A stretch of 64,000 nt of DNA from Paenibacillus sp. FSL H7-0331 (lineage in GTDB: Bacteria; Bacillota; Bacilli; Paenibacillales; NBRC-103111): the NCBI RefSeq assembly GCF_001956045.1, contig NZ_MRTH01000001.1, positions 496,001-560,000 on the forward strand, read 5' to 3'. This document shows positions 1 through 64,000 of the stretch, piece by piece (the stretch's first letter is position 1; every line of letters begins with the position of its first letter). A program made the position numbers and the translations under genes. The notes under the pieces are model-generated. The model made no database searches, was not told the DNA's origin, and saw only the letters and a program-made list of their open reading frames with translations.

Positions 1-495
1 TACGGCACCCAGAATCCGATTGACCATACCACCGTCCGTCGAGAGCATATCGATCAGAATGCCTCCGAGAATGACCCATGACAAAAAATGGGGCAAATAT
101 ACCATGGTCTGAATCGTCCGTTTGTAGCCGATAGCACGAATTTCATTCAGCAGCAGTGCGAAGACGAACGGCACTATTAATTGAAACAACACCTTCAAGC
201 TGGCAATAATTAACGTATTCAGAATAACCTGACGAGATTGAGGAAATTCCCACATCTTGGCGAACTGATCCAAACCCACGAAGGGTGAATCCGTGAAGCC
301 AAGCCATGGCTTATATTGCTGGAAGGCCATAATTAACCCTGGTAGCGGGCCATATTGGAAAAGCAGCACGACCAGAAATGCTGGCAGCACCATCAGATGC
401 AAAGGCCAATTTCGTGCAAAATTCCATTTAATCCTTGCTTTCTTGTCCGTTTTTTTAATTGCCGCTTCTCGCGTGATTTGCTGCGCGTTTTCCAT
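1..495 (-). CDS. Carbohydrate ABC permease, LplB/YteP type (C-terminus outside window)
   Basis: N-terminal 165 codons of an inner-membrane permease of the MalF-like CUT1 class; the rest lies beyond the left edge. I chose the ATG at 493-495, read on the minus strand, because GAGGAG sits about 9 bases before it. The protein begins MENAQQITREA, has a first hydrophobic segment at about residues 30-50, then the stretch YGPLPGLIMAFQQYKPW and later TMVYLPHFLSWVILGG, both hallmarks of LplB-type permeases. It resembles the permease at 63161-64000. It lies 39 bases downstream of the receiver-less AraC gene on the same strand, so the two may be co-transcribed. The transported substrate is probably an oligosaccharide, which is inference. 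Confidence 0.85.
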   Translation of the reverse strand, partial: MENAQQITREAAIKKTDKKARIKWNFARNWPLHLMVLPAFLVVLLFQYGPLPGLIMAFQQYKPWLGFTDSPFVGLDQFAKMWEFPQSRQVILNTLIIASLKVLFQLIVPFVFALLLNEIRAIGYKRTIQTMVYLPHFLSWVILGGILIDMLSTDGGMVNRILGAV

Positions 496-534
496 ATCCA
501 GCGCTCTCCTCTGTCTCTGGTGTGATAACATCCA

Positions 535-1275
535 TTATTGATCTCTGAACTGCTGCGGCGTCATGTGAAACCGCTCCTTGAATACCCGTATGAAATAAGA
601 CGTATGATGGTAGCCAAGATGCTCGGCGATTTCATATACCTTTTTGCTGCTATTGCGCAAGAAGTGGACAGCTCGCTCCATTTTTAACCGATGTACGTAA
701 TCATTGAAGCCTTCTCCTGTTTCATTCTTATACAGCCACGATACATATTTGGGATGCAAATTCACTTTGTCCGAGAGAAGCTGCAGCGATACATCCTCAT
801 GCAGGTTTTGCTGCACAATTTGTTGAATATGGTGGATGGTCTCATTACGATGGGGAACATTGGACGGCCCCACCTCTCCATACTCTGCTTTTAGTTTGAA
901 TAATATCCCGATTGCCCATGCCTCCAGTTCCTTTATTGATATGGACTCGGGACTCGCATTCATCTGGACCGTTTTACTGCCCATTATCAGCTCCGGCTGT
1001 TTGCCTTGACGATGTGCCACATGGCTGTAGGTCATACAAAGCATATAATACATCTCCAGACTATGCTCACCCGTAACCTCTGCTGCCGCATTCCACTTGG
1101 CAAATAACTCTCGCAGCTTGCGCTCTGCTTCAGTCCAGTCGTTGGTTTCCAGCAGTTGAATCATCAGGAGTGAATCCGCGAGACTGGATTCAAACCAATC
1201 GGATTCTATTTCCCGCCTGCCAGAACCTGCATCAGCACTTATCGTGGAGACAATTGCTCTCGCTCCAGATATCAA
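535..1275 (-). CDS. AraC-family regulator, response-regulator-like but lacking a receiver domain
   Basis: A 246-residue protein. The C-terminal 100 residues are an AraC double helix-turn-helix (LQLLSDKVNLHPKYVSWLYK, then IAEHLGYHHTSYFIRVFKER and the closing MTPQQF). The first 145 residues look like the linker of YesN-type response regulators, which are normally about 500-545 residues long (compare 3281-4918), but there is no phospho-acceptor receiver domain. Translation starts at a TTG with an excellent AAGGAGG ribosome site 8 bases upstream, so the shortened frame is probably expressed. Immediately upstream lies a repeat cluster (1278-1438). The likely history is loss of the receiver domain; the product would be a DNA-binding protein without phosphorylation control, or a decaying pseudogene. 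Confidence 0.75.
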   Translation of the reverse strand: MISGARAIVSTISADAGSGRREIESDWFESSLADSLLMIQLLETNDWTEAERKLRELFAKWNAAAEVTGEHSLEMYYMLCMTYSHVAHRQGKQPELIMGSKTVQMNASPESISIKELEAWAIGILFKLKAEYGEVGPSNVPHRNETIHHIQQIVQQNLHEDVSLQLLSDKVNLHPKYVSWLYKNETGEGFNDYVHRLKMERAVHFLRNSSKKVYEIAEHLGYHHTSYFIRVFKERFHMTPQQFRDQ

Positions 1276-1277
1276 AG

Positions 1278-1438
1278 TATTCTCCTCCTTAGAGTTTTGC
1301 GTAGCAAAACTGGCTTCGTAAGCATTAGCTTGCTTCCTTTAGGAAGCTGACTTCGTAAGCATTTCGTAAACTGTTTGTTCCCCTACGTCAATCATAGATG
1401 GTTTTAGGAAACACGCATATATTCTCCTCTTAGGAAAC
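1278..1438. repeat. Cluster of short direct and inverted repeats
   Basis: Seen directly: the palindrome GTTTTGC-GTA-GCAAAAC at 1294-1310; CTTCGTAAGCATT repeated at 1314-1326 and 1351-1363; the hairpin GCTTCC-TTTA-GGAAGC at 1332-1347; TTAGGAAAC repeated at 1404-1412 and 1430-1438; and TATTCTCCTC repeated at 1278-1287 and 1420-1429. The TATTCTCCTC copies are ribosome-site complements on the minus strand; the outer copy precedes an ATG followed by three codons and a stop. Together they resemble a small intergenic repeat inserted at, or formed during, a rearrangement of the 5' end of the adjacent AraC gene. Confidence 0.6.
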
Positions 1439-1545
1439 GTGTACTAATTTTAAGCATTTGAAGATCTGCTTCGCCTACGTCTATATTCCCGAAAGGGATC
1501 GTGATAAACTGAAAGCAATCCACTCAAAGGGAGTGAAAGCGCTCC

Positions 1546-3288
1546 ATGCCTTTCAAAATGAGCTTTTTCAAAAAAATTATGGTATTGATGTTTGTCCTGT
1601 TACTACCGGTTATTTTCCTGTACAGCTATTCTTATCAAACCAGCGTACAGGTCATTCAGAACGAGATCGAGGATTCCAGCATTCGTCAGCTCAACTTTTT
1701 TCTGAGCCAGGTGGAAAATACAGCTGCGCAGCTGGCTCTGCACTCGATCACATTAAGCAATGAAAGCGGTGAATACGGAGTTCGTGAAATTAGTCAGCTG
1801 GATCAGATCAGCAGTTATGTCGCACGTATCAAAACGAGAAAAACAATTGAAGAAAAACTTCTCCTGTTCAGCAGCTCCAGCAGCTGGCGCAACAATATCT
1901 CGGTCTATTCGCCGATTTCCAATATTGCGTTATCGACCTATCCGGTCATCGAATATAAGCTGCCTGAGCTTCAGGAACAGCTGATTACCAAATGGATATT
2001 CGAACCCAAGGATAACCGGAGTACAGAGGATCGCTTTTCCTGGTACACGACCGATCCGCCAAGTGCCCGAAACGACCTGTCTACTGCCAATTTGGTCGTG
2101 GAGACCAGCTTTTCCACTGATAACTTACGCAATATGCTTGACGATTTTATGACCAATCGTAAGGGAAACCCTTTCTTCTATAGAAATGGATTCGAACCTA
2201 TTATGAACCGTAAAGGAAATCCCGAGCATATCACCGAACTAATCCGTTATTTCCAGGATCATCAGCCCGGCAGCTCAGGAAGCCACGATCAGGTTATGAT
2301 ATCCGGCAAGCCTTATATGGTCAGCTCGGTTCCGTCAAATGCTTTAGGGTGGACCCTGATCGATTTTGTTCCTTTGGATGAAGTATTATCACCGATGTAT
2401 AAAAGCCGCAATTTGTTCTTTTCCGTTATCATCGTGCTGATCATTCTGGGCACTGCGATATCTTTTGTGCTCTACCGAAATGTGCAGATGCCGATTCGTG
2501 AGTTAATCAATAACGTCCAAAAGCTGAAGCGAGGCGATTATTCAGCCCGACTGTCCAATCAGCCGAGAAACGAGTTTCATTTTTTATTCAGTCGGTTTAA
2601 CGAGATGGCTGCCGAAATTCAGGAGCTCATCGAAAAGGTTTATGCCGAGAAGCTGCGCTCACGAGAGGCGACACTCAAGCAGCTGCAATCGCAAATAAAT
2701 CCGCATTTTTTTTATAACTGTCTGTTCTTCATTGTCAGTATGTCGAGATTAGGGGAGAACCAGGCCGTCGAAGCTATGGCTACCAATCTTGGCGATTATT
2801 ATCGCTATACAACACGTGTGGAAAGGCAAAACTCTACTTTAAAAGAAGAGCTCGGACTCGTGAACAACTACCTGACCATCCAGCAGCTTCGACAGCAAAT
2901 TAATTATGATATTCAGATTCCACCAGAAATGCTCGACCTGCCGATCCCCCGACTCCTGCTGCAGCCCTTGGTCGAAAATGCGATTATCCATGGACTGGAG
3001 CCGCTCGTGGGGGAGGGGCGAATTACGATCTATATGGAAATGAGCGTGAGCAGCATTAATATCGTCGTTGAGGATAACGGAGTCGGTATGACTGATATCC
3101 AGCTTAAGGAGCTGCGCCGTACCTGCTCACAGCCGCTAACAGAAGAAATGGGTTGTGGCGTATGGAATGTGCACCAAAGACTAATCTATATGTACGGTGA
3201 TGAATCCGGTCTATTGCTCGATCATTCAGAGCTTGGCGGTGTGAAGGCTGTACTTTCAATGAGAAGGGATGTAGCTGTCCATGTTTGA
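1546..3288 (+). CDS. YesM-like sensor histidine kinase
   Basis: A 580-residue membrane sensor kinase. A first membrane helix (about 8-28), an extracytoplasmic sensor region (30-285), a second helix (288-310) and a HAMP segment (311-362) lead into the His_kinase fold. The phospho-acceptor is His387 in SQINPHFFYN, followed by LLLQPLVENAIIHGLEP and DNGVGM in the GHKL ATPase part. This is the YesM class, which pairs with AraC-type response regulators and senses sugars or peptides outside the cell. The start has GGGAG about 12 bases upstream. It overlaps the response regulator gene by 8 bases, so they are co-translated partners. A catabolite-element-like half site (1534-1547) overlaps its start. 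Confidence 0.92.
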   Translation: MPFKMSFFKKIMVLMFVLLLPVIFLYSYSYQTSVQVIQNEIEDSSIRQLNFFLSQVENTAAQLALHSITLSNESGEYGVREISQLDQISSYVARIKTRKTIEEKLLLFSSSSSWRNNISVYSPISNIALSTYPVIEYKLPELQEQLITKWIFEPKDNRSTEDRFSWYTTDPPSARNDLSTANLVVETSFSTDNLRNMLDDFMTNRKGNPFFYRNGFEPIMNRKGNPEHITELIRYFQDHQPGSSGSHDQVMISGKPYMVSSVPSNALGWTLIDFVPLDEVLSPMYKSRNLFFSVIIVLIILGTAISFVLYRNVQMPIRELINNVQKLKRGDYSARLSNQPRNEFHFLFSRFNEMAAEIQELIEKVYAEKLRSREATLKQLQSQINPHFFYNCLFFIVSMSRLGENQAVEAMATNLGDYYRYTTRVERQNSTLKEELGLVNNYLTIQQLRQQINYDIQIPPEMLDLPIPRLLLQPLVENAIIHGLEPLVGEGRITIYMEMSVSSINIVVEDNGVGMTDIQLKELRRTCSQPLTEEMGCGVWNVHQRLIYMYGDESGLLLDHSELGGVKAVLSMRRDVAVHV

Positions 3289-4918
3289 ACTGTTAATTGT
3301 TGATGATGAAAAGTTTGTTGTTGATAATCTGGCTTCAACTTATCCATGGGAGGATCTGGGTATTACAGCCATACATACGGCCCACTCGGCCCATGAGGCC
3401 TTGCAGATCATACAATTTGAAAATATTCATATTGTGATTACCGATATCCGCATGCCGGGTATTTCCGGACTGGAACTGATTGACCAGATCCATAAGCTCT
3501 CCAGTAAAACCAAGTGTATATTGCTTTCCGGGCATTCCGATTTCAGCTATGCCCAGCATGCCGTCTCTTCTCGTGCTGTCGCTTATCTCTTAAAGCCCGT
3601 TAAGGAGGAAGAATTAATCCAGACCGTACAGACTGCCATCGATCAGATTGAGACCGAATGGAAGGAGGTCACCTCTCATCAGCGTACGTTGTATACCTTA
3701 AGCGAGCATCTGCCGCAGCTGCGGAGTGCGCTACTGAACGATCTGCTGCAGGGCAAATACATACCGCCTCTGATGTTGAACAAAAAGCTCACCATGTTCA
3801 ATCTGCCTGATCAACGCGACCAGCTTTTTGCCATGATGTTCGTGCGAATGGAGCAAGGGTTCAGTAATTATGATGATTACAGCCGCTCCTTGCTGGAGTT
3901 TGGCATCGTCAATATTAGCGAAGAAATTTTTGCTGAGAAATTTCAGCTATGGCAGTGCAAAGACATCTACGATTATTTGGTGTTTGTTATTACACCCAAG
4001 GACTCTGGCTTCCTGTCAGGCAGCGAAATGAATGAACAAAAAGCTCGTAAAATTCTCGAAAAGCTGTCATTGCAGCTGCAGGACAGTGTGACTCAGTTTC
4101 TAAAGGGCAGTGTATCGGTACTCATCAGTGATTGGGGCAGCTATCCCGATCAAATTTATCCATTTTACCAAAACTCCATATCCATTATTCGTCGACATCC
4201 GGAAAATTTGCATGGTTTTTTTATTAGCTCCAAGCATGTAGTGCCACCTGCTGAATTTCAACCTCTGCGTAATTTGTATGAACCACCGATGCTGATTCAT
4301 CTGCTAGAGGCAGGCCGCTTCAGTGCAGTCGAAGACAAGTTCATGTCCATTATTGATGAGCTCCGCACGAAAAAGGGCTACACCTACGAATATATGCAGG
4401 AAACCGCACTAATGCTCGGCTCCGCTGTACTGCAAACCTTGCACAAGCAAGGCCTTTTGCTGGAACAATTCGCTGACATCGGTATTCTGAAAGCGACCGA
4501 CCATGAAACGCTCGCCTCCATAGACAGTTTGGAAAAATGGGGAACCACGATGATCGATTCCCTGCGGGAGCATGCCGTCAAAGAGACCAAAGGCAGCCAC
4601 CATACGATTATTCAAAAGGTGCAGGAATTCGTTCATGCCCATCTTGATCAAGATGTGTCCCTGCAATCGTTGGCCGATCATGTGTACCTTCACCCTGCCT
4701 ATTTATCGAAAATCTTCAAGCTGGAAACTGGCGAAGGCATGAGTGACTACATCTATAGATTAAGAATGGAAAAAGCCTCTCATTTACTAAGCGAAACCAA
4801 TGAGAAAATTCATGAAATTTCCCGAAAATCCGGCTATGTAAACCCCTCTCACTTTTCACGTGTATTCAAAAAATATTTCAACATGACTCCCGACGAATAC
4901 CGCAGCAGGGAAACCTGA
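3281..4918 (+). CDS. YesN-like response regulator with AraC output domain
   Basis: A 545-residue cytoplasmic regulator. The receiver domain (1-120) has the acidic pair Asp8/Asp9, phospho-acceptor Asp55 in ITDIRMPG and Lys105 in LLKPV. A long central region of unknown function follows, then an AraC double helix-turn-helix from about 445 to 545 ending in MTPDEYRS. It overlaps the kinase gene upstream by 8 bases and almost certainly receives phosphate from it. Targets are not visible in its own operon; the transporter genes at 1-495 or 5123-9438 are candidates by proximity only. Confidence 0.93.
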   Translation: MFELLIVDDEKFVVDNLASTYPWEDLGITAIHTAHSAHEALQIIQFENIHIVITDIRMPGISGLELIDQIHKLSSKTKCILLSGHSDFSYAQHAVSSRAVAYLLKPVKEEELIQTVQTAIDQIETEWKEVTSHQRTLYTLSEHLPQLRSALLNDLLQGKYIPPLMLNKKLTMFNLPDQRDQLFAMMFVRMEQGFSNYDDYSRSLLEFGIVNISEEIFAEKFQLWQCKDIYDYLVFVITPKDSGFLSGSEMNEQKARKILEKLSLQLQDSVTQFLKGSVSVLISDWGSYPDQIYPFYQNSISIIRRHPENLHGFFISSKHVVPPAEFQPLRNLYEPPMLIHLLEAGRFSAVEDKFMSIIDELRTKKGYTYEYMQETALMLGSAVLQTLHKQGLLLEQFADIGILKATDHETLASIDSLEKWGTTMIDSLREHAVKETKGSHHTIIQKVQEFVHAHLDQDVSLQSLADHVYLHPAYLSKIFKLETGEGMSDYIYRLRMEKASHLLSETNEKIHEISRKSGYVNPSHFSRVFKKYFNMTPDEYRSRET

Positions 4919-5122
4919 TGCGGTGCATCGTCTCTGGGTACGAAGTACACGCACACAGCGATACATTGGTGTTGTTGAAAAGGCCGGAAAATAACACACC
5001 TCCACAGGTATCTTATTTTCCAGCCTATCTGCTGTTATCCAGCTTCCTCGATAGCAGAGTCACTCAGGATGACCTTGCACGGCCATAATCCTTGTTCACT
5101 CAGCTTTCGTGGGTAGCCGCCG

Positions 5123-6124
5123 TTATTTCACCTGCTCAGCCAGCAGTACTTCCATATCCTCCAGCAGACGCATCGTTTGTACGGCATCTTCGTAGTTCGG
5201 CTCTGGCTTGCGGCCGTTCATCAGACAATCGATAAAATAAACCAACTCATCCTCATAGCCATGATAGGAATGCTTCGGATACAAACCATGGCTCGTATTC
5301 CAGCTTAGCGTATCGCCACCTTCAAGCAGCGCGTAAGGCTTGAATTGATCCTTCTTTTGGCTGGGAGGACGGTTATAAACGAGGTTCTTCACATTATCGA
5401 CCACGACATTTTGACGGTCGCCAATCAGCTCCAGTCGCTCCATCGGATACAGCTCATCCAACAGCGAACCGGACTGAATCGTACCGATTCCACCCGACTC
5501 CGACCGGAACGAAATCGTATAGCCAACTCTTTTGTCATCAATAAACACACGCTGCACCTGAGTCAGCTTAATCTCACCCATCATGAAGCGAGCCAAATCC
5601 AAATGATGAATCACGTGGTTCAGCTTAAAGTATGCCTCCGATTTATACGGGGTCGTGTTGAATTGCGATTGATACATATGAATACCACCAAATTCCGGGC
5701 GTGACGCAATTTCCTTGGCCATCACATACGAAGTCATAAATCTACGGTTAAAACCAACCATCGCAGTCTTACCCGATTGTTTCTGCAGCTCGATCAGTTC
5801 CTCAGCCTGCTGGCTGGTGGAGCTTGGCGTTTTCTCTACAAAAATATCGATTCCAGCGAGCAAAGCCGCCTTTGCCACCTCGTAATGCATCTGCTCATTA
5901 ATGACGCATACGATCGCATCCAACGATTCCTTGGCAATCATCTCGTTATAATCCATATACGTCTGCGGAATGTTGTAGTAGTTCGAGAACCGATTGAGCT
6001 TGGCTTCGTCAATATCACAAACAGCAACTACCTGAACCTGCTGTGTCCATCTGAGACATGTGTAAATAAATTCAAACATATGTTTTCCACAGCCTACAAT
6101 ACCCACGCGCAATTTCTTTTCCAT
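5123..6124 (-). CDS. Gfo/Idh/MocA-family NAD(P)-dependent oxidoreductase (copy 1)
   Basis: A 333-residue sugar or inositol dehydrogenase-type enzyme. The N-terminal Rossmann fold shows GIVGCGKHMFEF, and the family's EKP motif is present as VEKTPSS, where the lysine is the expected catalytic residue. The C-terminal half holds the mixed-sheet substrate domain. An in-frame upstream ATG exists at 6199, but the ATG at 6122-6124 has GGGAGG 7-8 bases ahead and matches the paralogue. It is very similar along its whole length, and equal in length, to the gene at 12948-13949. It is the last gene of the binding protein-permease-permease unit, so it probably oxidises the imported sugar or a derivative. 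Confidence 0.9.
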   Translation of the reverse strand: MEKKLRVGIVGCGKHMFEFIYTCLRWTQQVQVVAVCDIDEAKLNRFSNYYNIPQTYMDYNEMIAKESLDAIVCVINEQMHYEVAKAALLAGIDIFVEKTPSSTSQQAEELIELQKQSGKTAMVGFNRRFMTSYVMAKEIASRPEFGGIHMYQSQFNTTPYKSEAYFKLNHVIHHLDLARFMMGEIKLTQVQRVFIDDKRVGYTISFRSESGGIGTIQSGSLLDELYPMERLELIGDRQNVVVDNVKNLVYNRPPSQKKDQFKPYALLEGGDTLSWNTSHGLYPKHSYHGYEDELVYFIDCLMNGRKPEPNYEDAVQTMRLLEDMEVLLAEQVK

Positions 6125-6160
6125 GTCATTTCCTCCCGATTCGTTTGTTTCTTCTATATT

Positions 6161-6222
6161 ATAGTAGGAACACATCAGTGAAGCTTCAACATAAAGCACG
6201 AATAATTCATAAAATCCGTTGT
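6161..6222 (-). promoter_or_regulatory. Promoter and conserved upstream block of oxidoreductase copy 1
   Basis: Minus-strand -35 TTGAAG (6184-6189) and -10 TACTAT (6161-6166), 17 bases apart. Positions 6180-6222 align without gaps to 14000-14042 upstream of the paralogue: 34 of 43 bases are identical, including 15 in a row (6204-6218, AATTCATAAAATCCG on the plus strand). The invariant block lies about 15 bases upstream of the -35, where AraC-type activators usually bind. Confidence 0.5.
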
Positions 6223-6233
6223 AGACTCTTAAG

Positions 6234-7082
6234 TCAACCTTTCACTGCCCCCAAAGACATCCCCTTGACGAGCTGGTTTTTTACGATCGAATAAAAAATA
6301 ATCATCGGAATGACCGCTATCATCACGGAGGCCGCCATTAACCCGTATTTCACACTGTTCTCATCCTTGGTGAACGATAATGCAACGGACAGCGTACGGT
6401 TAGCCCGATCCGGGAGCATAATCAAAGCCGTTAAATATTCATTCCAGTACGCAACAAATGCTAAAATCGTGATCGTGACGATTCCATTGCGGCTGAGTGG
6501 CAGAATCACTCTCGTAAATAACTGCCAAATATTGCAGCCGTCGATTACAGACGCTTCATCAAGCTCCTGCGGGATGGCCCGCATAAACATCACCATCAAA
6601 AAAATAGAAACCGGCAGTTCATAAATTACATAGGCAAACACAATCGAATACTTGAATCCAAATATGTGTAGATCGTTAAAAAGCTTGAATGTCATCGGCA
6701 GAATGGTCACCGTAGGAACCATCACAGCAGCGGAAAAAATTAAATAGACTGCTGAGGCGCCTTTAAATCGAAACCTGGAAATCGCAAACGACAGCGTAAG
6801 CACACAAAACAGCAGCAGCACAATGGAAAGTGTCGTAATGCTGACAGAATTCCAAAAGGCGCGGGGAATGTTGCCACCCAGAAGCACCTGCTCATAGTTG
6901 GTCCATTTAAAGGACTCCGGAATCAATCGGATACTCGTAAATATTTGGTCGTTATCGCGAAACGAAATACTTAATATCCACAGCAGCGGAAATAATGTCA
7001 TTAAAGAGTAAGCGATCAATCCGCCATACTTGACGGCTGTCGACAGCTTGCCGACCATGCGACCACCTTGCATCCTGTTCAT
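6234..7082 (-). CDS. Carbohydrate ABC permease, MalG/CUT1 type
   Basis: A 282-residue inner-membrane permease with about six hydrophobic segments and the ATPase-contact EAA loop ELDEASVIDGCNIWQLF around residues 180-195. It ends LVKGMSLGAVKG, as MalG-type permeases do. The start ATG has GGGGGG about 8 bases upstream. It is the partner of the permease at 7108-7980 (25 bases upstream), and with the lipoprotein at 8086-9438 makes an importer lacking its own ATPase, which is usual for CUT1 systems in this group that share one MsmX-like ATPase. Confidence 0.93.
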   Translation of the reverse strand: MNRMQGGRMVGKLSTAVKYGGLIAYSLMTLFPLLWILSISFRDNDQIFTSIRLIPESFKWTNYEQVLLGGNIPRAFWNSVSITTLSIVLLLFCVLTLSFAISRFRFKGASAVYLIFSAAVMVPTVTILPMTFKLFNDLHIFGFKYSIVFAYVIYELPVSIFLMVMFMRAIPQELDEASVIDGCNIWQLFTRVILPLSRNGIVTITILAFVAYWNEYLTALIMLPDRANRTLSVALSFTKDENSVKYGLMAASVMIAVIPMIIFYSIVKNQLVKGMSLGAVKG

Positions 7083-7107
7083 TCTCTGGTCCCCCCATCG
7101 GTTGTCA

Positions 7108-7980
7108 TTACTGTTCCTTTGAAGTCGTCAGCTTGCGAAATAGCAAAGTCACGACCAGACTGAATACAAAAATCAGGATGGCTATCGCTGTTCCATATCC
7201 ATATTTCATTCCAACAAATACAGTTTCATACATATAGGTTGCCGGGACCTGTGTGGATTCGCCCGGACCGCCCTTGGTCATAATAAAGACGTAATCGAAG
7301 CTTTTGAAGGCTCCCGTTATCGATAAAATCATGCATATTTGCAAAATAGGCCAAATTAACGGAATCGTAATCCGTGTAAACTGCGTCCATGCTCCTGCCC
7401 CATCCAGTGTGGCTGCCTCGTATACCTCTTCAGGTATATTTTGCATACCCGCCAACAGAATAATGAAAAAATAACCGATCGTATGCCAGAGAGGAGCAGC
7501 AATCACCGCATAGAAAGCCGTATTTTCATCAGCCAGCCAGCTTCTCGACCAATCTCCAAGACCAATCGTTTGCAGAAACAAGTTCAGCAGCCCGATATCC
7601 TTGTCATACATTAATGAAAACATCAGTCCGATCGCTGCCGTAGAGATCACCACAGGTAAAAAGAATACAGTCGTAAACCAGTTTGAGCCGCGAATCGGCT
7701 TTCTCAGTACGCTCGCCAGAACCAACGCCAGTCCGTCCTTAATCACAATTGCCAGCAATGCCCAGATTAGCACTCTCCAGAAGCCATTCAAAAAAAGCGG
7801 ATCATGCATAAGATCGATATAATTTTTAAAACCAAGAAATGTCTTCTTCCCGATGCCGCTCCATTCAAAAAAACTGAAATAAAAGGTTTGTGCAAATGGA
7901 ACTACAAAGAACAAGCCATATATCAACAGACTGGGTAGCATAAACAAAATAACCGTCTTACGAAATGCAAGCAACCCCAT
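7108..7980 (-). CDS. Carbohydrate ABC permease, MalF/CUT1 type
   Basis: A 290-residue permease with six membrane segments and the EAA loop EEVYEAATLDGAGAWTQF near residues 185-205, typical of the MalF/UgpA side of CUT1 transporters. The open frame extends 33 codons further, but the ATG at 7978-7980 (MGLLAFRK) has GGAGG 11 bases upstream and gives the usual short cytoplasmic N-terminus. It sits between the binding protein and the MalG-type permease in one minus-strand operon. Confidence 0.92.
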   Translation of the reverse strand: MGLLAFRKTVILFMLPSLLIYGLFFVVPFAQTFYFSFFEWSGIGKKTFLGFKNYIDLMHDPLFLNGFWRVLIWALLAIVIKDGLALVLASVLRKPIRGSNWFTTVFFLPVVISTAAIGLMFSLMYDKDIGLLNLFLQTIGLGDWSRSWLADENTAFYAVIAAPLWHTIGYFFIILLAGMQNIPEEVYEAATLDGAGAWTQFTRITIPLIWPILQICMILSITGAFKSFDYVFIMTKGGPGESTQVPATYMYETVFVGMKYGYGTAIAILIFVFSLVVTLLFRKLTTSKEQ

Positions 7981-8085
7981 ATTGGATTTGCCTCCTACCT
8001 TTACAGGATTAATGAGGCCAACCTGCTCTCGGCGCGAGAGCGGATTGGCCCCGTAGTCTGAATAGCATGAACACATCAAGCTTGA

Positions 8086-9438
8086 TTATTTGCTATAAAA
8101 TATCGCGTTCAAATCCTCAGCCAGCTTCTCCGGTGTAATCTGTCCGCCGTAGAATGCCCCCATCTTCGATTCGAATTTGGTACGCTGATCCGGTTTCATC
8201 ACGGCATTCAGCCATTTGTTCGCAGGCAGCTTGGCTGCCAGCTTCTGCGCATCGAATGCCAATCGGCCAATTTTCACCGGATCAACTTCGACACCCTTCA
8301 TCGGAATGTTTTGTCCAGCTTTCTCTGCGTATGATTTCCCGGCTTCTCGGGACGTTAATCTGCGTAACAGCTCCTGGATGTAGGGACGCTTATCGGTATC
8401 TGCCCACGATTTGGCACTGACATAATACAGATTGGTCAGATCCTTTTCAATGGTTTTTGTTTTTTGGGCTCCATCCGGTATAAGCGGAAAATCGATGGCT
8501 ACCATTTTCGCCTGAATTTCAGGCTTGATTAACGGGGTTGAGAACGAACCACTCTCAAACAAAGCCGATTTTTCGGTATTGATGTATTTGGAAATGACCG
8601 CATCCGTATTCAGCGCTACCGCATCTTCCGGTATGTTGCCGACAACCAGTTCCTTCAGCAGCGTTAATGCTTTAACCACCTCGGGTACGTTCATCGATTC
8701 CTGCCCTGAGTGCATCTTCAACGCTCTCTCGTTCGTCAACATCCCATTCATCACATAATTGTACAAACGATTGGCCAGGCTATCAGCCTGTGTATTAATA
8801 CCCCAAGGCACATAGCCCTTGGCCTTCAGCGCCTTGGTGGCCGCCAACAGCTCCTCAAAGGTTTGTGGAACAGCGATTCCCGCTTTATCCAGTATTTCTT
8901 TATTGACGAACATTTGCATGAAATACATGACGATAGGTACACCATACGTTTTTCCTTCGAGTGTGGCTGTTTTCCAGAAATCATCATCAAACAGATCCTT
9001 AAAAGCGGGGTCCGACTTGACCCAATCGCTTAAGTCCGCCAGCTGTCCAGCCTTCGCAATACCATCCAATCCAAAAACCGGATCCATCCGCCAGTAGTTG
9101 AACACATCAGGAATCCTGTCGCTGACCGCATCCATTTTGATCTTGGTTTGAAGGTCGTTACCTGCCGATTCTTCCATAGCAATCGTCACGTTCGGGAAAT
9201 CTCTCTTGAATTGATCCAAAATCTGCTGCTGCATGGGTCCCATCGGCTGATTGGCCACATAGTTGGTTGCAAAGCGCAATGTTACTTTGGGACCGTCCTT
9301 TTGGGGCTCGGATGCTGCCTGGGTGTTTTTTGTCGGTACGGATGCTTTGGACGGCTCGACTCCCTCGTTACCGGAACAAGCGGCCAAAAGCGCGAATACC
9401 ATGGTGAGCATAAGTACGACTGATACTATCTTTTTCAA
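8086..9438 (-). CDS. Extracellular sugar-binding lipoprotein, family 1
   Basis: A 450-residue solute-binding lipoprotein of a CUT1 importer. I chose the TTG at 9436-9438, because GGAGGGG precedes it at the right spacing and it gives a clean lipoprotein signal peptide (LKKIVSVVLMLTMVFALLAAC) with Cys in the lipobox LLAAC. An ATG further upstream would add a charged tail ahead of the signal. The mature part has the family 1 layout, for example RIPDVFNYWRMD and KTYGVPIVMYFMQMFVN. It is the first gene of the operon with the two permeases and the oxidoreductase and is divergent from the response regulator at 9584, its likely controller. Confidence 0.93.
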   Translation of the reverse strand: MKKIVSVVLMLTMVFALLAACSGNEGVEPSKASVPTKNTQAASEPQKDGPKVTLRFATNYVANQPMGPMQQQILDQFKRDFPNVTIAMEESAGNDLQTKIKMDAVSDRIPDVFNYWRMDPVFGLDGIAKAGQLADLSDWVKSDPAFKDLFDDDFWKTATLEGKTYGVPIVMYFMQMFVNKEILDKAGIAVPQTFEELLAATKALKAKGYVPWGINTQADSLANRLYNYVMNGMLTNERALKMHSGQESMNVPEVVKALTLLKELVVGNIPEDAVALNTDAVISKYINTEKSALFESGSFSTPLIKPEIQAKMVAIDFPLIPDGAQKTKTIEKDLTNLYYVSAKSWADTDKRPYIQELLRRLTSREAGKSYAEKAGQNIPMKGVEVDPVKIGRLAFDAQKLAAKLPANKWLNAVMKPDQRTKFESKMGAFYGGQITPEKLAEDLNAIFYSK

Positions 9439-9492
9439 GAAAACCCCTCCTGTATATGGATAATTGCTCATATTTCTTAAGCACATTTATAT

Positions 9493-9504
9493 TGTATAAT
9501 CAAA
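9493..9504 (-). promoter_or_regulatory. Promoter-region element shared with oxidoreductase copy 2
   Basis: TTTGATTATACA on the minus strand, 55 bases upstream of the binding-protein start, is repeated identically at 13980-13991 upstream of the second oxidoreductase; a TTCGAC lies a few bases before each copy. TATACA could be the -10 box. This suggests both minus-strand units share control. Confidence 0.35.
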
Positions 9505-9583
9505 GCCAGTCGAACTACATGCAATAATCTTCACTCTACTTGTAGATTTATTAGTGCTTTTTGAGATGGAAGGAGTACCCGTA

Positions 9584-11167
9584 ATGCTAAAGGTTCTAAT
9601 TGCAGACGACGAATATCTCGTCAGGGAAATGCTTAAAAACGCCATAGACTGGCAGGATCAAGGCTTTGAAATCGTCGGTGAAGCGGACAATGGGAAACAA
9701 GTGTTATCCCAGCTTCCACATACGGTACCTGATTTGGTTATTATCGATATCAATATGCCCATTGTGAACGGGATTGAGGTTGCCAAAGAAATTTATACCC
9801 ATTACCCGCTCATGCACATGATTATAGTATCCGGCTATAGTGACTTCGAATATGCCAGACAGGCGATTACTTATAAAGTAACGGATTATTTACTCAAGCC
9901 GATTGACGATCATGCCCTGCTAACTGCTGTGCAGCGTGTGAAGCATGAGCTAGACAGCCGTGCATTAACAATTCAGAAGCTGCAGCATTGGGACGCATCG
10001 GAAAGTGCGCTGCAGAGCGTGCGATTTGCCCATTTTATCAAATTATGGGTAGAAAATTCCTTGTCTAACGAGCAGGTCGCCGCCAATCTCCAGGATTTCC
10101 AAGTGACGTTGCCATCTGATTATATCCAATGTGCAATAGTGGAGCTAGGACCATCCGTAACCGAGCTTTCTCCACCGGATTCCGGTTACAGCGATGCCGC
10201 TGATAATGTTGTCAGCCAGGTGCTCGAATTAGGCACCAGCTGCTTGAGAAATGCGGGCCTTCCCTGGCATGTGTTACATAGAGTGGATTTCAGAACTGTG
10301 ACTCTGGTCATAGGCTCCACGTATGGGTTCGAGCATTTCCTGCCGGCTGCTCTTGCTGAATGGATGGAAATGATACATGCCAAATACTCCTTATCCTTAA
10401 CAATAGGAATAAGCGAAACCAACAGTGGATACGATAGTCTGCGACAGCTTTACATGTCCTCCCGACAGCAGCTGGCCCGTAAGTTCTATCTTGGGCATGG
10501 CAGCATGATTCGACCCACAAGTATTCGGTCGCAGGAAGCCAGACAATCGTATCTTGCTTTTCCAAGAGAAAAACTATCATTTCTTATCCGCTCAGGCCAA
10601 ACTGCTAATTTGCGTGCGATCCTGAAGGATTATTATGTGGCATTGGCCAACGAACAAACCTACACCCGGGAAGCCGCATTTTTGTTTTCCAGTGAGCTGC
10701 TCAATCTCGAAGCCCATCGATTAGTGCAAAAGCAAGTAACATCCGACGTGATCCATCAAGTGGAAACACTTGCAGAGCTTGCTGAAACCACGATTCGTAT
10801 TCTTACAGAGCTGTCGGTTTCCTATTACCAGGAACAGCTTACGAAGAAGGATGAGCTTGTACAGCAGTCCAAGTATTTGATTATGGAAGCACTGGATGAC
10901 CCGGATTTGAGTGTCGAGCTGCTATCACAAAAGCTGTTCGTCTCGGCCTCTTATTTGAGCCACCGCTTCAAGAAGCTTCAAGGTGTTGGACTAAGTGAAT
11001 ATATCAACACACTACGTATGCACAAGGCTGTCGAGCTTCTCAGTGAGCAGGATTACAAGCTCCATGTATTAGCAGAAAAAGTCGGATATCGTGATCCCGT
11101 TTATTTCAGTAAATGCTTCAAAAAAATGTTTCAAATCTCTTTCTCCGAGTACAAGAGGGCCAGATGA
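9584..11167 (+). CDS. YesN-like response regulator with AraC output domain
   Basis: A 527-residue regulator. The receiver shows Asp8/Asp9, phospho-acceptor Asp55 in VIIDINMP and Lys105 in LLKPID; the C-terminal 100 residues are an AraC double helix-turn-helix (VELLSQKLFVSASYLSHRFK ... VGYRDPVYFSKCFKK). The ATG at 9584 follows GGAAGGAG and begins at the canonical receiver start MLKVLIADDE, so the ten codons before it are not counted. Its stop overlaps the start of the kinase gene. It is divergent from the sugar-binding operon (8086-9438), which it most likely activates. Confidence 0.93.
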   Translation: MLKVLIADDEYLVREMLKNAIDWQDQGFEIVGEADNGKQVLSQLPHTVPDLVIIDINMPIVNGIEVAKEIYTHYPLMHMIIVSGYSDFEYARQAITYKVTDYLLKPIDDHALLTAVQRVKHELDSRALTIQKLQHWDASESALQSVRFAHFIKLWVENSLSNEQVAANLQDFQVTLPSDYIQCAIVELGPSVTELSPPDSGYSDAADNVVSQVLELGTSCLRNAGLPWHVLHRVDFRTVTLVIGSTYGFEHFLPAALAEWMEMIHAKYSLSLTIGISETNSGYDSLRQLYMSSRQQLARKFYLGHGSMIRPTSIRSQEARQSYLAFPREKLSFLIRSGQTANLRAILKDYYVALANEQTYTREAAFLFSSELLNLEAHRLVQKQVTSDVIHQVETLAELAETTIRILTELSVSYYQEQLTKKDELVQQSKYLIMEALDDPDLSVELLSQKLFVSASYLSHRFKKLQGVGLSEYINTLRMHKAVELLSEQDYKLHVLAEKVGYRDPVYFSKCFKKMFQISFSEYKRAR

Positions 11168-12945
11168 AGCTTTCCTTGGGTTCAATACGCGCACGTATGA
11201 ATGCCATACTGGTACTGATTATTTTGCTTTCCTTTGTCACACTTGGCATTGGGATGTATAACAGGGTGTCAGGCCTGCTGCTCAAGGAAACCAAGCAATC
11301 CATCAACTATACGACCGAGGTCCTCGACAGAGATATCCACCAAATGCAGGAGGATATCGATCGGCTGGCCAAAGGCATGTACACCAACAATGAGCTGGGT
11401 ATGCTGGTCCATACCTTTCCCGACTTCTCGCATCCGCAATACGTCAATAATCAAATCAGCAGCTATTTATATATGAAAAACATGCTTTCTACACGTCCCT
11501 ATGTAGATTCCGTTTATGTATATCGTGGCAACCAAGCCGTGCTTCAGTTCGGTGCTCAAGTGAAAAAGCCGGAGGAGCGGATATCCAGCCTCGCAGCCTA
11601 CCCGACGATTGATCAGCTTCCTTCGTTAACCCAATACTGGCTGCCGGTGCGTGCACCGGACGACCCTCCGGAGAAACCGCATTTTATATCCGTATTTATG
11701 AATTATTATGACAATTCGTCCTTGCTTAAATCGGGTCTGCTGCAAATCAATATGGAGCTGACCCCTGTATTTCGTATCTTGACGAACAATGTAACGGGCG
11801 ACCGCAAGTTCTATGTCATCACCCGGGATGGCCAATTGTTATTTGGTACCGATTCGAACAACATGGACAGGATTATGGGACAACTCCGGACCGTTCCGAA
11901 CCATAGTAGGGAAGATCTGGAGATGGAGCTGGACAGTAAGTCTTATCTGGTTACCCAATATCCGTCCCAATATGGAGATTGGGTGATCATCAATGCTGTA
12001 CCGACAGCGGAAATTAACTACAGCAGCCGCAGTGTGCTGGAGTTTATGGTGATCTTCATGATTATAGCCGGGACGCTCATCCTTTCTTTGTCCATATTTA
12101 TTTCTTCACGAATGCTAAAGCCGGTAACGACATTGACACGACTCCTGCAATCGATTAATTTTGATAAAAAAATTGAATGGACCTTCCGTAATGATATGAC
12201 TCCCTTAATGGGAGCTTCACATGAGATCGGACTCTTTAGCCGTACGTTCGGTAAAATGATGGACCGGCTCGAAGCGTATACCGTGGAAATCGAGCAAGCC
12301 TCGGCCAGACAGCGCAATCTGGAGCTGGAGCTGCTTCTGTCCCAGATCAAGCCACATTTTTTGTATAATACACTGGAATCATTTTGCGGGCTGGCGAAGC
12401 TGAAACGTACGGATGACATTTACAAGCTGGCCAAATCACTGGGACTTTTTTATCGGATTTCATTAAGCAAAGGGGCCGCCATCATCACCGTCCGTGAGGA
12501 GTTAGAGCATGTTAACAGCTATTTACTCATTGAAAAAATGAAATATAACGATAGATTCGATTATCATATTGAGATGGAGCCATCGCTCCACTCGGTCCAT
12601 ATGCTCAAGCTGCTGCTGCAGCCCATTGTGGAAAATGCGATCGCCCATGGCATCCGTCACGTGGAGCATAAAGGCTTCATCCTTATTTACGTACACAAAA
12701 ACGAGGAATTCATGGAATTCCTCGTCAAGGATAACGGATACGGTATTTCTCCAAGCATGATGCAGCAATTAAACAATCAGACTTTCGTCTCTACTGGCAG
12801 CGGAGGCTTTGGCATTAGCAATACCAAGGAACGGCTGCAATTATTTTACGGTGACAGCTGCAGTCTACTATACACCTCGCCCGCACAAGGCGGGACAGAG
12901 GTTACGCTGCGCATTCCTCTTGTTCGTGAAACCTATTCTTCCTGA
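11164..12945 (+). CDS. YesM-like sensor histidine kinase
   Basis: A 593-residue sensor kinase. Membrane helices at about 12-32 and 292-315 flank an extracytoplasmic sensor domain; a HAMP linker follows, and the phospho-acceptor is His398 in LLSQIKPHFLYN. The ATPase part shows LLLQPIVENAIAHGI and DNGYGI. The ATG overlaps the response regulator stop (ATGA), indicating translational coupling; an in-frame start 17 codons earlier would lie within the regulator and add a hydrophilic tail. Here the regulator precedes the kinase, the reverse of the order at 1546-4918. Its 3' end is 3 bases from the converging oxidoreductase gene. Confidence 0.92.
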   Translation: MKLSLGSIRARMNAILVLIILLSFVTLGIGMYNRVSGLLLKETKQSINYTTEVLDRDIHQMQEDIDRLAKGMYTNNELGMLVHTFPDFSHPQYVNNQISSYLYMKNMLSTRPYVDSVYVYRGNQAVLQFGAQVKKPEERISSLAAYPTIDQLPSLTQYWLPVRAPDDPPEKPHFISVFMNYYDNSSLLKSGLLQINMELTPVFRILTNNVTGDRKFYVITRDGQLLFGTDSNNMDRIMGQLRTVPNHSREDLEMELDSKSYLVTQYPSQYGDWVIINAVPTAEINYSSRSVLEFMVIFMIIAGTLILSLSIFISSRMLKPVTTLTRLLQSINFDKKIEWTFRNDMTPLMGASHEIGLFSRTFGKMMDRLEAYTVEIEQASARQRNLELELLLSQIKPHFLYNTLESFCGLAKLKRTDDIYKLAKSLGLFYRISLSKGAAIITVREELEHVNSYLLIEKMKYNDRFDYHIEMEPSLHSVHMLKLLLQPIVENAIAHGIRHVEHKGFILIYVHKNEEFMEFLVKDNGYGISPSMMQQLNNQTFVSTGSGGFGISNTKERLQLFYGDSCSLLYTSPAQGGTEVTLRIPLVRETYSS

Positions 12946-12947
12946 AG

Positions 12948-13949
12948 CTAGCCGAGCAGTCTGTCAAGATCATCAAGCAGCCGCATCGTACGAACTGTAT
13001 CAGCAAAGTTAGGCTCCGGCTTCTTACCGTTCATGAGGCAGTCGATGAAATACACCATTTGATCCTCATAACCATAATACGAAAACCGCGGATACAGGCC
13101 CAGACTGGAATTCCAAACAAGTGCGTCTCCACCGTCCACCAGGTCATAGGGCTTATAATGATCCCGGCGATATCCCTGGGGACGGTTATAAACCAAATTA
13201 CGAATATTATCCACGACAATATTTTGTTTGTTGCCCAGAAGCTCCAGCCGCTCCATCGGATACATTTCATCGAGAATGGAAGCAGATTGGATCGAACCGA
13301 TTGCGCCCCCTTCTGTACGGAACGAAATCGTATACCCCACCTGGGTATGCCCAATCGTTTCATCCAAGCTGATTCGTTGCGCATGCGTCAATACAATCTC
13401 TCCCAATATAAAACGGGCCAGATCAAAATGATGGATAATGTGACTCAGCTTGAATTCCGCATCGGATTTATAGGGTGATGCATTAAATTGTGACTGGAAC
13501 ATATGAATCCCGCCAAACTCCGGACGGTGAGCAATTTGCTTCGCCATCACATACGAGGAGGTAAATCTGCGGTTGAAGCCTACCATCGTGGTACGTCCCG
13601 TCTGCTCCTGTATGTGCAGGAGCTCTTCGGCCTGAGCTGTATTCAGGCAAGGTGTTTTCTCGACCAGTACATCAATGCCCGACAGCATAGCAGCCTTCGC
13701 CACCTCATAATGCATCTGTGGATTAATGACGCAAATGATGGCATCCAACGGCTCCTTTTCGAACATTTTACGAAAATCCGTATAGCGCTTGGGGATATTA
13801 TAATGACCTGTGAACTTGTCCAATCGTCCCTCATCGATGTCACATGCCGCTACAACCGATACCGGCTTTGCCCATCTTAACGTATTGTACATAAATTCGA
13901 ACATGTGCCGGCCACAGCCGACAATTCCTATTTTGAGCTTAGTATCCAT
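12948..13949 (-). CDS. Gfo/Idh/MocA-family NAD(P)-dependent oxidoreductase (copy 2)
   Basis: A 333-residue paralogue of the enzyme at 5123-6124, of equal length, sharing GIVGCGRHMFEF, VEKTPC, MVGFNRRF, YPMERLELLG and NLVYNRPQG. The chosen ATG (13947-13949) has AAGGAG about 12 bases upstream and aligns exactly with copy 1. It follows the AraC gene at 14016 by 66 bases and converges on the kinase gene. A recent-looking gene duplication that carried its promoter region along; the two may act on anomers or successive intermediates of the same imported sugar, which is inference. Confidence 0.9.
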   Translation of the reverse strand: MDTKLKIGIVGCGRHMFEFMYNTLRWAKPVSVVAACDIDEGRLDKFTGHYNIPKRYTDFRKMFEKEPLDAIICVINPQMHYEVAKAAMLSGIDVLVEKTPCLNTAQAEELLHIQEQTGRTTMVGFNRRFTSSYVMAKQIAHRPEFGGIHMFQSQFNASPYKSDAEFKLSHIIHHFDLARFILGEIVLTHAQRISLDETIGHTQVGYTISFRTEGGAIGSIQSASILDEMYPMERLELLGNKQNIVVDNIRNLVYNRPQGYRRDHYKPYDLVDGGDALVWNSSLGLYPRFSYYGYEDQMVYFIDCLMNGKKPEPNFADTVRTMRLLDDLDRLLG

Positions 13950-13979
13950 ATCTGAATCGACTCCTTTTCCTAATAACAG

Positions 13980-14042
13980 TGTATAATCAAAAAGGGGTCG
14001 AAGCATCAATATAACCTATGGAAAATTCATAAAATCCGCTGT
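13980..14042 (-). promoter_or_regulatory. Promoter and conserved upstream block of oxidoreductase copy 2
   Basis: Minus-strand -35 TTGATG (14004-14009) with TTATAC/TATACA (13980-13986) 17-18 bases on. The block 14000-14042 matches 6180-6222 without gaps, including 15 identical bases at 14024-14038. Part of it lies inside the last codons of the AraC gene, so the two genes share bases between coding and control. Confidence 0.45.
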
Positions 14043-14885
14043 GGCACCTACACTTGACCTGTACTGCCTTGGTGTCATCTTCACAAGCTGCTGGAACGAA
14101 CGATAAAAAGAAGCGTGATTCGGGAATCCGCTTTGCAGAAATACATCGGTAACCGGAATATCGCTGCCAATCAGCAGCCGCTGTGCTTCCTTCACGCGCA
14201 TTTTAATTAAATACTCCTTGAAACCGTCTCCAATAATCTCTTTGAATAAATGATAGGTGCGGGACGGGCTTAGCGAAATATGTGCGGCTACATCCTCCAG
14301 ATGAATCGTTTCGGTATAATGCTCCTTAATAAATTGCAGCGCCGGGAATATCCTGTTAAATGAAGTTAAGGTCACATTCCATTCCTGCTCGCTCAGCAGT
14401 GACCGATAATAGCGGGCAAGCAGAGCACATGTCTGCTGCAGCGCCCCAACCACATAGCTTTTATAGCCGATTTGCTTCTGCTCCAATTCCTCCCCCATAC
14501 CCAGCATCAACCGACCGATCTCCTGCGCTATCGGCAGATGGCCTATAATCTGGTTGCGAATGACAAAAGACTTGGAGTTAAAGGGCAGCAGCAGCTCAGG
14601 TTCACTTGTTTCCAATATGGAGGGTCGGAAATATATAAAAAGAAACCGGCACATTTTGTCCGGATCGCAGTTGGCGATATGAGGCTGCGTCTGATTTACT
14701 ACAAATACATCACCAGGACGCACGGGGTAAGTTTCATCGTTAATATGGAACCAGCCTTCCCCCTCGATGCAATATCCAAGCTCCACAAACGGATGCCAGT
14801 GCTTGGTGACCGTGTTGGCTCGGATCGTTCTTCTGGCCATATCGATGGGAAACGCGTGGTCCAAATCCATTTTTTCCTTACGCAT
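14016..14885 (-). CDS. AraC-family regulator with N-terminal cupin domain
   Basis: A 289-residue one-component regulator. The N-terminal half is an AraC-type cupin sensor (KHWHPFVELGYCIEGEG, then YPVRPGDVFVVNQTQPH), expected to bind a sugar; the C-terminal third holds two helix-turn-helix motifs (LEDVAAHISLSPSRTYHLFK and FLQSGFPNHASFYRSFQ). GGAGG stands 6 bases before the ATG. It sits between the nitrilase and oxidoreductase copy 2 on the same strand and is a good candidate for controlling either. Confidence 0.92.
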   Translation of the reverse strand: MRKEKMDLDHAFPIDMARRTIRANTVTKHWHPFVELGYCIEGEGWFHINDETYPVRPGDVFVVNQTQPHIANCDPDKMCRFLFIYFRPSILETSEPELLLPFNSKSFVIRNQIIGHLPIAQEIGRLMLGMGEELEQKQIGYKSYVVGALQQTCALLARYYRSLLSEQEWNVTLTSFNRIFPALQFIKEHYTETIHLEDVAAHISLSPSRTYHLFKEIIGDGFKEYLIKMRVKEAQRLLIGSDIPVTDVFLQSGFPNHASFYRSFQQLVKMTPRQYRSSVGATADFMNFP

Positions 14886-14973
14886 GCGGGTCCTCCTGTA
14901 AGCCTATAAAGGTTCAAAGCGTTATTGATTCCATCATAGTTGGGGAGGACCTTATTATCAAGTTTTTTCTAAA

Positions 14974-15849
14974 TTATACTCTCGCCTTCTCTTCCCGCTC
15001 ATATAAATCCGGCCTGCGGTCATAGAAGGGAGCGACGACGCCATGCTTGCGGTTTTTGTGGAGCTCGGAGAAATCGACTGTCGTATATACGGCCATATTT
15101 TCGTTCAACCGCCCAGACATCAAGATTCCATCATTGGGAAAAGGAACATCGCATGGTGCAAATACTCCCGCCTGACAATGGCCCTCATCGATTTGGGGAC
15201 GACCCACGGGCAAGGAGCCGACGATCCCGCTTAATGCCACGAACAATTGATTTTCAACGGCACGTGCCTGGCAGCAATGCCGGACGCGATGATATCCCGC
15301 CGCAGAATCCGTATAAGAGGGACACAAGATCAGCTCTACGCCTCTGGCTGCAGCAATTCGTGCAATCTCGGGAAATTCGATATCGTAACAGGTTAAGATG
15401 GCTGCTTTGCCCCAACGGGTATGAATGATATTAAGTGAATCGCCGCCTTTCAGCAGCCAGCGGTGCTTTTCCTCAGGGGTAAGATGGAATTTATTTTGCG
15501 TCTCCATCCGGCCATCAGGAAAGAACATAAATGCCGTGTTCACGTACCCGTCTGCTTCCTGACAAATATGGCTGCCAGCCGCAATCACCATACCGGTTTC
15601 TTTACTATGATGCTGAAAGAAATCCCGGTAAACGGTCGTAAAGCTGTCCAAATACCGGCACGCTTCCTCATTATCCATAGCTGGAACGAGCGACAGCAAG
15701 TGCGCTGTTACATATTCTGGAAAAACAACCAACTCCGCCTCCTGCATGGCTGCCTCCTGCAGCTTCTCGGCCAACAGCTCCCAGTAATGCTCGGCAGAAT
15801 GAATGTCGGTCAATCCGTATTGAATCGTAGCAATCTTCAGTGTTGTCAT
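14974..15849 (-). CDS. Nitrilase-superfamily amidohydrolase
   Basis: A 291-residue cytoplasmic carbon-nitrogen hydrolase. The Glu-Lys-Cys triad is visible as Glu45 (VVFPEYV), Lys120 (QNKFHLTPEE) and Cys154 (ILTCYDIEFPE). It should cleave a non-peptide amide or nitrile; the substrate cannot be read from sequence. AAGGAG lies about 10 bases before the ATG. It follows the GNAT-nitrilase fusion by 33 bases on the same strand and resembles its C-terminal part, so the pair probably arose by duplication and is co-expressed. Unlike the fusion, it keeps the nucleophile. Confidence 0.9.
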   Translation of the reverse strand: MTTLKIATIQYGLTDIHSAEHYWELLAEKLQEAAMQEAELVVFPEYVTAHLLSLVPAMDNEEACRYLDSFTTVYRDFFQHHSKETGMVIAAGSHICQEADGYVNTAFMFFPDGRMETQNKFHLTPEEKHRWLLKGGDSLNIIHTRWGKAAILTCYDIEFPEIARIAAARGVELILCPSYTDSAAGYHRVRHCCQARAVENQLFVALSGIVGSLPVGRPQIDEGHCQAGVFAPCDVPFPNDGILMSGRLNENMAVYTTVDFSELHKNRKHGVVAPFYDRRPDLYEREEKARV

Positions 15850-15882
15850 AATGGCGTGACTCCTTCACAATAGAAAAACGAA

Positions 15883-17421
15883 TTAGGAACGAATTTGCAG
15901 CGAATAAATATCGGTTCGTCGATCCCCTATCGTCAAAACTTCCTTCGTTTTTCTGTAACGCTGCAGTACCTCCAGATCGATCTCGGCCATAATAACCGTT
16001 TCTGTATTTTCACTGCATTCTGCGGCCACACCGTCACGGGGGAATGAGAAGTCGGATGGTGTATAAATACCGGATTGGGCGTATTGGATATCGATATTTT
16101 CAACATGCGTCAGATTGCCTACTGTGCCTGCGGTCACGACGAACATTTGATTTTCAATCGCTCTCGCCTGGGCACAATATTTGACACGTAAAAAGGTTTG
16201 GCGGTCCTCCGTACAATACGGTACAAAAATAATTTGCGCCCCTTCTTCAGCAACAATGCGTGAAATCTCAGGGTACTCAATATCACTGCTGAGCTGGATC
16301 GAAATTTTACCGCAATCCGTATCGAATACTTCCAACCGATTGCCACCGTTGATTCCCCACCACTTGCGTTCGTTAGGGGAAATATGCAGCTTATACTGCT
16401 GGGCTATCGTCCCGTCGCGGCGAAATAAATGAGCTACATTATAAATACGATTATTTTTCTCTAAAAAATGTGAGCCCCCGATGACATTGACGTTATATTT
16501 CACAGCCAGATCGGAAAAGAGCTCCACATAATTCGGTGTGAATTCGGTCAATTTGCGGACAGCCAAGCTGGGCGAGCGCTCCTCCAGGAAGGATAATAGC
16601 TGCATGGTCACATTTTCCGGAAATACGGCAAAGTCCGATTTATAATCTGAGGCCACATCCACATAATGCTCGCATTGGGTAGCAAACTCCTCAAACGATT
16701 CAATTTTCTTCATCATATATTGAACGACACATACCCGCACGGGAAATGACATTTTGTAATGGATCTTGGAGATTTTCGGTTTATACTCAATGTTGTTCCA
16801 TTCCAGCAGCGTCGCATAGGTCATCGATTCCTGATCATCGGGTAGATAGTTCGTTATGATCCGTTTCAGCGTGAAGCCGTTCATCATCTGGAAGGTCAGC
16901 ACGGGATCATAAATGTTTTGCTGTAATACCTCTTCGGCATATGCTCTCGGCGACATTTTATCGCTATATTTATGATAGAGCGGAATACGTCCACCTACAA
17001 TAATGCTTTTCAGATTCAGCTCCTCGGCCAACCGCTTCCGCGCTTCATACAAACGTCTGCCAATCTTCATACGGCGGTAATCCGGATGGACCATAACCTC
17101 CATGCCGTACAAATTTCCGCCCAATGGATTGTGCGTACGTATGTATCCTTTATCCGTAATTTCCGCATAGGTATGCTGCTCCAAGTATTCATCGAAGTTG
17201 ACGATCAGACTGGAGCACGAACCGATAATAATCCCATCATATTCGACACAGATTTGCCCCTCCGGGAATATACGGATATGGCTTTCCAACTGCTCGATTT
17301 TCCAAGGGAGCATATTCGGAAAACAGACATTTTGCAGCTCGATAATATTTTCAAAGTCGGCACGCACAATATTACGGATAATGATCTTTTTTTCAAATTG
17401 CGAAATATCACCTTTGGTCAT
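15883..17421 (-). CDS. GNAT acetyltransferase-nitrilase fusion, YhcX-like
   Basis: A 512-residue two-domain protein. Residues 15-210 form a GNAT acyltransferase (VHPDYRRMKIGRRLYEAR is the acetyl-CoA loop); residues 228-510 form a nitrilase-type hydrolase. This architecture is that of Bacillus YhcX, which is of similar length and unknown substrate. Glu269 (AVFPENV) and Lys344 (QYKLHISP) of the triad are present, but the cysteine position reads serine (Ser378 in SIQLSSDIEYPE; codons AGC AGT). The ATG at 17419-17421 is preferred over a TTG seven codons upstream because GGAG lies before it. A Pho-box-like promoter precedes it. Confidence 0.88.
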   Translation of the reverse strand: MTKGDISQFEKKIIIRNIVRADFENIIELQNVCFPNMLPWKIEQLESHIRIFPEGQICVEYDGIIIGSCSSLIVNFDEYLEQHTYAEITDKGYIRTHNPLGGNLYGMEVMVHPDYRRMKIGRRLYEARKRLAEELNLKSIIVGGRIPLYHKYSDKMSPRAYAEEVLQQNIYDPVLTFQMMNGFTLKRIITNYLPDDQESMTYATLLEWNNIEYKPKISKIHYKMSFPVRVCVVQYMMKKIESFEEFATQCEHYVDVASDYKSDFAVFPENVTMQLLSFLEERSPSLAVRKLTEFTPNYVELFSDLAVKYNVNVIGGSHFLEKNNRIYNVAHLFRRDGTIAQQYKLHISPNERKWWGINGGNRLEVFDTDCGKISIQLSSDIEYPEISRIVAEEGAQIIFVPYCTEDRQTFLRVKYCAQARAIENQMFVVTAGTVGNLTHVENIDIQYAQSGIYTPSDFSFPRDGVAAECSENTETVIMAEIDLEVLQRYRKTKEVLTIGDRRTDIYSLQIRS

Positions 17422-17456
17422 ATAGACTCTCCACTCTTTCAATATGGTCTTTATTC

Positions 17457-17510
17457 ATTATATATAGGAAGTACTATCTGAATATTTAGTGTGTGTAAAC
17501 GTAATGTAAA
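17457..17510 (-). promoter_or_regulatory. Pho-box-like promoter of the GNAT-nitrilase gene
   Basis: Read on the minus strand, hexamers at an exact 11-base period: TTTACA (17505-17510), TTTACA (17494-17499), TAAATA (17483-17488), ATAGTA (17472-17477), then 9 bases, then a perfect -10 TATAAT (17457-17462). Bacillus PhoP binds TT(A/C/T)A(C/T)A repeats at 11-base spacing directly upstream of the -10. The last repeat is weak. Confidence 0.5.
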
Positions 17511-17541
17511 CAATCAGCTTTTTAGAACAGAGATGTCCTTT

Positions 17542-17595
17542 TTTACAATTTATTTATATTTTCATAACGTTCTCTTTACAATGGCCTCTTATACT
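17542..17595 (+). promoter_or_regulatory. Pho-box-like promoter of the beta-propeller gene
   Basis: Plus-strand hexamers at an exact 11-base period: TTTACA (17542-17547), TTTATA (17553-17558), ATAACG (17564-17569), TTTACA (17575-17580), then 9 bases and the -10 TATACT (17590-17595). Spacing is the same as in the divergent promoter at 17457-17510. Three of four repeats fit the PhoP consensus fully. Confidence 0.6.
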
Positions 17596-17632
17596 ATGCA
17601 TATTGTCATTATTCCAATGAAGAGGTGTATCC

Positions 17633-19195
17633 ATGAAACGCAGCAGTAAACTATTGACCAGCATGACCGCAGGCGCCTTATTGATTACGAGCCTGACTGC
17701 CGCTACAGCTTATGGCGCGGAAACAAAGGATGTACCTGTAAGAAAAACGTTTGAAAATATGCAAGGCAAGCTGACCTGGAACGAAAAGGATCGCAGTGTG
17801 CAAATCGTGGTCGGCAGCGTACAAGCTGTGCTCAAGCTCGATTCCGATGAAGCAACACTCCAGGGCAAGCTGTTCAAATTAAATAAAAAGCCTTATCTGG
17901 CGGATTCCTTGATGCAAATCTCACCTGAAACCTTCCAGTCTATTCAACAGGTTGCAATTGCAGAACAAAACAAAACCGGCTACGAGGTGGCTAGCACCTT
18001 CAAAATGCCGGGTGGCAAAGCCGAGATCGCGTCATCCACACCGGATGGTAAACGTTTGGTCGTTACCGAGGATGATCTGGGCAGTATCAGCATTTTGAAT
18101 ATTGAAGATGTGACTAAGGTTAGTATCTTGAAGCAAGTCAGCTTCAAAAGCCTTTCTGATAAAGCGACCGTTACAAGTGTGGCCGTAACTCCTGATGGCA
18201 AATATGCATTGGCTGCTATCCGCACAGGTGATGATGTAACGAATGCCAACAAAGGTATAGTTGCCGCAGTCGATTTAAATACGTATAGTATCGTCAAGTC
18301 CTATGAGGTTGGTATCGGACCTGACAGTATAGTAATATCCAAAGACGGCAAATATGCGGTCATTGCGATTGAAGATGAAGAAATTGATGTAGCGAAGGAC
18401 GAAATCGATTATAAAAATGCCAAACGTCCAGGCTCGATCGCAATCATCAGCTTTGCAGGTGGAGACGTTGCAAAAGGCGAGCTTACCGATCTTAAAATAG
18501 ATTTATCCAATGTTAAGGGAGCTATCTACCCTCACGATCCTCAGCCTGAATATGTAGCAATCAGTCCTGACAGCTCTACAGCCGCAATCACTTTGCAGGA
18601 AAACAATGCAATTGCCATCGTGGATCTGAACAAAAAAGCGATTACCAAAATTTTCTCACTTAGTGTTACCAAGCATAAGGCCGATTTAAAAACAGATGAC
18701 AAAGTGTCGATCACTGAAGAGCTGACCGCTCGTCCTGAGCCGGATGGTATCGCCTTTACAGCTGACGGCAAATACCTGTTTACCGCCAATGAAGGCGATC
18801 TGGGCAAAGACGAATTCAAGGATGGTGTTCGTTCGGGCGGACGCAATGTGATGGGCTGGGATTTAGATGGAAATGTGATCTATGACAGCATGGAACTCAT
18901 CGATCAATCTGCCGCTCTAGTAGATCTTTACCCAGAAAGCCGCAGCGGTAATCGTGGCAGCGAGGTTGAGAACCTGACAATCGCCGAAGTGAACGGTAAG
19001 CAAATCATGGCGGTAGCTGCTGAACGTGCAAGCGTGATTCTGTTCTTCGAGGTAACCGACCCCAAGAAACCAAATTACCTGGGCTTGCTTCCTTCAGGCA
19101 CTTCACCCGAGGGTATTCACAAGGTTGGCGGACGCAACCTGTTCGTCAGCGCTGATGAAGTAGCTGGAACGATTACTTTCTACCAAGGTAAATAA
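17633..19195 (+). CDS. Secreted choice-of-anchor-I-type beta-propeller protein
   Basis: A 520-residue exported protein. A Sec signal peptide (residues 1-29, cleavage near AYGAE) is followed by a copper-amine-oxidase-N-like domain (about 33-110, VPVRKTFENMQGKLTWNEKD) often found on Paenibacillus surface proteins, then a repeat-rich propeller with blade motifs such as VTPDGKYALAAI, ISKDGKYAVIAIEDEE and FTADGKYLFTANEGDLG. The last part (SRSGNRGSEVENLTI, then GTSPEGIHKV) matches proteins often annotated as choice-of-anchor I or alkaline phosphatase-like, but there is no phosphatase active site here. GAGGTG precedes the ATG. A Pho-box-like promoter upstream suggests induction by phosphate starvation. 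Confidence 0.8.
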   Translation: MKRSSKLLTSMTAGALLITSLTAATAYGAETKDVPVRKTFENMQGKLTWNEKDRSVQIVVGSVQAVLKLDSDEATLQGKLFKLNKKPYLADSLMQISPETFQSIQQVAIAEQNKTGYEVASTFKMPGGKAEIASSTPDGKRLVVTEDDLGSISILNIEDVTKVSILKQVSFKSLSDKATVTSVAVTPDGKYALAAIRTGDDVTNANKGIVAAVDLNTYSIVKSYEVGIGPDSIVISKDGKYAVIAIEDEEIDVAKDEIDYKNAKRPGSIAIISFAGGDVAKGELTDLKIDLSNVKGAIYPHDPQPEYVAISPDSSTAAITLQENNAIAIVDLNKKAITKIFSLSVTKHKADLKTDDKVSITEELTARPEPDGIAFTADGKYLFTANEGDLGKDEFKDGVRSGGRNVMGWDLDGNVIYDSMELIDQSAALVDLYPESRSGNRGSEVENLTIAEVNGKQIMAVAAERASVILFFEVTDPKKPNYLGLLPSGTSPEGIHKVGGRNLFVSADEVAGTITFYQGK

Positions 19196-19255
19196 TTTCG
19201 TAAGGATATTTGACCGCGCAGCGAGACTTATTCATCGCACTTCCCAATAACAACG

Positions 19256-19301
19256 AATACACCTCCAAACCACAATTCAAGTGGGATTTGAGAGGTGTAT
19301 T
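19256..19301. terminator. Bidirectional terminator hairpin
   Basis: AATACACCTC (19256-19265) pairs with GAGGTGTATT (19292-19301), with further CAAA/TTTG and CCAC/GTGG pairing inside; T-rich bases follow. It lies between the converging propeller gene and tatA. Confidence 0.75.
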
Positions 19302-19335
19302 TATTTATTCCACGCTACTCAATCACGAGCCAGCT

Positions 19336-19539
19336 TTACAACAGTTTGGTCGTTTCGTTCTTGATGGAAGCTTTGTCAGCAGGCTCCTCATCCTCTACGA
19401 TGCTGCGCGTAGAATTCCTGAATTCGCGGAGTGTGTCCCCGAAGGCTCTGCCGAGCTGCGGCAGCTTGGAGGGTCCAAACACGATCAGAGCGATAGCCAG
19501 AATTAACACTAAACCTGAAACACCAATATTGTTGAACAT
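19336..19539 (-). CDS. tatA: Twin-arginine translocase subunit TatA
   Basis: A 67-residue membrane protein with one N-terminal helix (GVSGLVLILAIALIVFG), the hinge FGPSKLPQLGRAFG and an amphipathic helix, the full TatA signature. AAAGGAG precedes the ATG. Together with TatC 87 bases upstream it makes a minimal two-part Tat translocase as in Gram-positive bacteria. It ends the minus-strand unit that also encodes a Tat-dependent dehydrogenase subunit. Confidence 0.95.
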   Translation of the reverse strand: MFNNIGVSGLVLILAIALIVFGPSKLPQLGRAFGDTLREFRNSTRSIVEDEEPADKASIKNETTKLL

Positions 19540-19626
19540 ATGGATTCTCCTTTCTTACCTTGATGATCAGGAGCCAGTCAAATCAAATGAAGACGGCTCC
19601 TATGTATGCCTGTGGTACAGACTTCA

Positions 19627-20355
19627 TTAGCTGTTCGTCGGGGTATGCTGCATGGCCCGCCACTGCCTGCCTGAAACGAATACACTGATTTCAAACAGCA
19701 GGAACAAAGGAACGGTTACCGATAGATGAGAAATCATATCCGGTGGCGAAATGCACGAGCCTACAATGGCCAGGATGATATAGGCATACTTTCGTGTCAT
19801 TTTTAACCGCTCTGGTGTCAGCAGCCCCAATTTGGTTAGAAACATCAGAACCACTGGCATTTCAAAGGCTACCGCCATCGGAAACACAATTTCGTATAAA
19901 AACGAAAAGTAGCGGTCGATTCCATACGTTTCCACAGCGCCAATCGTCAGGTTCATGGTCTTCATGAAATGCAGCATCATCGGGAACACAACCATGTAAC
20001 CAAAGGCAGCCCCAGCTAAAAACAGCACAAACGCCGCAGGAATGTAGGGTAAGGTGCTTCTGGCCTCAGCCTCTGTAAGCCCTGGTCTCACGAACCCCCA
20101 CAACTGATGGAGAATGACAGGCACCGCGAACAGCAGAGCAAACAGCAAAGCACACTTCATATAGATGAGCAGCCCATCCGTAAATGAAAATACGTTCCAT
20201 TCAATCCCGCTCGCTGTTGGCTGCGATTTGATGTAACGTAAAATACTCGGTGACAAGTATAGTCCTACACAGAGTGCGGCAATAAACCATGAACCCACGA
20301 TAATTAACCGCTTCCTGATCTCCGCCAAATGCAGTACCCAGTCCTCCAGTTCCAT
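19627..20355 (-). CDS. tatC: Twin-arginine translocase subunit TatC
   Basis: A 242-residue protein with six membrane segments and the TatC N-terminus LHLAEIRKRLI, plus LLFALLFAVPVILHQLWGFVRPGL and the conserved FAMPVAFEMPVV-like stretch FPMAVAFEMPVVLMF. It recognises twin-arginine signal peptides. It begins 44 bases after the dehydrogenase flavoprotein gene, so the operon is subunit 3, flavoprotein, TatC, TatA. A hairpin (19569-19601) lies in the tatC-tatA gap without a T run. Confidence 0.95.
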   Translation of the reverse strand: MELEDWVLHLAEIRKRLIIVGSWFIAALCVGLYLSPSILRYIKSQPTASGIEWNVFSFTDGLLIYMKCALLFALLFAVPVILHQLWGFVRPGLTEAEARSTLPYIPAAFVLFLAGAAFGYMVVFPMMLHFMKTMNLTIGAVETYGIDRYFSFLYEIVFPMAVAFEMPVVLMFLTKLGLLTPERLKMTRKYAYIILAIVGSCISPPDMISHLSVTVPLFLLFEISVFVSGRQWRAMQHTPTNS

Positions 20356-20399
20356 CCGATCCCCACCCCATTAGAAGCTAGATTGCAGAATCCGTGTAT

Positions 20400-22121
20400 T
20401 CACACCAGAGATCCGCCTTTTTTTATATACTGAGAGACCCCTTCTGCCGCCCGATATGCGAGTGCGCCAACGGTTCCTGTAGGATTATAGCCGCTGTTAT
20501 GCGGAAATGCGCATGCCCCGACAACAAATATATTTTCGTGATCCCACATTTGCAAGTAAGAGTTAACAGCAGAAGTGGATGGGTCAGCTCCCATAATCGC
20601 TCCTCCAGTATTGTGAGTCGATTGATAAGGAACAATGTTGTAAGGCCCCAGCTGATCGGCCGATCCCATCGTCGTCGGTTTCATTTCTTTCATAATTTCG
20701 GCCGCTTTACCTGCGACGAATTTGATCATTTCACGATCCTGATCCTCAAAGTCAAAGGTAACTCGAATCAAGGGCAGTCCGTACGCATCTTTATACGTAG
20801 GGTCCAGATCGAGATAATGATGCTTCCAAGGCATGCTGCTGCCCTGCGGAGATACCGCCAGCACACTATTGGCATATTTGATCGATTGTTTCTTGAATTC
20901 TTTTCCCCACGATGGAGTTCCCTTGGGCACGGAATTGGTTGCTATCGGTCGAAGCCCTGTCTGGGAAATCCGGATTCCTGCTCCATGAATAAAATTGAGA
21001 TTCGTATGATCAAAGTTGTCTCCATTGAAATCAGGAACTTCGATTCCGAGTGATCCGGCCCCTGCATACAAATTGAATTCTCGATCATCAAAGAATCCCG
21101 TAGCTGCTCCCCCGTTTGTTTGATAAGCGTAGTTCTTGCCGATCACCCCTGTACCCGAGACAGGATCATAAGGCTTGCCCAGTTTGGAAGTCAGCAGCAG
21201 ACGAACATTGTTAAACACGTAGCTTGCCATGATCACCACGTCTGCCGGCTGTTCAAATTGCTCCCCGGTAACAGTATTCACATAGACAACTCCAGTTGCC
21301 TTCTTGCCGTCATTCAAAATTTGAATTACATTCGAGTAGGAACGAAGATCCAGATTGCCCGTTTTCTGAGCAACAGGTAGGACTGTCACCACCGGATCCG
21401 CTTTGGCTCCATATTCACAGCCGTATCGTTCACAGTAGCCGCAGTATTGACAGGCAGCCCGAGTGATACCGTCAGGATTCGTGTACTGCTCGGAAAGATT
21501 CGCGGATGGCATCATGTACGGGTGGTAACCGAGCTTCTTTGATGCCTCTTCGAATAATTTGAGCACTGGAGTCCGAATCATCGGCTTGGTTGGAAAAGGA
21601 TTGGTTCTTTTCCCTACAAGCGGATTTTGTTCGGGGTCACCGGATATGCCCGCCATCTTCTCAAATTTATCAAAGTATGGTTCCATTTGATCATAGGTAA
21701 CACCCCAATCCTGGATCGTCATCCCTGCTGGAATTTTGTTTTTTCCATATTTTTCGACGGTTTTACTGTAGATTTCAAAATCATAGGGTAGGAACCGATA
21801 CGTTTGTCCATTCCAGTGAACCCCTGCGCCGCCAAGCCCTTCACTGAGCAGGAAGGAGCCATATTCCCTCATCGGTACGGCTGCAATCTTTTCGGTGTTG
21901 CGAAACGTAATCGTTTCCTTGGATAAATCCTGCATCAGCTCATACCGCTGTGAATAACGCAGCTCATCATGCACCATATAATAATCTTTGGTGCTCCGAG
22001 GCTTCCCGCGCTCCAATCCGACAACCTTTATGCCCTCCTTGGTCAACTCGGCAGCAATGATTCCGCCCAGAAATCCCATGCCCACGATCACTACCGGAAC
22101 CTTTGGCAATACTGTAGCCAT
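20400..22121 (-). CDS. GMC-family FAD dehydrogenase, flavoprotein subunit
   Basis: A 573-residue flavoenzyme like the large subunit of gluconate/2-ketogluconate/sugar dehydrogenases. The FAD-binding motif VVIVGMGFLGG starts at residue 11; a cysteine group Cys224, Cys227, Cys230, Cys235 (ACQYCGYCERYGC) could hold an iron-sulfur cluster as in FAD-glucose dehydrogenases; the GMC C-terminus shows STHNTGGAIMG, with the likely catalytic histidine, and GYNPTGTVGAL. It has no signal peptide, so it is probably carried out with the Tat-tagged subunit encoded 45 bases upstream and passes electrons to the cytochrome c at 23093. The substrate is unknown but likely a sugar or sugar acid. Confidence 0.9.
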   Translation of the reverse strand: MATVLPKVPVVIVGMGFLGGIIAAELTKEGIKVVGLERGKPRSTKDYYMVHDELRYSQRYELMQDLSKETITFRNTEKIAAVPMREYGSFLLSEGLGGAGVHWNGQTYRFLPYDFEIYSKTVEKYGKNKIPAGMTIQDWGVTYDQMEPYFDKFEKMAGISGDPEQNPLVGKRTNPFPTKPMIRTPVLKLFEEASKKLGYHPYMMPSANLSEQYTNPDGITRAACQYCGYCERYGCEYGAKADPVVTVLPVAQKTGNLDLRSYSNVIQILNDGKKATGVVYVNTVTGEQFEQPADVVIMASYVFNNVRLLLTSKLGKPYDPVSGTGVIGKNYAYQTNGGAATGFFDDREFNLYAGAGSLGIEVPDFNGDNFDHTNLNFIHGAGIRISQTGLRPIATNSVPKGTPSWGKEFKKQSIKYANSVLAVSPQGSSMPWKHHYLDLDPTYKDAYGLPLIRVTFDFEDQDREMIKFVAGKAAEIMKEMKPTTMGSADQLGPYNIVPYQSTHNTGGAIMGADPSTSAVNSYLQMWDHENIFVVGACAFPHNSGYNPTGTVGALAYRAAEGVSQYIKKGGSLV

Positions 22122-22166
22122 TTATTTTCCTCGCTTTCTTGTATGGTTGTCTGCTCTGCTATTGAT

Positions 22167-22940
22167 TTAATGGGTAACAAAATGATTACGTAGACTTCTC
22201 GGCTCCATCAAGACAAATTGTTCCTTGTCCATAATTTGGGTGTAGCTCATTTGATTGCCTGGATATTTGCGCATTTTCCAACCAAGCATATTTTTGTTGC
22301 CGCCGTATAGCGGATCCGAATAAGCTCCTTCTATCGTTAAAGTGCGCAGCATGTTGAAAAAGGTTTTGCCCGTGACCCCATTTACAACCATGATTTCGCC
22401 CTTTTCCATCATCGTGAGAATGGCGATCTTCTCCTCCTCGGCCAGATCAACAAAACCTTTTGAATATTTTTTCTGGCTGGCATCCTCCAAGGATTGCAGC
22501 CCCATCGTAAACAGCTCATTACGTCGAATGCTTTGATAATCGCCCTGAGTCACTTCCCCCTTAACAAAAGGGCCCGTCCGATATTCGCGGGCGTTCACGC
22601 CCCAGCGGCTGGACATCTGATGATCTATGTAGAAGGCAACACCCAGTTCTGTAGCTCCCGGACCTAGCTCATCCTTTGGAAAAATACATTCTGCTGCTGC
22701 TTCCGTCAGCTGAAGCTGAGTCTGATCAAAAAACATCGGAGCCTGATTGTAATCAATCGTTGAGGCTTCAGTGCCAGGTGCGGGTGCTGGGGCAGGAGTC
22801 TCTGAAGGTTTGGTAAATCCGCCGGTGAGCGCTTTGGTAAGCACTCCACCCACAACCACCCCACCGATAGCGGCACCGGAATATTTCAAAAAACGACGTC
22901 GTGAATCGTTTGATGGACGTTCTATATCCTTTTCTTCCAT
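22167..22940 (-). CDS. Gluconate 2-dehydrogenase subunit 3-family protein, Tat signal
   Basis: A 257-residue small subunit. The N-terminus contains SRRRFLK (residues 13-19), a perfect twin-arginine motif, then a hydrophobic stretch AAIGGVVVGGVL and a Pro/Ala linker. The rest matches the gluconate dehydrogenase subunit 3 family, which chaperones the flavoprotein across the membrane. The ATG at 22938-22940 has AAGGAG upstream; an ATG 13 codons earlier lacks one. It heads the operon with the flavoprotein and tatC/tatA, so cargo and exporter are made together. Confidence 0.9.
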   Translation of the reverse strand: MEEKDIERPSNDSRRRFLKYSGAAIGGVVVGGVLTKALTGGFTKPSETPAPAPAPGTEASTIDYNQAPMFFDQTQLQLTEAAAECIFPKDELGPGATELGVAFYIDHQMSSRWGVNAREYRTGPFVKGEVTQGDYQSIRRNELFTMGLQSLEDASQKKYSKGFVDLAEEEKIAILTMMEKGEIMVVNGVTGKTFFNMLRTLTIEGAYSDPLYGGNKNMLGWKMRKYPGNQMSYTQIMDKEQFVLMEPRSLRNHFVTH

Positions 22941-23092
22941 GATACCAATCTCCTTTTGATTTGGATTATTGAGCTTCATTTTGTAATAAATGGACGTTGC
23001 GTATATTTTGATCTCCGGACGGACATTTTATGCAAACAAACTGTTTTTCACAAAATAGCTGAAGTAAGAACCAACAATAAGGAGGAATACCC

Positions 23093-23464
23093 ATGAACAA
23101 ATCACTTGTCTGTGTTACCCTGCTGCTTTCCATTTCGCTATCTGCCTGTGGATCCAAGAGCTCTGCACCACCAAGTACTCCAACTCCACCAGCAGCCAAT
23201 CAGGGAGCTGGATCAACTACTGGCGGCGGCACCTCCACCACGGTTGATGCTAGTGCCATTTATAAGCAAAACTGTGTAAGCTGTCACGGTAATGCTCTGG
23301 AGGGGGCCGTTGGACCCAGCTTGCAAAAGGTCGGCGCCAAATACTCCAAGGACCAGCTTGCCACGATATTGAATAACGGAAAAGGGGCTATGCCCAGCTT
23401 TAAAGGCAAGCTTACGGATACTGAAATCGGTGCGATTGCGACCTGGCTGGCCGATAAAAAATAG
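23093..23464 (+). CDS. Lipid-anchored cytochrome c551-type electron carrier
   Basis: A 123-residue lipoprotein: signal peptide with Cys19 in LSISLSAC, a Pro/Gly/Thr-rich spacer (20-52), and a small class I cytochrome c domain with heme motif Cys61-x-x-Cys64-His65 and a likely methionine ligand Met100 in GAMPSF. AAGGAGG precedes the ATG. It is divergent from the dehydrogenase operon and is the natural electron acceptor of that complex on the outer face of the membrane, linking sugar oxidation to the respiratory chain. Confidence 0.93.
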   Translation: MNKSLVCVTLLLSISLSACGSKSSAPPSTPTPPAANQGAGSTTGGGTSTTVDASAIYKQNCVSCHGNALEGAVGPSLQKVGAKYSKDQLATILNNGKGAMPSFKGKLTDTEIGAIATWLADKK

Positions 23465-23491
23465 GCATTCATTTGAATAACGCACACAAAA

Positions 23492-23530
23492 AGCCGTTCC
23501 CTGTTCTTTCCAGGAAACGGCTCTTGCTTT
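23492..23530. terminator. Bidirectional terminator
   Basis: AGCCGTTCCCTG (23492-23503) pairs with CAGGAAACGGCT (23511-23522), with one mismatch. T-rich runs follow on both strands, so it can end the cytochrome gene and the converging ABC operon. Confidence 0.85.
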
Positions 23531-23559
23531 TGGACTACTTATGCTACTGTTGAGCAAAT

Positions 23560-24627
23560 TTATACAGCCTGCTGTTTCAAGGCAACCTGTACCCGCTCGC
23601 CTACCTCGAAGGGCTCTGTAAATCCTGTGTGCACATCCCAGGTATGCCCGTTCACGTTAACCGCATAATGAATTTCTTTGCCTTGATATTGCACATTGAC
23701 GATTTGTCCGGGCAATCCATGTCGATCTGATCGCTCCCTGCCATCTCTATGCATCAAAAACTGATCAGGTCTGACCGGATACAAGCCGCTGGCTTTGATC
23801 TCACCTGAAACTTCATTTCCTACCCATGCTGGTGCAGCCAGATTCTCGCTTCTCGGATGAAAAACGGCCCCGTCCCAGCTGCCTTCAACCAGATTGGCTT
23901 TGCTTACGAACCGGGCCACAAAGCTGCTTTGCGGCCGCAGGTATACGTCCTGAGGAGTTCCGATCTGCTCAATCCGCCCCTCATTCATGACTACAATCCG
24001 ATCTGCCATCGCCAAGGCTTCCCCCTGATCATGCGTCACATAAACAATCGAGGCTTGACTCCGGCGATGAAGGCTTTGAATTTCCCGGCGCATCTCCAGA
24101 CGCAGCATAGCGTCCAGGCTCGATAACGGCTCATCCATCAGCAGCAAGCTCGGTTTGGCTGCAACAGCGCGGGCAAAGGCAACCCGCTGCTTTTGTCCGC
24201 CGGACAGCTCATGCGGCATCCGATCTGCCAGCTGTGTCAGACCGACCATTTCCAATACCTCGGATATGCGTGATAGCTCATTCGCACGTGGTAAAGCAGC
24301 TTTGTTACTTTGATGACGCAATGGAAAACGGACATGCTCCTTGACACTCAGGTGCGGCCACAGCGCAAAGGATTGAAAAACCATGCCGATATTCCGATGC
24401 TCAGGCGGAACATTATGCCCGTTGCCATCCACTGTTCTCCCTGCAATCCGTATCTCCCCGGCGGTTGTATGATCGAAGCCTGCCATAAGCCGCAGCAATG
24501 TCGTTTTGCCACAGCCTGACGGCCCCAGAATAGCGACAAATTCTCCCGATTGAATCTGCAGATCAATCCCCTTTAATACCTCCTGCGATCCGAAATGCTT
24601 CGTTACACGAATGATTTCCGTATTCAC
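23560..24627 (-). CDS. ABC transporter ATPase, FbpC/PotA-like
   Basis: A 355-residue ATPase with Walker A GPSGCGKT (35-42), signature LSGGQKQ, Walker B LLLMDEP and the switch His in VYVTHDQGEA; the C-terminal 110 residues form a TOBE-type domain. The start is a GTG (24625-24627) that overlaps the permease stop as GTGA and has GGGAGG 6 bases upstream; the longer frame would start in the permease gene. It powers the importer encoded by 24624-27465. Confidence 0.92.
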   Translation of the reverse strand: MNTEIIRVTKHFGSQEVLKGIDLQIQSGEFVAILGPSGCGKTTLLRLMAGFDHTTAGEIRIAGRTVDGNGHNVPPEHRNIGMVFQSFALWPHLSVKEHVRFPLRHQSNKAALPRANELSRISEVLEMVGLTQLADRMPHELSGGQKQRVAFARAVAAKPSLLLMDEPLSSLDAMLRLEMRREIQSLHRRSQASIVYVTHDQGEALAMADRIVVMNEGRIEQIGTPQDVYLRPQSSFVARFVSKANLVEGSWDGAVFHPRSENLAAPAWVGNEVSGEIKASGLYPVRPDQFLMHRDGRERSDRHGLPGQIVNVQYQGKEIHYAVNVNGHTWDVHTGFTEPFEVGERVQVALKQQAV

Positions 24628-26378
24628 AATGCGCCTCCCTTTCTTTGGGCTGTCCACTTTACAGCCTGCAGCAGAATCAACAATATCATAATCAGGGCCA
24701 CAATGACGCACGACAATGCGGTGGAATAATTCGTGCTGCCTGCCTGTTCAAAATTAAAAATAACGACACCAATCGTTTCCGATCCTGACGACCATAGCAA
24801 AGAGGATACCGTCAGCTCCGTCAAAGCGGACAAGAACACCAGCATTGACCCGGCTAATATCCCCGGAAGCGTCAGAGGAATTAGAATTTTACGCCAAACG
24901 CTGCTCCACCCTGCTCCTGATATCCGGGCAGCTTCCTCCGCTGAAGCATCGATCTGTTGAAATGCCGTCATACTGCTGCGCACCTGCAGCGTCATGAAAC
25001 GGATCATATAAGCTATGAACAGAATTGCCATACTGCCGTAGATTCCTGGATTCCAGCCTGGGATAGGCTCCATCCAGGTAAGGATCATCGCTAAACCGAA
25101 CACAATGCCCGGAAGCGCATATGGCAGACTGATCACCAGGTCCATACCTTTCACCAGCAGTGTAGGACGTTTTAACCGATAGTAAGCAAAGGCTGTTCCC
25201 AATATCATACACACGATTAAGGTGACCAACGATAATGTAAAGCTGTTGCCTATCGCATGGTGCGCCTTGGAGTTCTCCCACAAGACGAAGCGGTAATGAT
25301 CCATTGTCGTATTATCCCAGCCAAACGGAAGTCCATAAGCTTTCTTTAAGGAATACATCAGCATCGAGACCAACGGCAAAAAGGTAATCACAGCCAGAAA
25401 CAACCATACGAGCCCCGTCCACATCCATTTCCTTTTGCCTAATTGAAACCGCGGCAGCATGTCCTCATATGCTGTTTCCGATGTCTTGTAGGAGCGCTGA
25501 ACAAGCCATTGTATCGAAGTCCCGACTAAGGCGACGACTCCCAAAAGGACAGCTAATGCAGAGCTTCTTGCAAACGCACTGGGACCAAATCCGACTACCT
25601 GCTCATAAATCAACGTACTTAATACCGTAATATTAGCCGGAATTCCCAAGAAAGCAGGAATACCAAAGTTGTCAAGGCTGGCCAGAAAAGCGAGCAAACC
25701 GCCGCTTGCAATACCCGGAATCGCCAGCGGCAGCGTGATGGTGCGAAATGTCGTCCATCTGCCCGCTCCACCTGAGCGACTTGCCCATTCCAGCTCTCGC
25801 GGAATTCGCCTGAGCACACCAACCGTTAGCAAATACACAAGCGGATAATGATGAATACCCATGACGAATATAATCCCCCCGTAGCTGTACATGCTCCACG
25901 GCTTCATATCCTCGGAAAACAGATGCAGAAATTCAGCTATTGGCCCCTGTACACCTGTGAAAGAAGTCCAGGCCAATGTGACAACGTAAGAAGGAATGAT
26001 AAATGAAAGCATGACAATCATATGAAGCCATGCCTTATGTGACAAGTTACTATAGGCTATTAACCATGCCATGCCTACTCCTAAAATTAAAGCAACCAGG
26101 GTCGAACCGCTAATGATGATCAAGGTTGATTCCATCGTTTTCCATGTTCTTGCTTCACTCAACAGATCGATATAAACGCCTAGCCCCGTCCCTGTTTTGT
26201 GTACAAAGCTCAGCGCCATCAGCTTCATGATAGGGAAAACAAACATCAGAATGACAGAAACGAAACCTAATCCAAGAGCGATCCGTTGCAGCCAGACACG
26301 GGAAGCCAATCGGTTCGGAGCCTTATCGGCTCCTGACCCGTTCTTACGAAGCCCTGTCTGCTCAAGATTCGTATTCAT
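24624..26378 (-). CDS. Fused two-domain ABC permease, FbpB-like
   Basis: A 584-residue membrane protein made of two homologous permease halves (about 1-290 and 300-580) with about twelve membrane segments and an EAA loop in each (LEWASRSGGAGRWTTF and EEAARISGAGWSSVW). This fused layout is typical of iron(III), and some phosphonate or polyamine-like, importers. It follows the binding protein and overlaps the ATPase by 4 bases. The ligand is uncertain. Confidence 0.9.
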   Translation of the reverse strand: MNTNLEQTGLRKNGSGADKAPNRLASRVWLQRIALGLGFVSVILMFVFPIMKLMALSFVHKTGTGLGVYIDLLSEARTWKTMESTLIIISGSTLVALILGVGMAWLIAYSNLSHKAWLHMIVMLSFIIPSYVVTLAWTSFTGVQGPIAEFLHLFSEDMKPWSMYSYGGIIFVMGIHHYPLVYLLTVGVLRRIPRELEWASRSGGAGRWTTFRTITLPLAIPGIASGGLLAFLASLDNFGIPAFLGIPANITVLSTLIYEQVVGFGPSAFARSSALAVLLGVVALVGTSIQWLVQRSYKTSETAYEDMLPRFQLGKRKWMWTGLVWLFLAVITFLPLVSMLMYSLKKAYGLPFGWDNTTMDHYRFVLWENSKAHHAIGNSFTLSLVTLIVCMILGTAFAYYRLKRPTLLVKGMDLVISLPYALPGIVFGLAMILTWMEPIPGWNPGIYGSMAILFIAYMIRFMTLQVRSSMTAFQQIDASAEEAARISGAGWSSVWRKILIPLTLPGILAGSMLVFLSALTELTVSSLLWSSGSETIGVVIFNFEQAGSTNYSTALSCVIVALIMILLILLQAVKWTAQRKGGAL

Positions 26379-26406
26379 ATTTGTGTACTCGCGTCCTTCG
26401 TTAGCT

Positions 26407-27465
26407 TTATTGTCCGAATATGTCCGTGAATGCTTTTTTATCCTGATCGCGCGCTTCTACCAATTTAGCCAGATCACCGGATAATACCTTCATCTCGGAG
26501 AACGACTTTAAGCCGTCCGGCGCTTTGATACCTTCACGCAGCGGTGTGTACCCGATTTCTGCGGATATCTTCTGACCTTCTTCAGACAGTACAAAATCAA
26601 CCAGTGCCTGTGCTGCTTTTTCATTAGCCGTGTTGTTCAGAATACCAATCGGTTCCGTAATAACCGGCACTCCCTCCGTTGGATAAATAAGCTCAACAGG
26701 GGAGCCCTTCTTTTTCTCACGCGGCACTAAATAATCAACCACCATAGCATAGGACTTGGCGCCTGTCGCTACTTCCTTGAGAACAGCACCATTCCCCTTG
26801 ACTACAGAGATTTCGCTTGCTTTAAGCTGCTTGAAAAAGTCCCAGCCAAATTCATTCGTCCTTGTCATCACGCCTACATTGTAAGCAGCCGCTCCCGAAT
26901 ACAAGGGACTTGGCATAATAGCTGCACCTTTGTTTGCCGCTTCCGTCAACGTTTTCCATGAAGTAGGTAATGTTTTTACTTTTTGTGTATTAACAGCAAG
27001 TACCGTCGCTAAAATTTTCGTACCTTGATACATCCCATCCGGATCGGCAAATCCTTTTGGGATTTTGGCCAGCTCAGGCGATTTATACGATTTTAACAGC
27101 TTCTGCTGTTTAAGTGCCTCGAAGGTTACGGAATCTGCAACCAGTAACACATCCGCCTGGACTTTACCTGCCTGATTCTCAGCCTGCAGCTTGGCGATAA
27201 CCTCTTCCGTCCCGGAACGGTACGTTTCCACCTTCACCTCAGGAAATTTCTTATTGAAAGCAGTGACCAGCTTCGTCACATCTTCTTCTGGCTGGGAGGT
27301 GTAAAAATTCAGCTTGCCGGCTACAGCCGCTTTCGTCTCCGCTACTCCGGAAGACGCTGCCTGAGAGGCGGACTTGTCTATATTGGTGGGCGATGTGCCG
27401 CAGCCACTGATGGTCCAAACCATGATGCAGGCGAGACTCATTGTGATCCATTTACTTTTATGCAT
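26407..27465 (-). CDS. Solute-binding lipoprotein, FbpA/AfuA-like
   Basis: A 352-residue lipoprotein with lipobox ISGC (Cys22) and a periplasmic-binding fold beginning LNFYTSQPEEDVTKLVTAF, typical of the class that binds Fe(III), 2-aminoethylphosphonate or phospho-compounds. The paired tyrosines that hold iron in FbpA are not evident (only VDYLVP around residue 245), so an organic phosphorus or other anionic ligand is as likely as iron. GGAG lies upstream of the ATG. It heads a three-gene import operon. No clear Fur or Pho box was found upstream. Confidence 0.88.
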   Translation of the reverse strand: MHKSKWITMSLACIMVWTISGCGTSPTNIDKSASQAASSGVAETKAAVAGKLNFYTSQPEEDVTKLVTAFNKKFPEVKVETYRSGTEEVIAKLQAENQAGKVQADVLLVADSVTFEALKQQKLLKSYKSPELAKIPKGFADPDGMYQGTKILATVLAVNTQKVKTLPTSWKTLTEAANKGAAIMPSPLYSGAAAYNVGVMTRTNEFGWDFFKQLKASEISVVKGNGAVLKEVATGAKSYAMVVDYLVPREKKKGSPVELIYPTEGVPVITEPIGILNNTANEKAAQALVDFVLSEEGQKISAEIGYTPLREGIKAPDGLKSFSEMKVLSGDLAKLVEARDQDKKAFTDIFGQ

Positions 27466-27559
27466 TATCGGTATCTCTCCTCTTTTGTGCTATATTTCAC
27501 CTTATTGTACAGCTCCACTATTAACGCAAGATCATACAAGCTTGATAGTTTTGTAAATT

Positions 27560-27599
27560 CTTAAGAAAATCTTCAGAATTCCCCCTACTTTATCTGAAG
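27560..27599 (+). promoter_or_regulatory. Candidate response-regulator site before the methyltransferase operon
   Basis: CTTAAG (27560-27565) and CTTCAG (27571-27576) are spaced 11 bases start to start, as in direct-repeat sites of OmpR-type regulators; CTTCAGA (27571-27577) also forms an inverted pair with TCTGAAG (27593-27599). The OmpR-type regulator at 28833 in the same operon is the likely binder. A possible -10 TATAAG lies about 20 bases further on. Confidence 0.35.
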
Positions 27600-27646
27600 A
27601 ACTTTTAGTTATGCTATAAGTAGTTCTTTTACAGGAGGGAATTCGT

Positions 27647-28237
27647 ATGTTAGTAGAAACCAAGTCACAGGTACATGAAAAGCTATTGTTCTTATATAAA
27701 TTTGTATGCTCACCCGGACAAATCGGAAGTGTAACGCCAAGCTCCCGTTATTTGGCCAATAAAATGGTCTGCTCCGTTCCGTGGGATCAGATAAGCAGCA
27801 TCGCTGAGCTTGGTGCGGGTACAGGGGCCATTACGAAGCACATTCAGGCTGTCAGACAAGCAAATACAAAGGTACTGCTATTCGAAAAAGATCCGTATCT
27901 GCAGCAAGCACTGGAACGCCATTATCCGCAATTTGCTTGTTATTCCGATGGCCGTGACTTGTCGTTTGCGATGCGTCAGGAGTCCATCGAGCAGCTGGAT
28001 GCAATCATATCCGGCCTGCCTTTTTTCAACTTTCCTCAAGCTATCAGGGATCAGCTGATGAACCAGATTGTCGCGTCACTGAAGACAGGGGGACTGTTTA
28101 TCGCTTTTCAATACTCCTTGCAGATGAAATCACAGCTAAGTGAGTATTTTGATATCGAAGCTGTCCATTGGGTTCCCTTGAACCTGCCTCCGGCCTTCGT
28201 TTATGTGTGCCGCAAAAAAGGAGCTCGACAGTCATGA
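27647..28237 (+). CDS. SAM-dependent methyltransferase, phospholipid N-methyltransferase-like
   Basis: A 196-residue enzyme of the class I methyltransferase fold. Residues 20-40 (FVCSPGQIGSVTPSSRYLAN) and the SAM motif IAELGAGTGAITK match proteins often annotated as phospholipid N-methyltransferase or rRNA adenine methyltransferase; the SGLPFFNFP motif replaces the usual NPPY. AGGAGG precedes the ATG. The stop overlaps the DedA start by 4 bases, so a membrane-lipid role fits the context better than rRNA modification. Confidence 0.85.
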   Translation: MLVETKSQVHEKLLFLYKFVCSPGQIGSVTPSSRYLANKMVCSVPWDQISSIAELGAGTGAITKHIQAVRQANTKVLLFEKDPYLQQALERHYPQFACYSDGRDLSFAMRQESIEQLDAIISGLPFFNFPQAIRDQLMNQIVASLKTGGLFIAFQYSLQMKSQLSEYFDIEAVHWVPLNLPPAFVYVCRKKGARQS

Positions 28238-28836
28238 ACTATGACACACTCGTATCCATGATTGAACATTATGGTTATGCAGCCTTGTTTTTTTCTTTAT
28301 GGCTCGGGATTGTCGGTATGCCGATTCCTGACGAGGTGGTTGTGATGACTGGCGGGGCGGTTACGGGAAGTGGAATTCTGCAAGTGATTCCCGCTTTTGT
28401 GCTTACGTATTTAGGCGTCATATCCGGGTTATCCTTAGGTTATATACTGGGTCGATATGTGGGCACACCGGTTCTGGATAAACTGCGGCGCAAACCAAGG
28501 ATGAATAAATGGATCGGCTTTTCGGAGCGATTAATCGTCAAGTATGGAAACTTCGCACTATGTATCAGCTATTTGCTTCCCGTAGTCCGGCACATCATGC
28601 CGTATCTGGTCGGGATCAATAAAATGAGTTTTAGACGTTATGCGCTGCTGTCCTATTCGTCCGGTCTTGTATGGACATTGATTTTTTTTACCGTGGGGCG
28701 CTTTGTTGGAAATCATGTGCAGGATGTCGGGGTTCTGGTTTATAATTACGGTATCCGGCTGTTAGGACTGCTGGGGTTGTGTATCGTTATTATCATTATC
28801 ATACGGTTAGTTCGAAGGAGAGATCCGGCTCGATGA
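28234..28836 (+). CDS. DedA-family membrane protein
   Basis: A 200-residue integral membrane protein. It shows the DedA features GMPIPDEVVVMTGGAV and the C-terminal signature SERLIVKYGNFALCISYLLPVVRH with the conserved Gly/Arg loop, and four to five membrane segments. DedA proteins flip undecaprenyl phosphate or phosphatidylethanolamine and protect against cationic peptides. The ATG overlaps the previous stop (ATGA), and the next gene again overlaps by 4 bases, a tightly coupled operon. Confidence 0.92.
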   Translation: MNYDTLVSMIEHYGYAALFFSLWLGIVGMPIPDEVVVMTGGAVTGSGILQVIPAFVLTYLGVISGLSLGYILGRYVGTPVLDKLRRKPRMNKWIGFSERLIVKYGNFALCISYLLPVVRHIMPYLVGINKMSFRRYALLSYSSGLVWTLIFFTVGRFVGNHVQDVGVLVYNYGIRLLGLLGLCIVIIIIIRLVRRRDPAR

Positions 28837-29528
28837 GTGTCACTATATTAGTTGCTGATGATGATCGGGATATTCGCGATGTCATCCACATTTATCTGCG
28901 CAATGAGGGGTACCAGGTTCTGGAAGCGGAGAATGGGAGTCAAGCTTTGACGATGGTTCAGCAGCATAAGATCGATTTGATCATATTGGATGTCATGATG
29001 CCGCTTCTCGATGGAATTACAGCTTGTCTCAAAATCCGTGAGGTATCCCATGTTCCCATTATTATGCTTTCCGCCAAGGAGGAGTATCTGGATAAAATCA
29101 CCGGTCTCTCTACCGGGGCCGATGATTATGTGACCAAACCGTTCAACTCTCTGGAATTAATCGCAAGGGTGAAAGCCCAGCTGAGAAGACAGAACTTCAC
29201 CGTTCATCCACAAGCCCAGAGCAGCTCCGAAATTGTTATTGATGAATTGGTTATAAGCAAAGATCATCACAGGACAACCGTACGCGGTCAAGTGATCTCA
29301 TTAACACCCATTGAATTTTCCATCCTTGAGCTGCTTGCCACTCACCAAGGCCAAGTGTTCAGTATCGATAAAATTTATCAGAGCGTGTGGAAGGAACAAA
29401 ATGAATTTTATTCCGAAAATACAGTTATGGTCCATATCCGAAATATTCGCGAGAAAATAGAAATCAATGCAAGAGAGCCGCAATATATTAAAACCGTTTG
29501 GGGAGTGGGATATAAAATTGACAAATAA
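28833..29528 (+). CDS. OmpR-family response regulator, VanR-like
   Basis: A 231-residue regulator: receiver with Asp9/Asp10/Asp11 in VADDDRD, phospho-acceptor Asp53 (LIILDVMMP) and Lys102 (YVTKPF), then a winged-helix output domain (LTPIEFSILELL ... ENTVMVHIRNIREKIE). The ATG overlaps the DedA stop and AAGGAG lies about 12 bases upstream; codons before it belong to DedA. Its partner is the kinase that follows. Confidence 0.93.
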   Translation: MSVTILVADDDRDIRDVIHIYLRNEGYQVLEAENGSQALTMVQQHKIDLIILDVMMPLLDGITACLKIREVSHVPIIMLSAKEEYLDKITGLSTGADDYVTKPFNSLELIARVKAQLRRQNFTVHPQAQSSSEIVIDELVISKDHHRTTVRGQVISLTPIEFSILELLATHQGQVFSIDKIYQSVWKEQNEFYSENTVMVHIRNIREKIEINAREPQYIKTVWGVGYKIDK

Positions 29529-30639
29529 GCTATGGTCTCTCTTAAGCGGTAAAAAAAACATTCGAGGCCATATCCTTTGGGTGGTCATCCTGAGCTGGAT
29601 TCTCGCAATGTTCATGACGATAGTATCTGATAATTTAGCCCTCCTCCTGCCTCCCTGGGCTGAATCCCTATCAAAACTTTTTAACTTGATCATGCTGATA
29701 GCCTGCTTTATTGTGTTCTTTTTTGTATTTACCCACCCTATCGTGCGTTACTTCAAAGCATTGACCGATGGATTACAATCGATCGCAAGCGGAGACTTAA
29801 GTTATCGGCTCCCCTTGTCCCGGCATGATGAGCTGGGGATTGTGGCTCACAATATTAATCAGATGGCAGAACGCTTGCAGATCCAGCAGGAACGGGAACG
29901 ACAGCTGGAGAAGTCGAAAATGGAGCTGATTACGTATGTATCCCACGATTTACGCACTCCGCTCACCAGTATCATTGGCTATCTCGATTTGCTTAAATCG
30001 CATACCTATCAGGATGTGACTGAACAGGAGCGTTATATTGACAACGCATTTAATAAAACCCAGCAGCTCAAAAAACTGATTGATGATCTGTTTGAGTATA
30101 CGAGACTTACCGACGGTCATATTCAATTAGCGGTTCAGCAGGTTGATATGAACAGTTTACTGGAGCAAATGATCACTGAATTTGAGCCCGTTGCCAAGGA
30201 GCAGGGAATCACCATACATACAGATTTATTGCCCGCACCCGTGATGATGGATCTGGATATCGAAAAGATCGTCAGAGCTATTGATAATTTACTCATGAAT
30301 GCCATGAAATTTTCGGACAGACCCGGAACCATACAGGTTTCACTTGACGTGGGCTTAGCCTTTGTTACCCTAAGCATTGAGAACAACGGGATCCCCATCA
30401 CTCCTGAACAGGAAGAACAGCTATTTGAACGATTTTACAAAATTGAGCCGTCCCGTTATGATAACCAAATGCCTTCCGGGTCCGGCCTCGGATTGTCCAT
30501 TGCGAAGCATATTGTTGAGCTGCATGGGGGACGTATCGGGCTTGAACACAGGAACGGTCACTACCGTTTTTTTATGGACCTGATGATTTCTGCTGCGGAT
30601 CGGATTCCTTCGCAGTCCGACAGAAGCGATCTGCAATAG
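29518..30639 (+). CDS. Sensor histidine kinase, VanS-like
   Basis: A 373-residue kinase from a TTG at 29518, which overlaps the regulator stop and is preceded by GGGAGTGGG; an ATG 17 codons earlier is possible but lies deep in the regulator. Two membrane helices (about 18-38 and 52-72) leave only a very short outside loop, so it probably senses within the membrane. HAMP 74-125, phospho-acceptor His143 in YVSHDLRTPLTS, then ATPase boxes (DNLLMNAMKFS, GLGLSIAKHIVELHGG). With the methyltransferase and DedA it looks like an envelope-stress response operon. Confidence 0.9.
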   Translation: MTNKLWSLLSGKKNIRGHILWVVILSWILAMFMTIVSDNLALLLPPWAESLSKLFNLIMLIACFIVFFFVFTHPIVRYFKALTDGLQSIASGDLSYRLPLSRHDELGIVAHNINQMAERLQIQQERERQLEKSKMELITYVSHDLRTPLTSIIGYLDLLKSHTYQDVTEQERYIDNAFNKTQQLKKLIDDLFEYTRLTDGHIQLAVQQVDMNSLLEQMITEFEPVAKEQGITIHTDLLPAPVMMDLDIEKIVRAIDNLLMNAMKFSDRPGTIQVSLDVGLAFVTLSIENNGIPITPEQEEQLFERFYKIEPSRYDNQMPSGSGLGLSIAKHIVELHGGRIGLEHRNGHYRFFMDLMISAADRIPSQSDRSDLQ

Positions 30640-30799
30640 CAAGGAAAATGAGCACAGGAGCTATCAGTAAGATATCCACAACCACGAAGCTCCAGTTCTT
30701 GCTTGCGATCATTTCATAGCCTTTACTGTGAGGCAAGTATAGGATCACAAGCAGAAACCAAATAGCTGACAGGATGTACGCGTAAATATAAGGTTTCAT
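30572..30799 (-). CDS. Small two-helix membrane protein
   Basis: A 75-residue hydrophobic protein with two predicted membrane helices (about 5-22 and 36-55). Its ATG overlaps the stop of the gene at 30799-31173 (TGATG), suggesting translational coupling. Its 3' end overlaps the converging kinase gene by 68 bases. Not recognised. The coupling and clear helices favour a real gene, but overlap lowers confidence. Confidence 0.55.
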   Translation of the reverse strand: MKPYIYAYILSAIWFLLVILYLPHSKGYEMIASKNWSFVVVDILLIAPVLIFLAIADRFCRTAKESDPQQKSSGP

Positions 30800-31173
30800 C
30801 AGTCAGATGTTGTAGTATCTGCAACCTCGTTCTCATTGACGAGATGAGCCGGAATCGGAATCATATCCAGTCCATAGGCCGTATTGAACAGCTGTCCGCC
30901 GGCTGCATCGGTTAAATCACCGCCAGTGAATACGCCACTGTCATCGTCTTCATCCCCTGTAGTTCCTTCGTCCGATAACAGCAATTCCCCACCATGAGCT
31001 TGCGCAATTTCCAAAGCAGAAGTCAGCTCACTGTGATCCACAAACACTTGAACGATCCATTGACCTTCTTGTTCATCCTGATGAGCATGATAGCCGATTT
31101 CCAATAACGTATCATAAGCCAAGGCAGCCGCCTCGTTGTCTTGGAATCGAAACACAATAGGTACAGAACTCAT
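30799..31173 (-). CDS. Conserved hypothetical protein, acidic C-terminus
   Basis: A 124-residue cytoplasmic protein not recognised by function. The first 65 residues (VPIVFRFQDNEAAALAYDTL ... QVFVDHSELTSALEIAQAHGG) look like a small alpha/beta domain of ferredoxin or ACT type; the rest is acidic and low in complexity (GDEDDDSG). The ATG at 31171-31173 has GGGAGG 7 bases ahead, while the longer frame does not. It is divergent from the germination operon. Confidence 0.7.
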   Translation of the reverse strand: MSSVPIVFRFQDNEAAALAYDTLLEIGYHAHQDEQEGQWIVQVFVDHSELTSALEIAQAHGGELLLSDEGTTGDEDDDSGVFTGGDLTDAAGGQLFNTAYGLDMIPIPAHLVNENEVADTTTSD

Positions 31174-31324
31174 AGACAAGCCTCCCTCTTTCTTCTCAGA
31201 ATCCATATATATCAAAGTTAGCTTTTCCCAAAATCAGCCTGTTATTCGGGTCTGCCATCGTCATTGGGTTTGGCAGCTGGGCAGTAAGTCGTCACAATCT
31301 GGATCGAGTCCTGGAGCTGGATGA

Positions 31325-31353
31325 TTTCATTGATGAGTGAGCATACTTATAAT
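31325..31353 (+). promoter_or_regulatory. Candidate promoter of the germination operon
   Basis: CATACTT at 31342-31348 resembles the -10 box of forespore sigma factors (CATACTA), about 30 bases before the start; a good -35 partner is not evident. A vegetative -10 TATAAT (31348-31353) overlaps it with a poor -35 (TTTCAT, 31325-31330). Confidence 0.3.
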
Positions 31354-31374
31354 CAATGGAAAGGAAGGTCCGAT

Positions 31375-32469
31375 ATGGAACGCCGAGTTATGATTACCAA
31401 TCATCAGATGCTAGCATTAGTTGTGATCTCGACCATTGGAGCCTCAAGCTTATACGCTCCAGCGGCACTTGCCCATTATGCGGAACGCAACGCCTGGTAT
31501 TTATTATTGGTGGGTGGCGCCATTGGATTGTTCAACATGTTTGTATTTGTATGGCTGGACCGTTTATTTCCCGGTAAAAATATGATAACAATCAGTGTTT
31601 CCCTGTTAGGACGTTGGATCGGCAGTTTGGTCGCTGCTCTTATCATTTTTTATTTTATTGACGTATCGACATGGACACTTCGTGAGTTTTCTCAATTTTT
31701 TATTATTGCCCTTGATCCTACAACCCCACAAGTATGGTACATGATCGCCTGTGCAATTATGTGCTCTTATGCGGTTTATCATGGCCTTGAGGTGTTTGCC
31801 CGTGTATCTGAAATTATTTTCATTGTGATTCTTTTCACATTTCTAGGCATTTACCTGTTATTGGTTAATCAGTATCATCCCGAATACTTGCTTCCCATCT
31901 TGGAGAACGGATTCATTCAGCCTTTGAAGGGTCTGATGGTTGCTGTTTCCTGGTATGGTGATTTGATGTTTATTTCCATGATTCTCAAACATGTTCGCAA
32001 GACCGAACAAACCTCTTATTACGCAGTAGGTGCGGTTGGACTCATTGCCTGTATACTACTGTTCTCGGTCTTGGCCTGCACGTTGATATTTGGTTGGAGA
32101 ACGACATCAACTTTTACATACCCCAGCATCAGCCTCATACAAAACATACGAATCTTTACCAATATTGAACGATTCGATGCTGTACTTATTGCTGTTTGGG
32201 TGATGAGCTCCTTCGTCAAGATTACGGTTTATTTCTGGTCAGCCCTGCAGGGGATCACGGATTTGCTGCGAATTCAACACCCTCGCATGTTCATCGTACC
32301 TCTGGCTATCGGATTTGTCATATGCTCCAAATACAAAGTGTGGGGCCTTATCGAATTAGCGGCCATCTATGATAAACAGGCCTGGTATTTTGTATCCTTT
32401 CAATTATTCATTCCTACCCTGCTGTTAGCAGTAGCCCTGTTGAAACTAAAAGTCTTTAAAAGTGGGTGA
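31375..32469 (+). CDS. Spore germination permease, GerAB/GerKB type
   Basis: A 364-residue endospore germination transporter of the APC superfamily with about ten membrane segments. It begins ITNHQMLALVVISTIGASSLYAPA, as GerB proteins do. The ATG at 31375 has GGAAGG 6 bases upstream and is preferred to one 18 codons earlier. It is the B subunit of a nutrient receptor, sensing the germinant, and its stop overlaps the gerA start by 4 bases. The operon order B-A-C differs from the usual A-B-C. Confidence 0.9.
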   Translation: MERRVMITNHQMLALVVISTIGASSLYAPAALAHYAERNAWYLLLVGGAIGLFNMFVFVWLDRLFPGKNMITISVSLLGRWIGSLVAALIIFYFIDVSTWTLREFSQFFIIALDPTTPQVWYMIACAIMCSYAVYHGLEVFARVSEIIFIVILFTFLGIYLLLVNQYHPEYLLPILENGFIQPLKGLMVAVSWYGDLMFISMILKHVRKTEQTSYYAVGAVGLIACILLFSVLACTLIFGWRTTSTFTYPSISLIQNIRIFTNIERFDAVLIAVWVMSSFVKITVYFWSALQGITDLLRIQHPRMFIVPLAIGFVICSKYKVWGLIELAAIYDKQAWYFVSFQLFIPTLLLAVALLKLKVFKSG

Positions 32470-33914
32470 GCCTCATACAAACGAACAAAACCGCATTGAC
32501 GGACAATATGTCGGATAATAAGCAATTGCTGTTGGATCAGCTTCAGCGTACCGAAGATCTGATTATGGCTGACTTATCTATGGATGCCGGGCAAGCCATA
32601 ACGGTATGTTATCTCGAAGGAATGACGGATTCCAAAAAGCTGGAGCAGATGTTGACACTGTTTAAAGAAAATAAGGAAATGTTGACCGCATTTCAAAAAG
32701 AGACCAAGGTATACACCATTGAGGATACTGCCGAACAACTCGTATCGGGGTTAACGGTACTGTTGATTCCAGCTGAGGCATATGGAATCGCTATCGCTAC
32801 ATTTGGTGTTCAGCTGCGAAATGTGGATGAACCCGATAGTGAATCTGTTGTGAAAGGACCACGAAGCGGGTTTACTGAATCGTTGCACAATAATCTTGCA
32901 TTGGTTCGATTTCATTTTCCATCTACGAGTCTGAAGGTCGAATATCGGAAAGTCGGTTATTTAAGCAAAATGACCCTGGCTATCCTCTCAGTCAGTCAAA
33001 TCACAAATCCCGACATTCTGAATGAGCTGCACCTCAGAATTGGTGAAATCCCGATCGATACTATTTTGGGCAGTAATTATGTCGAGGAGTGGATCATTGA
33101 TAACCCGTATACCTTATTTCCTTTAGTGGAGACAACAGAAAGACCAGATCGGGTCATTGGCGCTTTGCTCGATGGAAGGATCGCCGTTGTGGCTCAAGGG
33201 ACGCCTTTTGTCATTCTGCTGCCGTTTGTATTCCTGCAGGCGTTTCAAGTAAGCGAAGACTATAACTGGAATTTTTATATCGGCTCCTGTGTTCGCTTGC
33301 TTCGCTTATTTTGCGGCTTTCTCGGCTTGATCCTTCCCGCTTTTTATGTGGCTACGGTTACCTATCACCATGAACTCGTGCCAACTCCTTTATTGCAAAG
33401 CATAGCAGCGGCAAAAGAACCCGTACCTTTTCCCGCGGTGCTAGAAAGCTTCATGATGATGTTTGCTTTTGAGATTATGCGTGAGGCCGGAGTTCGTATG
33501 CCCAAGCAGGTCGGGCAGGCTGTCAGTATTGTCGGTGCCCTTATCTTGGGACAAGCCGCTGTTCAGGCCGGTATTGTTTCTCCGATCATGGTAATTATCG
33601 CGGCATTAACAGGGATATGCACCTTTACACTTCCACCTACGGCTATGAATTACACGATTCGTATTCTTCAGTTTGCCATGACGCTGCTTGCTTTCCTGTT
33701 AGGCTACGTTGGGATTATGGTGGGGATTATTATGCTGCTAACCTACTTGGCTTCTCTTCGTTCCTTTGGCATTCCTTATTTGGGACCTGCTGCGCCATTT
33801 GATATGGATCAATTGACCGATGTCATTGTTCGGAGACCCCATTCCGTCAACTATAAGCGTCCGAGTATGTTCAGACCCATTAGCAGAACCCGTTTCAATG
33901 GTAAAAAAAGATGA
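32466..33914 (+). CDS. Spore germination protein, GerAA/GerKA type
   Basis: A 482-residue A subunit of a germinant receptor in the inner spore membrane. The N-terminal soluble region (residues 1-240) contains the family stretch VKGPRSGFTESLHNNLALVR and is followed by about five membrane segments and a positively charged C-terminus (HSVNYKRPSMFRP). The start is a GTG overlapping the gerB stop (GTGA); an internal ATG 14 codons later is also possible since neither has a strong ribosome site. Confidence 0.9.
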   Translation: MSLIQTNKTALTDNMSDNKQLLLDQLQRTEDLIMADLSMDAGQAITVCYLEGMTDSKKLEQMLTLFKENKEMLTAFQKETKVYTIEDTAEQLVSGLTVLLIPAEAYGIAIATFGVQLRNVDEPDSESVVKGPRSGFTESLHNNLALVRFHFPSTSLKVEYRKVGYLSKMTLAILSVSQITNPDILNELHLRIGEIPIDTILGSNYVEEWIIDNPYTLFPLVETTERPDRVIGALLDGRIAVVAQGTPFVILLPFVFLQAFQVSEDYNWNFYIGSCVRLLRLFCGFLGLILPAFYVATVTYHHELVPTPLLQSIAAAKEPVPFPAVLESFMMMFAFEIMREAGVRMPKQVGQAVSIVGALILGQAAVQAGIVSPIMVIIAALTGICTFTLPPTAMNYTIRILQFAMTLLAFLLGYVGIMVGIIMLLTYLASLRSFGIPYLGPAAPFDMDQLTDVIVRRPHSVNYKRPSMFRPISRTRFNGKKR

Positions 33915-35068
33915 AGCATTGGACATGGAGGATAGCGGTCATGCTTGGCATATGCCTGATCAGTTCGGGCTGCCGAGGCAATATGGAGCTGAACGATTTG
34001 CATATTGTCCATTCGATTGCCATTGATGAAGGTAGTAAGGGATTAATCAAGCTTACAGCCGAAATAGCTGAGCTATCGCCAAGTGGACAACAGCCAAAAG
34101 GAATGCATAACGGTACTTTTTTCCTTTCTTCTGAAGGGAATAGCTTGTTCGAGGCGGCCCGACTGATGAGGACCAAATCGGATCGAACGCTGCTATGGGG
34201 ACATACGGCAGTTATCCTGTTCAGCAAGGCAGCCGCGAAAAATGGAATTAACAAGCATATAGAAGCCTTACGCCGTTTAAAGCAGTTCCGCAATTCCACG
34301 CTGCTCTATGTGACGGAAGGACAAGCCTTTGAAGTCTTGCAGGTGTCCAAGCCGAAGGGTCCGATTTTTTCACAAGTTCTGAGAGGCTTGTCGCAGGGTG
34401 AGAAGAGCACCGCGTTCACGCAGCAAACGAGTTTGATTGATGTTTATAAAGAGCTAGTTAACCGTACCCGTGATTTGACTATACCTGCACTCCAGGTTGA
34501 GAAGGACCCCTTACAAAGCAATAAGCAGCAGCTGCAAGCTACGGGTCTATATGCGTTTCAGGGCGAGCGGCTCATCGGTCTTATGAACACAACGGAAATC
34601 AAGGGCTACATGCGTGCCTTGAACAAGATGGAGAGCACTGTAGAAACCCTTTCCTGCGGACCGAATCAAACCATCACATTTGAAAACGTCAGCAACAAAA
34701 GCGTTATAAAGCCAATTGTCGATGCCACCCTGAAACCAAAAACTCACATTGATATTTATGCGACCTTGAATATTACCGGGTATGAGTGTAAGGGTGCCGA
34801 AATCAATCCCGAGATCATCCTTGAGTTGGAAAAAAAGCTAAATAAGGCAATCGCCAGTGACGTACAGCAATATATCCGCTATTCCCAAAAGCATAAGGTC
34901 GATTTGCTCGGTATCGGGGAAAAGATTCATCGCAGCTATCCTAAGTATTGGAAAAAAATGCAAGCTTCTTGGGACGATATCTACACTACGTCCCAATTCA
35001 CAGTCACGGCCCATTGCCGAATTGACCACACCAATTTTATTTTCGAGATTGAGCCAAGTGTGGGTTAA
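33911..35068 (+). CDS. Spore germination lipoprotein, Ger(x)C family
   Basis: A 385-residue lipoprotein, the C subunit of the receptor. The signal peptide ends in the lipobox ISSGC (Cys21), followed by RGNMELNDLHIVHSIAID as is typical of GerC. The ATG overlaps the gerA stop by 4 bases. It ends four bases into the converging RND exporter gene, with no terminator between them. Confidence 0.9.
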   Translation: MKHWTWRIAVMLGICLISSGCRGNMELNDLHIVHSIAIDEGSKGLIKLTAEIAELSPSGQQPKGMHNGTFFLSSEGNSLFEAARLMRTKSDRTLLWGHTAVILFSKAAAKNGINKHIEALRRLKQFRNSTLLYVTEGQAFEVLQVSKPKGPIFSQVLRGLSQGEKSTAFTQQTSLIDVYKELVNRTRDLTIPALQVEKDPLQSNKQQLQATGLYAFQGERLIGLMNTTEIKGYMRALNKMESTVETLSCGPNQTITFENVSNKSVIKPIVDATLKPKTHIDIYATLNITGYECKGAEINPEIILELEKKLNKAIASDVQQYIRYSQKHKVDLLGIGEKIHRSYPKYWKKMQASWDDIYTTSQFTVTAHCRIDHTNFIFEIEPSVG

Positions 35069-38000
35069 GCTCGCACATCACTGCCTGGCTTCTTTAAGCG
35101 GGCCAATCTTGCTTTAAACGTGTAAATCAGCTCGTAAATAATCGGTACGATGACGAGGGTCAAAATTGTGGAGGTTGTAAGACCTCCAATGACCACGACT
35201 GCCAATCCTTTAGAGATTAAGGTTCCTTTGGACAGACCTAACGCCAAAGGCATCAAAGCCAGTATGGTCGCACCTGCCGTCATGATTATCGGTCTTAATC
35301 GGGTCAATCCCGCTTCCACAAGCGAATCGCGCACAGAATGTCCTTCCTTGCTCAGCTGCTGAACCCGGTCAACCAGCACGATCGCATTCGTTACGACGAT
35401 ACCGATCAGCATCAGGAATCCGATCATCGAGGTCACATTGAGCGATTCTCCCGTGACCAGGAGACCCAGCAAGCCCCCAATAGCCGCCAGCGGCAGGGAA
35501 AATAGTATAGCGATTGGCGCACTGAGATTGCCGAAGGCAAGCACCATGACCAGAAATACGATAAAGATCGACACGGCCATTGCTGCGTACATTTGCAGGA
35601 AGCTATTGTCGATTTCCTGGGCTACACCCTTCACCTCACGGGTAACACCCGCCGGCAGCTCCAGCTTGCTCAGCTCTGCAGAAACCAGATTGCTGACGCC
35701 GCCTTTATCCTTGCTATCGATTTTGGCTGTTAGCTTCAGCACCTGCTTTTGCCCTTCGCGACTGATAACAATCGGTGCGTCGACAAGACGTATCCTGGCG
35801 ATTTCATTCAGTTGGACCTTCAGACCGGTCTGTGTTTTCATGAGCAAGGTTCCCAGCTTGTCAATCGAGTTTTTGAATTGGGGGTCCAGCATAACCTTTG
35901 TCGTAAAGATGACATTATCAAAATTCAGGTCTCCCAGCTTCTCCTCTGAAATCCACTTATGCACATGATCCAGCACCTCTGCGGCAGTCAATCCATATAC
36001 TCTTGCCTTGTTTTCATCAACGGTTACTTCAATCTCGCTTTTGGATTCGCTTAGACTGTCCTTAATATCAGAAAGTTCGGGAAAGGTGGACATCCTCTCT
36101 TTGACCAGAATCGCTGCCTGCTCCAGATTTCGCTGATCGCTTCCCAGCAAGGAATAAGAGAAATCGATGGCTCCACTGCTGTTTCCGCCGCTTAACAGTA
36201 CACCTCTAACAGTAGCGCCTTTGGGTAGCAAATTAAGAATTTCACTTTCATACTTTTTCACGATTTCATTGGCTGCTTTCTTGTTAAACACTTCCGTAAA
36301 CATTGAGGTTATATAGGCAGTTCGCTCTCTGCCGAAGCTGTAGCCGACAAGTGATTCGTTGTACATAAAGATCGGCTTGCCCTCGGTATCCACAGCCTCT
36401 CTGAGCATGGCTTCTATTTCTCTGGATTTGGCATTCATCGATTCCAGCGACGTTTCCCGCGGCAGCTTGATTTGATAAAGCATTTGTCCATCCGACTCCT
36501 CCTCCGGCATAAAGCTTATCGCCAGCTGTGGAACAATCAGCCCTATTGATAAAATAAACAAGAGTGCAGCCATGATCAGCGTCTTGATCCGATGATGGAG
36601 CGACCATAGCAGCGCCCTTTTATAGCGTTCTGTTGTCCAGCTAACTCGGTTCTCATCATGCCGGGGAATGCTGCTGTTCATGACCATAAGCTTGGCCAGC
36701 ATCGGAATCACGGTCAATGCGACCAATAGTGAAGACAGCAGCGCACAAGCCAATGTTAATGCAAATGGACGGAATACCTCGCCGATTTCCCCACTCACGA
36801 AAGCAATCGGAGCGAATACGCCAACTGTTGTAATGGTTGAGGACGTAATAGCTGATGACACCTGCCGGGTCGCCAGCTTGATCACCGATTCGTTGCGCTT
36901 TTGTGCTTTTTGCAATTGGCTGTAGATGTTTTCTATAACGACAATACTATCATCGACAACGCGGCCAACAGCTATGGCCAAACCGCCTAGCGTCATGATG
37001 TTCAGGGAAATACCAAGTGGGTTCATGAACAGGAGAGTGATCAGAATAGACAATGGAATGGAAACCAGTACAATGAAGGTCATACGTACATTTCTTAGAA
37101 ACAATAAAATCATCATCGATGCCAATAGTGCTCCGAGTGACCCCTCCTGAACCATTCCATGAACAGATTGATTAATCGTAACCGCTGTATTCAACACAAT
37201 ATGAAATTTCACGCCGGGCAAGGTTCGCTCCCAATCGGCCATCATTTGTTCCGCCGTACTGGCGATTTGTACTTCATTGGCCCCTTTGGCTTTATACAGC
37301 TGCACGCCAATTGCCGGCTTATCATCCAACCTGGCTATGAACGCAGACTCGTTGATCGCTTCGATTGTGGCAAGCTGATTAAGTAACAACGTATCGCCGC
37401 GAGGCGTAGTTATGGGAAGATGATTCAGGCTGTACAAGGAGTTGAGCTGTCCCTTGACACGAACCATGTGTGTATTTCCACTAAAATCAAGCAAGCCCGC
37501 CGGACTGGAAACCAGCGAGGCCTGCAGCAGATCGCTAACCTGAGAAGGCGTAAGCCCGTAATTATTGATTGCTGCGGCATCGAGCCTGATCGTTAACACA
37601 CTTTCCTGGTTACCAACAGAATCAACGTGGTCGACCCCCCGAATCGATTCAAAGCCGGGCAGAATGGTTTCCTTATACACTTTGTCCAGCTCGTTTTGGT
37701 TCATACCCTCATTTCCGTATACAGCCATGTAATAAATGACGCTTGAGGTGAAGCCTTCGGTAAGCACCTGGGGTTTCTCTGCACCTTGCGGAATTCGGAC
37801 ATTAGCGACTGAGCTCTCTACCTCCTTCCTTAGATCATCCAGCTTTTTGCCCTGCTCAAATTCCAATACGATTTGAGCGTAATTATCCTGTGAGGTGGAC
37901 ATCAGGCTCTTCAAGCCGGCTATGCCAGAGACGGCTTTTTCAATAGGCTTGGTGACCTTTTCCATAATATCCTGAGGTGGGGCCGTATACTGGACCGTGA

Positions 38001-38142
38001 CGTAAACGACAGACGATGAAATATCCGGCATCAGCTCTACCCTCAAGGTTGTTGCTGAATAACTGCCTCCCAGCAGGAGCAGCAGCATAATTATGACAAC
38101 AGCCGCTATATTTTTCATAGAAAAATGGGTTAACTTATACAT
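35065..38142 (-). CDS. RND-superfamily efflux permease, SwrC/YerP-like
   Basis: A 1025-residue inner-membrane exporter with the AcrB layout: one N-terminal helix (about 14-32), a large extracytoplasmic loop, a block of helices with the family charge relay (GRVVDDSIVVIENI at about 400), a second loop, and a final helix bundle (IGIVVTNAIVLVDRV). Full-length RND transporters in Firmicutes are mostly SwrC/YerP, which exports surfactin-like lipopeptides. The ATG at 38140-38142 has GGAGGAG upstream. No adaptor or outer-membrane gene is near, as expected for this group. Confidence 0.88.
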   Translation of the reverse strand: MYKLTHFSMKNIAAVVIIMLLLLLGGSYSATTLRVELMPDISSSVVYVTVQYTAPPQDIMEKVTKPIEKAVSGIAGLKSLMSTSQDNYAQIVLEFEQGKKLDDLRKEVESSVANVRIPQGAEKPQVLTEGFTSSVIYYMAVYGNEGMNQNELDKVYKETILPGFESIRGVDHVDSVGNQESVLTIRLDAAAINNYGLTPSQVSDLLQASLVSSPAGLLDFSGNTHMVRVKGQLNSLYSLNHLPITTPRGDTLLLNQLATIEAINESAFIARLDDKPAIGVQLYKAKGANEVQIASTAEQMMADWERTLPGVKFHIVLNTAVTINQSVHGMVQEGSLGALLASMMILLFLRNVRMTFIVLVSIPLSILITLLFMNPLGISLNIMTLGGLAIAVGRVVDDSIVVIENIYSQLQKAQKRNESVIKLATRQVSSAITSSTITTVGVFAPIAFVSGEIGEVFRPFALTLACALLSSLLVALTVIPMLAKLMVMNSSIPRHDENRVSWTTERYKRALLWSLHHRIKTLIMAALLFILSIGLIVPQLAISFMPEEESDGQMLYQIKLPRETSLESMNAKSREIEAMLREAVDTEGKPIFMYNESLVGYSFGRERTAYITSMFTEVFNKKAANEIVKKYESEILNLLPKGATVRGVLLSGGNSSGAIDFSYSLLGSDQRNLEQAAILVKERMSTFPELSDIKDSLSESKSEIEVTVDENKARVYGLTAAEVLDHVHKWISEEKLGDLNFDNVIFTTKVMLDPQFKNSIDKLGTLLMKTQTGLKVQLNEIARIRLVDAPIVISREGQKQVLKLTAKIDSKDKGGVSNLVSAELSKLELPAGVTREVKGVAQEIDNSFLQMYAAMAVSIFIVFLVMVLAFGNLSAPIAILFSLPLAAIGGLLGLLVTGESLNVTSMIGFLMLIGIVVTNAIVLVDRVQQLSKEGHSVRDSLVEAGLTRLRPIIMTAGATILALMPLALGLSKGTLISKGLAVVVIGGLTTSTILTLVIVPIIYELIYTFKARLARLKKPGSDVRA

Positions 38143-38263
38143 CCTCTCGACTCCTCCGCTACCAGCAATTCGCAACTGAACCGTAATGTTCATTAGCTTA
38201 GCTTATAAATCTGCGGATAAAGTTGGGAAATTTCTTAATTTATTCTGAATTATAGCGGTCCCA

Positions 38264-38309
38264 ATCAAAAACCGACCCTACCCAGCTTACAGGAGGATCG
38301 GCTTTTGAT
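38264..38309 (-). terminator. Terminator after the DJ-1/PfpI gene
   Basis: ATCAAAAACCGACCCT pairs with AGGATCGGCTTTTGAT (ends at 38264 and 38309), with one mismatch and one bulge; the T-rich flank on the minus strand makes it a good terminator just past the stop at 38318. Confidence 0.7.
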
Positions 38310-38317
38310 ATGCTTCA

Positions 38318-38848
38318 TTAGACTCGAACAGTTTTGACAGCTTCAAGGGCTTTCAGTGTTTCCCTTATAAATGCAGGCTCATCCTTAGGTGTACGCGACG
38401 TTATAAAATTGCGATCAACTACAACCTCGGCATCCTTAAAGCTCGCTCCTGCGTTGGTCAGATCATCCTGTAGAGGCGGGTAGCTCGTCATCGTACGTCC
38501 TTGGGTCAGCTTGGCACTGATCAGAATTTGCGGTCCATGACATATGGCGGATATCGGCTTGCCCTGCTTATCGATCTCTCGAACGAATGACTGGATGTCG
38601 GGATCGAGCCTGAGCTGCTCTGGGGAAGAGCCTCCGGGAATCACAACAGCGTCAAAACTTGCCGGATCCGCATCCTTGGCAGCCTTCTCGCTCACATAGG
38701 TGGCCTTCTTCTGCTTGCCCTCCAATTTCTCACCCGCTTTTAATCCGATAATAACCGTGTCATGTCCAGCTTTGCGCACAGCCTCATATGGCTCCTGCAT
38801 CTCACTATCCTCAAATTGGGGTCCCAACAAAAATGCTACTCTTGCCAT
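38318..38848 (-). CDS. DJ-1/PfpI-family protein
   Basis: A 176-residue cytoplasmic protein of the class I glutamine amidotransferase-like fold. The nucleophile elbow is Cys103 in ISAICHGPQIL, and FEDSEMQEP near the start supplies the acidic partner. Members are proteases, deglycases or chaperones of stress responses. The ATG (38846-38848) has AAGGAG 9 bases before it; a TTG two codons earlier is too close to that site. It is divergent from the gene at 39025 across a shared palindrome. Confidence 0.88.
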   Translation of the reverse strand: MARVAFLLGPQFEDSEMQEPYEAVRKAGHDTVIIGLKAGEKLEGKQKKATYVSEKAAKDADPASFDAVVIPGGSSPEQLRLDPDIQSFVREIDKQGKPISAICHGPQILISAKLTQGRTMTSYPPLQDDLTNAGASFKDAEVVVDRNFITSRTPKDEPAFIRETLKALEAVKTVRV

Positions 38849-38895
38849 AATCAACGTCTCCTTTCAGTGATGGGATTGTTGTTAAAGCCTATGTC

Positions 38896-38960
38896 ATTTT
38901 ACCCCATTCCTCCAGCTATTAATCAACGGTTGATTCGCCTTAGGGGTGTTATGGTATACT
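38896..38960. promoter_or_regulatory. Divergent promoters sharing a 15-bp palindrome
   Basis: The perfect inverted repeat AATCAAC-G-GTTGATT (38921-38935) supplies TTGATT as -35 on each strand. On the plus strand it serves an extended -10 TGGTATACT (TATACT at 38955-38960), and on the minus strand TAAAAT (38896-38901); both spacers are 19 bases. One bound regulator would block or activate both genes. Confidence 0.5.
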
Positions 38961-39024
38961 GTAGGCAGTTCCTGGTAAATCGTTTTGAAGATCATTACTT
39001 CGACAATTTAAAGGAGGTCAACTT

Positions 39025-40143
39025 ATGACTATTGCATCTATTGTTATTATTGTGCTTCTCGTTATTGTCGTCGTCGTCATTAGCAATGCCACTATACGCA
39101 AATCCAATCAAGACAATTTCTCCAGTCGTAATCGTCACAAACGTCATAAGCCCACGGCGCCAAGAAGAAAGGTTCAGCCACCGCAAGCCTTGTATGCGGA
39201 TACTCCGATACCTTCCCTGCTTGGTATCCAGCCAACACTGCCCATTAAGCAAGCCGTGCTTCGTCTGGAACAAGCATTAGCCGGAGAATTTACAGCCAAG
39301 CTCAAAACCCGCATGCTGAACAAGCAGCCGCAAATGTCGCCAGCAGAATTTGAATGGAAATTTCTTGAGCTGAAACGTTATTTTTTGATGACTGCGGTGT
39401 TGAAGGATGTTCCGATGTTCAGCGATGCTGTTGACGAGATCTGGCATGAAATGCTGATGTTTACACGTGAGTACGGCCAGCTGGGAGAAGCTTTTCTCGG
39501 TTCCCCCATCCATCACGCCCCACATACAGATGGAGTACCGGACCCTGATGGCCGGGCTTGGTTCGATTGGGTATACGCCCACATGTTCATCGATACGGCT
39601 TATTCCAACCGGATCTGGGGGCCCTTTTTCCGGTTTCCGTTAAATTCCGAAAGGCTTGAGGAGCTTAAGCAGGCTGATGAGACGGCAATACGGGCCCGCA
39701 GATTCAATCAACGCGCCGCGGAACGTTATTCCGAGATCAATGAAACGATCAACGAGCTCATACGTCAGGCCAAAGAACAAGTAACCAAGGCCATTCCCGG
39801 CACCACCTACTACACAGAGCGTCCCGATTCCCAATCTGCGGGCTATATGCCTTATTTGGCTGGAGCCTTATTATTCTACTCCGCCACCCAGTTCGGCAGC
39901 TTCGATTCCTTCATGGGACAGCATTACACCGAGGAGGACGCCTTGAAGCGCGAACAAGACGCTGCAGCCTCAGGCGGCGGATCATCTTGCGGCAGTGATT
40001 CAAGTTCATTATTCCACGGCAATGGAAATGAAAGCAATTGCAGCAATGATAGCGGGGGCGATAGCGGCGGTTCCTCTTCCAACTGCTCATCGTCAAGCTG
40101 CTCCTCTTCCTCAAGTTGTGGAGGTGGGGGAGGCGGCGATTAA
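39025..40143 (+). CDS. Membrane-anchored GRDP-like protein with Cys/Ser/Gly tail
   Basis: A 372-residue protein. One N-terminal membrane helix (3-22) leads to a domain with the motif DEIWHEMLMFTREY (around 135-150), close to the D-x-x-WH motif of glycine-rich-domain (GRDP/DUF1399-like) proteins, then IHHAPHTDG. The last 55 residues are almost only Ser, Gly, Asn, Asp and Cys, ending SSSSSCGGGGGGD with six cysteines, much like the tails of TIGR04222-type proteins or thiazole-modified peptides. AAGGAGG precedes the ATG. Function unknown; the tail is the feature to note. Confidence 0.8.
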   Translation: MTIASIVIIVLLVIVVVVISNATIRKSNQDNFSSRNRHKRHKPTAPRRKVQPPQALYADTPIPSLLGIQPTLPIKQAVLRLEQALAGEFTAKLKTRMLNKQPQMSPAEFEWKFLELKRYFLMTAVLKDVPMFSDAVDEIWHEMLMFTREYGQLGEAFLGSPIHHAPHTDGVPDPDGRAWFDWVYAHMFIDTAYSNRIWGPFFRFPLNSERLEELKQADETAIRARRFNQRAAERYSEINETINELIRQAKEQVTKAIPGTTYYTERPDSQSAGYMPYLAGALLFYSATQFGSFDSFMGQHYTEEDALKREQDAAASGGGSSCGSDSSSLFHGNGNESNCSNDSGGDSGGSSSNCSSSSCSSSSSCGGGGGGD

Positions 40144-40196
40144 CACATCAGTTGAGAATTACCATTACTCATTCCACCAAAGCCAGGAGGATCACA

Positions 40197-40985
40197 TTGT
40201 CACTCATCGGTGAAGAACGCAAACGCACCATTATTGAGCTTCTGGACAATAACGGCGAGGTCACCACAGCTGAGCTCGTCAGCTTATTACAGGTATCCAA
40301 GGAAACGATACGCAGATATCTGGACGATCTTGAAGCTCAAGGGAAGCTAAGAAAGATTTACGGTGGAGCTGTTAAACGGAGCTATGCTCAGGAGGAGCCC
40401 CCTTACCTGGATCGAGTCACCCTGTATCAGAAGCAAAAAACACAAATAGGCCGCCTATCGGCTGGCCTTGTGAAGGACGGAGATGTCCTTTTTTTGGATG
40501 AAGGCACGACTTCAATTTCCATCGTTCCTTATTTGAACCAACATGATCTTACGATCATAACACATTCATTTCCCATATCGACCCTATTGATCGAAAGAAG
40601 CAATCGTCATACATTTAAAGGACGCGTGCTGTTTCTTGGTGGCGAAATCAGTGTCAAGCAGGCACGCTGTTCCGGGTCCATCACGGAAACCATGCTGAGC
40701 CACTACTACGTGGATAAAGCATTCATTTCTGTTGATGGTCTTCATCCTGAAGCAGGCATTACAAGTATGGACGAAGGCAAAGCCCTCATTTCCCGAAAAG
40801 CTATCGAGCAGACGAATGACGTAATCGTTATCACCGATTCCTCCAAGCTGGGTCAACGCTTTCCTTATAAAATTAGCGATTCAGAGCATATATCACGAAT
40901 TGTGTGTGATCTGGAGCCTCCCGAAGAATGGGAAACGGTATTGAAGCAGCATACTATCGAATGGCTGACGGCAGCTGAGCTTTAA
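40197..40985 (+). CDS. DeoR-family transcriptional regulator
   Basis: A 262-residue repressor. An N-terminal winged helix-turn-helix (ERKRTIIELLDNNGEVTTAE ... SLLQVSKETIRRYLDDLE, with GKLRKIYGGAV) is followed by the DeoR sensor domain of the sugar-phosphate-isomerase fold (LFLDEGTTSISIVPYL, ITDSSKLGQ). The start is a TTG with AGGAGG 6 bases upstream; the longer frame lies in the previous gene. It converges on the phosphodiesterase gene and very likely acts at the tandem-repeat site 42794-42836. Confidence 0.92.
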   Translation: MSLIGEERKRTIIELLDNNGEVTTAELVSLLQVSKETIRRYLDDLEAQGKLRKIYGGAVKRSYAQEEPPYLDRVTLYQKQKTQIGRLSAGLVKDGDVLFLDEGTTSISIVPYLNQHDLTIITHSFPISTLLIERSNRHTFKGRVLFLGGEISVKQARCSGSITETMLSHYYVDKAFISVDGLHPEAGITSMDEGKALISRKAIEQTNDVIVITDSSKLGQRFPYKISDSEHISRIVCDLEPPEEWETVLKQHTIEWLTAAEL

Positions 40986-40995
40986 ACAAAGCCGT

Positions 40996-41844
40996 TTAAT
41001 CGGCTGCCGATGGTGCTGTATGCTTTTCATTGGCAAATAATCCAATCGGCAGCTTGGCATCCCAAGCAGCAGGTGCTTGAAGCCTGAGAGCATGTGCAAC
41101 GACAGCAGCCGTATCCGTAATTGTAATTCCTGAAAGCGCTGCCTCTGTCTGGATGCCGGGACCGATACATCCCCAAAAAATCGTTGTGTCGAGTGGATGA
41201 TCACTGCCATGGTCCTGTGGTTGAATCCCTCCGCCTCCGTGATCGGTTACGATGATGATCAGGCTGTCATCCCAGATTCCCGCTGCCTCAATCGCATCGA
41301 GAATGATCCCCGTGTGGGCATCCGTCATCTCAATTCCGTAAATCTGTTCCGGCGTATTGAAGCCATGTCGGTGCCCCATTGCGTCTGGCCAATCCAAATC
41401 AATATACATCAACAGCAAATCCGGATTGTCGCGAATATAGCTCGCAGCCGCAAGAGCCAGCTCACCATCCACAGCAATATTTACTTTATGTACCTCAAGT
41501 GAACGTTCAATAATGCCGTCATTAATCGGCTGCCAGGCGCTGAAGGAGGCCAGCTTTTTATGTGGATAGGCTTCCCTTGCCAATCTAAAGATCGATGGGA
41601 ACTCGGAATCCTCGGGAAAGCTTGCCGAAGCTGCCAAGTCATTGGTAAGTCCATGCTTCTCCGGGACAACTCCATGCAACAGAGCCCCCCAGCATTGGGC
41701 ACTGATCGAGGGTACTACCGTCTGAGCATCCAGGGTAAAAGCGCCTGTCTGAATGAATCGATCCAAATGGGGAGTATGTGCCCCTTGCACAAACGTTCCT
41801 GCCCCGTCCCATCCAATAATAATGACACGATTAATGTTCTTCAA
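40996..41844 (-). CDS. Alkaline phosphatase-superfamily phosphodiesterase/phosphonoacetate hydrolase-like
   Basis: A 282-residue metal-dependent hydrolase of the nucleotide pyrophosphatase/phosphodiesterase type. Metal ligands are visible as Asp13 (IIGWDGAG), Asp149/Asp151 with His158 (YIDLDWPDAMGHRHG), Asp201-His202 (VTDHGGG) and His212 or His216; the nucleophile is probably Ser46 (VVPSISAQ). No signal peptide, so it works in the cytoplasm. It follows the EamA exporter by 25 bases, and both face the DeoR regulator. The substrate may be a phosphoester of a sugar. Confidence 0.85.
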   Translation of the reverse strand: MKNINRVIIIGWDGAGTFVQGAHTPHLDRFIQTGAFTLDAQTVVPSISAQCWGALLHGVVPEKHGLTNDLAASASFPEDSEFPSIFRLAREAYPHKKLASFSAWQPINDGIIERSLEVHKVNIAVDGELALAAASYIRDNPDLLLMYIDLDWPDAMGHRHGFNTPEQIYGIEMTDAHTGIILDAIEAAGIWDDSLIIIVTDHGGGGIQPQDHGSDHPLDTTIFWGCIGPGIQTEAALSGITITDTAAVVAHALRLQAPAAWDAKLPIGLFANEKHTAPSAAD

Positions 41845-41869
41845 TACCCATCACGCTCCTGGAATATGA

Positions 41870-42730
41870 TTATGGGCTTCCCCAAATACCAACCGAAATG
41901 ACCCCTGCCGTTATCACACCCGATAAAATGATACGGCGCAGTCCATCCGATTCTTTTAATAAAATGATGCCAAATAAGGCACCGAAAACGGTTCCAATCT
42001 CGCGCATAGGCGCTAAATACGATAAAGGCGCAAGCTGCATAGCAAATAAAAACAGCAGGTACGAGCCTGGTGAGCATACCGTTCCCAGTAGAATCGTCTT
42101 GAAGTTCAGCTTCCATTCCTGTTTGATCAAACCGGAACGAAGCGCAATCGGACTTAGCACAAGCAGGTACGCGATATTCGCAAGCTCGATTAAAGCTACT
42201 GGCGAGAGCGTCTGTAGTACTATTTTGTCAGTCATGACATAACCGGTGATGCATAACCCTACCGCAAACACAGGTAACATATTGCGAATGGCAGGCGCTT
42301 CCTTTTCTTGTTTTCGGGTAAATCCACCGAGTGCGAACAGACCGAGAACGATACCGCACACGCCTGCCCATCCCACAGGTGTCATCGTTTCACCCATGTA
42401 CAGCACACTTAAAATCGGCACAAGCAGCGCACCCGTTCCACGCATAATGGGATACGTTTGTGACATATCTCCAAGCCGATATACAATCGGAAGCAAAAAG
42501 CAGTATGCCATTTGAAATGCCATGGACAGCAGAATAAGCGCCAACACGGCCGGGGTAAGCTGCGCCTGCCACAATTCACTAACAAATTGGGGCAGCAACA
42601 ACACAAACGATGTAATGTGAATTGACCATAGGAATACAATTTTATTAGTGCTGGTTTTGGTAAATAAGTTCCAGACTGCGTGCATCAGCCCAGAGCCAAT
42701 CACGAGTATAAAAGCGATAACGATGACCAC
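41870..42730 (-). CDS. EamA/DMT-family transporter
   Basis: A 286-residue membrane protein of ten helices in two EamA halves (MHAVWNLFTKTS in the first; EIGTVFGALFGIILLKE in the second). The start is a GTG (42728-42730) preceded by GGAGG. Substrate unknown; with a phosphodiesterase downstream, it may import or export a small metabolite such as a sugar alcohol or nucleoside. Its promoter and a repeat operator are clear (42768-42836). Confidence 0.87.
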   Translation of the reverse strand: MVIVIAFILVIGSGLMHAVWNLFTKTSTNKIVFLWSIHITSFVLLLPQFVSELWQAQLTPAVLALILLSMAFQMAYCFLLPIVYRLGDMSQTYPIMRGTGALLVPILSVLYMGETMTPVGWAGVCGIVLGLFALGGFTRKQEKEAPAIRNMLPVFAVGLCITGYVMTDKIVLQTLSPVALIELANIAYLLVLSPIALRSGLIKQEWKLNFKTILLGTVCSPGSYLLFLFAMQLAPLSYLAPMREIGTVFGALFGIILLKESDGLRRIILSGVITAGVISVGIWGSP

Positions 42731-42767
42731 TTCTCCTCCTTTCTCAAAGATGAATGCTTATGGCTTC

Positions 42768-42796
42768 ATCATACTCCGCCGCTTTAAAACTGTCAA
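42768..42796 (-). promoter_or_regulatory. Strong sigma-A promoter of the EamA operon
   Basis: Minus strand -35 TTGACA (42791-42796) and -10 TATGAT (42768-42773) with a 17-base spacer, 38 bases upstream of the GTG start. Confidence 0.75.
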
Positions 42797-42836
42797 TTAA
42801 AAACAATTAAAAGCAACTAATAAAAACTAAAAGCAA
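42794..42836 (-). promoter_or_regulatory. Tandem A/T-rich repeat, probable DeoR operator
   Basis: Plus-strand tandem units CAATTAAAAA, CAATTAAAAG, CAACTAATAA, AAACTAAAAG and CAA overlap and extend upstream from the -35. DeoR-family repressors bind such 10-11-base direct repeats of CTTTT/GTTTT-type sequence. The DeoR gene at 40197 is the likely binder. Confidence 0.5.
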
Positions 42837-42875
42837 GTACCTGTTTTAACACTATCCCGAGACATGAACATGGCA

Positions 42876-42909
42876 AAGCCCGCCGGTCATTCACTAGGCC
42901 AGCGGGCTT
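42876..42909 (-). terminator. Terminator after MarR gene
   Basis: AAGCCCGC (42876-42883) pairs with GCGGGCTT (42902-42909), extended by GG/CC, with T-rich sequence following on the minus strand. It ends the antiporter-MarR unit. Confidence 0.65.
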
Positions 42910-42992
42910 GATATCCGATCATTGACATATCCACTTACACAATCCAATCATGGTGCTGCTGAATAGAGATTTCCATACGAGCGGCAGCCTTC

Positions 42993-43466
42993 CTATTCAT
43001 CCTCATGTGCCCACTCATTGGAGCTGACCTCGTAAAAATGATTATAAACTTCGTTAAGCAGCAGGATGAGCGTTCTGCTTTGCTCCTCTCCCAACTTCTC
43101 GATGAGACCGGAGAAAAGGAACTGGTATCTTTCTGTAGCTTTCTGAACGACAACTTCTCCTTTGCTTGTCAACCGAAGTAAAGTAATCCGTTTATCGGTA
43201 GAATCATTAAAACGCTCTACCAGACCAGCAGCAATTACATTTTTGATCATTTGTGTGACAGTTGGCGAGGTCACCGATAACCGTTTGCTGATGTCAGAAA
43301 TATTGACTCCATGATCGCTTTCATTCGTAAGTTGATTTAAACATAGCAGTACCCGGATTTCGCTCGACTTAATACCGTAGACGGTTTGCTTTCGCCATGC
43401 GGCTTTACCAAACCGTTCGAAGGTTTCTGACATTTCCTTCATAATAGAAGACATTGCCTCATCCAC
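42993..43466 (-). CDS. MarR-family transcriptional regulator
   Basis: A 157-residue winged-helix regulator: recognition region ISDISKRLSVTSPTVTQMIKNV with the wing ERFNDSTDKRITLLRLTSKG. I start it at the GTG (43464-43466), about 10 bases after GGAGGT; the ATG four codons later is also possible. It begins 39 bases after the Na+/H+ antiporter stop and is probably co-transcribed. MarR proteins usually repress a gene beside them. Confidence 0.85.
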   Translation of the reverse strand: MDEAMSSIMKEMSETFERFGKAAWRKQTVYGIKSSEIRVLLCLNQLTNESDHGVNISDISKRLSVTSPTVTQMIKNVIAAGLVERFNDSTDKRITLLRLTSKGEVVVQKATERYQFLFSGLIEKLGEEQSRTLILLLNEVYNHFYEVSSNEWAHEDE

Positions 43467-43505
43467 GGCAACTATCACCTCCGTTTGATATTTTCATTTA
43501 AAGTA

Positions 43506-45533
43506 CTACTCTTGCTCAAGTATCGATGCCTCGCGATCACGGATGATCCGTCTGAGCTCGTTGGCAATGTCACGAGTAATCATACCACGCTCGTACAAAG
43601 CTTGTACCTCATCTCGTTCCGCTTGGATCGCTACCCAATGCAAATCTCTTTTGACTTCATCATCGCCTTCTTTATTTCCTTGCAGTGAAAGATATGACTC
43701 TGACAGTTTATCGTTAATGAAATGGTAATGGTTAATAACCTCCATAACCTCTTTCTCTTTGGATCCGGAATGGAGCCTTCCCATAGTTTCGATAACGACA
43801 CTGCTGGTTCGAAGCTTAATTTGTCTCATAGCCTCCCGATCCGATCTGGATTGAGCGTCTGAAAGCCTCGATATATCCTTGAAAAAGACTCCCTTAAACC
43901 TTTTAGCTAAAGACTTCAGGATAATAAGCAAGAGATGTGTCCGACTTGATAAAATCATCTCAAGCTGTTCCAAGCTGTCAAGAAATAAAACAGCATGTTC
44001 CTTGCTTATTTCCTTGTTTGCCAACAAACGGCGCGTTTCTTCACGCTCTATTTCAACCGCTTCGATTCGAAATTTGGGTTCATTTTTACTCATGCGCAGG
44101 CTGCCATATCTGTTTTCATTCGGCTGAATGTGCTTCATCCAACGATTATAATCGGCAAGGACAGCCGCGGATTCAACCTCGTTGTCTTCATTCGTAGCGT
44201 GATGAACCGCCTCAATCGCAGCGCTCATCATCTTGATCTGACCCAGTCGCTCTTTTTCCAGCCGCTCCTCTTCATTCTTCTTTCCATCGTTGCTGGCTAA
44301 CAAGGGAAGTAAAATGCTCGCAGTAAGCAGAGATAGCAGGATGACAACCGTTGCTAGGAAAATAACCAGGGTTCGTTCTGGAAATGGGTCGCCATTATCG
44401 ATAATCAGCGGAATGGAGAAGGCGCCCGCAAGCGTCACAGCACCGCGAACACCCGATAAAGAAGTCATCGCAAGAATTTTAAACGATATTTTCTCATTGC
44501 TTTTACTACGACCAAATACAGTGCCCACCCGCGAAAAAGCGAAGGTCCATAAAAATCGGAGTACGATAAGCATAATGAAAATGGCCAGCGCATAACCCAG
44601 GACTTCCCCATTATTGAAATCAGGACTCCCCAATACCGTACTGAAAACACTCGGAATTTGTAAACCCAGAATAACAAATACAAGCCCGTTTAACAGGTAA
44701 AGAATCACGGACCAGGTATTATCTGAAACCTCATTCGTTCGTGGTTTTGCCTTTTGCGACTTATCTCGTTCGACAGCGTGCATAACACCACCGGCCACTG
44801 CGGCTAATATGCCGGATAAGCCTAATTCCTCTGCTGCCAAAAAAAGTGCAAACGGAGTCAGAATATGTATGAGCATATGCATGGTCTCGTCTTCGAGCCC
44901 GGATCTGCGCAATAATATACGTAAACCGGTAATGAGCGATGCCAACACCGCACCAACGACAAGGCCGCCAATAGCAATAATCAAGAAGCTGGCACCAGCC
45001 TTCGGTAAAGAAAATACGCCGGTTACAGCAGCAGCTACCGCGAATTTGAAAGCGACAAGCCCTGAAGCATCGTTCATCAACGCCTCGCCTTCAAGCAGAT
45101 GCATCAAGCTTTTGGGCAGGCGGATTCTCCCTGCTAATGCACTGACAGCTACGGCGTCTGTCGGCGACAGTATGGCAGCAAGACCGAACGCCACAGGCAG
45201 CGGAATGGATGGAATCATCCAATGAATGGCATACCCGATCAGAAAAACAGTTGCGAACACAAGGCCGACGGCCAGTATTAAAATAGGTGCGCGAAGTCGC
45301 CACAGCTCACCGCGGGGTGTGTGTTTGCCATCGTTATAGAGCAGAGGTGCGATAAACAAAAGAAAAAAAAGCTCAGGCTCCAGGTGCATATGAATGTTGA
45401 GTGGAATAAAAGTTACAACAACGCCCAGAGCAATTTGAATGAGGGGAACGGGAACGAATGGGATCTCCCGATTTATAACATTAGACACCCCAATAAGCGC
45501 AAGCAAAACCAAAATCGTAATAAACAATTCCAT
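43506..45533 (-). CDS. Na+/H+ antiporter, CPA1/NhaP family
   Basis: A 675-residue protein. The first 400 residues carry about twelve membrane segments with the CPA1 ion-path motif ILSPTDAVAVSAL and GEALMNDASGLVAF; a hydrophilic C-terminal 270 residues (rich in Glu and Arg, probably coiled-coil) act as a regulatory tail. The ATG at 45531-45533 has GAGGAG upstream and gives a membrane segment at once; the open frame before it encodes no recognisable sequence. It keeps cytoplasmic pH and sodium balanced. Confidence 0.92.
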   Translation of the reverse strand: MELFITILVLLALIGVSNVINREIPFVPVPLIQIALGVVVTFIPLNIHMHLEPELFFLLFIAPLLYNDGKHTPRGELWRLRAPILILAVGLVFATVFLIGYAIHWMIPSIPLPVAFGLAAILSPTDAVAVSALAGRIRLPKSLMHLLEGEALMNDASGLVAFKFAVAAAVTGVFSLPKAGASFLIIAIGGLVVGAVLASLITGLRILLRRSGLEDETMHMLIHILTPFALFLAAEELGLSGILAAVAGGVMHAVERDKSQKAKPRTNEVSDNTWSVILYLLNGLVFVILGLQIPSVFSTVLGSPDFNNGEVLGYALAIFIMLIVLRFLWTFAFSRVGTVFGRSKSNEKISFKILAMTSLSGVRGAVTLAGAFSIPLIIDNGDPFPERTLVIFLATVVILLSLLTASILLPLLASNDGKKNEEERLEKERLGQIKMMSAAIEAVHHATNEDNEVESAAVLADYNRWMKHIQPNENRYGSLRMSKNEPKFRIEAVEIEREETRRLLANKEISKEHAVLFLDSLEQLEMILSSRTHLLLIILKSLAKRFKGVFFKDISRLSDAQSRSDREAMRQIKLRTSSVVIETMGRLHSGSKEKEVMEVINHYHFINDKLSESYLSLQGNKEGDDEVKRDLHWVAIQAERDEVQALYERGMITRDIANELRRIIRDREASILEQE

Positions 45534-45721
45534 ACCTAGCTTCTCCTCTTCAGCAGTTTTACATTGTTCTGGACCTGCATATATTAAATCACACATTTAG
45601 ATAGGTTTGCAACCTATCTAATTACAGATGGCCTATTTTAAATCCGCTGAAATTAATGTCTCCCTTCGCACACAATTTGATACCTTTTATTTACAAACCG
45701 AATGTACGTTTATACAACAAA

Positions 45722-45742
45722 AAACCCGCTCTATGCGGGTTT
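45722..45742. terminator. Terminator of the second CUT1 operon
   Basis: AAACCCGC-TCTAT-GCGGGTTT is a perfect 8-bp hairpin, followed on the minus strand by a T run (TTTTTTG). It lies 89 bases beyond the permease stop at 45831. The rest of 45534-45830 holds only the antiporter promoter region. Confidence 0.85.
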
Positions 45743-45830
45743 CTATCCATCCAATACGATCTAAGCCTACAGCCCAGAGCCATAACACACTATCGCTGTG
45801 GCTGCTAGTAGTTTGCCAGTAGTTCTTCCC

Positions 45831-46670
45831 TTACCCTTTCAAGCCCGTAGTAGCGAGTCCCTGCACCAGATATTTTTGGAAAAATAAAAATACGAGCATT
45901 TGCGGAACAATCGACAGCACGGACATCGCGAATAATGGACCCCATTGTGACATTGAGGACGGATCTGCAAACATCCGCAGGCCGAGCGACACGGTGAACA
46001 GCTTCGTTTGATTCAAGTAGATAAGCGGCCCGAGGAAATCATCCCACGACCAATAGAACGAAAAGATAGCGACCGTCGCCAGGGCTGGAGCCATCAGCGG
46101 AAGCATCATATGCCAAAACACGCCAAAGGTAGAACAGCCGTCGATAACCGCTGACTCATCCAGCTCCTTGGGAATTCCTCTGATGAATTGAATCAGCAGG
46201 AAAATGAAAAACGGGGTTCCGCCTAAAAATGCGGGAACGATCAATGGCAGAAAGGTATTCACCCAATCCAGCTTGTGAAACAAAATATATTGAGGAATCA
46301 ATGTGACCTGCGCCGGCAACATGATCGCCATCAGCAGTAAAGCAAACAATAGCTTCCGCAGCTTAAACTGCAAACGTGCAAAACCGAACGCTACCAGACT
46401 GGACGAAATCAGCGTACCAATCACAATCGCTGTCGTAATGATTAAGGAATTTTGAAAAAACAGCCCAAAATGAAAATTACCGAACCCTGCCCAGCCCTTC
46501 ACATAATTATCCCATCGCAGGCTTGAAGGTATTAAGGAAGACGCATTCTGAAAAATCTCCGCTTCCGGCTTCACCGAGCTCGAAATGGCCCACAGGATCG
46601 GATACACCATGAACAACCCCAGCAGTATCACACCTGTATGAAATAAAATCGTGCGTATCGAACTGCTCAT
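45831..46670 (-). CDS. Carbohydrate ABC permease, MalG/CUT1 type
   Basis: A 279-residue permease with six membrane segments and the EAA loop KELDESAVIDGCSTFGVFWH at about 185-205. It ends YLVQGLATTGLKG as MalG proteins do. The ATG at 46668-46670 has GGAGGG upstream and follows the MalF-type permease stop by one base. Last gene of the operon 50326-45831. Confidence 0.92.
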   Translation of the reverse strand: MSSSIRTILFHTGVILLGLFMVYPILWAISSSVKPEAEIFQNASSLIPSSLRWDNYVKGWAGFGNFHFGLFFQNSLIITTAIVIGTLISSSLVAFGFARLQFKLRKLLFALLLMAIMLPAQVTLIPQYILFHKLDWVNTFLPLIVPAFLGGTPFFIFLLIQFIRGIPKELDESAVIDGCSTFGVFWHMMLPLMAPALATVAIFSFYWSWDDFLGPLIYLNQTKLFTVSLGLRMFADPSSMSQWGPLFAMSVLSIVPQMLVFLFFQKYLVQGLATTGLKG

Positions 46671-46671
46671 C

Positions 46672-47616
46672 CTATTTCCCTCCTTCGGTTTCATAATGAA
46701 CCCATGAGGACGAAGATTTGAAAATCAATGCTGTGAACAGACCCACGATAAGCAGCAGCACCCAGGCCATCGCCGATGCATAGCCCATATGGAAATGTGT
46801 AAATGCCGTTTCGTACAAATACACTGCATAAAATAAGGTGGAATCCATAGGGCCGCCACTTGTAATCAAGAAGCTTTGTGTGAAAGTCATAAAGCCTCCT
46901 ATCGTCTGCATCACCAGATTGAAAAATATGATAGGCGTCAGCATGGGCAGCGTAACACGGAAAAAGCGCATGACCGCTCCGGCCCCATCCATTTTGGCGG
47001 CCTCGTACAATTCAGTCGGAATTTGCTTGAGCCCAGCCAGGAAAATAAGCATCGGTGAGCCAAACTGCCAAACCACGAGCAGAATCAATGTCCATAAGGC
47101 AAAGTCAGGACTTGCAATCCAGCTCATGCCTTTAATTCCAATCAAGCCCAGAAGTGAATTGACAGCTCCCTTGGAGCCGAATAATTGCTTCCACATCACA
47201 GCAACCGCGACACTTCCGCCAAGAATGGACGGAATGTAATATAGGGTACGGTAAACGGTAACCCCTTTTCGATCCACATTGAAAATCATCGCAACCAGCA
47301 AGGCAAACATCAATTTAAGCGGAACCGAAACGAGCACGAACAGCAGAGTTACCTTAAGTGCAGTGAGAAAACGTTTATCGCTGGTGAACATCTCGATATA
47401 ATTATCGAGTCCAATCCATTTGGGGTTGGACAGCATGTCATATTGCGTAAAGGAAAAATACAAAGAGGCCAGCATCGGGCCGATAATGAATACGACAAAA
47501 CCTATAAGCCACGGTGATATAAAAGCATACGCAATGATCGTTTTTTTCCATTCCCGTAATGCGGCAAGCTTATTCACCCCGATAGATTGGCGGTCTGTTG
47601 CTACTGTCTGGCGCAT
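46672..47616 (-). CDS. Carbohydrate ABC permease, MalF/CUT1 type
   Basis: A 314-residue permease with six membrane helices and the EAA loop PTELYEAAKMDGAGAVMRFF. Partner of the permease that follows; the binding protein is encoded 91 bases upstream. The ATG has GGGGGC 8 bases upstream. No ATPase lies in the operon, so it depends on a shared MsmX-type ATPase. Confidence 0.92.
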   Translation of the reverse strand: MRQTVATDRQSIGVNKLAALREWKKTIIAYAFISPWLIGFVVFIIGPMLASLYFSFTQYDMLSNPKWIGLDNYIEMFTSDKRFLTALKVTLLFVLVSVPLKLMFALLVAMIFNVDRKGVTVYRTLYYIPSILGGSVAVAVMWKQLFGSKGAVNSLLGLIGIKGMSWIASPDFALWTLILLVVWQFGSPMLIFLAGLKQIPTELYEAAKMDGAGAVMRFFRVTLPMLTPIIFFNLVMQTIGGFMTFTQSFLITSGGPMDSTLFYAVYLYETAFTHFHMGYASAMAWVLLLIVGLFTALIFKSSSSWVHYETEGGK

Positions 47617-47707
47617 CGTGAATCGCCCCCTATATGAAGATAAGCCGTCCGATGCCGAACGGCTGTTTACTTAATTTGTAGAACTCTTAGTTAACGTGTT
47701 AATAAAC

Positions 47708-49069
47708 TTACTTTGCGCTTTTGGCTAAAATTTGCTCAGCATCCTTACGGAATTGCTTGGCACCTTCCTCCGGCGTCAGCTTGCCAAAATTGATCTGCTC
47801 CTGCAGCTTACCGAGCAGCGTTCTGATTTCATTATCCCCTGGAGGGGATGGTGCTTCACTCTCCCGAGCATACTTTTGGGCAACTTCGACATAGGAGAAC
47901 ATCTGCTTGGACGTGTCTGGAAGCTTCGCCGAAACCGATTTACGGATTTCAGAGGAGATCGGAATTCCCCGCTCTGCCGCCAAGATATCGTTGCCTTCAG
48001 CATCATTGGTGAAGAAATCGATCAGCTTGGCTGCTGCTTCCGGATTTTTCGAGTGGCTGGTAACAGCGAATGACATCGCCGCTTTCAGGAAATGTCCTTC
48101 CTTTCCGCCGGGCAGCGTCGGGTAAACCGTCATTTTCAACGGACGTTTGGAAGCCGCTACCAAGGCGACAATCTGATTGCTTTGAACCGGCTGAATCGCT
48201 GCTTTGCCATGAACAAGCAGTGAATTTTCCAGCTGTTTAAATTCGGATTGAACCTCAGGTCCCGGTGCCAAACCTTCCTTCATCAGCTTCTGCCAGTAGG
48301 TATAATAGTCAACGAACACCTTATCATCGGGATAAGCGAGCTTTTTCCCATCTGCCGAATAAAACATCGTGCCGTTCTGTCTGACAAAATGCTTGAATCC
48401 GTCATAGCCGTTATCCAGAGTAATCCCATAGAAATCTTTACCGAGCTTGGCTTTCATGGCACGCAACGTATTGGCCATATCCTCATACGTATAACCCGGC
48501 TTTAACTCTTCAACGCCTGCTTTCTCAAATAGAGCCGGATCGTAGATCATCGTCATCGTGTTGGTACCCAGGTTGACACCCCACAGCTTGCCGTCCACCT
48601 TATCCGGTAAATAGTTGGCATCGACATTTTTAAGATTAATCGTCCCCTTATCTACATAAGGATTCAAATCGACGAGTAATTTCCGTGAAACGTACTCATT
48701 GATAACACCTTCATGAATTTGCATCAAATCTGGCAAATTGCCCCCGGCAGCCTGGGTGTTCACTTTATTCCAGTAATCATCAAACCCGATAAATTCAGAT
48801 TGTACCTCAATGTTCGGATTTTTTTTCATGAACAAATCGATGGCTTTCAGCGTTTTATCATTCCGGTCCTGAGAGCCCCACCAGGCTACACGAATTTTCA
48901 CCTTCGCTGCCGGGTCCGTCTTGGCCGTGTCCGCCTTAGGTGCTTCCTGCTTGGGAGTATCGGTTTTGGGAGCCATTGTACTGTTACCGCTATTGGCTCC
49001 CGTCGAACAGCCTGCCACTCCTCCTGCCAATATCACCATGGACATCATTGCTACCAAACTTCGCTTCAT
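47708..49069 (-). CDS. Extracellular sugar-binding lipoprotein, family 1
   Basis: A 453-residue lipoprotein with a clear signal peptide ending in LAGGVAGC (Cys21), a Thr/Asp/Pro-rich spacer, and a family 1 binding fold (KIRVAWWGSQDRNDKTLKA, then WGVNLGTNTMTMIYDPALF). AGGGAGGG precedes the ATG. It is the recognition part of the importer and follows the oxidoreductase by 62 bases. The ligand is likely an oligosaccharide. Confidence 0.93.
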   Translation of the reverse strand: MKRSLVAMMSMVILAGGVAGCSTGANSGNSTMAPKTDTPKQEAPKADTAKTDPAAKVKIRVAWWGSQDRNDKTLKAIDLFMKKNPNIEVQSEFIGFDDYWNKVNTQAAGGNLPDLMQIHEGVINEYVSRKLLVDLNPYVDKGTINLKNVDANYLPDKVDGKLWGVNLGTNTMTMIYDPALFEKAGVEELKPGYTYEDMANTLRAMKAKLGKDFYGITLDNGYDGFKHFVRQNGTMFYSADGKKLAYPDDKVFVDYYTYWQKLMKEGLAPGPEVQSEFKQLENSLLVHGKAAIQPVQSNQIVALVAASKRPLKMTVYPTLPGGKEGHFLKAAMSFAVTSHSKNPEAAAKLIDFFTNDAEGNDILAAERGIPISSEIRKSVSAKLPDTSKQMFSYVEVAQKYARESEAPSPPGDNEIRTLLGKLQEQINFGKLTPEEGAKQFRKDAEQILAKSAK

Positions 49070-49131
49070 ATTGAGCCCTCCCTTTTCCTATGTACATAAT
49101 GAAGTGAAACAACCGAGATCAACCTTACAGA

Positions 49132-50166
49132 TTAAATCATGACCCTTGCATGTGTAATTGCCGCTTGCCTAGTACATGACATGACGCGAATGGCCTGCGC
49201 TCCGCATGGACCGTCGACCTCAAAAGGACGATCTTCACGCAGCGCATTTACGAAGGATTGATGAACATTGGGCAATGCCCCGCCACCAGATAGTGTATGC
49301 GGAAATGCAGCCTCCATCATGGTGCCGCCCTCATAAGCCAGCTGTTCATCAATAAAGCTGTCCTTGAGTTGTATCGTCAACTGTCCACGATCCAGCACAT
49401 ATCTAGCCCAGCCTGACGTTCCGTTAACCTCCAGCACATACAAGGGGGTGTCGGCTTGAACGAACGAGCTGTACGTTGTTTCGAGGACCGCTGTTACGCC
49501 TCTCGCCAAACCGTATATTGCCGATGTCACATCATCGCCCTTCATCGGAGCATATAGCGTATTGGAATAGGCCTGCACCCATTCAATATCGCTATGCAGC
49601 CAGGCAAACAAATCGATCATATGGACACCAAGCAAATCCAGAGCACCCGAGGCCTCCTCCATTCGCCATTGCCCCTCCTGTATACGGAAGCCGTTGGAAG
49701 AAATCATCCTGCCCCGCAGCGAAATGATCTCACCAAAATGGTCTTGCTGGATCAACCGTCTGAGCAACTGAAGTGCCGGGTCCCCTCGAAAGCACATATA
49801 GACGCCAAGCTGACGTTCACAACGAACGGCTGCATCCACCATCCGATTAGCAGCATCGAAGGTGCCTGCCAATGGCTTTTGACATAAAGCATGCTTGCCG
49901 GATTCGAGACAGGCTATGGTTACGGACTCGTGGAAACGATTAGGCACAGCTATATCCACCCATTCGACTTCCTGATCTGACCATATCGCGTTGGAATCAT
50001 TCGTCCAGTGAGGAATACCAAATTGCTCAGCGGCGGCTTTTGCCTTATTGATATCAGGATCACACAGCCATTTGAGTCTGGAGCCATTCAACGCTTGGTG
50101 TGCGGGAAGGTGAAGCGCCTGGGCAATGCCTCCGATTCCGATTAATGCGGCCGTCAATATTGTCAT
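49132..50166 (-). CDS. Gfo/Idh/MocA-family oxidoreductase (third)
   Basis: A 344-residue NAD(P)-linked dehydrogenase. The Rossmann motif is GIGGIAQALHLPA and the EKP-like motif is LCQKPLAG, with Lys as the likely catalytic residue. It is a different subfamily from the pair at 5123 and 12948. It sits just before the sugar-binding gene on the same strand, so it probably acts on the sugar that is imported. The small gene at 50171 ends 4 bases before its ATG. Confidence 0.9.
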   Translation of the reverse strand: MTILTAALIGIGGIAQALHLPAHQALNGSRLKWLCDPDINKAKAAAEQFGIPHWTNDSNAIWSDQEVEWVDIAVPNRFHESVTIACLESGKHALCQKPLAGTFDAANRMVDAAVRCERQLGVYMCFRGDPALQLLRRLIQQDHFGEIISLRGRMISSNGFRIQEGQWRMEEASGALDLLGVHMIDLFAWLHSDIEWVQAYSNTLYAPMKGDDVTSAIYGLARGVTAVLETTYSSFVQADTPLYVLEVNGTSGWARYVLDRGQLTIQLKDSFIDEQLAYEGGTMMEAAFPHTLSGGGALPNVHQSFVNALREDRPFEVDGPCGAQAIRVMSCTRQAAITHARVMI

Positions 50167-50170
50167 TCTG

Positions 50171-50326
50171 CTAAGCTCCTTTATTCGCCCTTAATCCAAG
50201 GACCCTGTCAATGAGTTCTCTGGCATCCTCATGTACGCGCTTGCATACTTGCCGGGAATGACTGTCTATATCTACAGCTGCTCCAGAATCCCTGCTGATC
50301 GTGTCGGCAATTATAGTGATTCTCAT
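50171..50326 (-). CDS. Small unknown protein at the head of the operon
   Basis: A 51-residue hydrophilic protein that I do not recognise (MRITIIADTISRDSGAAVDI, then a charged helical part). The ATG at 50324-50326 has GGGGGG 7 bases upstream, and its stop is 4 bases from the oxidoreductase ATG, so it is likely to be translated and coupled. A longer frame upstream has no ribosome site. It could be a short regulator or accessory subunit. Confidence 0.5.
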   Translation of the reverse strand: MRITIIADTISRDSGAAVDIDSHSRQVCKRVHEDARELIDRVLGLRANKGA

Positions 50327-50444
50327 CTTTGACCCCCCTTTAGCCATACCGACTCTTCCTAAAAAGCTTATCATAAAAAAACACGTTAAACTTTCATTAA
50401 TAACGGTTATAATGTAGTTAAAGTACGGTGTTAGGAGGTACTGT

Positions 50445-51299
50445 ATGGCCGTTATTGAGCATTTGGATTTGACGGATAACCATTTTGTTCTGAAGTATCA
50501 GGCAGACCAAAAAATGGTTAACCATTTTCATGCCCATAAAGGGATGGAGTTTATGTATATTTACGAGGGGAAAGGTCATTTGATGCTGGATAGCCGAATG
50601 TATGAGTTCAAAAGCGGACAATTGATTGTGTTCCAGCCCTTCCAACTGCACCGTATCCAACAGGATAACACCTCGGATTATATACGCTCCTATGTCGTAT
50701 TCGAGCCGTCACTGTTTGATACTTATTTGGCACCATTTCCGGTATTGCGCAGTTTTTTCCAGCATCTATGGAAGGATCAGCTGAGCAAGCAAATATTCGA
50801 GCTGAGTGAGGAGCACCCGCTGGTCCTGCTCTACAAGGAACTCCATGAACGATGTGCCAAGGTTCCCTCCAACACGCTGGCTGAGGAATATGGTTTGTTC
50901 TTCGTCCGTTTTTTATGCCTGCTTCGCACGATATGGACGGAATATGATAGCACGGATGGCGCTTCAATCCGATCGCTCAACCACGCCGAACGGATTATGG
51001 ATTGGATCGAGGCGCATTATCAGGAGCCTTTCTCCATTCACGAGCTGGCCAAGGAGGTTCATCTGTCCCACAAGCATATCTCTGCGCTATTCAAGCAAAA
51101 AACCGGGGGAACCATCACCGACTACCTGATGGCCAAACGTCTGAATCAGGCGTGTTTATTATTAAAAACCTCCTCCAAAACCATTAGCGAGATTTGTTTG
51201 GAAAGCGGTTTCGCGAATCTGTCTTACTTTTGCCAGTTTTTCAAAAAAAGGATGAGCATCACGCCCTATCAATACCGAAAGCAGTATTTGGACTTATAG
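50445..51299 (+). CDS. AraC-family regulator with cupin sensor
   Basis: A 284-residue one-component activator. The cupin sensor (NHFHAHKGMEFMYIYEGKGH, then FQPFQLHRI) is at the N-terminus and two helix-turn-helix motifs (IHELAKEVHLSHKHISALFK; CLESGFANLSYFCQFFKK) at the C-terminus. AGGAGG lies before the ATG, and a -10 TATAAT near 50410 fits. It is divergent from the 50326-45831 operon and almost surely controls it in response to the imported sugar. Confidence 0.93.
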   Translation: MAVIEHLDLTDNHFVLKYQADQKMVNHFHAHKGMEFMYIYEGKGHLMLDSRMYEFKSGQLIVFQPFQLHRIQQDNTSDYIRSYVVFEPSLFDTYLAPFPVLRSFFQHLWKDQLSKQIFELSEEHPLVLLYKELHERCAKVPSNTLAEEYGLFFVRFLCLLRTIWTEYDSTDGASIRSLNHAERIMDWIEAHYQEPFSIHELAKEVHLSHKHISALFKQKTGGTITDYLMAKRLNQACLLLKTSSKTISEICLESGFANLSYFCQFFKKRMSITPYQYRKQYLDL

Positions 51300-52145
51300 C
51301 TCTCTTCTAATGTTCAACTGGTTGCGCTGATCTCTGGGTGAAATTCCTCTGTACTGCTTGAATTGCTTGTTAAAATAACTTAAGGAATGGAAGCCGCACT
51401 CAAAAGCGATATCGGTGATCGATTTGGCTGTGTGGTCCAGCAGGTAGACTGCAGATTGCAATCGTAAGCGGCTAATAAATTCATTGGGGGACAGACTCGT
51501 AGTGCCTTTGAATTTTTTGAAAAACAGTGTTTTCCGCAGATTCGACATGACGATCATTTCGTTGATATCGATATCCTCAGAGAAATGGGACAGCATATAC
51601 TGAATGACATTAATAATCCCCTGATCTGCTTTTGAATTGGAAGGATCATCTAGCTGTACAGCCTCATAGTAGCGGAATATCATCACCAGAATATCGATAA
51701 AATACAGATATTGCTTGGCCCTCCATCCGGGAAGCTGCTGTTCCCCTTCGGCTATCGCCAGCTTGGAAGCGTATTGTATCGCTTGAGCGTACGTCGTATG
51801 TGCAGGAATTAATGGCGAGAACTTGTCGGCCGCATAGAACGGCGTTAGCAGCTTATGTCCTTCCGGGATTGACCTCGCAATAGAAGGGGCAAACAACACC
51901 ATCGTCCACTCTACCGGCTTATCACTTTCCTCAGCCAGATTCCAATGAGGCTCAAAAGGACGAAACACATAAACATCACCAGGCTTGCCATGATAATCAC
52001 GGTCGCACAGGTGGTATTTAACATTATTTTTTAACACAATGCTAATTTCCAGCGCATCATGAACATGCATCTCATGCTCGGTTAAAGTACCCACTTTTTT
52101 CACAAAATTAAGTTCATCATCCAAACGAATATCATCGTAAAACAT
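51294..52145 (-). CDS. AraC-family regulator with cupin sensor
   Basis: A 283-residue regulator converging on the previous gene and overlapping its end by 6 bases. It has a cupin half (LTEHEMHVHDALEISIVLK, PGDVYVFRPFEPHW) and a C-terminal double helix-turn-helix (INEMIVMSNLRKTLFFKKFK; FECGFHSLSYFNKQFKQ). The ATG at 52143-52145 has GGAGG 7 bases upstream. Its targets are unknown; a cre-like sequence (52222-52235) lies 77 bases upstream. Confidence 0.92.
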   Translation of the reverse strand: MFYDDIRLDDELNFVKKVGTLTEHEMHVHDALEISIVLKNNVKYHLCDRDYHGKPGDVYVFRPFEPHWNLAEESDKPVEWTMVLFAPSIARSIPEGHKLLTPFYAADKFSPLIPAHTTYAQAIQYASKLAIAEGEQQLPGWRAKQYLYFIDILVMIFRYYEAVQLDDPSNSKADQGIINVIQYMLSHFSEDIDINEMIVMSNLRKTLFFKKFKGTTSLSPNEFISRLRLQSAVYLLDHTAKSITDIAFECGFHSLSYFNKQFKQYRGISPRDQRNQLNIRREL

Positions 52146-52253
52146 AGCTGCTTCCTCCGTCATTTCAGGTTGAATCTGGAATACTTGTCAGCCTTTAAGT
52201 ATAGCAGACATCCTTTTATTATGAAAGCGGATCCAACCATGTGCAAGTACTAG

Positions 52254-52285
52254 GCAAAAAAACCGAAAGCGCTTGGCTTCCGGTT
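52254..52285 (-). terminator. Terminator of the NlpC/P60 gene
   Basis: A hairpin at 52261-52285 (AACCG-A-AAGC, loop GCTTG, GCTT-C-CGGTT), followed by seven T residues on the minus strand. It lies 13 bases past the stop at 52299. Confidence 0.85.
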
Positions 52286-52298
52286 CTTGTTGCTTATC

Positions 52299-52985
52299 TT
52301 AATAAACCCGCTTGGCTCCCAAATATCTCGGTGTCCAGTAGCTGTTGTTGTCTAAAGTCTGGACAGCAATGCCTGCCGAGCGGGTCGCCGAAATAAACTG
52401 ACCCCCACCTACATAGATGCCGACATGGTCAACGACGCCTGGTGTATTGATACTGAAGAAAACAAGATCACCCGGTTGCAGCTTGCTTCGACTTACCGTT
52501 GTGCCCATTTGAAACAATTCGGCGGAAGACGTCCGATTCATGGAAACACCATGTGTCGAAAACATATAATAAATGAAGCCGGAGCAATCAAAGCCAATGC
52601 CCGGATTCGTGCCACCCCATACGTAGGGGGTTTTTAGGTAATCGAAGCTATCAGCGACGATTTTCTTTTTGATCAACGCATTTATAATGGCTGTCTGGGT
52701 CTTCAGGTCGGTGATTCCAGTTGTCGGCAAACTGTATGCTTGTTGAAAGTCCACGATAGCCTGTGAAGTCATGCTTCCATAGTAACCTGTTGCGACATAG
52801 TATTTAAAATACCCAAGTACTTTCAAATTGGTTTGCAGCAAGGATACCTGGGTGCCTGTAGATCCCTGTGACAGAACTGTTGAGGAGGTCGACTCCGCAG
52901 AAGCGGATAAAGTAAGATAAGGGAGAGTGGAGGCGGATAACAATAGTGCAGAGCATAGTAGAAATTTGGATAATGTCTGTTTCAT
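52299..52985 (-). CDS. Secreted NlpC/P60 peptidoglycan endopeptidase with PG-binding domain
   Basis: A 228-residue exported cell-wall hydrolase: signal peptide (1-30, SASA cleavage), a peptidoglycan-binding domain (36-105, VSLLQTNLKVLGYF ... IVDFQQAYSLPTTG), and an NlpC/P60 catalytic domain with Cys134 (GFDCSGF) and His187 (VDHVGIY). It should cleave D-Glu-meso-DAP-type stem peptides. Confidence 0.93.
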   Translation of the reverse strand: MKQTLSKFLLCSALLLSASTLPYLTLSASAESTSSTVLSQGSTGTQVSLLQTNLKVLGYFKYYVATGYYGSMTSQAIVDFQQAYSLPTTGITDLKTQTAIINALIKKKIVADSFDYLKTPYVWGGTNPGIGFDCSGFIYYMFSTHGVSMNRTSSAELFQMGTTVSRSKLQPGDLVFFSINTPGVVDHVGIYVGGGQFISATRSAGIAVQTLDNNSYWTPRYLGAKRVY

Positions 52986-53093
52986 CTTGTCAATTTCCTT
53001 CCCACAATGAAGTTTCTCCCATCTTACCCTCTTCCTTGCTATTCTCTCAACACATAAATTTTGGTATAAAACATTAAATTATGTTAATAGATA

Positions 53094-53136
53094 CATATAA
53101 AAACACGAAGGATACCAGTTGCCCGGCACCCTTCGT
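53094..53136 (-). terminator. Terminator of the NEAT surface-protein gene
   Basis: ACGAAGG (53105-53111) pairs with CCTTCGT (53130-53136), with further inner pairing; the minus strand continues GTTTTTAT. It lies 31 bases past the stop at 53167. Confidence 0.7.
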
Positions 53137-53166
53137 ATATCCAAAACGGATATGATTTAGCAATTA

Positions 53167-56100
53167 TTACTTAACTTGGTCCAACAGCTTGCCAATCAGA
53201 GTCACTGCTTCTGCACGGGTTGCACTCGCATGAGGAGCGAACAAATTATTATCTCTTCCGTTAATAATTCCTTGCTTAGCCGCAGCAGCAACGTACGCAC
53301 GTGCCCAAGATGGAACTTGCTCGGCATCTGCAAACGAAAGTGTTTCCTTTTCATCAGACGGAAGCTTCAACGCCCTCCCGATCATAACCGCGATTTCCGA
53401 TCTGGAAATTTTGCGGTCTGCGCGGAAAGTTTGATCCTCATAGCTCGTTATAATACCTGCACCTACCGTCTGAGCCAAATGTGGTTTCACCCAAGCTGGT
53501 ATGCTGGAGAGGTCAGCAAAAGTTAATTCTGTTGCTTTGCCCTCTAATTTGAGTGCTCGACTGATCATTACCGTAAATTCGGCACGATTGATTTCACCGT
53601 CAGGTCGGAATGTACCGTCCTCATACCCATTAACGATGCCAAGTACCAATGCACGCTCAATTGCGGCTTTACTCCAATGGTTCTGAATATCGCTTAATGC
53701 AATCTGTCCTGCTGTTGGATTAACCGTTGGTTGACCACTCTCGGTGATTGATGTCAGTGTTGCATTTTGATCAATAGCCTTCATGCTGGACTTATCATAA
53801 GCAATTTCAACATCGAAGGACTGGACATCATTGACGGCTGTCTGAGCCAATTTGACCGTGCCTTTTGATCTAGCTGATAAATCCTTTACTTCATATTCGA
53901 TCTCACGAGTATTTTTCAATTCATCCTTGCTAAGGACACTAACTTCGGACAAGCTTCCATTTTGCTCAAGCTTCATTTCTGTTATTTCTTTACTTTGTTT
54001 AATAATAAAGGAAATATATTGTTTTCCTTCAATTACTCTTACGATACCTGGGCTTTGCACATAATCCTGAATGATCGATTTCTCATCCGTTCCACTTTTA
54101 AAAATCGTGAGGTTCGTGCTGTACTTGCCGTCAACCAAAGTGGATGGTACCGTTCCTGATCCGCCTCCAGAGCCGCCGCCACCTGAACTCCCGGATCCGC
54201 TTGAACCAGTGCCTGGTGTTGTTGGAGTGGTTGGTGTTATCGAATCGTCGGGTACATTAACTGCGATGACCTTGTCAAATTCTAATTTAAAGGTATGTTC
54301 CTCCCCTCCTGAACCCTTTAATTGAATTGCGTAGGTAGCTGTCAAATCCTCAGTTTCAAACTCCACCTGCCTGGAGCTTTCCTCAGCAGCCAATATTCTT
54401 ACGACCCCTGATTGTTTAAGTGAATATTGCGGTAATAACTCGGACTTTGTACCGTCAGCTTTAATAAGCTGAATTTTCGAAACCGTTACTCCACTTTTCA
54501 ATTTTATTAATGCCATTTTCTTACCGTTAACTACCTTCAGAGTGCCTCCATTGTCCACATAGTTACTGATAGGAGTTCCGGAGCCATCTTCCGATACTGC
54601 TGCTTTGAAGGTAACACTGTATTCACCGTTTTTAACAGGTTGAGTTAAATCAATAGTCTTGTCAACTACGACTGCTTTGAACGCATTTAGAGCTGTTTGC
54701 AGAGATGATAATGCTCCATCCACCTGCTGCTGGGTAGCGGATGTGTTTCCAGCCGTCGTCTTGGCTTCATTAATAGCCACTAGCAATGTGCTTTTCACAC
54801 CTGTTGGATATTGACCATGGTTTGTTCCTTCTACAGCTGCATCATGAATGGCTTGAGCTTCAGCTATAAGTGCTTGCAAGGAATTGGTATTCACGATAAT
54901 GAATTTCAAACGAATCGAATGATCCATTTCATAAGGCGATCCATTTGGCAGTGAGGTAGATACATGCACCACAGCATTCAACAATGCCGTCATGTCGCTC
55001 ACTTCAAACTCAACCACTCTTGTATTCGCTGCTGAATCTGTGCTGACTACAGTTGCTTCCACCATTGTACCGTTCTGATCTACCTTGAAGCTCGGTACCA
55101 CCGTGCTGTTATTGATTGTGAACGAAACTTTGTTCTTACCGTCTTGTACTTTCCATTTTGCTGGCTTGTTTAAGTAACTATCCATGGAGGAAGCTTGATC
55201 CCTGGTAGCATGCAGCGCTGTAAAGTTTATTTCTCGTTCCGAGGTTACATTGGAAAAACCGAGCTCTACATCGTACTCATTGTCGTACAAGAAGGTAGGC
55301 GTTACCTGCCAGTAAATTTTCACCCATCCGTTCAATCGTGCATTCAAATCATTGACTTCGAATTTAATAACTCGGGTGTTGTTAGCGGCATCTCTGCTTA
55401 CGATTGCCGTTTCTGTCAAACTTCCAGCCTGCTCAGTCTTGAACGAAGTGATTTCAGCACTTTGCAGCAATTTGAACGAGACATACTTTTTACCGCCAGC
55501 AACCGTTAATTTACCGCTGTTCTTATCTACGTAATCGTACATCACCGAATTCTCATTCGTACCTTTTTTGTAAATGTTGTAGCTGATTGCATACTCGCCA
55601 TCCGCTAATCCTCCCGTCCCTGTCCCAGGATTAGTGACAACAACAACTGCTGCTTTGAACACAGTCAGCGCCGCTTGCAGAGCTGCTTGTGCTTCATCTA
55701 CCTGCTGCTGGGTAGCGGATGTACTGTCAGATGTCGTCTTGGCTTGATTAATAGCCACAAGCAATGTGCTTTTCGCACCTGCCGGATATTGACCATTTGC
55801 GCTTCCTTCCACAGCTGCATCATGGAATGCTTGTGCGTCGGTTATCAACGTTTTCAAGGAGGTCTTATTCGAAATTTCGAATCTCAAGCGAATCGAATGA
55901 TCCATTTCATAGGGCGATCCATTTGGCAGTGAGGTAGATACATGCACCACAGCGTTCAGCAATGCCGTCATGTCGCTCACTTCAAACTCAACCACTCTTG
56001 TATTCGCTGCTGTGTCTGTGCTGACTACAGTTGCTTCCACCATTGTACCGTTCTGCTCTACCTTGAAGCTCGGTACCACCGTGCTGTTATTGATGGTGAA

Positions 56101-57360
56101 CGAAACTTTGTTCTTACCTTCTTGTACTTTCCATTTTGCTGGCTTGTTAAAGTAACTATCCATGGAGGAAGCTTGATCCTTGGCAGCATGCAGCGCTGTA
56201 AAGTTTACATTCTGCTCGGATATAACATTTGAAAAACCTAATTCAATGTAGTACTCGTTATTATAAATTCCAATGGGTGGACCTAAATCCCAATAAATTT
56301 TAGTCCAGCCTTCCAATCTTTTGGACAAATCTTCTACAGGAAACCTAACTACTCTCGTATTTGCCACCGGATCACTGCTAACTATATCGGTCTCAACCAA
56401 AGCACCATTCTGCGTGGTCTTTAATGACAGAATCTCGGCATTCTGCTTCAAGGTAAACGAGACATACTTTTTACCTCCTGCAACCGTTAATTTGCCGCTG
56501 TCCTTGTCTACGTAAGTATACATAACGGATTGTTGATTGGTCTTGTAGCTATAGATCATAAAATCCAGCTTGTATTCGCCATCTTGCAGTGCAGGTACAG
56601 GATTATTCGTAATCAAATGAGCCTGCAGCTCTTGATAAGCTGCTTGCAGCTGTGCAACCTGCTGGTCTATCCTCTCTTGTGAATATTGGTTGCCGTTGCT
56701 GATGGTTTTGGACGCATTAAGAATCGTAGTAAACGATGTCATCGAACCCACCGTATATTGGCCGTTGTAAATTCCCTCCCGGGCTGAATCAACCTGGGCA
56801 ATTAGAGTATTTAACTGATCTTTACTGCCGGCCGGGTTCACAGTAAAGGTGAACGAGCAATCATCGACTTTTAATTTGCTGCCATCCTTGTTGATAATGG
56901 AGATATCGGATGCTTGAATCGTTACGTTACGAATTTGCGAGGTTGCTTTAGTCTGCACGGATAAGGATAGCAATTGAAAAGAAGTCTCGGATGTAATACT
57001 GACAGGATTGCTTCTGTCCTTGATATCAAAAGTAACGAGATACTTTCCAGGAGCTACTTCCGTTTTTACCGGTGTATTAAATTGATTTTGGGCAGTAGCG
57101 CCCGATAATTCCATCTCATTCGGATTGAAGGATATCGTCGCTTCATATCCATACACTTGCTGGTATACACTATTGGTCACATTACCGACAGATTGCCAAA
57201 TGCTAGAGAGCTTGTTTCCACCATACACCGAGGTTGTGGCAGATTTTAATTGTACGGTAGGATCATTGCTCGCCGCCGTTGCATCCGGAAGCGGGATGCC
57301 TGCAAGCAGGACAAACAGGATGAGTAAGCTTGACAAGACTTTCTTAAATTGCGCGTTCAC
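53167..57360 (-). CDS. SLH-anchored cohesin/NEAT surface protein (heme-type hemophore)
   Basis: A 1397-residue exported protein starting at a GTG (GGAG upstream). Domains: signal peptide 1-30; a cohesin-like domain 33-176; a helical linker 178-250; NEAT-like domains 258-376, 386-496, 585-703, 713-822, 908-1032 and 1074-1190, with helical FIVAR-like spacers at 501-572 and 827-898; a Gly/Ser hinge 1050-1068; three SLH domains 1222-1395 that bind the cell-wall polymer. NEAT 1 and 3 carry the heme-iron YxxxY motif (Tyr366/Tyr370; Tyr692/Tyr696). NEAT 2 and 4 read YxxxH (484/488; 810/814); NEAT 5 and 6 lack the tyrosines. Residues 258-572 and 585-899 are a tandem duplication of 327 residues. Fur boxes upstream point to iron-regulated heme capture. 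Confidence 0.87.
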   Translation of the reverse strand: MNAQFKKVLSSLLILFVLLAGIPLPDATAASNDPTVQLKSATTSVYGGNKLSSIWQSVGNVTNSVYQQVYGYEATISFNPNEMELSGATAQNQFNTPVKTEVAPGKYLVTFDIKDRSNPVSITSETSFQLLSLSVQTKATSQIRNVTIQASDISIINKDGSKLKVDDCSFTFTVNPAGSKDQLNTLIAQVDSAREGIYNGQYTVGSMTSFTTILNASKTISNGNQYSQERIDQQVAQLQAAYQELQAHLITNNPVPALQDGEYKLDFMIYSYKTNQQSVMYTYVDKDSGKLTVAGGKKYVSFTLKQNAEILSLKTTQNGALVETDIVSSDPVANTRVVRFPVEDLSKRLEGWTKIYWDLGPPIGIYNNEYYIELGFSNVISEQNVNFTALHAAKDQASSMDSYFNKPAKWKVQEGKNKVSFTINNSTVVPSFKVEQNGTMVEATVVSTDTAANTRVVEFEVSDMTALLNAVVHVSTSLPNGSPYEMDHSIRLRFEISNKTSLKTLITDAQAFHDAAVEGSANGQYPAGAKSTLLVAINQAKTTSDSTSATQQQVDEAQAALQAALTVFKAAVVVVTNPGTGTGGLADGEYAISYNIYKKGTNENSVMYDYVDKNSGKLTVAGGKKYVSFKLLQSAEITSFKTEQAGSLTETAIVSRDAANNTRVIKFEVNDLNARLNGWVKIYWQVTPTFLYDNEYDVELGFSNVTSEREINFTALHATRDQASSMDSYLNKPAKWKVQDGKNKVSFTINNSTVVPSFKVDQNGTMVEATVVSTDSAANTRVVEFEVSDMTALLNAVVHVSTSLPNGSPYEMDHSIRLKFIIVNTNSLQALIAEAQAIHDAAVEGTNHGQYPTGVKSTLLVAINEAKTTAGNTSATQQQVDGALSSLQTALNAFKAVVVDKTIDLTQPVKNGEYSVTFKAAVSEDGSGTPISNYVDNGGTLKVVNGKKMALIKLKSGVTVSKIQLIKADGTKSELLPQYSLKQSGVVRILAAEESSRQVEFETEDLTATYAIQLKGSGGEEHTFKLEFDKVIAVNVPDDSITPTTPTTPGTGSSGSGSSGGGGSGGGSGTVPSTLVDGKYSTNLTIFKSGTDEKSIIQDYVQSPGIVRVIEGKQYISFIIKQSKEITEMKLEQNGSLSEVSVLSKDELKNTREIEYEVKDLSARSKGTVKLAQTAVNDVQSFDVEIAYDKSSMKAIDQNATLTSITESGQPTVNPTAGQIALSDIQNHWSKAAIERALVLGIVNGYEDGTFRPDGEINRAEFTVMISRALKLEGKATELTFADLSSIPAWVKPHLAQTVGAGIITSYEDQTFRADRKISRSEIAVMIGRALKLPSDEKETLSFADAEQVPSWARAYVAAAAKQGIINGRDNNLFAPHASATRAEAVTLIGKLLDQVK
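54664..55608 (-). repeat. Tandem duplication, second unit
   Basis: Encodes residues 585-899 (NEAT 3, NEAT 4, spacer). It is a near copy of 55645-56589, offset 981 bases, with the NEAT 2 and 4 parts almost identical in protein sequence. Confidence 0.8.
55645..56589 (-). repeat. Tandem duplication, first unit
   Basis: Encodes residues 258-572 (NEAT 1, NEAT 2, spacer); partner of 54664-55608 in the surface-protein gene. Confidence 0.8.
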
Positions 57361-57441
57361 AGTATCTCTCCTTTACGAATAAGCAGCCTGGATATAGCAC
57401 CGATAATGCTCAGTAGGGCTATCCAGTCTTTCAAATAATAA

Positions 57442-57456
57442 CGATAATCATTCTCA
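57442..57456. promoter_or_regulatory. Fur-box-like site, proximal
   Basis: CGATAAT-C-ATTCTCA resembles the 7-1-7 Fur box TGATAAT-n-ATTATCA (12 of 14 matches). It is 82 bases before the GTG of the NEAT protein. Confidence 0.6.
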
Positions 57457-57571
57457 ATGATAAAGCAAAAAAAATATTGTTACGTCTTCTTATTCACTTA
57501 GTATTTGCTAATCAATCTTCTTTCCTGCTTATACCGGGATAAATGAATTGCCGTATGCATACAATTTCGAT

Positions 57572-57599
57572 AGTATATGAGTGAGTAAATAATTGTCAA
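57572..57599 (-). promoter_or_regulatory. Promoter of the NEAT protein gene
   Basis: Minus strand -35 TTGACA (57594-57599) and -10 TATACT (57572-57577), 16-base spacer. It would give a leader of about 200 bases. The remaining bases of 57361-57721 are AT-rich and hold no convincing gene. Confidence 0.6.
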
Positions 57600-57667
57600 C
57601 CCCCAAATTGACATAACTTTTCTTGATATGGGATATTAAAATTTGTTATTAAATTCATAATTGACAA

Positions 57668-57682
57668 TGAGAATCATTTTCA
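57668..57682. promoter_or_regulatory. Fur-box-like site, distal
   Basis: TGAGAAT-C-ATTTTCA matches the Fur box at 12 of 14 positions. It lies about 70 bases upstream of the -35 of the promoter at 57572-57599. A second possible minus-strand promoter overlaps it. Confidence 0.6.
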
Positions 57683-57721
57683 ATATTATTTAACTTAATG
57701 TGTAATTACTCCATATCTCTG

Positions 57722-57767
57722 AAAAAACATAAAGCTACCCACGTTATACAACCATGAGCAGCTTTAT
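57722..57767 (-). terminator. Terminator of the dioxygenase gene
   Basis: ATAAAGCT (57729-57736) pairs with AGCTTTAT (57760-57767), and six T residues follow on the minus strand. It lies just past the stop at 57788. Confidence 0.75.
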
Positions 57768-57787
57768 ATACATACATCACAACACAA

Positions 57788-58504
57788 TTACTTCTTGTAA
57801 GGCGACAAATCTTCGCGGTCTGTCAGCAGCTTGCCCGTCTCAGCATATCGGCAGACGGCTGATGCCACTTGGAAGGCATACGCTCTTCTTGGCAGATCGG
57901 TATGGTTCGTTTTACTATGATGCAGCGTTTCGCGATGGAAAATTACAGCATCCCCGGGAGCCATCGGCTTGCAAGGTGCCCCATTATCCGGATCAGCAGC
58001 ACGGCGATGTGTTTCTCCAGCCTCATTCAGATCCTTTTGACGACCCATACGATGGGATCTTGGCGCCAACCACAAGCCGGCGTTCTCTTGAGTAATGTGA
58101 TCCAATGCGACGAAACCATTAAGCATATGCCCAAGAATATGCGTGTACATATTATCCTGATGCCAGGCCAAGCCTTCGCCACGTGGAGGAACAACAGCAT
58201 ACATCCCCATCCACAGCTTGACATCGTCTCCCAAAATGCGTTCAAAGGATTCAATAATCCGCGTATTGCTCAGGAAATTGACAGTTTCGGGAAATTGCGC
58301 CTGACTTTTGGCCAAGCTTACAGTAGGATTGGACTTCCACTTGCCATCATTGGATTGCTGGGTGGCAAATTCTGTATTCTCCTTATTAATTTTATCAACG
58401 GCTTCCTGGGTCAAAAAGCCAGGTGCGTAGAAGAAGCCCTCGCGGTAAAATTCTTCAATCATATCCTCGGTCAATACAAAATTCGATGCGTTGGTCATTA
58501 GCAT
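57788..58504 (-). CDS. Phytanoyl-CoA dioxygenase-family oxygenase
   Basis: A 238-residue iron(II)/2-oxoglutarate-dependent oxygenase. The iron-binding triad appears as His115-x-Asp117 (AWHQDNMY) and a distal His195 or His196 (LHHSKTNH), with Arg206 or Arg207 after it for 2-oxoglutarate. GGAGGG precedes the ATG. It is the third catabolic gene downstream of the reductase-creatininase pair, and it carries the same 18-bp motif upstream. The substrate is unknown. Confidence 0.88.
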   Translation of the reverse strand: MLMTNASNFVLTEDMIEEFYREGFFYAPGFLTQEAVDKINKENTEFATQQSNDGKWKSNPTVSLAKSQAQFPETVNFLSNTRIIESFERILGDDVKLWMGMYAVVPPRGEGLAWHQDNMYTHILGHMLNGFVALDHITQENAGLWLAPRSHRMGRQKDLNEAGETHRRAADPDNGAPCKPMAPGDAVIFHRETLHHSKTNHTDLPRRAYAFQVASAVCRYAETGKLLTDREDLSPYKK

Positions 58505-58581
58505 GGGGTGAACCCTCCTTGTTTGGTATGCTATAAATATATCGAAAAAATATGTTCTTCACTGCTTCAATTCAATCAATT

Positions 58582-58599
58582 AGTTGTACTTTTGTTCAG
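58582..58599. promoter_or_regulatory. 18-bp conserved motif, copy A
   Basis: AGTTGTACTTTTGTTCAG, identical to 60593-60610. It is 78 bases upstream of the dioxygenase start, just upstream of where a promoter would lie. Confidence 0.55.
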
Positions 58600-58606
58600 C
58601 CTTTCG

Positions 58607-59515
58607 TCAATTAGTTTGCATACGGATATACTCGTAAGGCTTCCAACGTGACTGCTCAGAGACAGGCGCCTGCCCTTCCCTCGGCTGTAAGGCTGCCCAA
58701 TGCTCGGTACCTGATTCAGCTGAGCTTACAATCTGTGACCACAATCCCTCAACTACCCCATAGGAAAGGGGGAGCCGATTCGTCGCAGGTTCGGATTGTA
58801 GTCCAAGTTCAGTCACAATACGGCTTAAAGCAAGCTCACAAGCATCGCAAATCAGTTCACCGTACGCACGAGTCGCCTCATCGGCATCCAATGCAGCCGC
58901 CAACCGTCCGCCAGCCCCATCCAGCTCCTCCAAAGCTTTCTTGGAAGGATCAATCAGATCAGGCCGAATGTGCATCAGCATCGAAATCTCGTATTTTCCG
59001 GCATGATCTCCCGTATACGTGCCCTCAACCAGATCAAAATCCGTTCCATACCAAATGTTCATTCCTGTCTGCTCCTGAAACATCCGGGAAATTTTACGCA
59101 GATCATGCACATGAGCCCCACCGTGCCCGGACAAGATGACCGCCGACTGAAAGCCTGCATTATAGAAGGAACGCAGCTGATACAGGAAGAAATGGTAAAA
59201 TACGTATGGAGGAACGGATGACATATAAGGATTATGTTCCCCTACGTTTGCCTCCAGAAATTTGGCTGAAGGCCCTGACTCGTGCACATGATAGTTCATG
59301 CTGGGAGCGACAATACCACCCACTTGCCGGGCTACACGTGTGCATAAATATTCCGCTTTGAAGGTGTCCAGACCAAAAGCACTGATCTGACCATGCGGCT
59401 CACACAAACCAAGCGGCATATACACGATAGGACATTGCTGTTGGCGCGCAATCAATTCAGCCGGAAACAGCTCTGTCCACAGCACCTTGGATACGGTTTC
59501 AGATTCATTGCTCAT
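58607..59515 (-). CDS. Creatininase-family amidohydrolase
   Basis: A 302-residue metal-dependent hydrolase. Metal ligands fit Glu39 and His41 (LCEPHGQ), Asp50, His131 (LSGHGGAH) and Glu176 (DHAGKYEISML). The family opens cyclic amides or cleaves formamides and related amines. It overlaps the preceding reductase gene by 4 bases (59512-59515), so they act in one pathway. Confidence 0.88.
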   Translation of the reverse strand: MSNESETVSKVLWTELFPAELIARQQQCPIVYMPLGLCEPHGQISAFGLDTFKAEYLCTRVARQVGGIVAPSMNYHVHESGPSAKFLEANVGEHNPYMSSVPPYVFYHFFLYQLRSFYNAGFQSAVILSGHGGAHVHDLRKISRMFQEQTGMNIWYGTDFDLVEGTYTGDHAGKYEISMLMHIRPDLIDPSKKALEELDGAGGRLAAALDADEATRAYGELICDACELALSRIVTELGLQSEPATNRLPLSYGVVEGLWSQIVSSAESGTEHWAALQPREGQAPVSEQSRWKPYEYIRMQTN

Positions 59516-60507
59516 AAATGTCTCCTAGCATGATAGAAGTGTCTGATCCAACGCTCACGTATTTTAATAAGCTCAAACAGCTCATCAGGCAATGCTTCCT
59601 TGTCACAAGCTGCGATATTTTCCGCTGCATATTCGAGTACCTGCATCGAAGAAATCGCAACGGTCACACCTGGGTCCTTCAGCACGAATTTAATGGCCAG
59701 CTCCGTTAATGAGCTCGCATACTGAGGCACATATTGGCGAAGGCGATCCACCTTGTCCAGATAAACACTTCGTGGCTGACAGTCAAAATAATTGTAGCGA
59801 TAATCCGAATCCGGGATAACGGTATCCTCCTTCAAGAATCCAGTCAGCCCGCCTTCATCCAGAATAACTCTTGCGATGACAGCCACTTTATTCTCCTGGC
59901 AGATTGGAACCAGACAATCAAGCGCGACCGAGTCAAAGATGTTGACGATCGTTTGCACCGAATCAATAACACCCGCTCTAACCAATGAAATCGCATGATC
60001 ATGCCGGTGGTCCGGCAAAGAGACACCCAAATATCGAACCTTGCCTTCCTCTTTCAGCCTGAGCAGCTCTTCCATCCAATAATCAACAGCATCCCACTGC
60101 GGCCAATAGACATGAAGCTGGAGCAGATCCAGTGTCTCTATATCCATAGCCTGCAGCGATTGCTCCACGCTCGTCCGTATGGATCCGGGCGGGTAGGTGG
60201 ATTGTACATCCAGCGGGAAATGAAAGCCTGCGCCGGGTAAGGAATGGGGCGGTGCCGAGGCGGCAGCTTTTGTTGCTATGAACGGCTTTTCCCCGTTCCA
60301 CTCCTTTAAAGCCTTGCCTATAAGCTCCTCCGATCTTCCGTACACTCTTGCCGTATCAATAAAATTAACTCCGTTCTCCAGCGCATACACAATGGAACGG
60401 ATCATCGCAGCATCGTCTTGTTGGCCAAAGATACCATTTAAACCCATACCACCAAAGCCAAGCCTGCTGATGGTTTCACCCGAACGAGCGAACACGGACG
60501 TTTGCAT
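59512..60507 (-). CDS. Aldo/keto reductase
   Basis: A 331-residue NADPH-dependent reductase of the TIM-barrel type. Catalytic residues are visible as Asp51, Tyr56 (DTARVYGRSEELIG), Lys79 (FIATKAA), and His in LLQLHVYWPQW. GGGAG is upstream of the ATG. It begins an operon with the creatininase and has the 18-bp motif 86 bases upstream; L-fucose or galactose dehydrogenase-like enzymes have this look, but the substrate is not certain. Confidence 0.9.
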   Translation of the reverse strand: MQTSVFARSGETISRLGFGGMGLNGIFGQQDDAAMIRSIVYALENGVNFIDTARVYGRSEELIGKALKEWNGEKPFIATKAAASAPPHSLPGAGFHFPLDVQSTYPPGSIRTSVEQSLQAMDIETLDLLQLHVYWPQWDAVDYWMEELLRLKEEGKVRYLGVSLPDHRHDHAISLVRAGVIDSVQTIVNIFDSVALDCLVPICQENKVAVIARVILDEGGLTGFLKEDTVIPDSDYRYNYFDCQPRSVYLDKVDRLRQYVPQYASSLTELAIKFVLKDPGVTVAISSMQVLEYAAENIAACDKEALPDELFELIKIRERWIRHFYHARRHL

Positions 60508-60592
60508 ATAAGTCTCCCTTCTTAAGCGAATACAGTCCTACTTTAGTTGTATCATGGAAAACTGTTCAAAACTTCCCCAAACCTGATGTAAA

Positions 60593-60610
60593 AGTTGTAC
60601 TTTTGTTCAG
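60593..60610. promoter_or_regulatory. 18-bp conserved motif, copy B
   Basis: AGTTGTACTTTTGTTCAG again, before the reductase-creatininase operon; identical to 58582-58599. Confidence 0.55.
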
Positions 60611-60617
60611 TCAACGT

Positions 60618-60671
60618 AAAGAAGACTGCCTCACAGGTCTCTTCGGACCTTGCGGGACAGCCCCATCTTCA
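60618..60671 (-). terminator. Long hairpin, probable terminator of the LplA gene
   Basis: An imperfect hairpin (about 60620-60670; GACTGCC...GGTC pairing with GACC...GGACAGCC), with T-rich bases after it on the minus strand, 36 bases past the stop at 60707. Confidence 0.5.
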
Positions 60672-60706
60672 CTTCATGCATTCTTTCTACTACCTCGTCA
60701 AGCCGT

Positions 60707-62206
60707 TTATTTTTTCTTCGTATACCATTCATTCATGGCATCGATCGCTGCCTTGCCACCTTTTGCATTAAACTCCTGCACGAACTTATCGAATTCATCC
60801 AGGCTTCGTTTACCCATGATGAATTTCAAAGCATTCTCCTCTGCGTAATTTCGCAGTTCATTAAACTTCGTATCATACGCTTCCACGGAAGGAGCGTATG
60901 CAGTCTCATCACGGTTGCGCTTGAAAGGAATCAAAGGCTCATAGTAAGGCAAAAATCCTTTGGCTCCAAGCCGTGCAAAGAAGCTCGGGTCCGAATCGCC
61001 TAAGAAATACAGCGTACGCCACGGAATTGCGTTGCTTTGCTCAGCTGTTTGAACGACTTTACCGCCCTCTTCCTTGTAGTCCTCCCCTTCAATTCCGTAG
61101 GTCAGCAGCTTATCCGCTTCCGTACCAAAAATAAAATTCATATATTCAGCAGCACCCTGCTTATTCTTCGCTTGCTTCGGAATAACCCAATAAGTGCCTA
61201 TCGGACGTTCCTCAGGAAAACCGGACTGGCCCCCCTTACCCACAACAGGAGCGATGAATTTAAGCGTACCTCCATTGTTTTTATCCTTCATAGATCGATC
61301 AATGGTTTGTGCATCAGACCACGCCGTTGTGGTGAATACAGCCGTTCCGTTAATCAATTTGTCCTTCACGTCTTTGTTGATCGAAAACTCCTGATCAATC
61401 AAGCCTTCACCATACCATTTCTTCATCGTTGTTAAAAATTCTTTATACTCCGGCTGCAGCCAGCTGAATTCCAGCTTGTTATTTTTGGTTACCGCCGTCA
61501 TTCCTACCCCAAACGCTTGTGCAAATGGCGTGAAGGAATTCGTAAATGCGCCCGGATTGGAGGCCATTGCAGTCAGTGGTGCAATATTTTTCTTTTCCTT
61601 GATCGTTTTGAGCTTCGCATAAAAATCATCCAGAGTTTCCGGATCCTTCAGATTCAGCTCTTTCATCACATCCGAACGTTCAAGCAGACCGTTGCCGACC
61701 TTTTGCGCAACGCGGTGTGGAATACCGTACACCTTGCCTTCGAAGCGGGTGGCGTCCAATATTTCCGGTGTAATCATAGCGGACAGTGTCGGAATACTAC
61801 TCTTGATCAGGTCATCCAATGGCTCAAACGCTCCCTGCTGGGCGAGCTTGAAATAATCCGATTTGTTATTGATGCGAATCAGATCGGGCACATCACCGGA
61901 TGCCAAAATGATCGAAACCTTTTGCGAGGGATTATCCTTGGGCAGTGCTTCGAATTTAAGATCAAAGCCTGATTTCTCTTTGAGTTGCTTGACCAATTTA
62001 TTGCTGTTCATATTGTCAGACCCTTGAAATTGCTCCAACGATGGGTGATAGGACATCATGATCTTTAATTCTTTGTTTTTGGTTGCAGGTTTGCTGGAAC
62101 TGCTGCCCGGAGTTGTGCTAGTGCCCGAATCGTTACCACAGCCCGCGATAAAGCTGGTTAGCAGAATCGCTGACATCCCTATACATGCCGATTTCTTGTA
62201 GTTCAT
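60707..62206 (-). CDS. Extracellular solute-binding lipoprotein, LplA type
   Basis: A 499-residue lipoprotein with signal peptide and lipobox SFIAGC (Cys23), a Ser/Thr spacer, and an LplA-like binding fold (KIMMSYHPSLEQFQG, DVPDLIRINNKSD, EGKVYGIPHR). I chose the ATG at 62204-62206 with GGAGGGG upstream; codons before it would destroy the signal peptide. It follows the two LplB/LplC-type permeases (order B, C, A) in a minus-strand operon. Confidence 0.92.
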   Translation of the reverse strand: MNYKKSACIGMSAILLTSFIAGCGNDSGTSTTPGSSSSKPATKNKELKIMMSYHPSLEQFQGSDNMNSNKLVKQLKEKSGFDLKFEALPKDNPSQKVSIILASGDVPDLIRINNKSDYFKLAQQGAFEPLDDLIKSSIPTLSAMITPEILDATRFEGKVYGIPHRVAQKVGNGLLERSDVMKELNLKDPETLDDFYAKLKTIKEKKNIAPLTAMASNPGAFTNSFTPFAQAFGVGMTAVTKNNKLEFSWLQPEYKEFLTTMKKWYGEGLIDQEFSINKDVKDKLINGTAVFTTTAWSDAQTIDRSMKDKNNGGTLKFIAPVVGKGGQSGFPEERPIGTYWVIPKQAKNKQGAAEYMNFIFGTEADKLLTYGIEGEDYKEEGGKVVQTAEQSNAIPWRTLYFLGDSDPSFFARLGAKGFLPYYEPLIPFKRNRDETAYAPSVEAYDTKFNELRNYAEENALKFIMGKRSLDEFDKFVQEFNAKGGKAAIDAMNEWYTKKK

Positions 62207-62271
62207 TGAAACCCCTCCTGTTTGTTTAATCATATCATGAAAAGCTGTTTGTATAATGAACGGAACGGCAC

Positions 62272-63138
62272 TTATCCTTTTACCGCACCGAGCATAATTC
62301 CTTTGACAAAATATTTTTGAATAAATGGATACACACATACAATCGGAATAACCACACATAAAATGGCTGCCGCACGAATCGTCTCGGGGGTGACCTCCTT
62401 GAATACATCCGTGATGACCGTATCTGATGTTTTCTCATCCGTCACAAGCTGGAGCAGGAACATTTGCAGCGGCATCAAGCGTCTCTCTGTAATGTACATC
62501 ATCGCCTGAAAAAAGCTGTTCCAATAGCCAACCGCGTAAAACATCGAAATCGTCGCCAGCGCCGGCTTGGATAAGGGCAAGTAAATGGACCCAAGAATAC
62601 GCCAGTTATTGGCACCATCCATGCGAGCTGATTCCTCCAGAGATTCCGGGACTCCCATGAAAAAATTGCGTATGAGAATCAGGTTAAAAGGAGCCAGCGC
62701 AACCGGCAAAATGAGGCCCCACAACGAATTCATCAGCCCCACCTGCTTAACGACCAGATAAGTCGGAATCAGACCCCCGCTAAAAAACATCGTGATCACG
62801 AACAGCATCATTAGAAATCTGCCGTAGGGCAATGTTTTTTTGGATAAAGCATACGCTGCCAGGACCGTTAGAGCCATACTAATCAAGGTTCCTGCCACCG
62901 TAATGAATATCGAATTGCCAAACGAGTAAAAAAATTGCTTGTTGGAAAGCACATATTGATACGACATCAGATTAAAGCCTTGGGGCCACAAGGTGATGTC
63001 CTTGGCTAATACATGTGCTTCACTGCTTAACGATTTGGCGGCAATATGAATGAACGGCAATATCATCGATAGAGAAACGAGTGACAAGAGCAGCACATTC
63101 ACATAGCTGAATACAGATTCGCCTTTTGTTTGTATCAT
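62272..63138 (-). CDS. Carbohydrate ABC permease, LplC/YtcP type
   Basis: A 288-residue MalG-like permease with six membrane helices, the EAA loop PESLEESARMDGANNWRIL near 180-200, and the C-terminus YFVKGIMLGAVKG. The ATG at 63136-63138 has AGGACGG upstream. The gene starts 22 bases after the LplB-type permease stop. Confidence 0.92.
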   Translation of the reverse strand: MIQTKGESVFSYVNVLLLSLVSLSMILPFIHIAAKSLSSEAHVLAKDITLWPQGFNLMSYQYVLSNKQFFYSFGNSIFITVAGTLISMALTVLAAYALSKKTLPYGRFLMMLFVITMFFSGGLIPTYLVVKQVGLMNSLWGLILPVALAPFNLILIRNFFMGVPESLEESARMDGANNWRILGSIYLPLSKPALATISMFYAVGYWNSFFQAMMYITERRLMPLQMFLLQLVTDEKTSDTVITDVFKEVTPETIRAAAILCVVIPIVCVYPFIQKYFVKGIMLGAVKG

Positions 63139-63160
63139 GGAGACCACCGTCCTTCTATCA

Positions 63161-64000
63161 TTAAAATACGCCCTCTTCACCCATTTTTCTTGCCAAATAA
63201 TTAGCCAGCAGCAGCAGCACACAGCCAATAACGGATTTAAAAAGTCCGGCAGCTGTCGTCAAGCCAAACTGCATCGTACCTAAACCAACGCGAAATACAT
63301 AGGTATCAATAATATCCGCGACGTCATATACGACCGGATTGTACATGACCAGAACCTGCTCGAACCCGGCATCCAGCACATGACCAAGCCTCAATAACAG
63401 CAGCACGATGATCGTCGATCGAATCCCCGGCAAGGAAACATGCCAAATCTGTCTTAGTCTTCCGGCTCCATCGACCGTTGCCGCCTGAAACAGCTCCTCA
63501 TTAATCCCAATCAAGGCAGCCAAATAAATAATCGCGCCCCAACCCGCTTCCTTCCACACATCGGAATAGACGAGAATCCAACGGAACAGCCGTTCATCAG
63601 ATAAGAAAAAAACAGGCTGCAGGCCAAGTACTTCCAACGCCTTGTTGACGATACCACTGTTGGGCGACAGCAAATCTACGGCAATCCCTCCAATAACGAC
63701 CCACGAAATGAAGTGAGGCAGGTAGGTAACCGTTTGCACAGCACGCTTGAACCGAACCAGCCTAAGCTCATTTAAGAGCAATGCCAACAGAATTGGGGCC
63801 GGGAATCCGACAATCAGCTTCATCAGGCTGATGTATAACGTGTTGCGCACCACTCTTGGAAATTCATCAAACAAAAACAGCTCGCGAAAATATTGCAGTC
63901 CAACCCATTTGCTGTTCATGACTCCCTGAATGAGGTTGTAGTCTTTAAATGCAATCACAACGCCGTACATCGGGACATATTTGAAAATAATCAAAAAAAG
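63161..64000 (-). CDS. Carbohydrate ABC permease, LplB/YteP type (N-terminus outside window)
   Basis: 279 codons of a MalF-like permease; the start lies beyond the right edge, because the frame is open to the last base (LFLIIFKYVPMYGVVIAFKDY). It shows ELRLVRFKRAVQTVTYLPHF and the EAA loop NEELFQAATVDGAGRLRQIW. First visible gene of the operon. Confidence 0.92.
   Translation of the reverse strand, partial: LFLIIFKYVPMYGVVIAFKDYNLIQGVMNSKWVGLQYFRELFLFDEFPRVVRNTLYISLMKLIVGFPAPILLALLLNELRLVRFKRAVQTVTYLPHFISWVVIGGIAVDLLSPNSGIVNKALEVLGLQPVFFLSDERLFRWILVYSDVWKEAGWGAIIYLAALIGINEELFQAATVDGAGRLRQIWHVSLPGIRSTIIVLLLLRLGHVLDAGFEQVLVMYNPVVYDVADIIDTYVFRVGLGTMQFGLTTAAGLFKSVIGCVLLLLANYLARKMGEEGVF

Follow-up and report, generated by a model that had tools for sequence, protein, structure and literature searches.

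What controls the 190-base, AT-rich gap between two divergent genes of Paenibacillus sp. FSL H7-0331, one encoding a propeller protein and the other a fusion of a GNAT domain with a carbon–nitrogen hydrolase? We examined the gap within a window of 64,000 nucleotides, the whole stretch of DNA analysed, and conclude from its sequence that it very probably holds two separate promoters of the PhoP-activated type, placed back to back (Table 1). For either strand, the initial annotation had described hexamers repeated four times with an 11-base period and separated by 9 bases from a -10 box; this description proved exact, with every coordinate right. In both elements the hexamers are tandem and TT(A/T/C)ACA-like with spacers of 5 ± 2 bases, the arrangement by which a Pho box is recognized; three of the eight (ATAACG on the plus strand, TAAATA and ATAGTA on the minus strand) are loose matches to TTWACA. 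Single TT[ATC]ACA words number 108 in the window, counting both strands, and the exact pair TT[ATC]ACA-N5-TT[ATC]ACA occurs once, at 17510 on the minus strand, against 0.09 expected from the density of single words. Among the four promoter-like sites found, none placed a canonical -35 element at 16–18 bases from TATACT (17590) or TATAAT (17462).

Table 1. Genes and predicted promoter elements of the locus, in coordinates of the window.
Feature	Position	Strand	Description or evidence
Second nitrilase-family gene	14974..15849	-	33 bases past fusion gene
GNAT + carbon-nitrogen hydrolase fusion gene	15883..17421	-	Domain matches, orthologues
Predicted Pho-type promoter, GNAT-nitrilase gene	17457..17510	-	Matrix rank 2, profile E 0.007, conservation
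Hexamers of minus element (start positions)	TTTACA 17510, TTTACA 17499, TAAATA 17488, ATAGTA 17477 (ends 17472)	-	
-10 box of minus element, TATAAT	17462-17457	-	9 bases after last hexamer
Predicted Pho-type promoter, propeller gene	17542..17595	+	Matrix rank 1 in window, profile E 0.00048, conservation
Hexamers of plus element (start positions)	TTTACA 17542, TTTATA 17553, ATAACG 17564, TTTACA 17575	+	
-10 box of plus element, TATACT	17590-17595	+	9 bases after last hexamer
Propeller gene, 520 aa	17633..19195	+	Cu_amine_oxidN1 domain, choice-of-anchor I beta-propeller; probable signal peptide (by eye)
Third Pho-type site by matrix	27557-27504	-	20.3 bits, third best in window

The propeller protein is 96% identical to its counterpart in P. 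periandrae and the GNAT-nitrilase 99%. The former matched Pfam PF22494 at 58.4 bits (cut-off 32) and NCBIfam NF038117 at 184.4 bits, under the cut-off of 300. Its predicted structure was confident (mean pLDDT 86.5), and the 50 structural matches shown were mostly WDR5 chains, with others of mixed kinds, at 10–14% identity; the structure was examined for a clue to catalysis, and no activity is proposed, as these matches are to general propellers only. In the fusion, PF00583 (GNAT) and PF00795 (CN-hydrolase) both scored above their cut-offs on a single chain, presumably the kind named YhcX in Bacillus, which we recognize here by domain make-up. The fusion reading frame as listed starts at TTG 17442, while ATG 17421 has GGAG upstream; the ATG is the likelier start because, given the -10 box at 17457, the TTG would lie only about 8 bases from the expected transcription start. 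A second nitrilase gene follows and is kept beside the fusion in three relatives (G001, G002, and G017), and this conserved adjacency together with the 33-base distance makes it plausible that the two genes probably share one transcript. Beyond the propeller gene, at 19340-23464, a tatA-like gene (by eye) and tatC adjoin genes for a GMC oxidoreductase, a cytochrome c, and a Gluconate_2-dh3 subunit bearing a twin-arginine signal, an arrangement suggestive of a dehydrogenase that is exported by the Tat pathway through a dedicated translocase.

Pho promoters of B. subtilis carry four repeats near -20 to -60. In the part of PMC3036859 concerned with these promoters, phosphorylated PhoP is described as binding TT(A/T/C)ACA direct repeats with 5 ± 2 base spacers and as either inducing or repressing transcription. 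The tandem hexamers of that sequence on the coding strand, beside a -10 box, are found here as well, whereas the host is a Paenibacillus and several of the hexamers are degenerate. By this likeness we infer that PhoP is the binding protein, that it activates rather than represses, and that both genes are induced at low phosphate. When phosphate runs short, phosphorylated PhoP would bind the four 11-base repeats on the same side of the helix, immediately ahead of the -10 box, and would there replace the absent -35 element and recruit RNA polymerase. One promoter would then yield the propeller transcript, and the other that of the GNAT-nitrilase fusion, probably with the second nitrilase.

For comparison, the layout was placed upstream of pstS and of the PhoP-type regulator gene in 14 Paenibacillus-group genomes, with pstS represented by the 15 of 34 family matches that exceeded the cut-off. 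When gaps of 8 and 10 were also allowed, a gap of 9 with 11-base steps scored best at all 15 pstS loci, which supports the early reading of this arrangement, gap included, as that of PhoP-activated promoters. Paenibacillus pst promoters (pstS and pstC, both of which have such elements in G001) are like both of our elements in their four-by-eleven layout and 9-base gap. The third box is often weak at pstS, and the -10 box there is TAAGAT at 6/15 loci, whereas it is TATACT or TATAAT here. At the regulator gene, 7/14 genomes had a site containing two or more full boxes; the other seven, which include the nearest relatives G001, G002, and G017, had no two-full-box site at that promoter.

A matrix was then built from 22 pstS and regulator-gene sites of other Paenibacillus genomes, with an effective number of 10. 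Scanned over about 127,900 placements in the window, it ranked the two proposed elements first and second (plus 28.1 bits, minus 22.3 bits), although it is not wholly independent of the proposal, its training sites having first been placed with TTWACA and TATAAT, the initial annotation's own words. First-order Markov shuffles of the intergenic region reached neither element in 5000 trials, with a best shuffle score of 22.2, just below that of the minus element. A second profile was made from 15 promoters, 13 of them common to the matrix, after three rows of its training set were thinned and L109 was dropped for an out-of-register alignment. At E up to 10 it returned exactly two matches in the window, the plus and the minus element, the latter matched over positions 1–33 only.

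Searches of relatives extended the comparison to whole genomes. A search pattern combining two boxes with the gap and the -10 box gave 26 matches in eight genomes versus 11 for a backwards control, which matched in 6/8 genomes. Eleven of the 26 lay before the regulator gene (five, in five genomes), pstB (two), a HAD hydrolase gene (one), metallophosphoesterase genes (two), and the propeller gene of G002 (one); no phosphate link was seen for the other 15. Run over G001, G002, and G017 with E up to 10, the promoter profile yielded 61 matches, and 14 of its 30 best loci precede phosphate-linked genes: pstS (three), pstC (two, one by position only), ppk (two, the second assigned from its visual resemblance to the first), single genes for a 5'-nucleotidase, an alkaline phosphatase, a PAP2 phosphatase, and a purple acid phosphatase-like protein, and genes for two PhnF-like regulators and a UgpA-like permease, these last three being under their curated cut-offs. 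Three of these 14 (two pstS and one pstC) belong to the training set, and the 54-base layout, having picked phosphate genes beyond that set, is usable as a search profile. The fusion was the last of the 30 best loci; the remainder included an MsbA-like exporter, found in each of the three genomes, and genes without a phosphate link. Genome-wide, each site alone is weak: of the 27 matches that G001 yielded with E up to 10, the fusion site had E 1.22 and the propeller site E 2.16; G002 listed the propeller site (E 1.23) and not the fusion site, and the fusion site was likewise not listed for G017. The Pho-type element upstream of the MsbA-like ABC exporter was scanned at L190 (G017) and appears alike by eye at L195 (G001) and L206 (G002).

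The regulator of these genomes was named PhoP on the strength of homology and gene neighbourhood; against it, the curated PhoB/PhoP models all stayed below their cut-offs. Its best full-length match was RegX3 of M. tuberculosis, which we take to be a phosphate regulator. It is improbable that WalR (YycF), or another OmpR-family regulator reading direct repeats of 11 bases, serves these promoters, alone or beside PhoP. The WalR consensus is TGTWAH-N5-TGTWAH, and the distal pair of the minus promoter, read on the plus strand as TGTAAA-N5-TGTAAA at 17494, fits it; however, the window contains no second match of this kind, and the plus promoter is without one even though the layout is common to both. 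The regulator scores slightly higher on the YycF model than on the PhoB model (212 versus 206 bits, both under cut-off), whereas its receiver domain is a little nearer to B. subtilis PhoP than to YycF (111 versus 103 bits). Further against WalR, the layout recurs at phosphate genes: at pstS in 15/15 loci, and also upstream of ppk, of phosphatase genes, and of PhnF-like genes. In G008 (locus L177), moreover, the regulator/kinase pair sits beside pstB and phoU, in the order kinase, regulator, chemotaxis-receptor-like gene, pstB, phoU, with element scores of 25.2 bits at the regulator, 13.9 (weak) at the receptor-like gene, and 37.2 at pstB. WalR as the main regulator is therefore disfavoured by the lack of TGTWAH-N5-TGTWAH in the plus promoter and by the receiver domain, and PhoP remains the preferred candidate. 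The receptor-like gene of G008 (L177 3686-4939, minus strand), between regulator and pstB, encodes a chemotaxis-receptor signalling domain and has a CBS match. The kinase gene precedes the PhoP-type regulator gene at L177, L109, and L116, the reverse of the order in Bacillus, where phoP is followed by phoR.

Conservation was judged against a cut-off of 12.3, the 99% point of 2000 shuffles, whose maximum was 19.4. On the propeller side, the matrix placed 15 of 22 Paenibacillus loci above this value and 7 below, and by eye the element is in register at 20 of the 22 (19 placed first and L020 on a second look); L016 is one base short ahead of the third box, and L003 had no in-register placement. 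On the fusion side, 17 of 104 family genomes held 23 matches, and the upstream region was examined for 21, two being without an N terminus. Ten of the 21 exceeded the cut-off by matrix, with L132 also recognized by eye, and 11 fell below it by matrix; second fusion copies in G048 and G055 carry no element. On a tree of 29 fusion proteins, presence of the element (11 rows) needs 3 changes, compared with a mean of 9.1 for shuffled labels, and 1 of 500 shuffles was as low. The hexamer and spacer columns were compared at placed loci, leaving out L003, L016, and L020 on the propeller side and 10 of 21 fusion loci. Hexamers carried 1.20 bits versus 0.62 for spacers in the 20 propeller promoters, where 15 of 20,000 random column choices were as high, and 1.40 versus 0.52 bits in the 12 nitrilase promoters, where none of 20,000 was. 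The initial annotation had named loss of the 11-base periodicity in close relatives as one of the findings that would tell against it; both elements keep that periodicity in relatives. Since each element is also kept where the other gene is not a neighbour, they appear to be two separate promoters in evolution: the fusion lies within 6 kb upstream of the propeller gene at just 2/22 loci (L001 and L002), and in G017 (L180) the fusion promoter retains its element even though the stretch from the fusion to the tat genes is free of a propeller gene.

These comparisons also bear on whether both promoters belong to the Pho type. It could be that only the propeller-side promoter works in this way, the other being a plain AT-rich promoter with little or no binding at its boxes. 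The departure of minus boxes 3 and 4 from TTWACA would fit this, as would the partial profile match of the minus element and its restricted distribution. The YhcX-type GNAT-nitrilases of Bacilli join GNAT and CN-hydrolase in one chain, like the fusion here, and a draw of the class yielded 76 fusion matches in 74 of 398 genomes (63 of the 76 at 56–68% identity). None of 29 further loci from this draw, in which families were not separated and at least one genome (G008, locus L149) is a Paenibacillus, exceeded 12.3, the highest reaching 10.3, whereas 10 of 21 loci in the Paenibacillus family did (11 with L132). We nevertheless consider a single working Pho promoter very unlikely: the excess of hexamer over spacer conservation is clearer in the 12 fusion promoters than on the propeller side, the fusion element is kept beside a different upstream neighbour in G017, and a weak third box is frequent at pstS promoters too. 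That chance alone produced both elements, in an intergenic region rich in A and T with some TTTACA words and in a window where single words are common, is extremely improbable. Chance, which the initial annotation had called unlikely, is disfavoured by the shuffles, by the register conserved in relatives, and by the many phosphate genes that the same profile finds.

Two Pho-type promoters thus remain the preferred reading, and it is the membership rather than the mechanism, which is already known, that is new: the propeller and fusion genes are well-supported predicted additions to the Pho genes, and to our knowledge neither is among those of B. subtilis. The predicted phosphate-starvation response of Paenibacillus would thereby gain a nitrilase fusion and a propeller that is probably secreted, and this regulon context offers a clue to function by telling under which growth condition a phenotype should be sought. 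We found no account of Pho boxes at a propeller or YhcX/nitrilase gene in the open-licence library searched, nor any paper on choice-of-anchor I. In the portion of PMC4558970 on auxin production, deletion of yhcX lowers indole-3-acetic acid by 24% in B. amyloliquefaciens SQR9, and a level of 50% of wild type is cited for FZB42. An excerpt of a study of bone-char phosphate fertiliser has yhcX up in B. velezensis, which is no more than suggestive (PMC12676729); parts of PMC7793946 and PMC4415409 give background to the topic. The effect of the deletion and the rise in the fertiliser study make a link between phosphate and auxin thinkable, though not likely. It seems unlikely, too, that one Paenibacillus clade has recruited to its PhoP response a GNAT-nitrilase of the type linked with indole-3-acetic acid production in plant-associated Bacillus, along with a secreted propeller for phosphate capture at the cell surface. 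If it had, starved cells would make auxin when roots are also short of phosphate, or the product might instead be an amide released from an acylated phosphorus compound.

A third Pho-type site was detected by matrix elsewhere in the window (Table 1), and was not found there by the promoter profile at E up to 10. It lies 38 bases ahead of a transporter operon (27465-23560, minus strand) encoding a binding protein, a fused permease, and an ATPase, which resemble 2-aminoethylphosphonate uptake proteins below curated cut-offs. The site is absent from the stretch of G002 examined, which has other genes, and is kept in G001 and G017, ranking first in the stretch of each. On the plus strand, at 27647-30639, we observed genes for a phospholipid/ornithine-lipid methyltransferase-like protein, a DedA-family protein, and a VanR-like regulator, followed by a kinase-like open reading frame.
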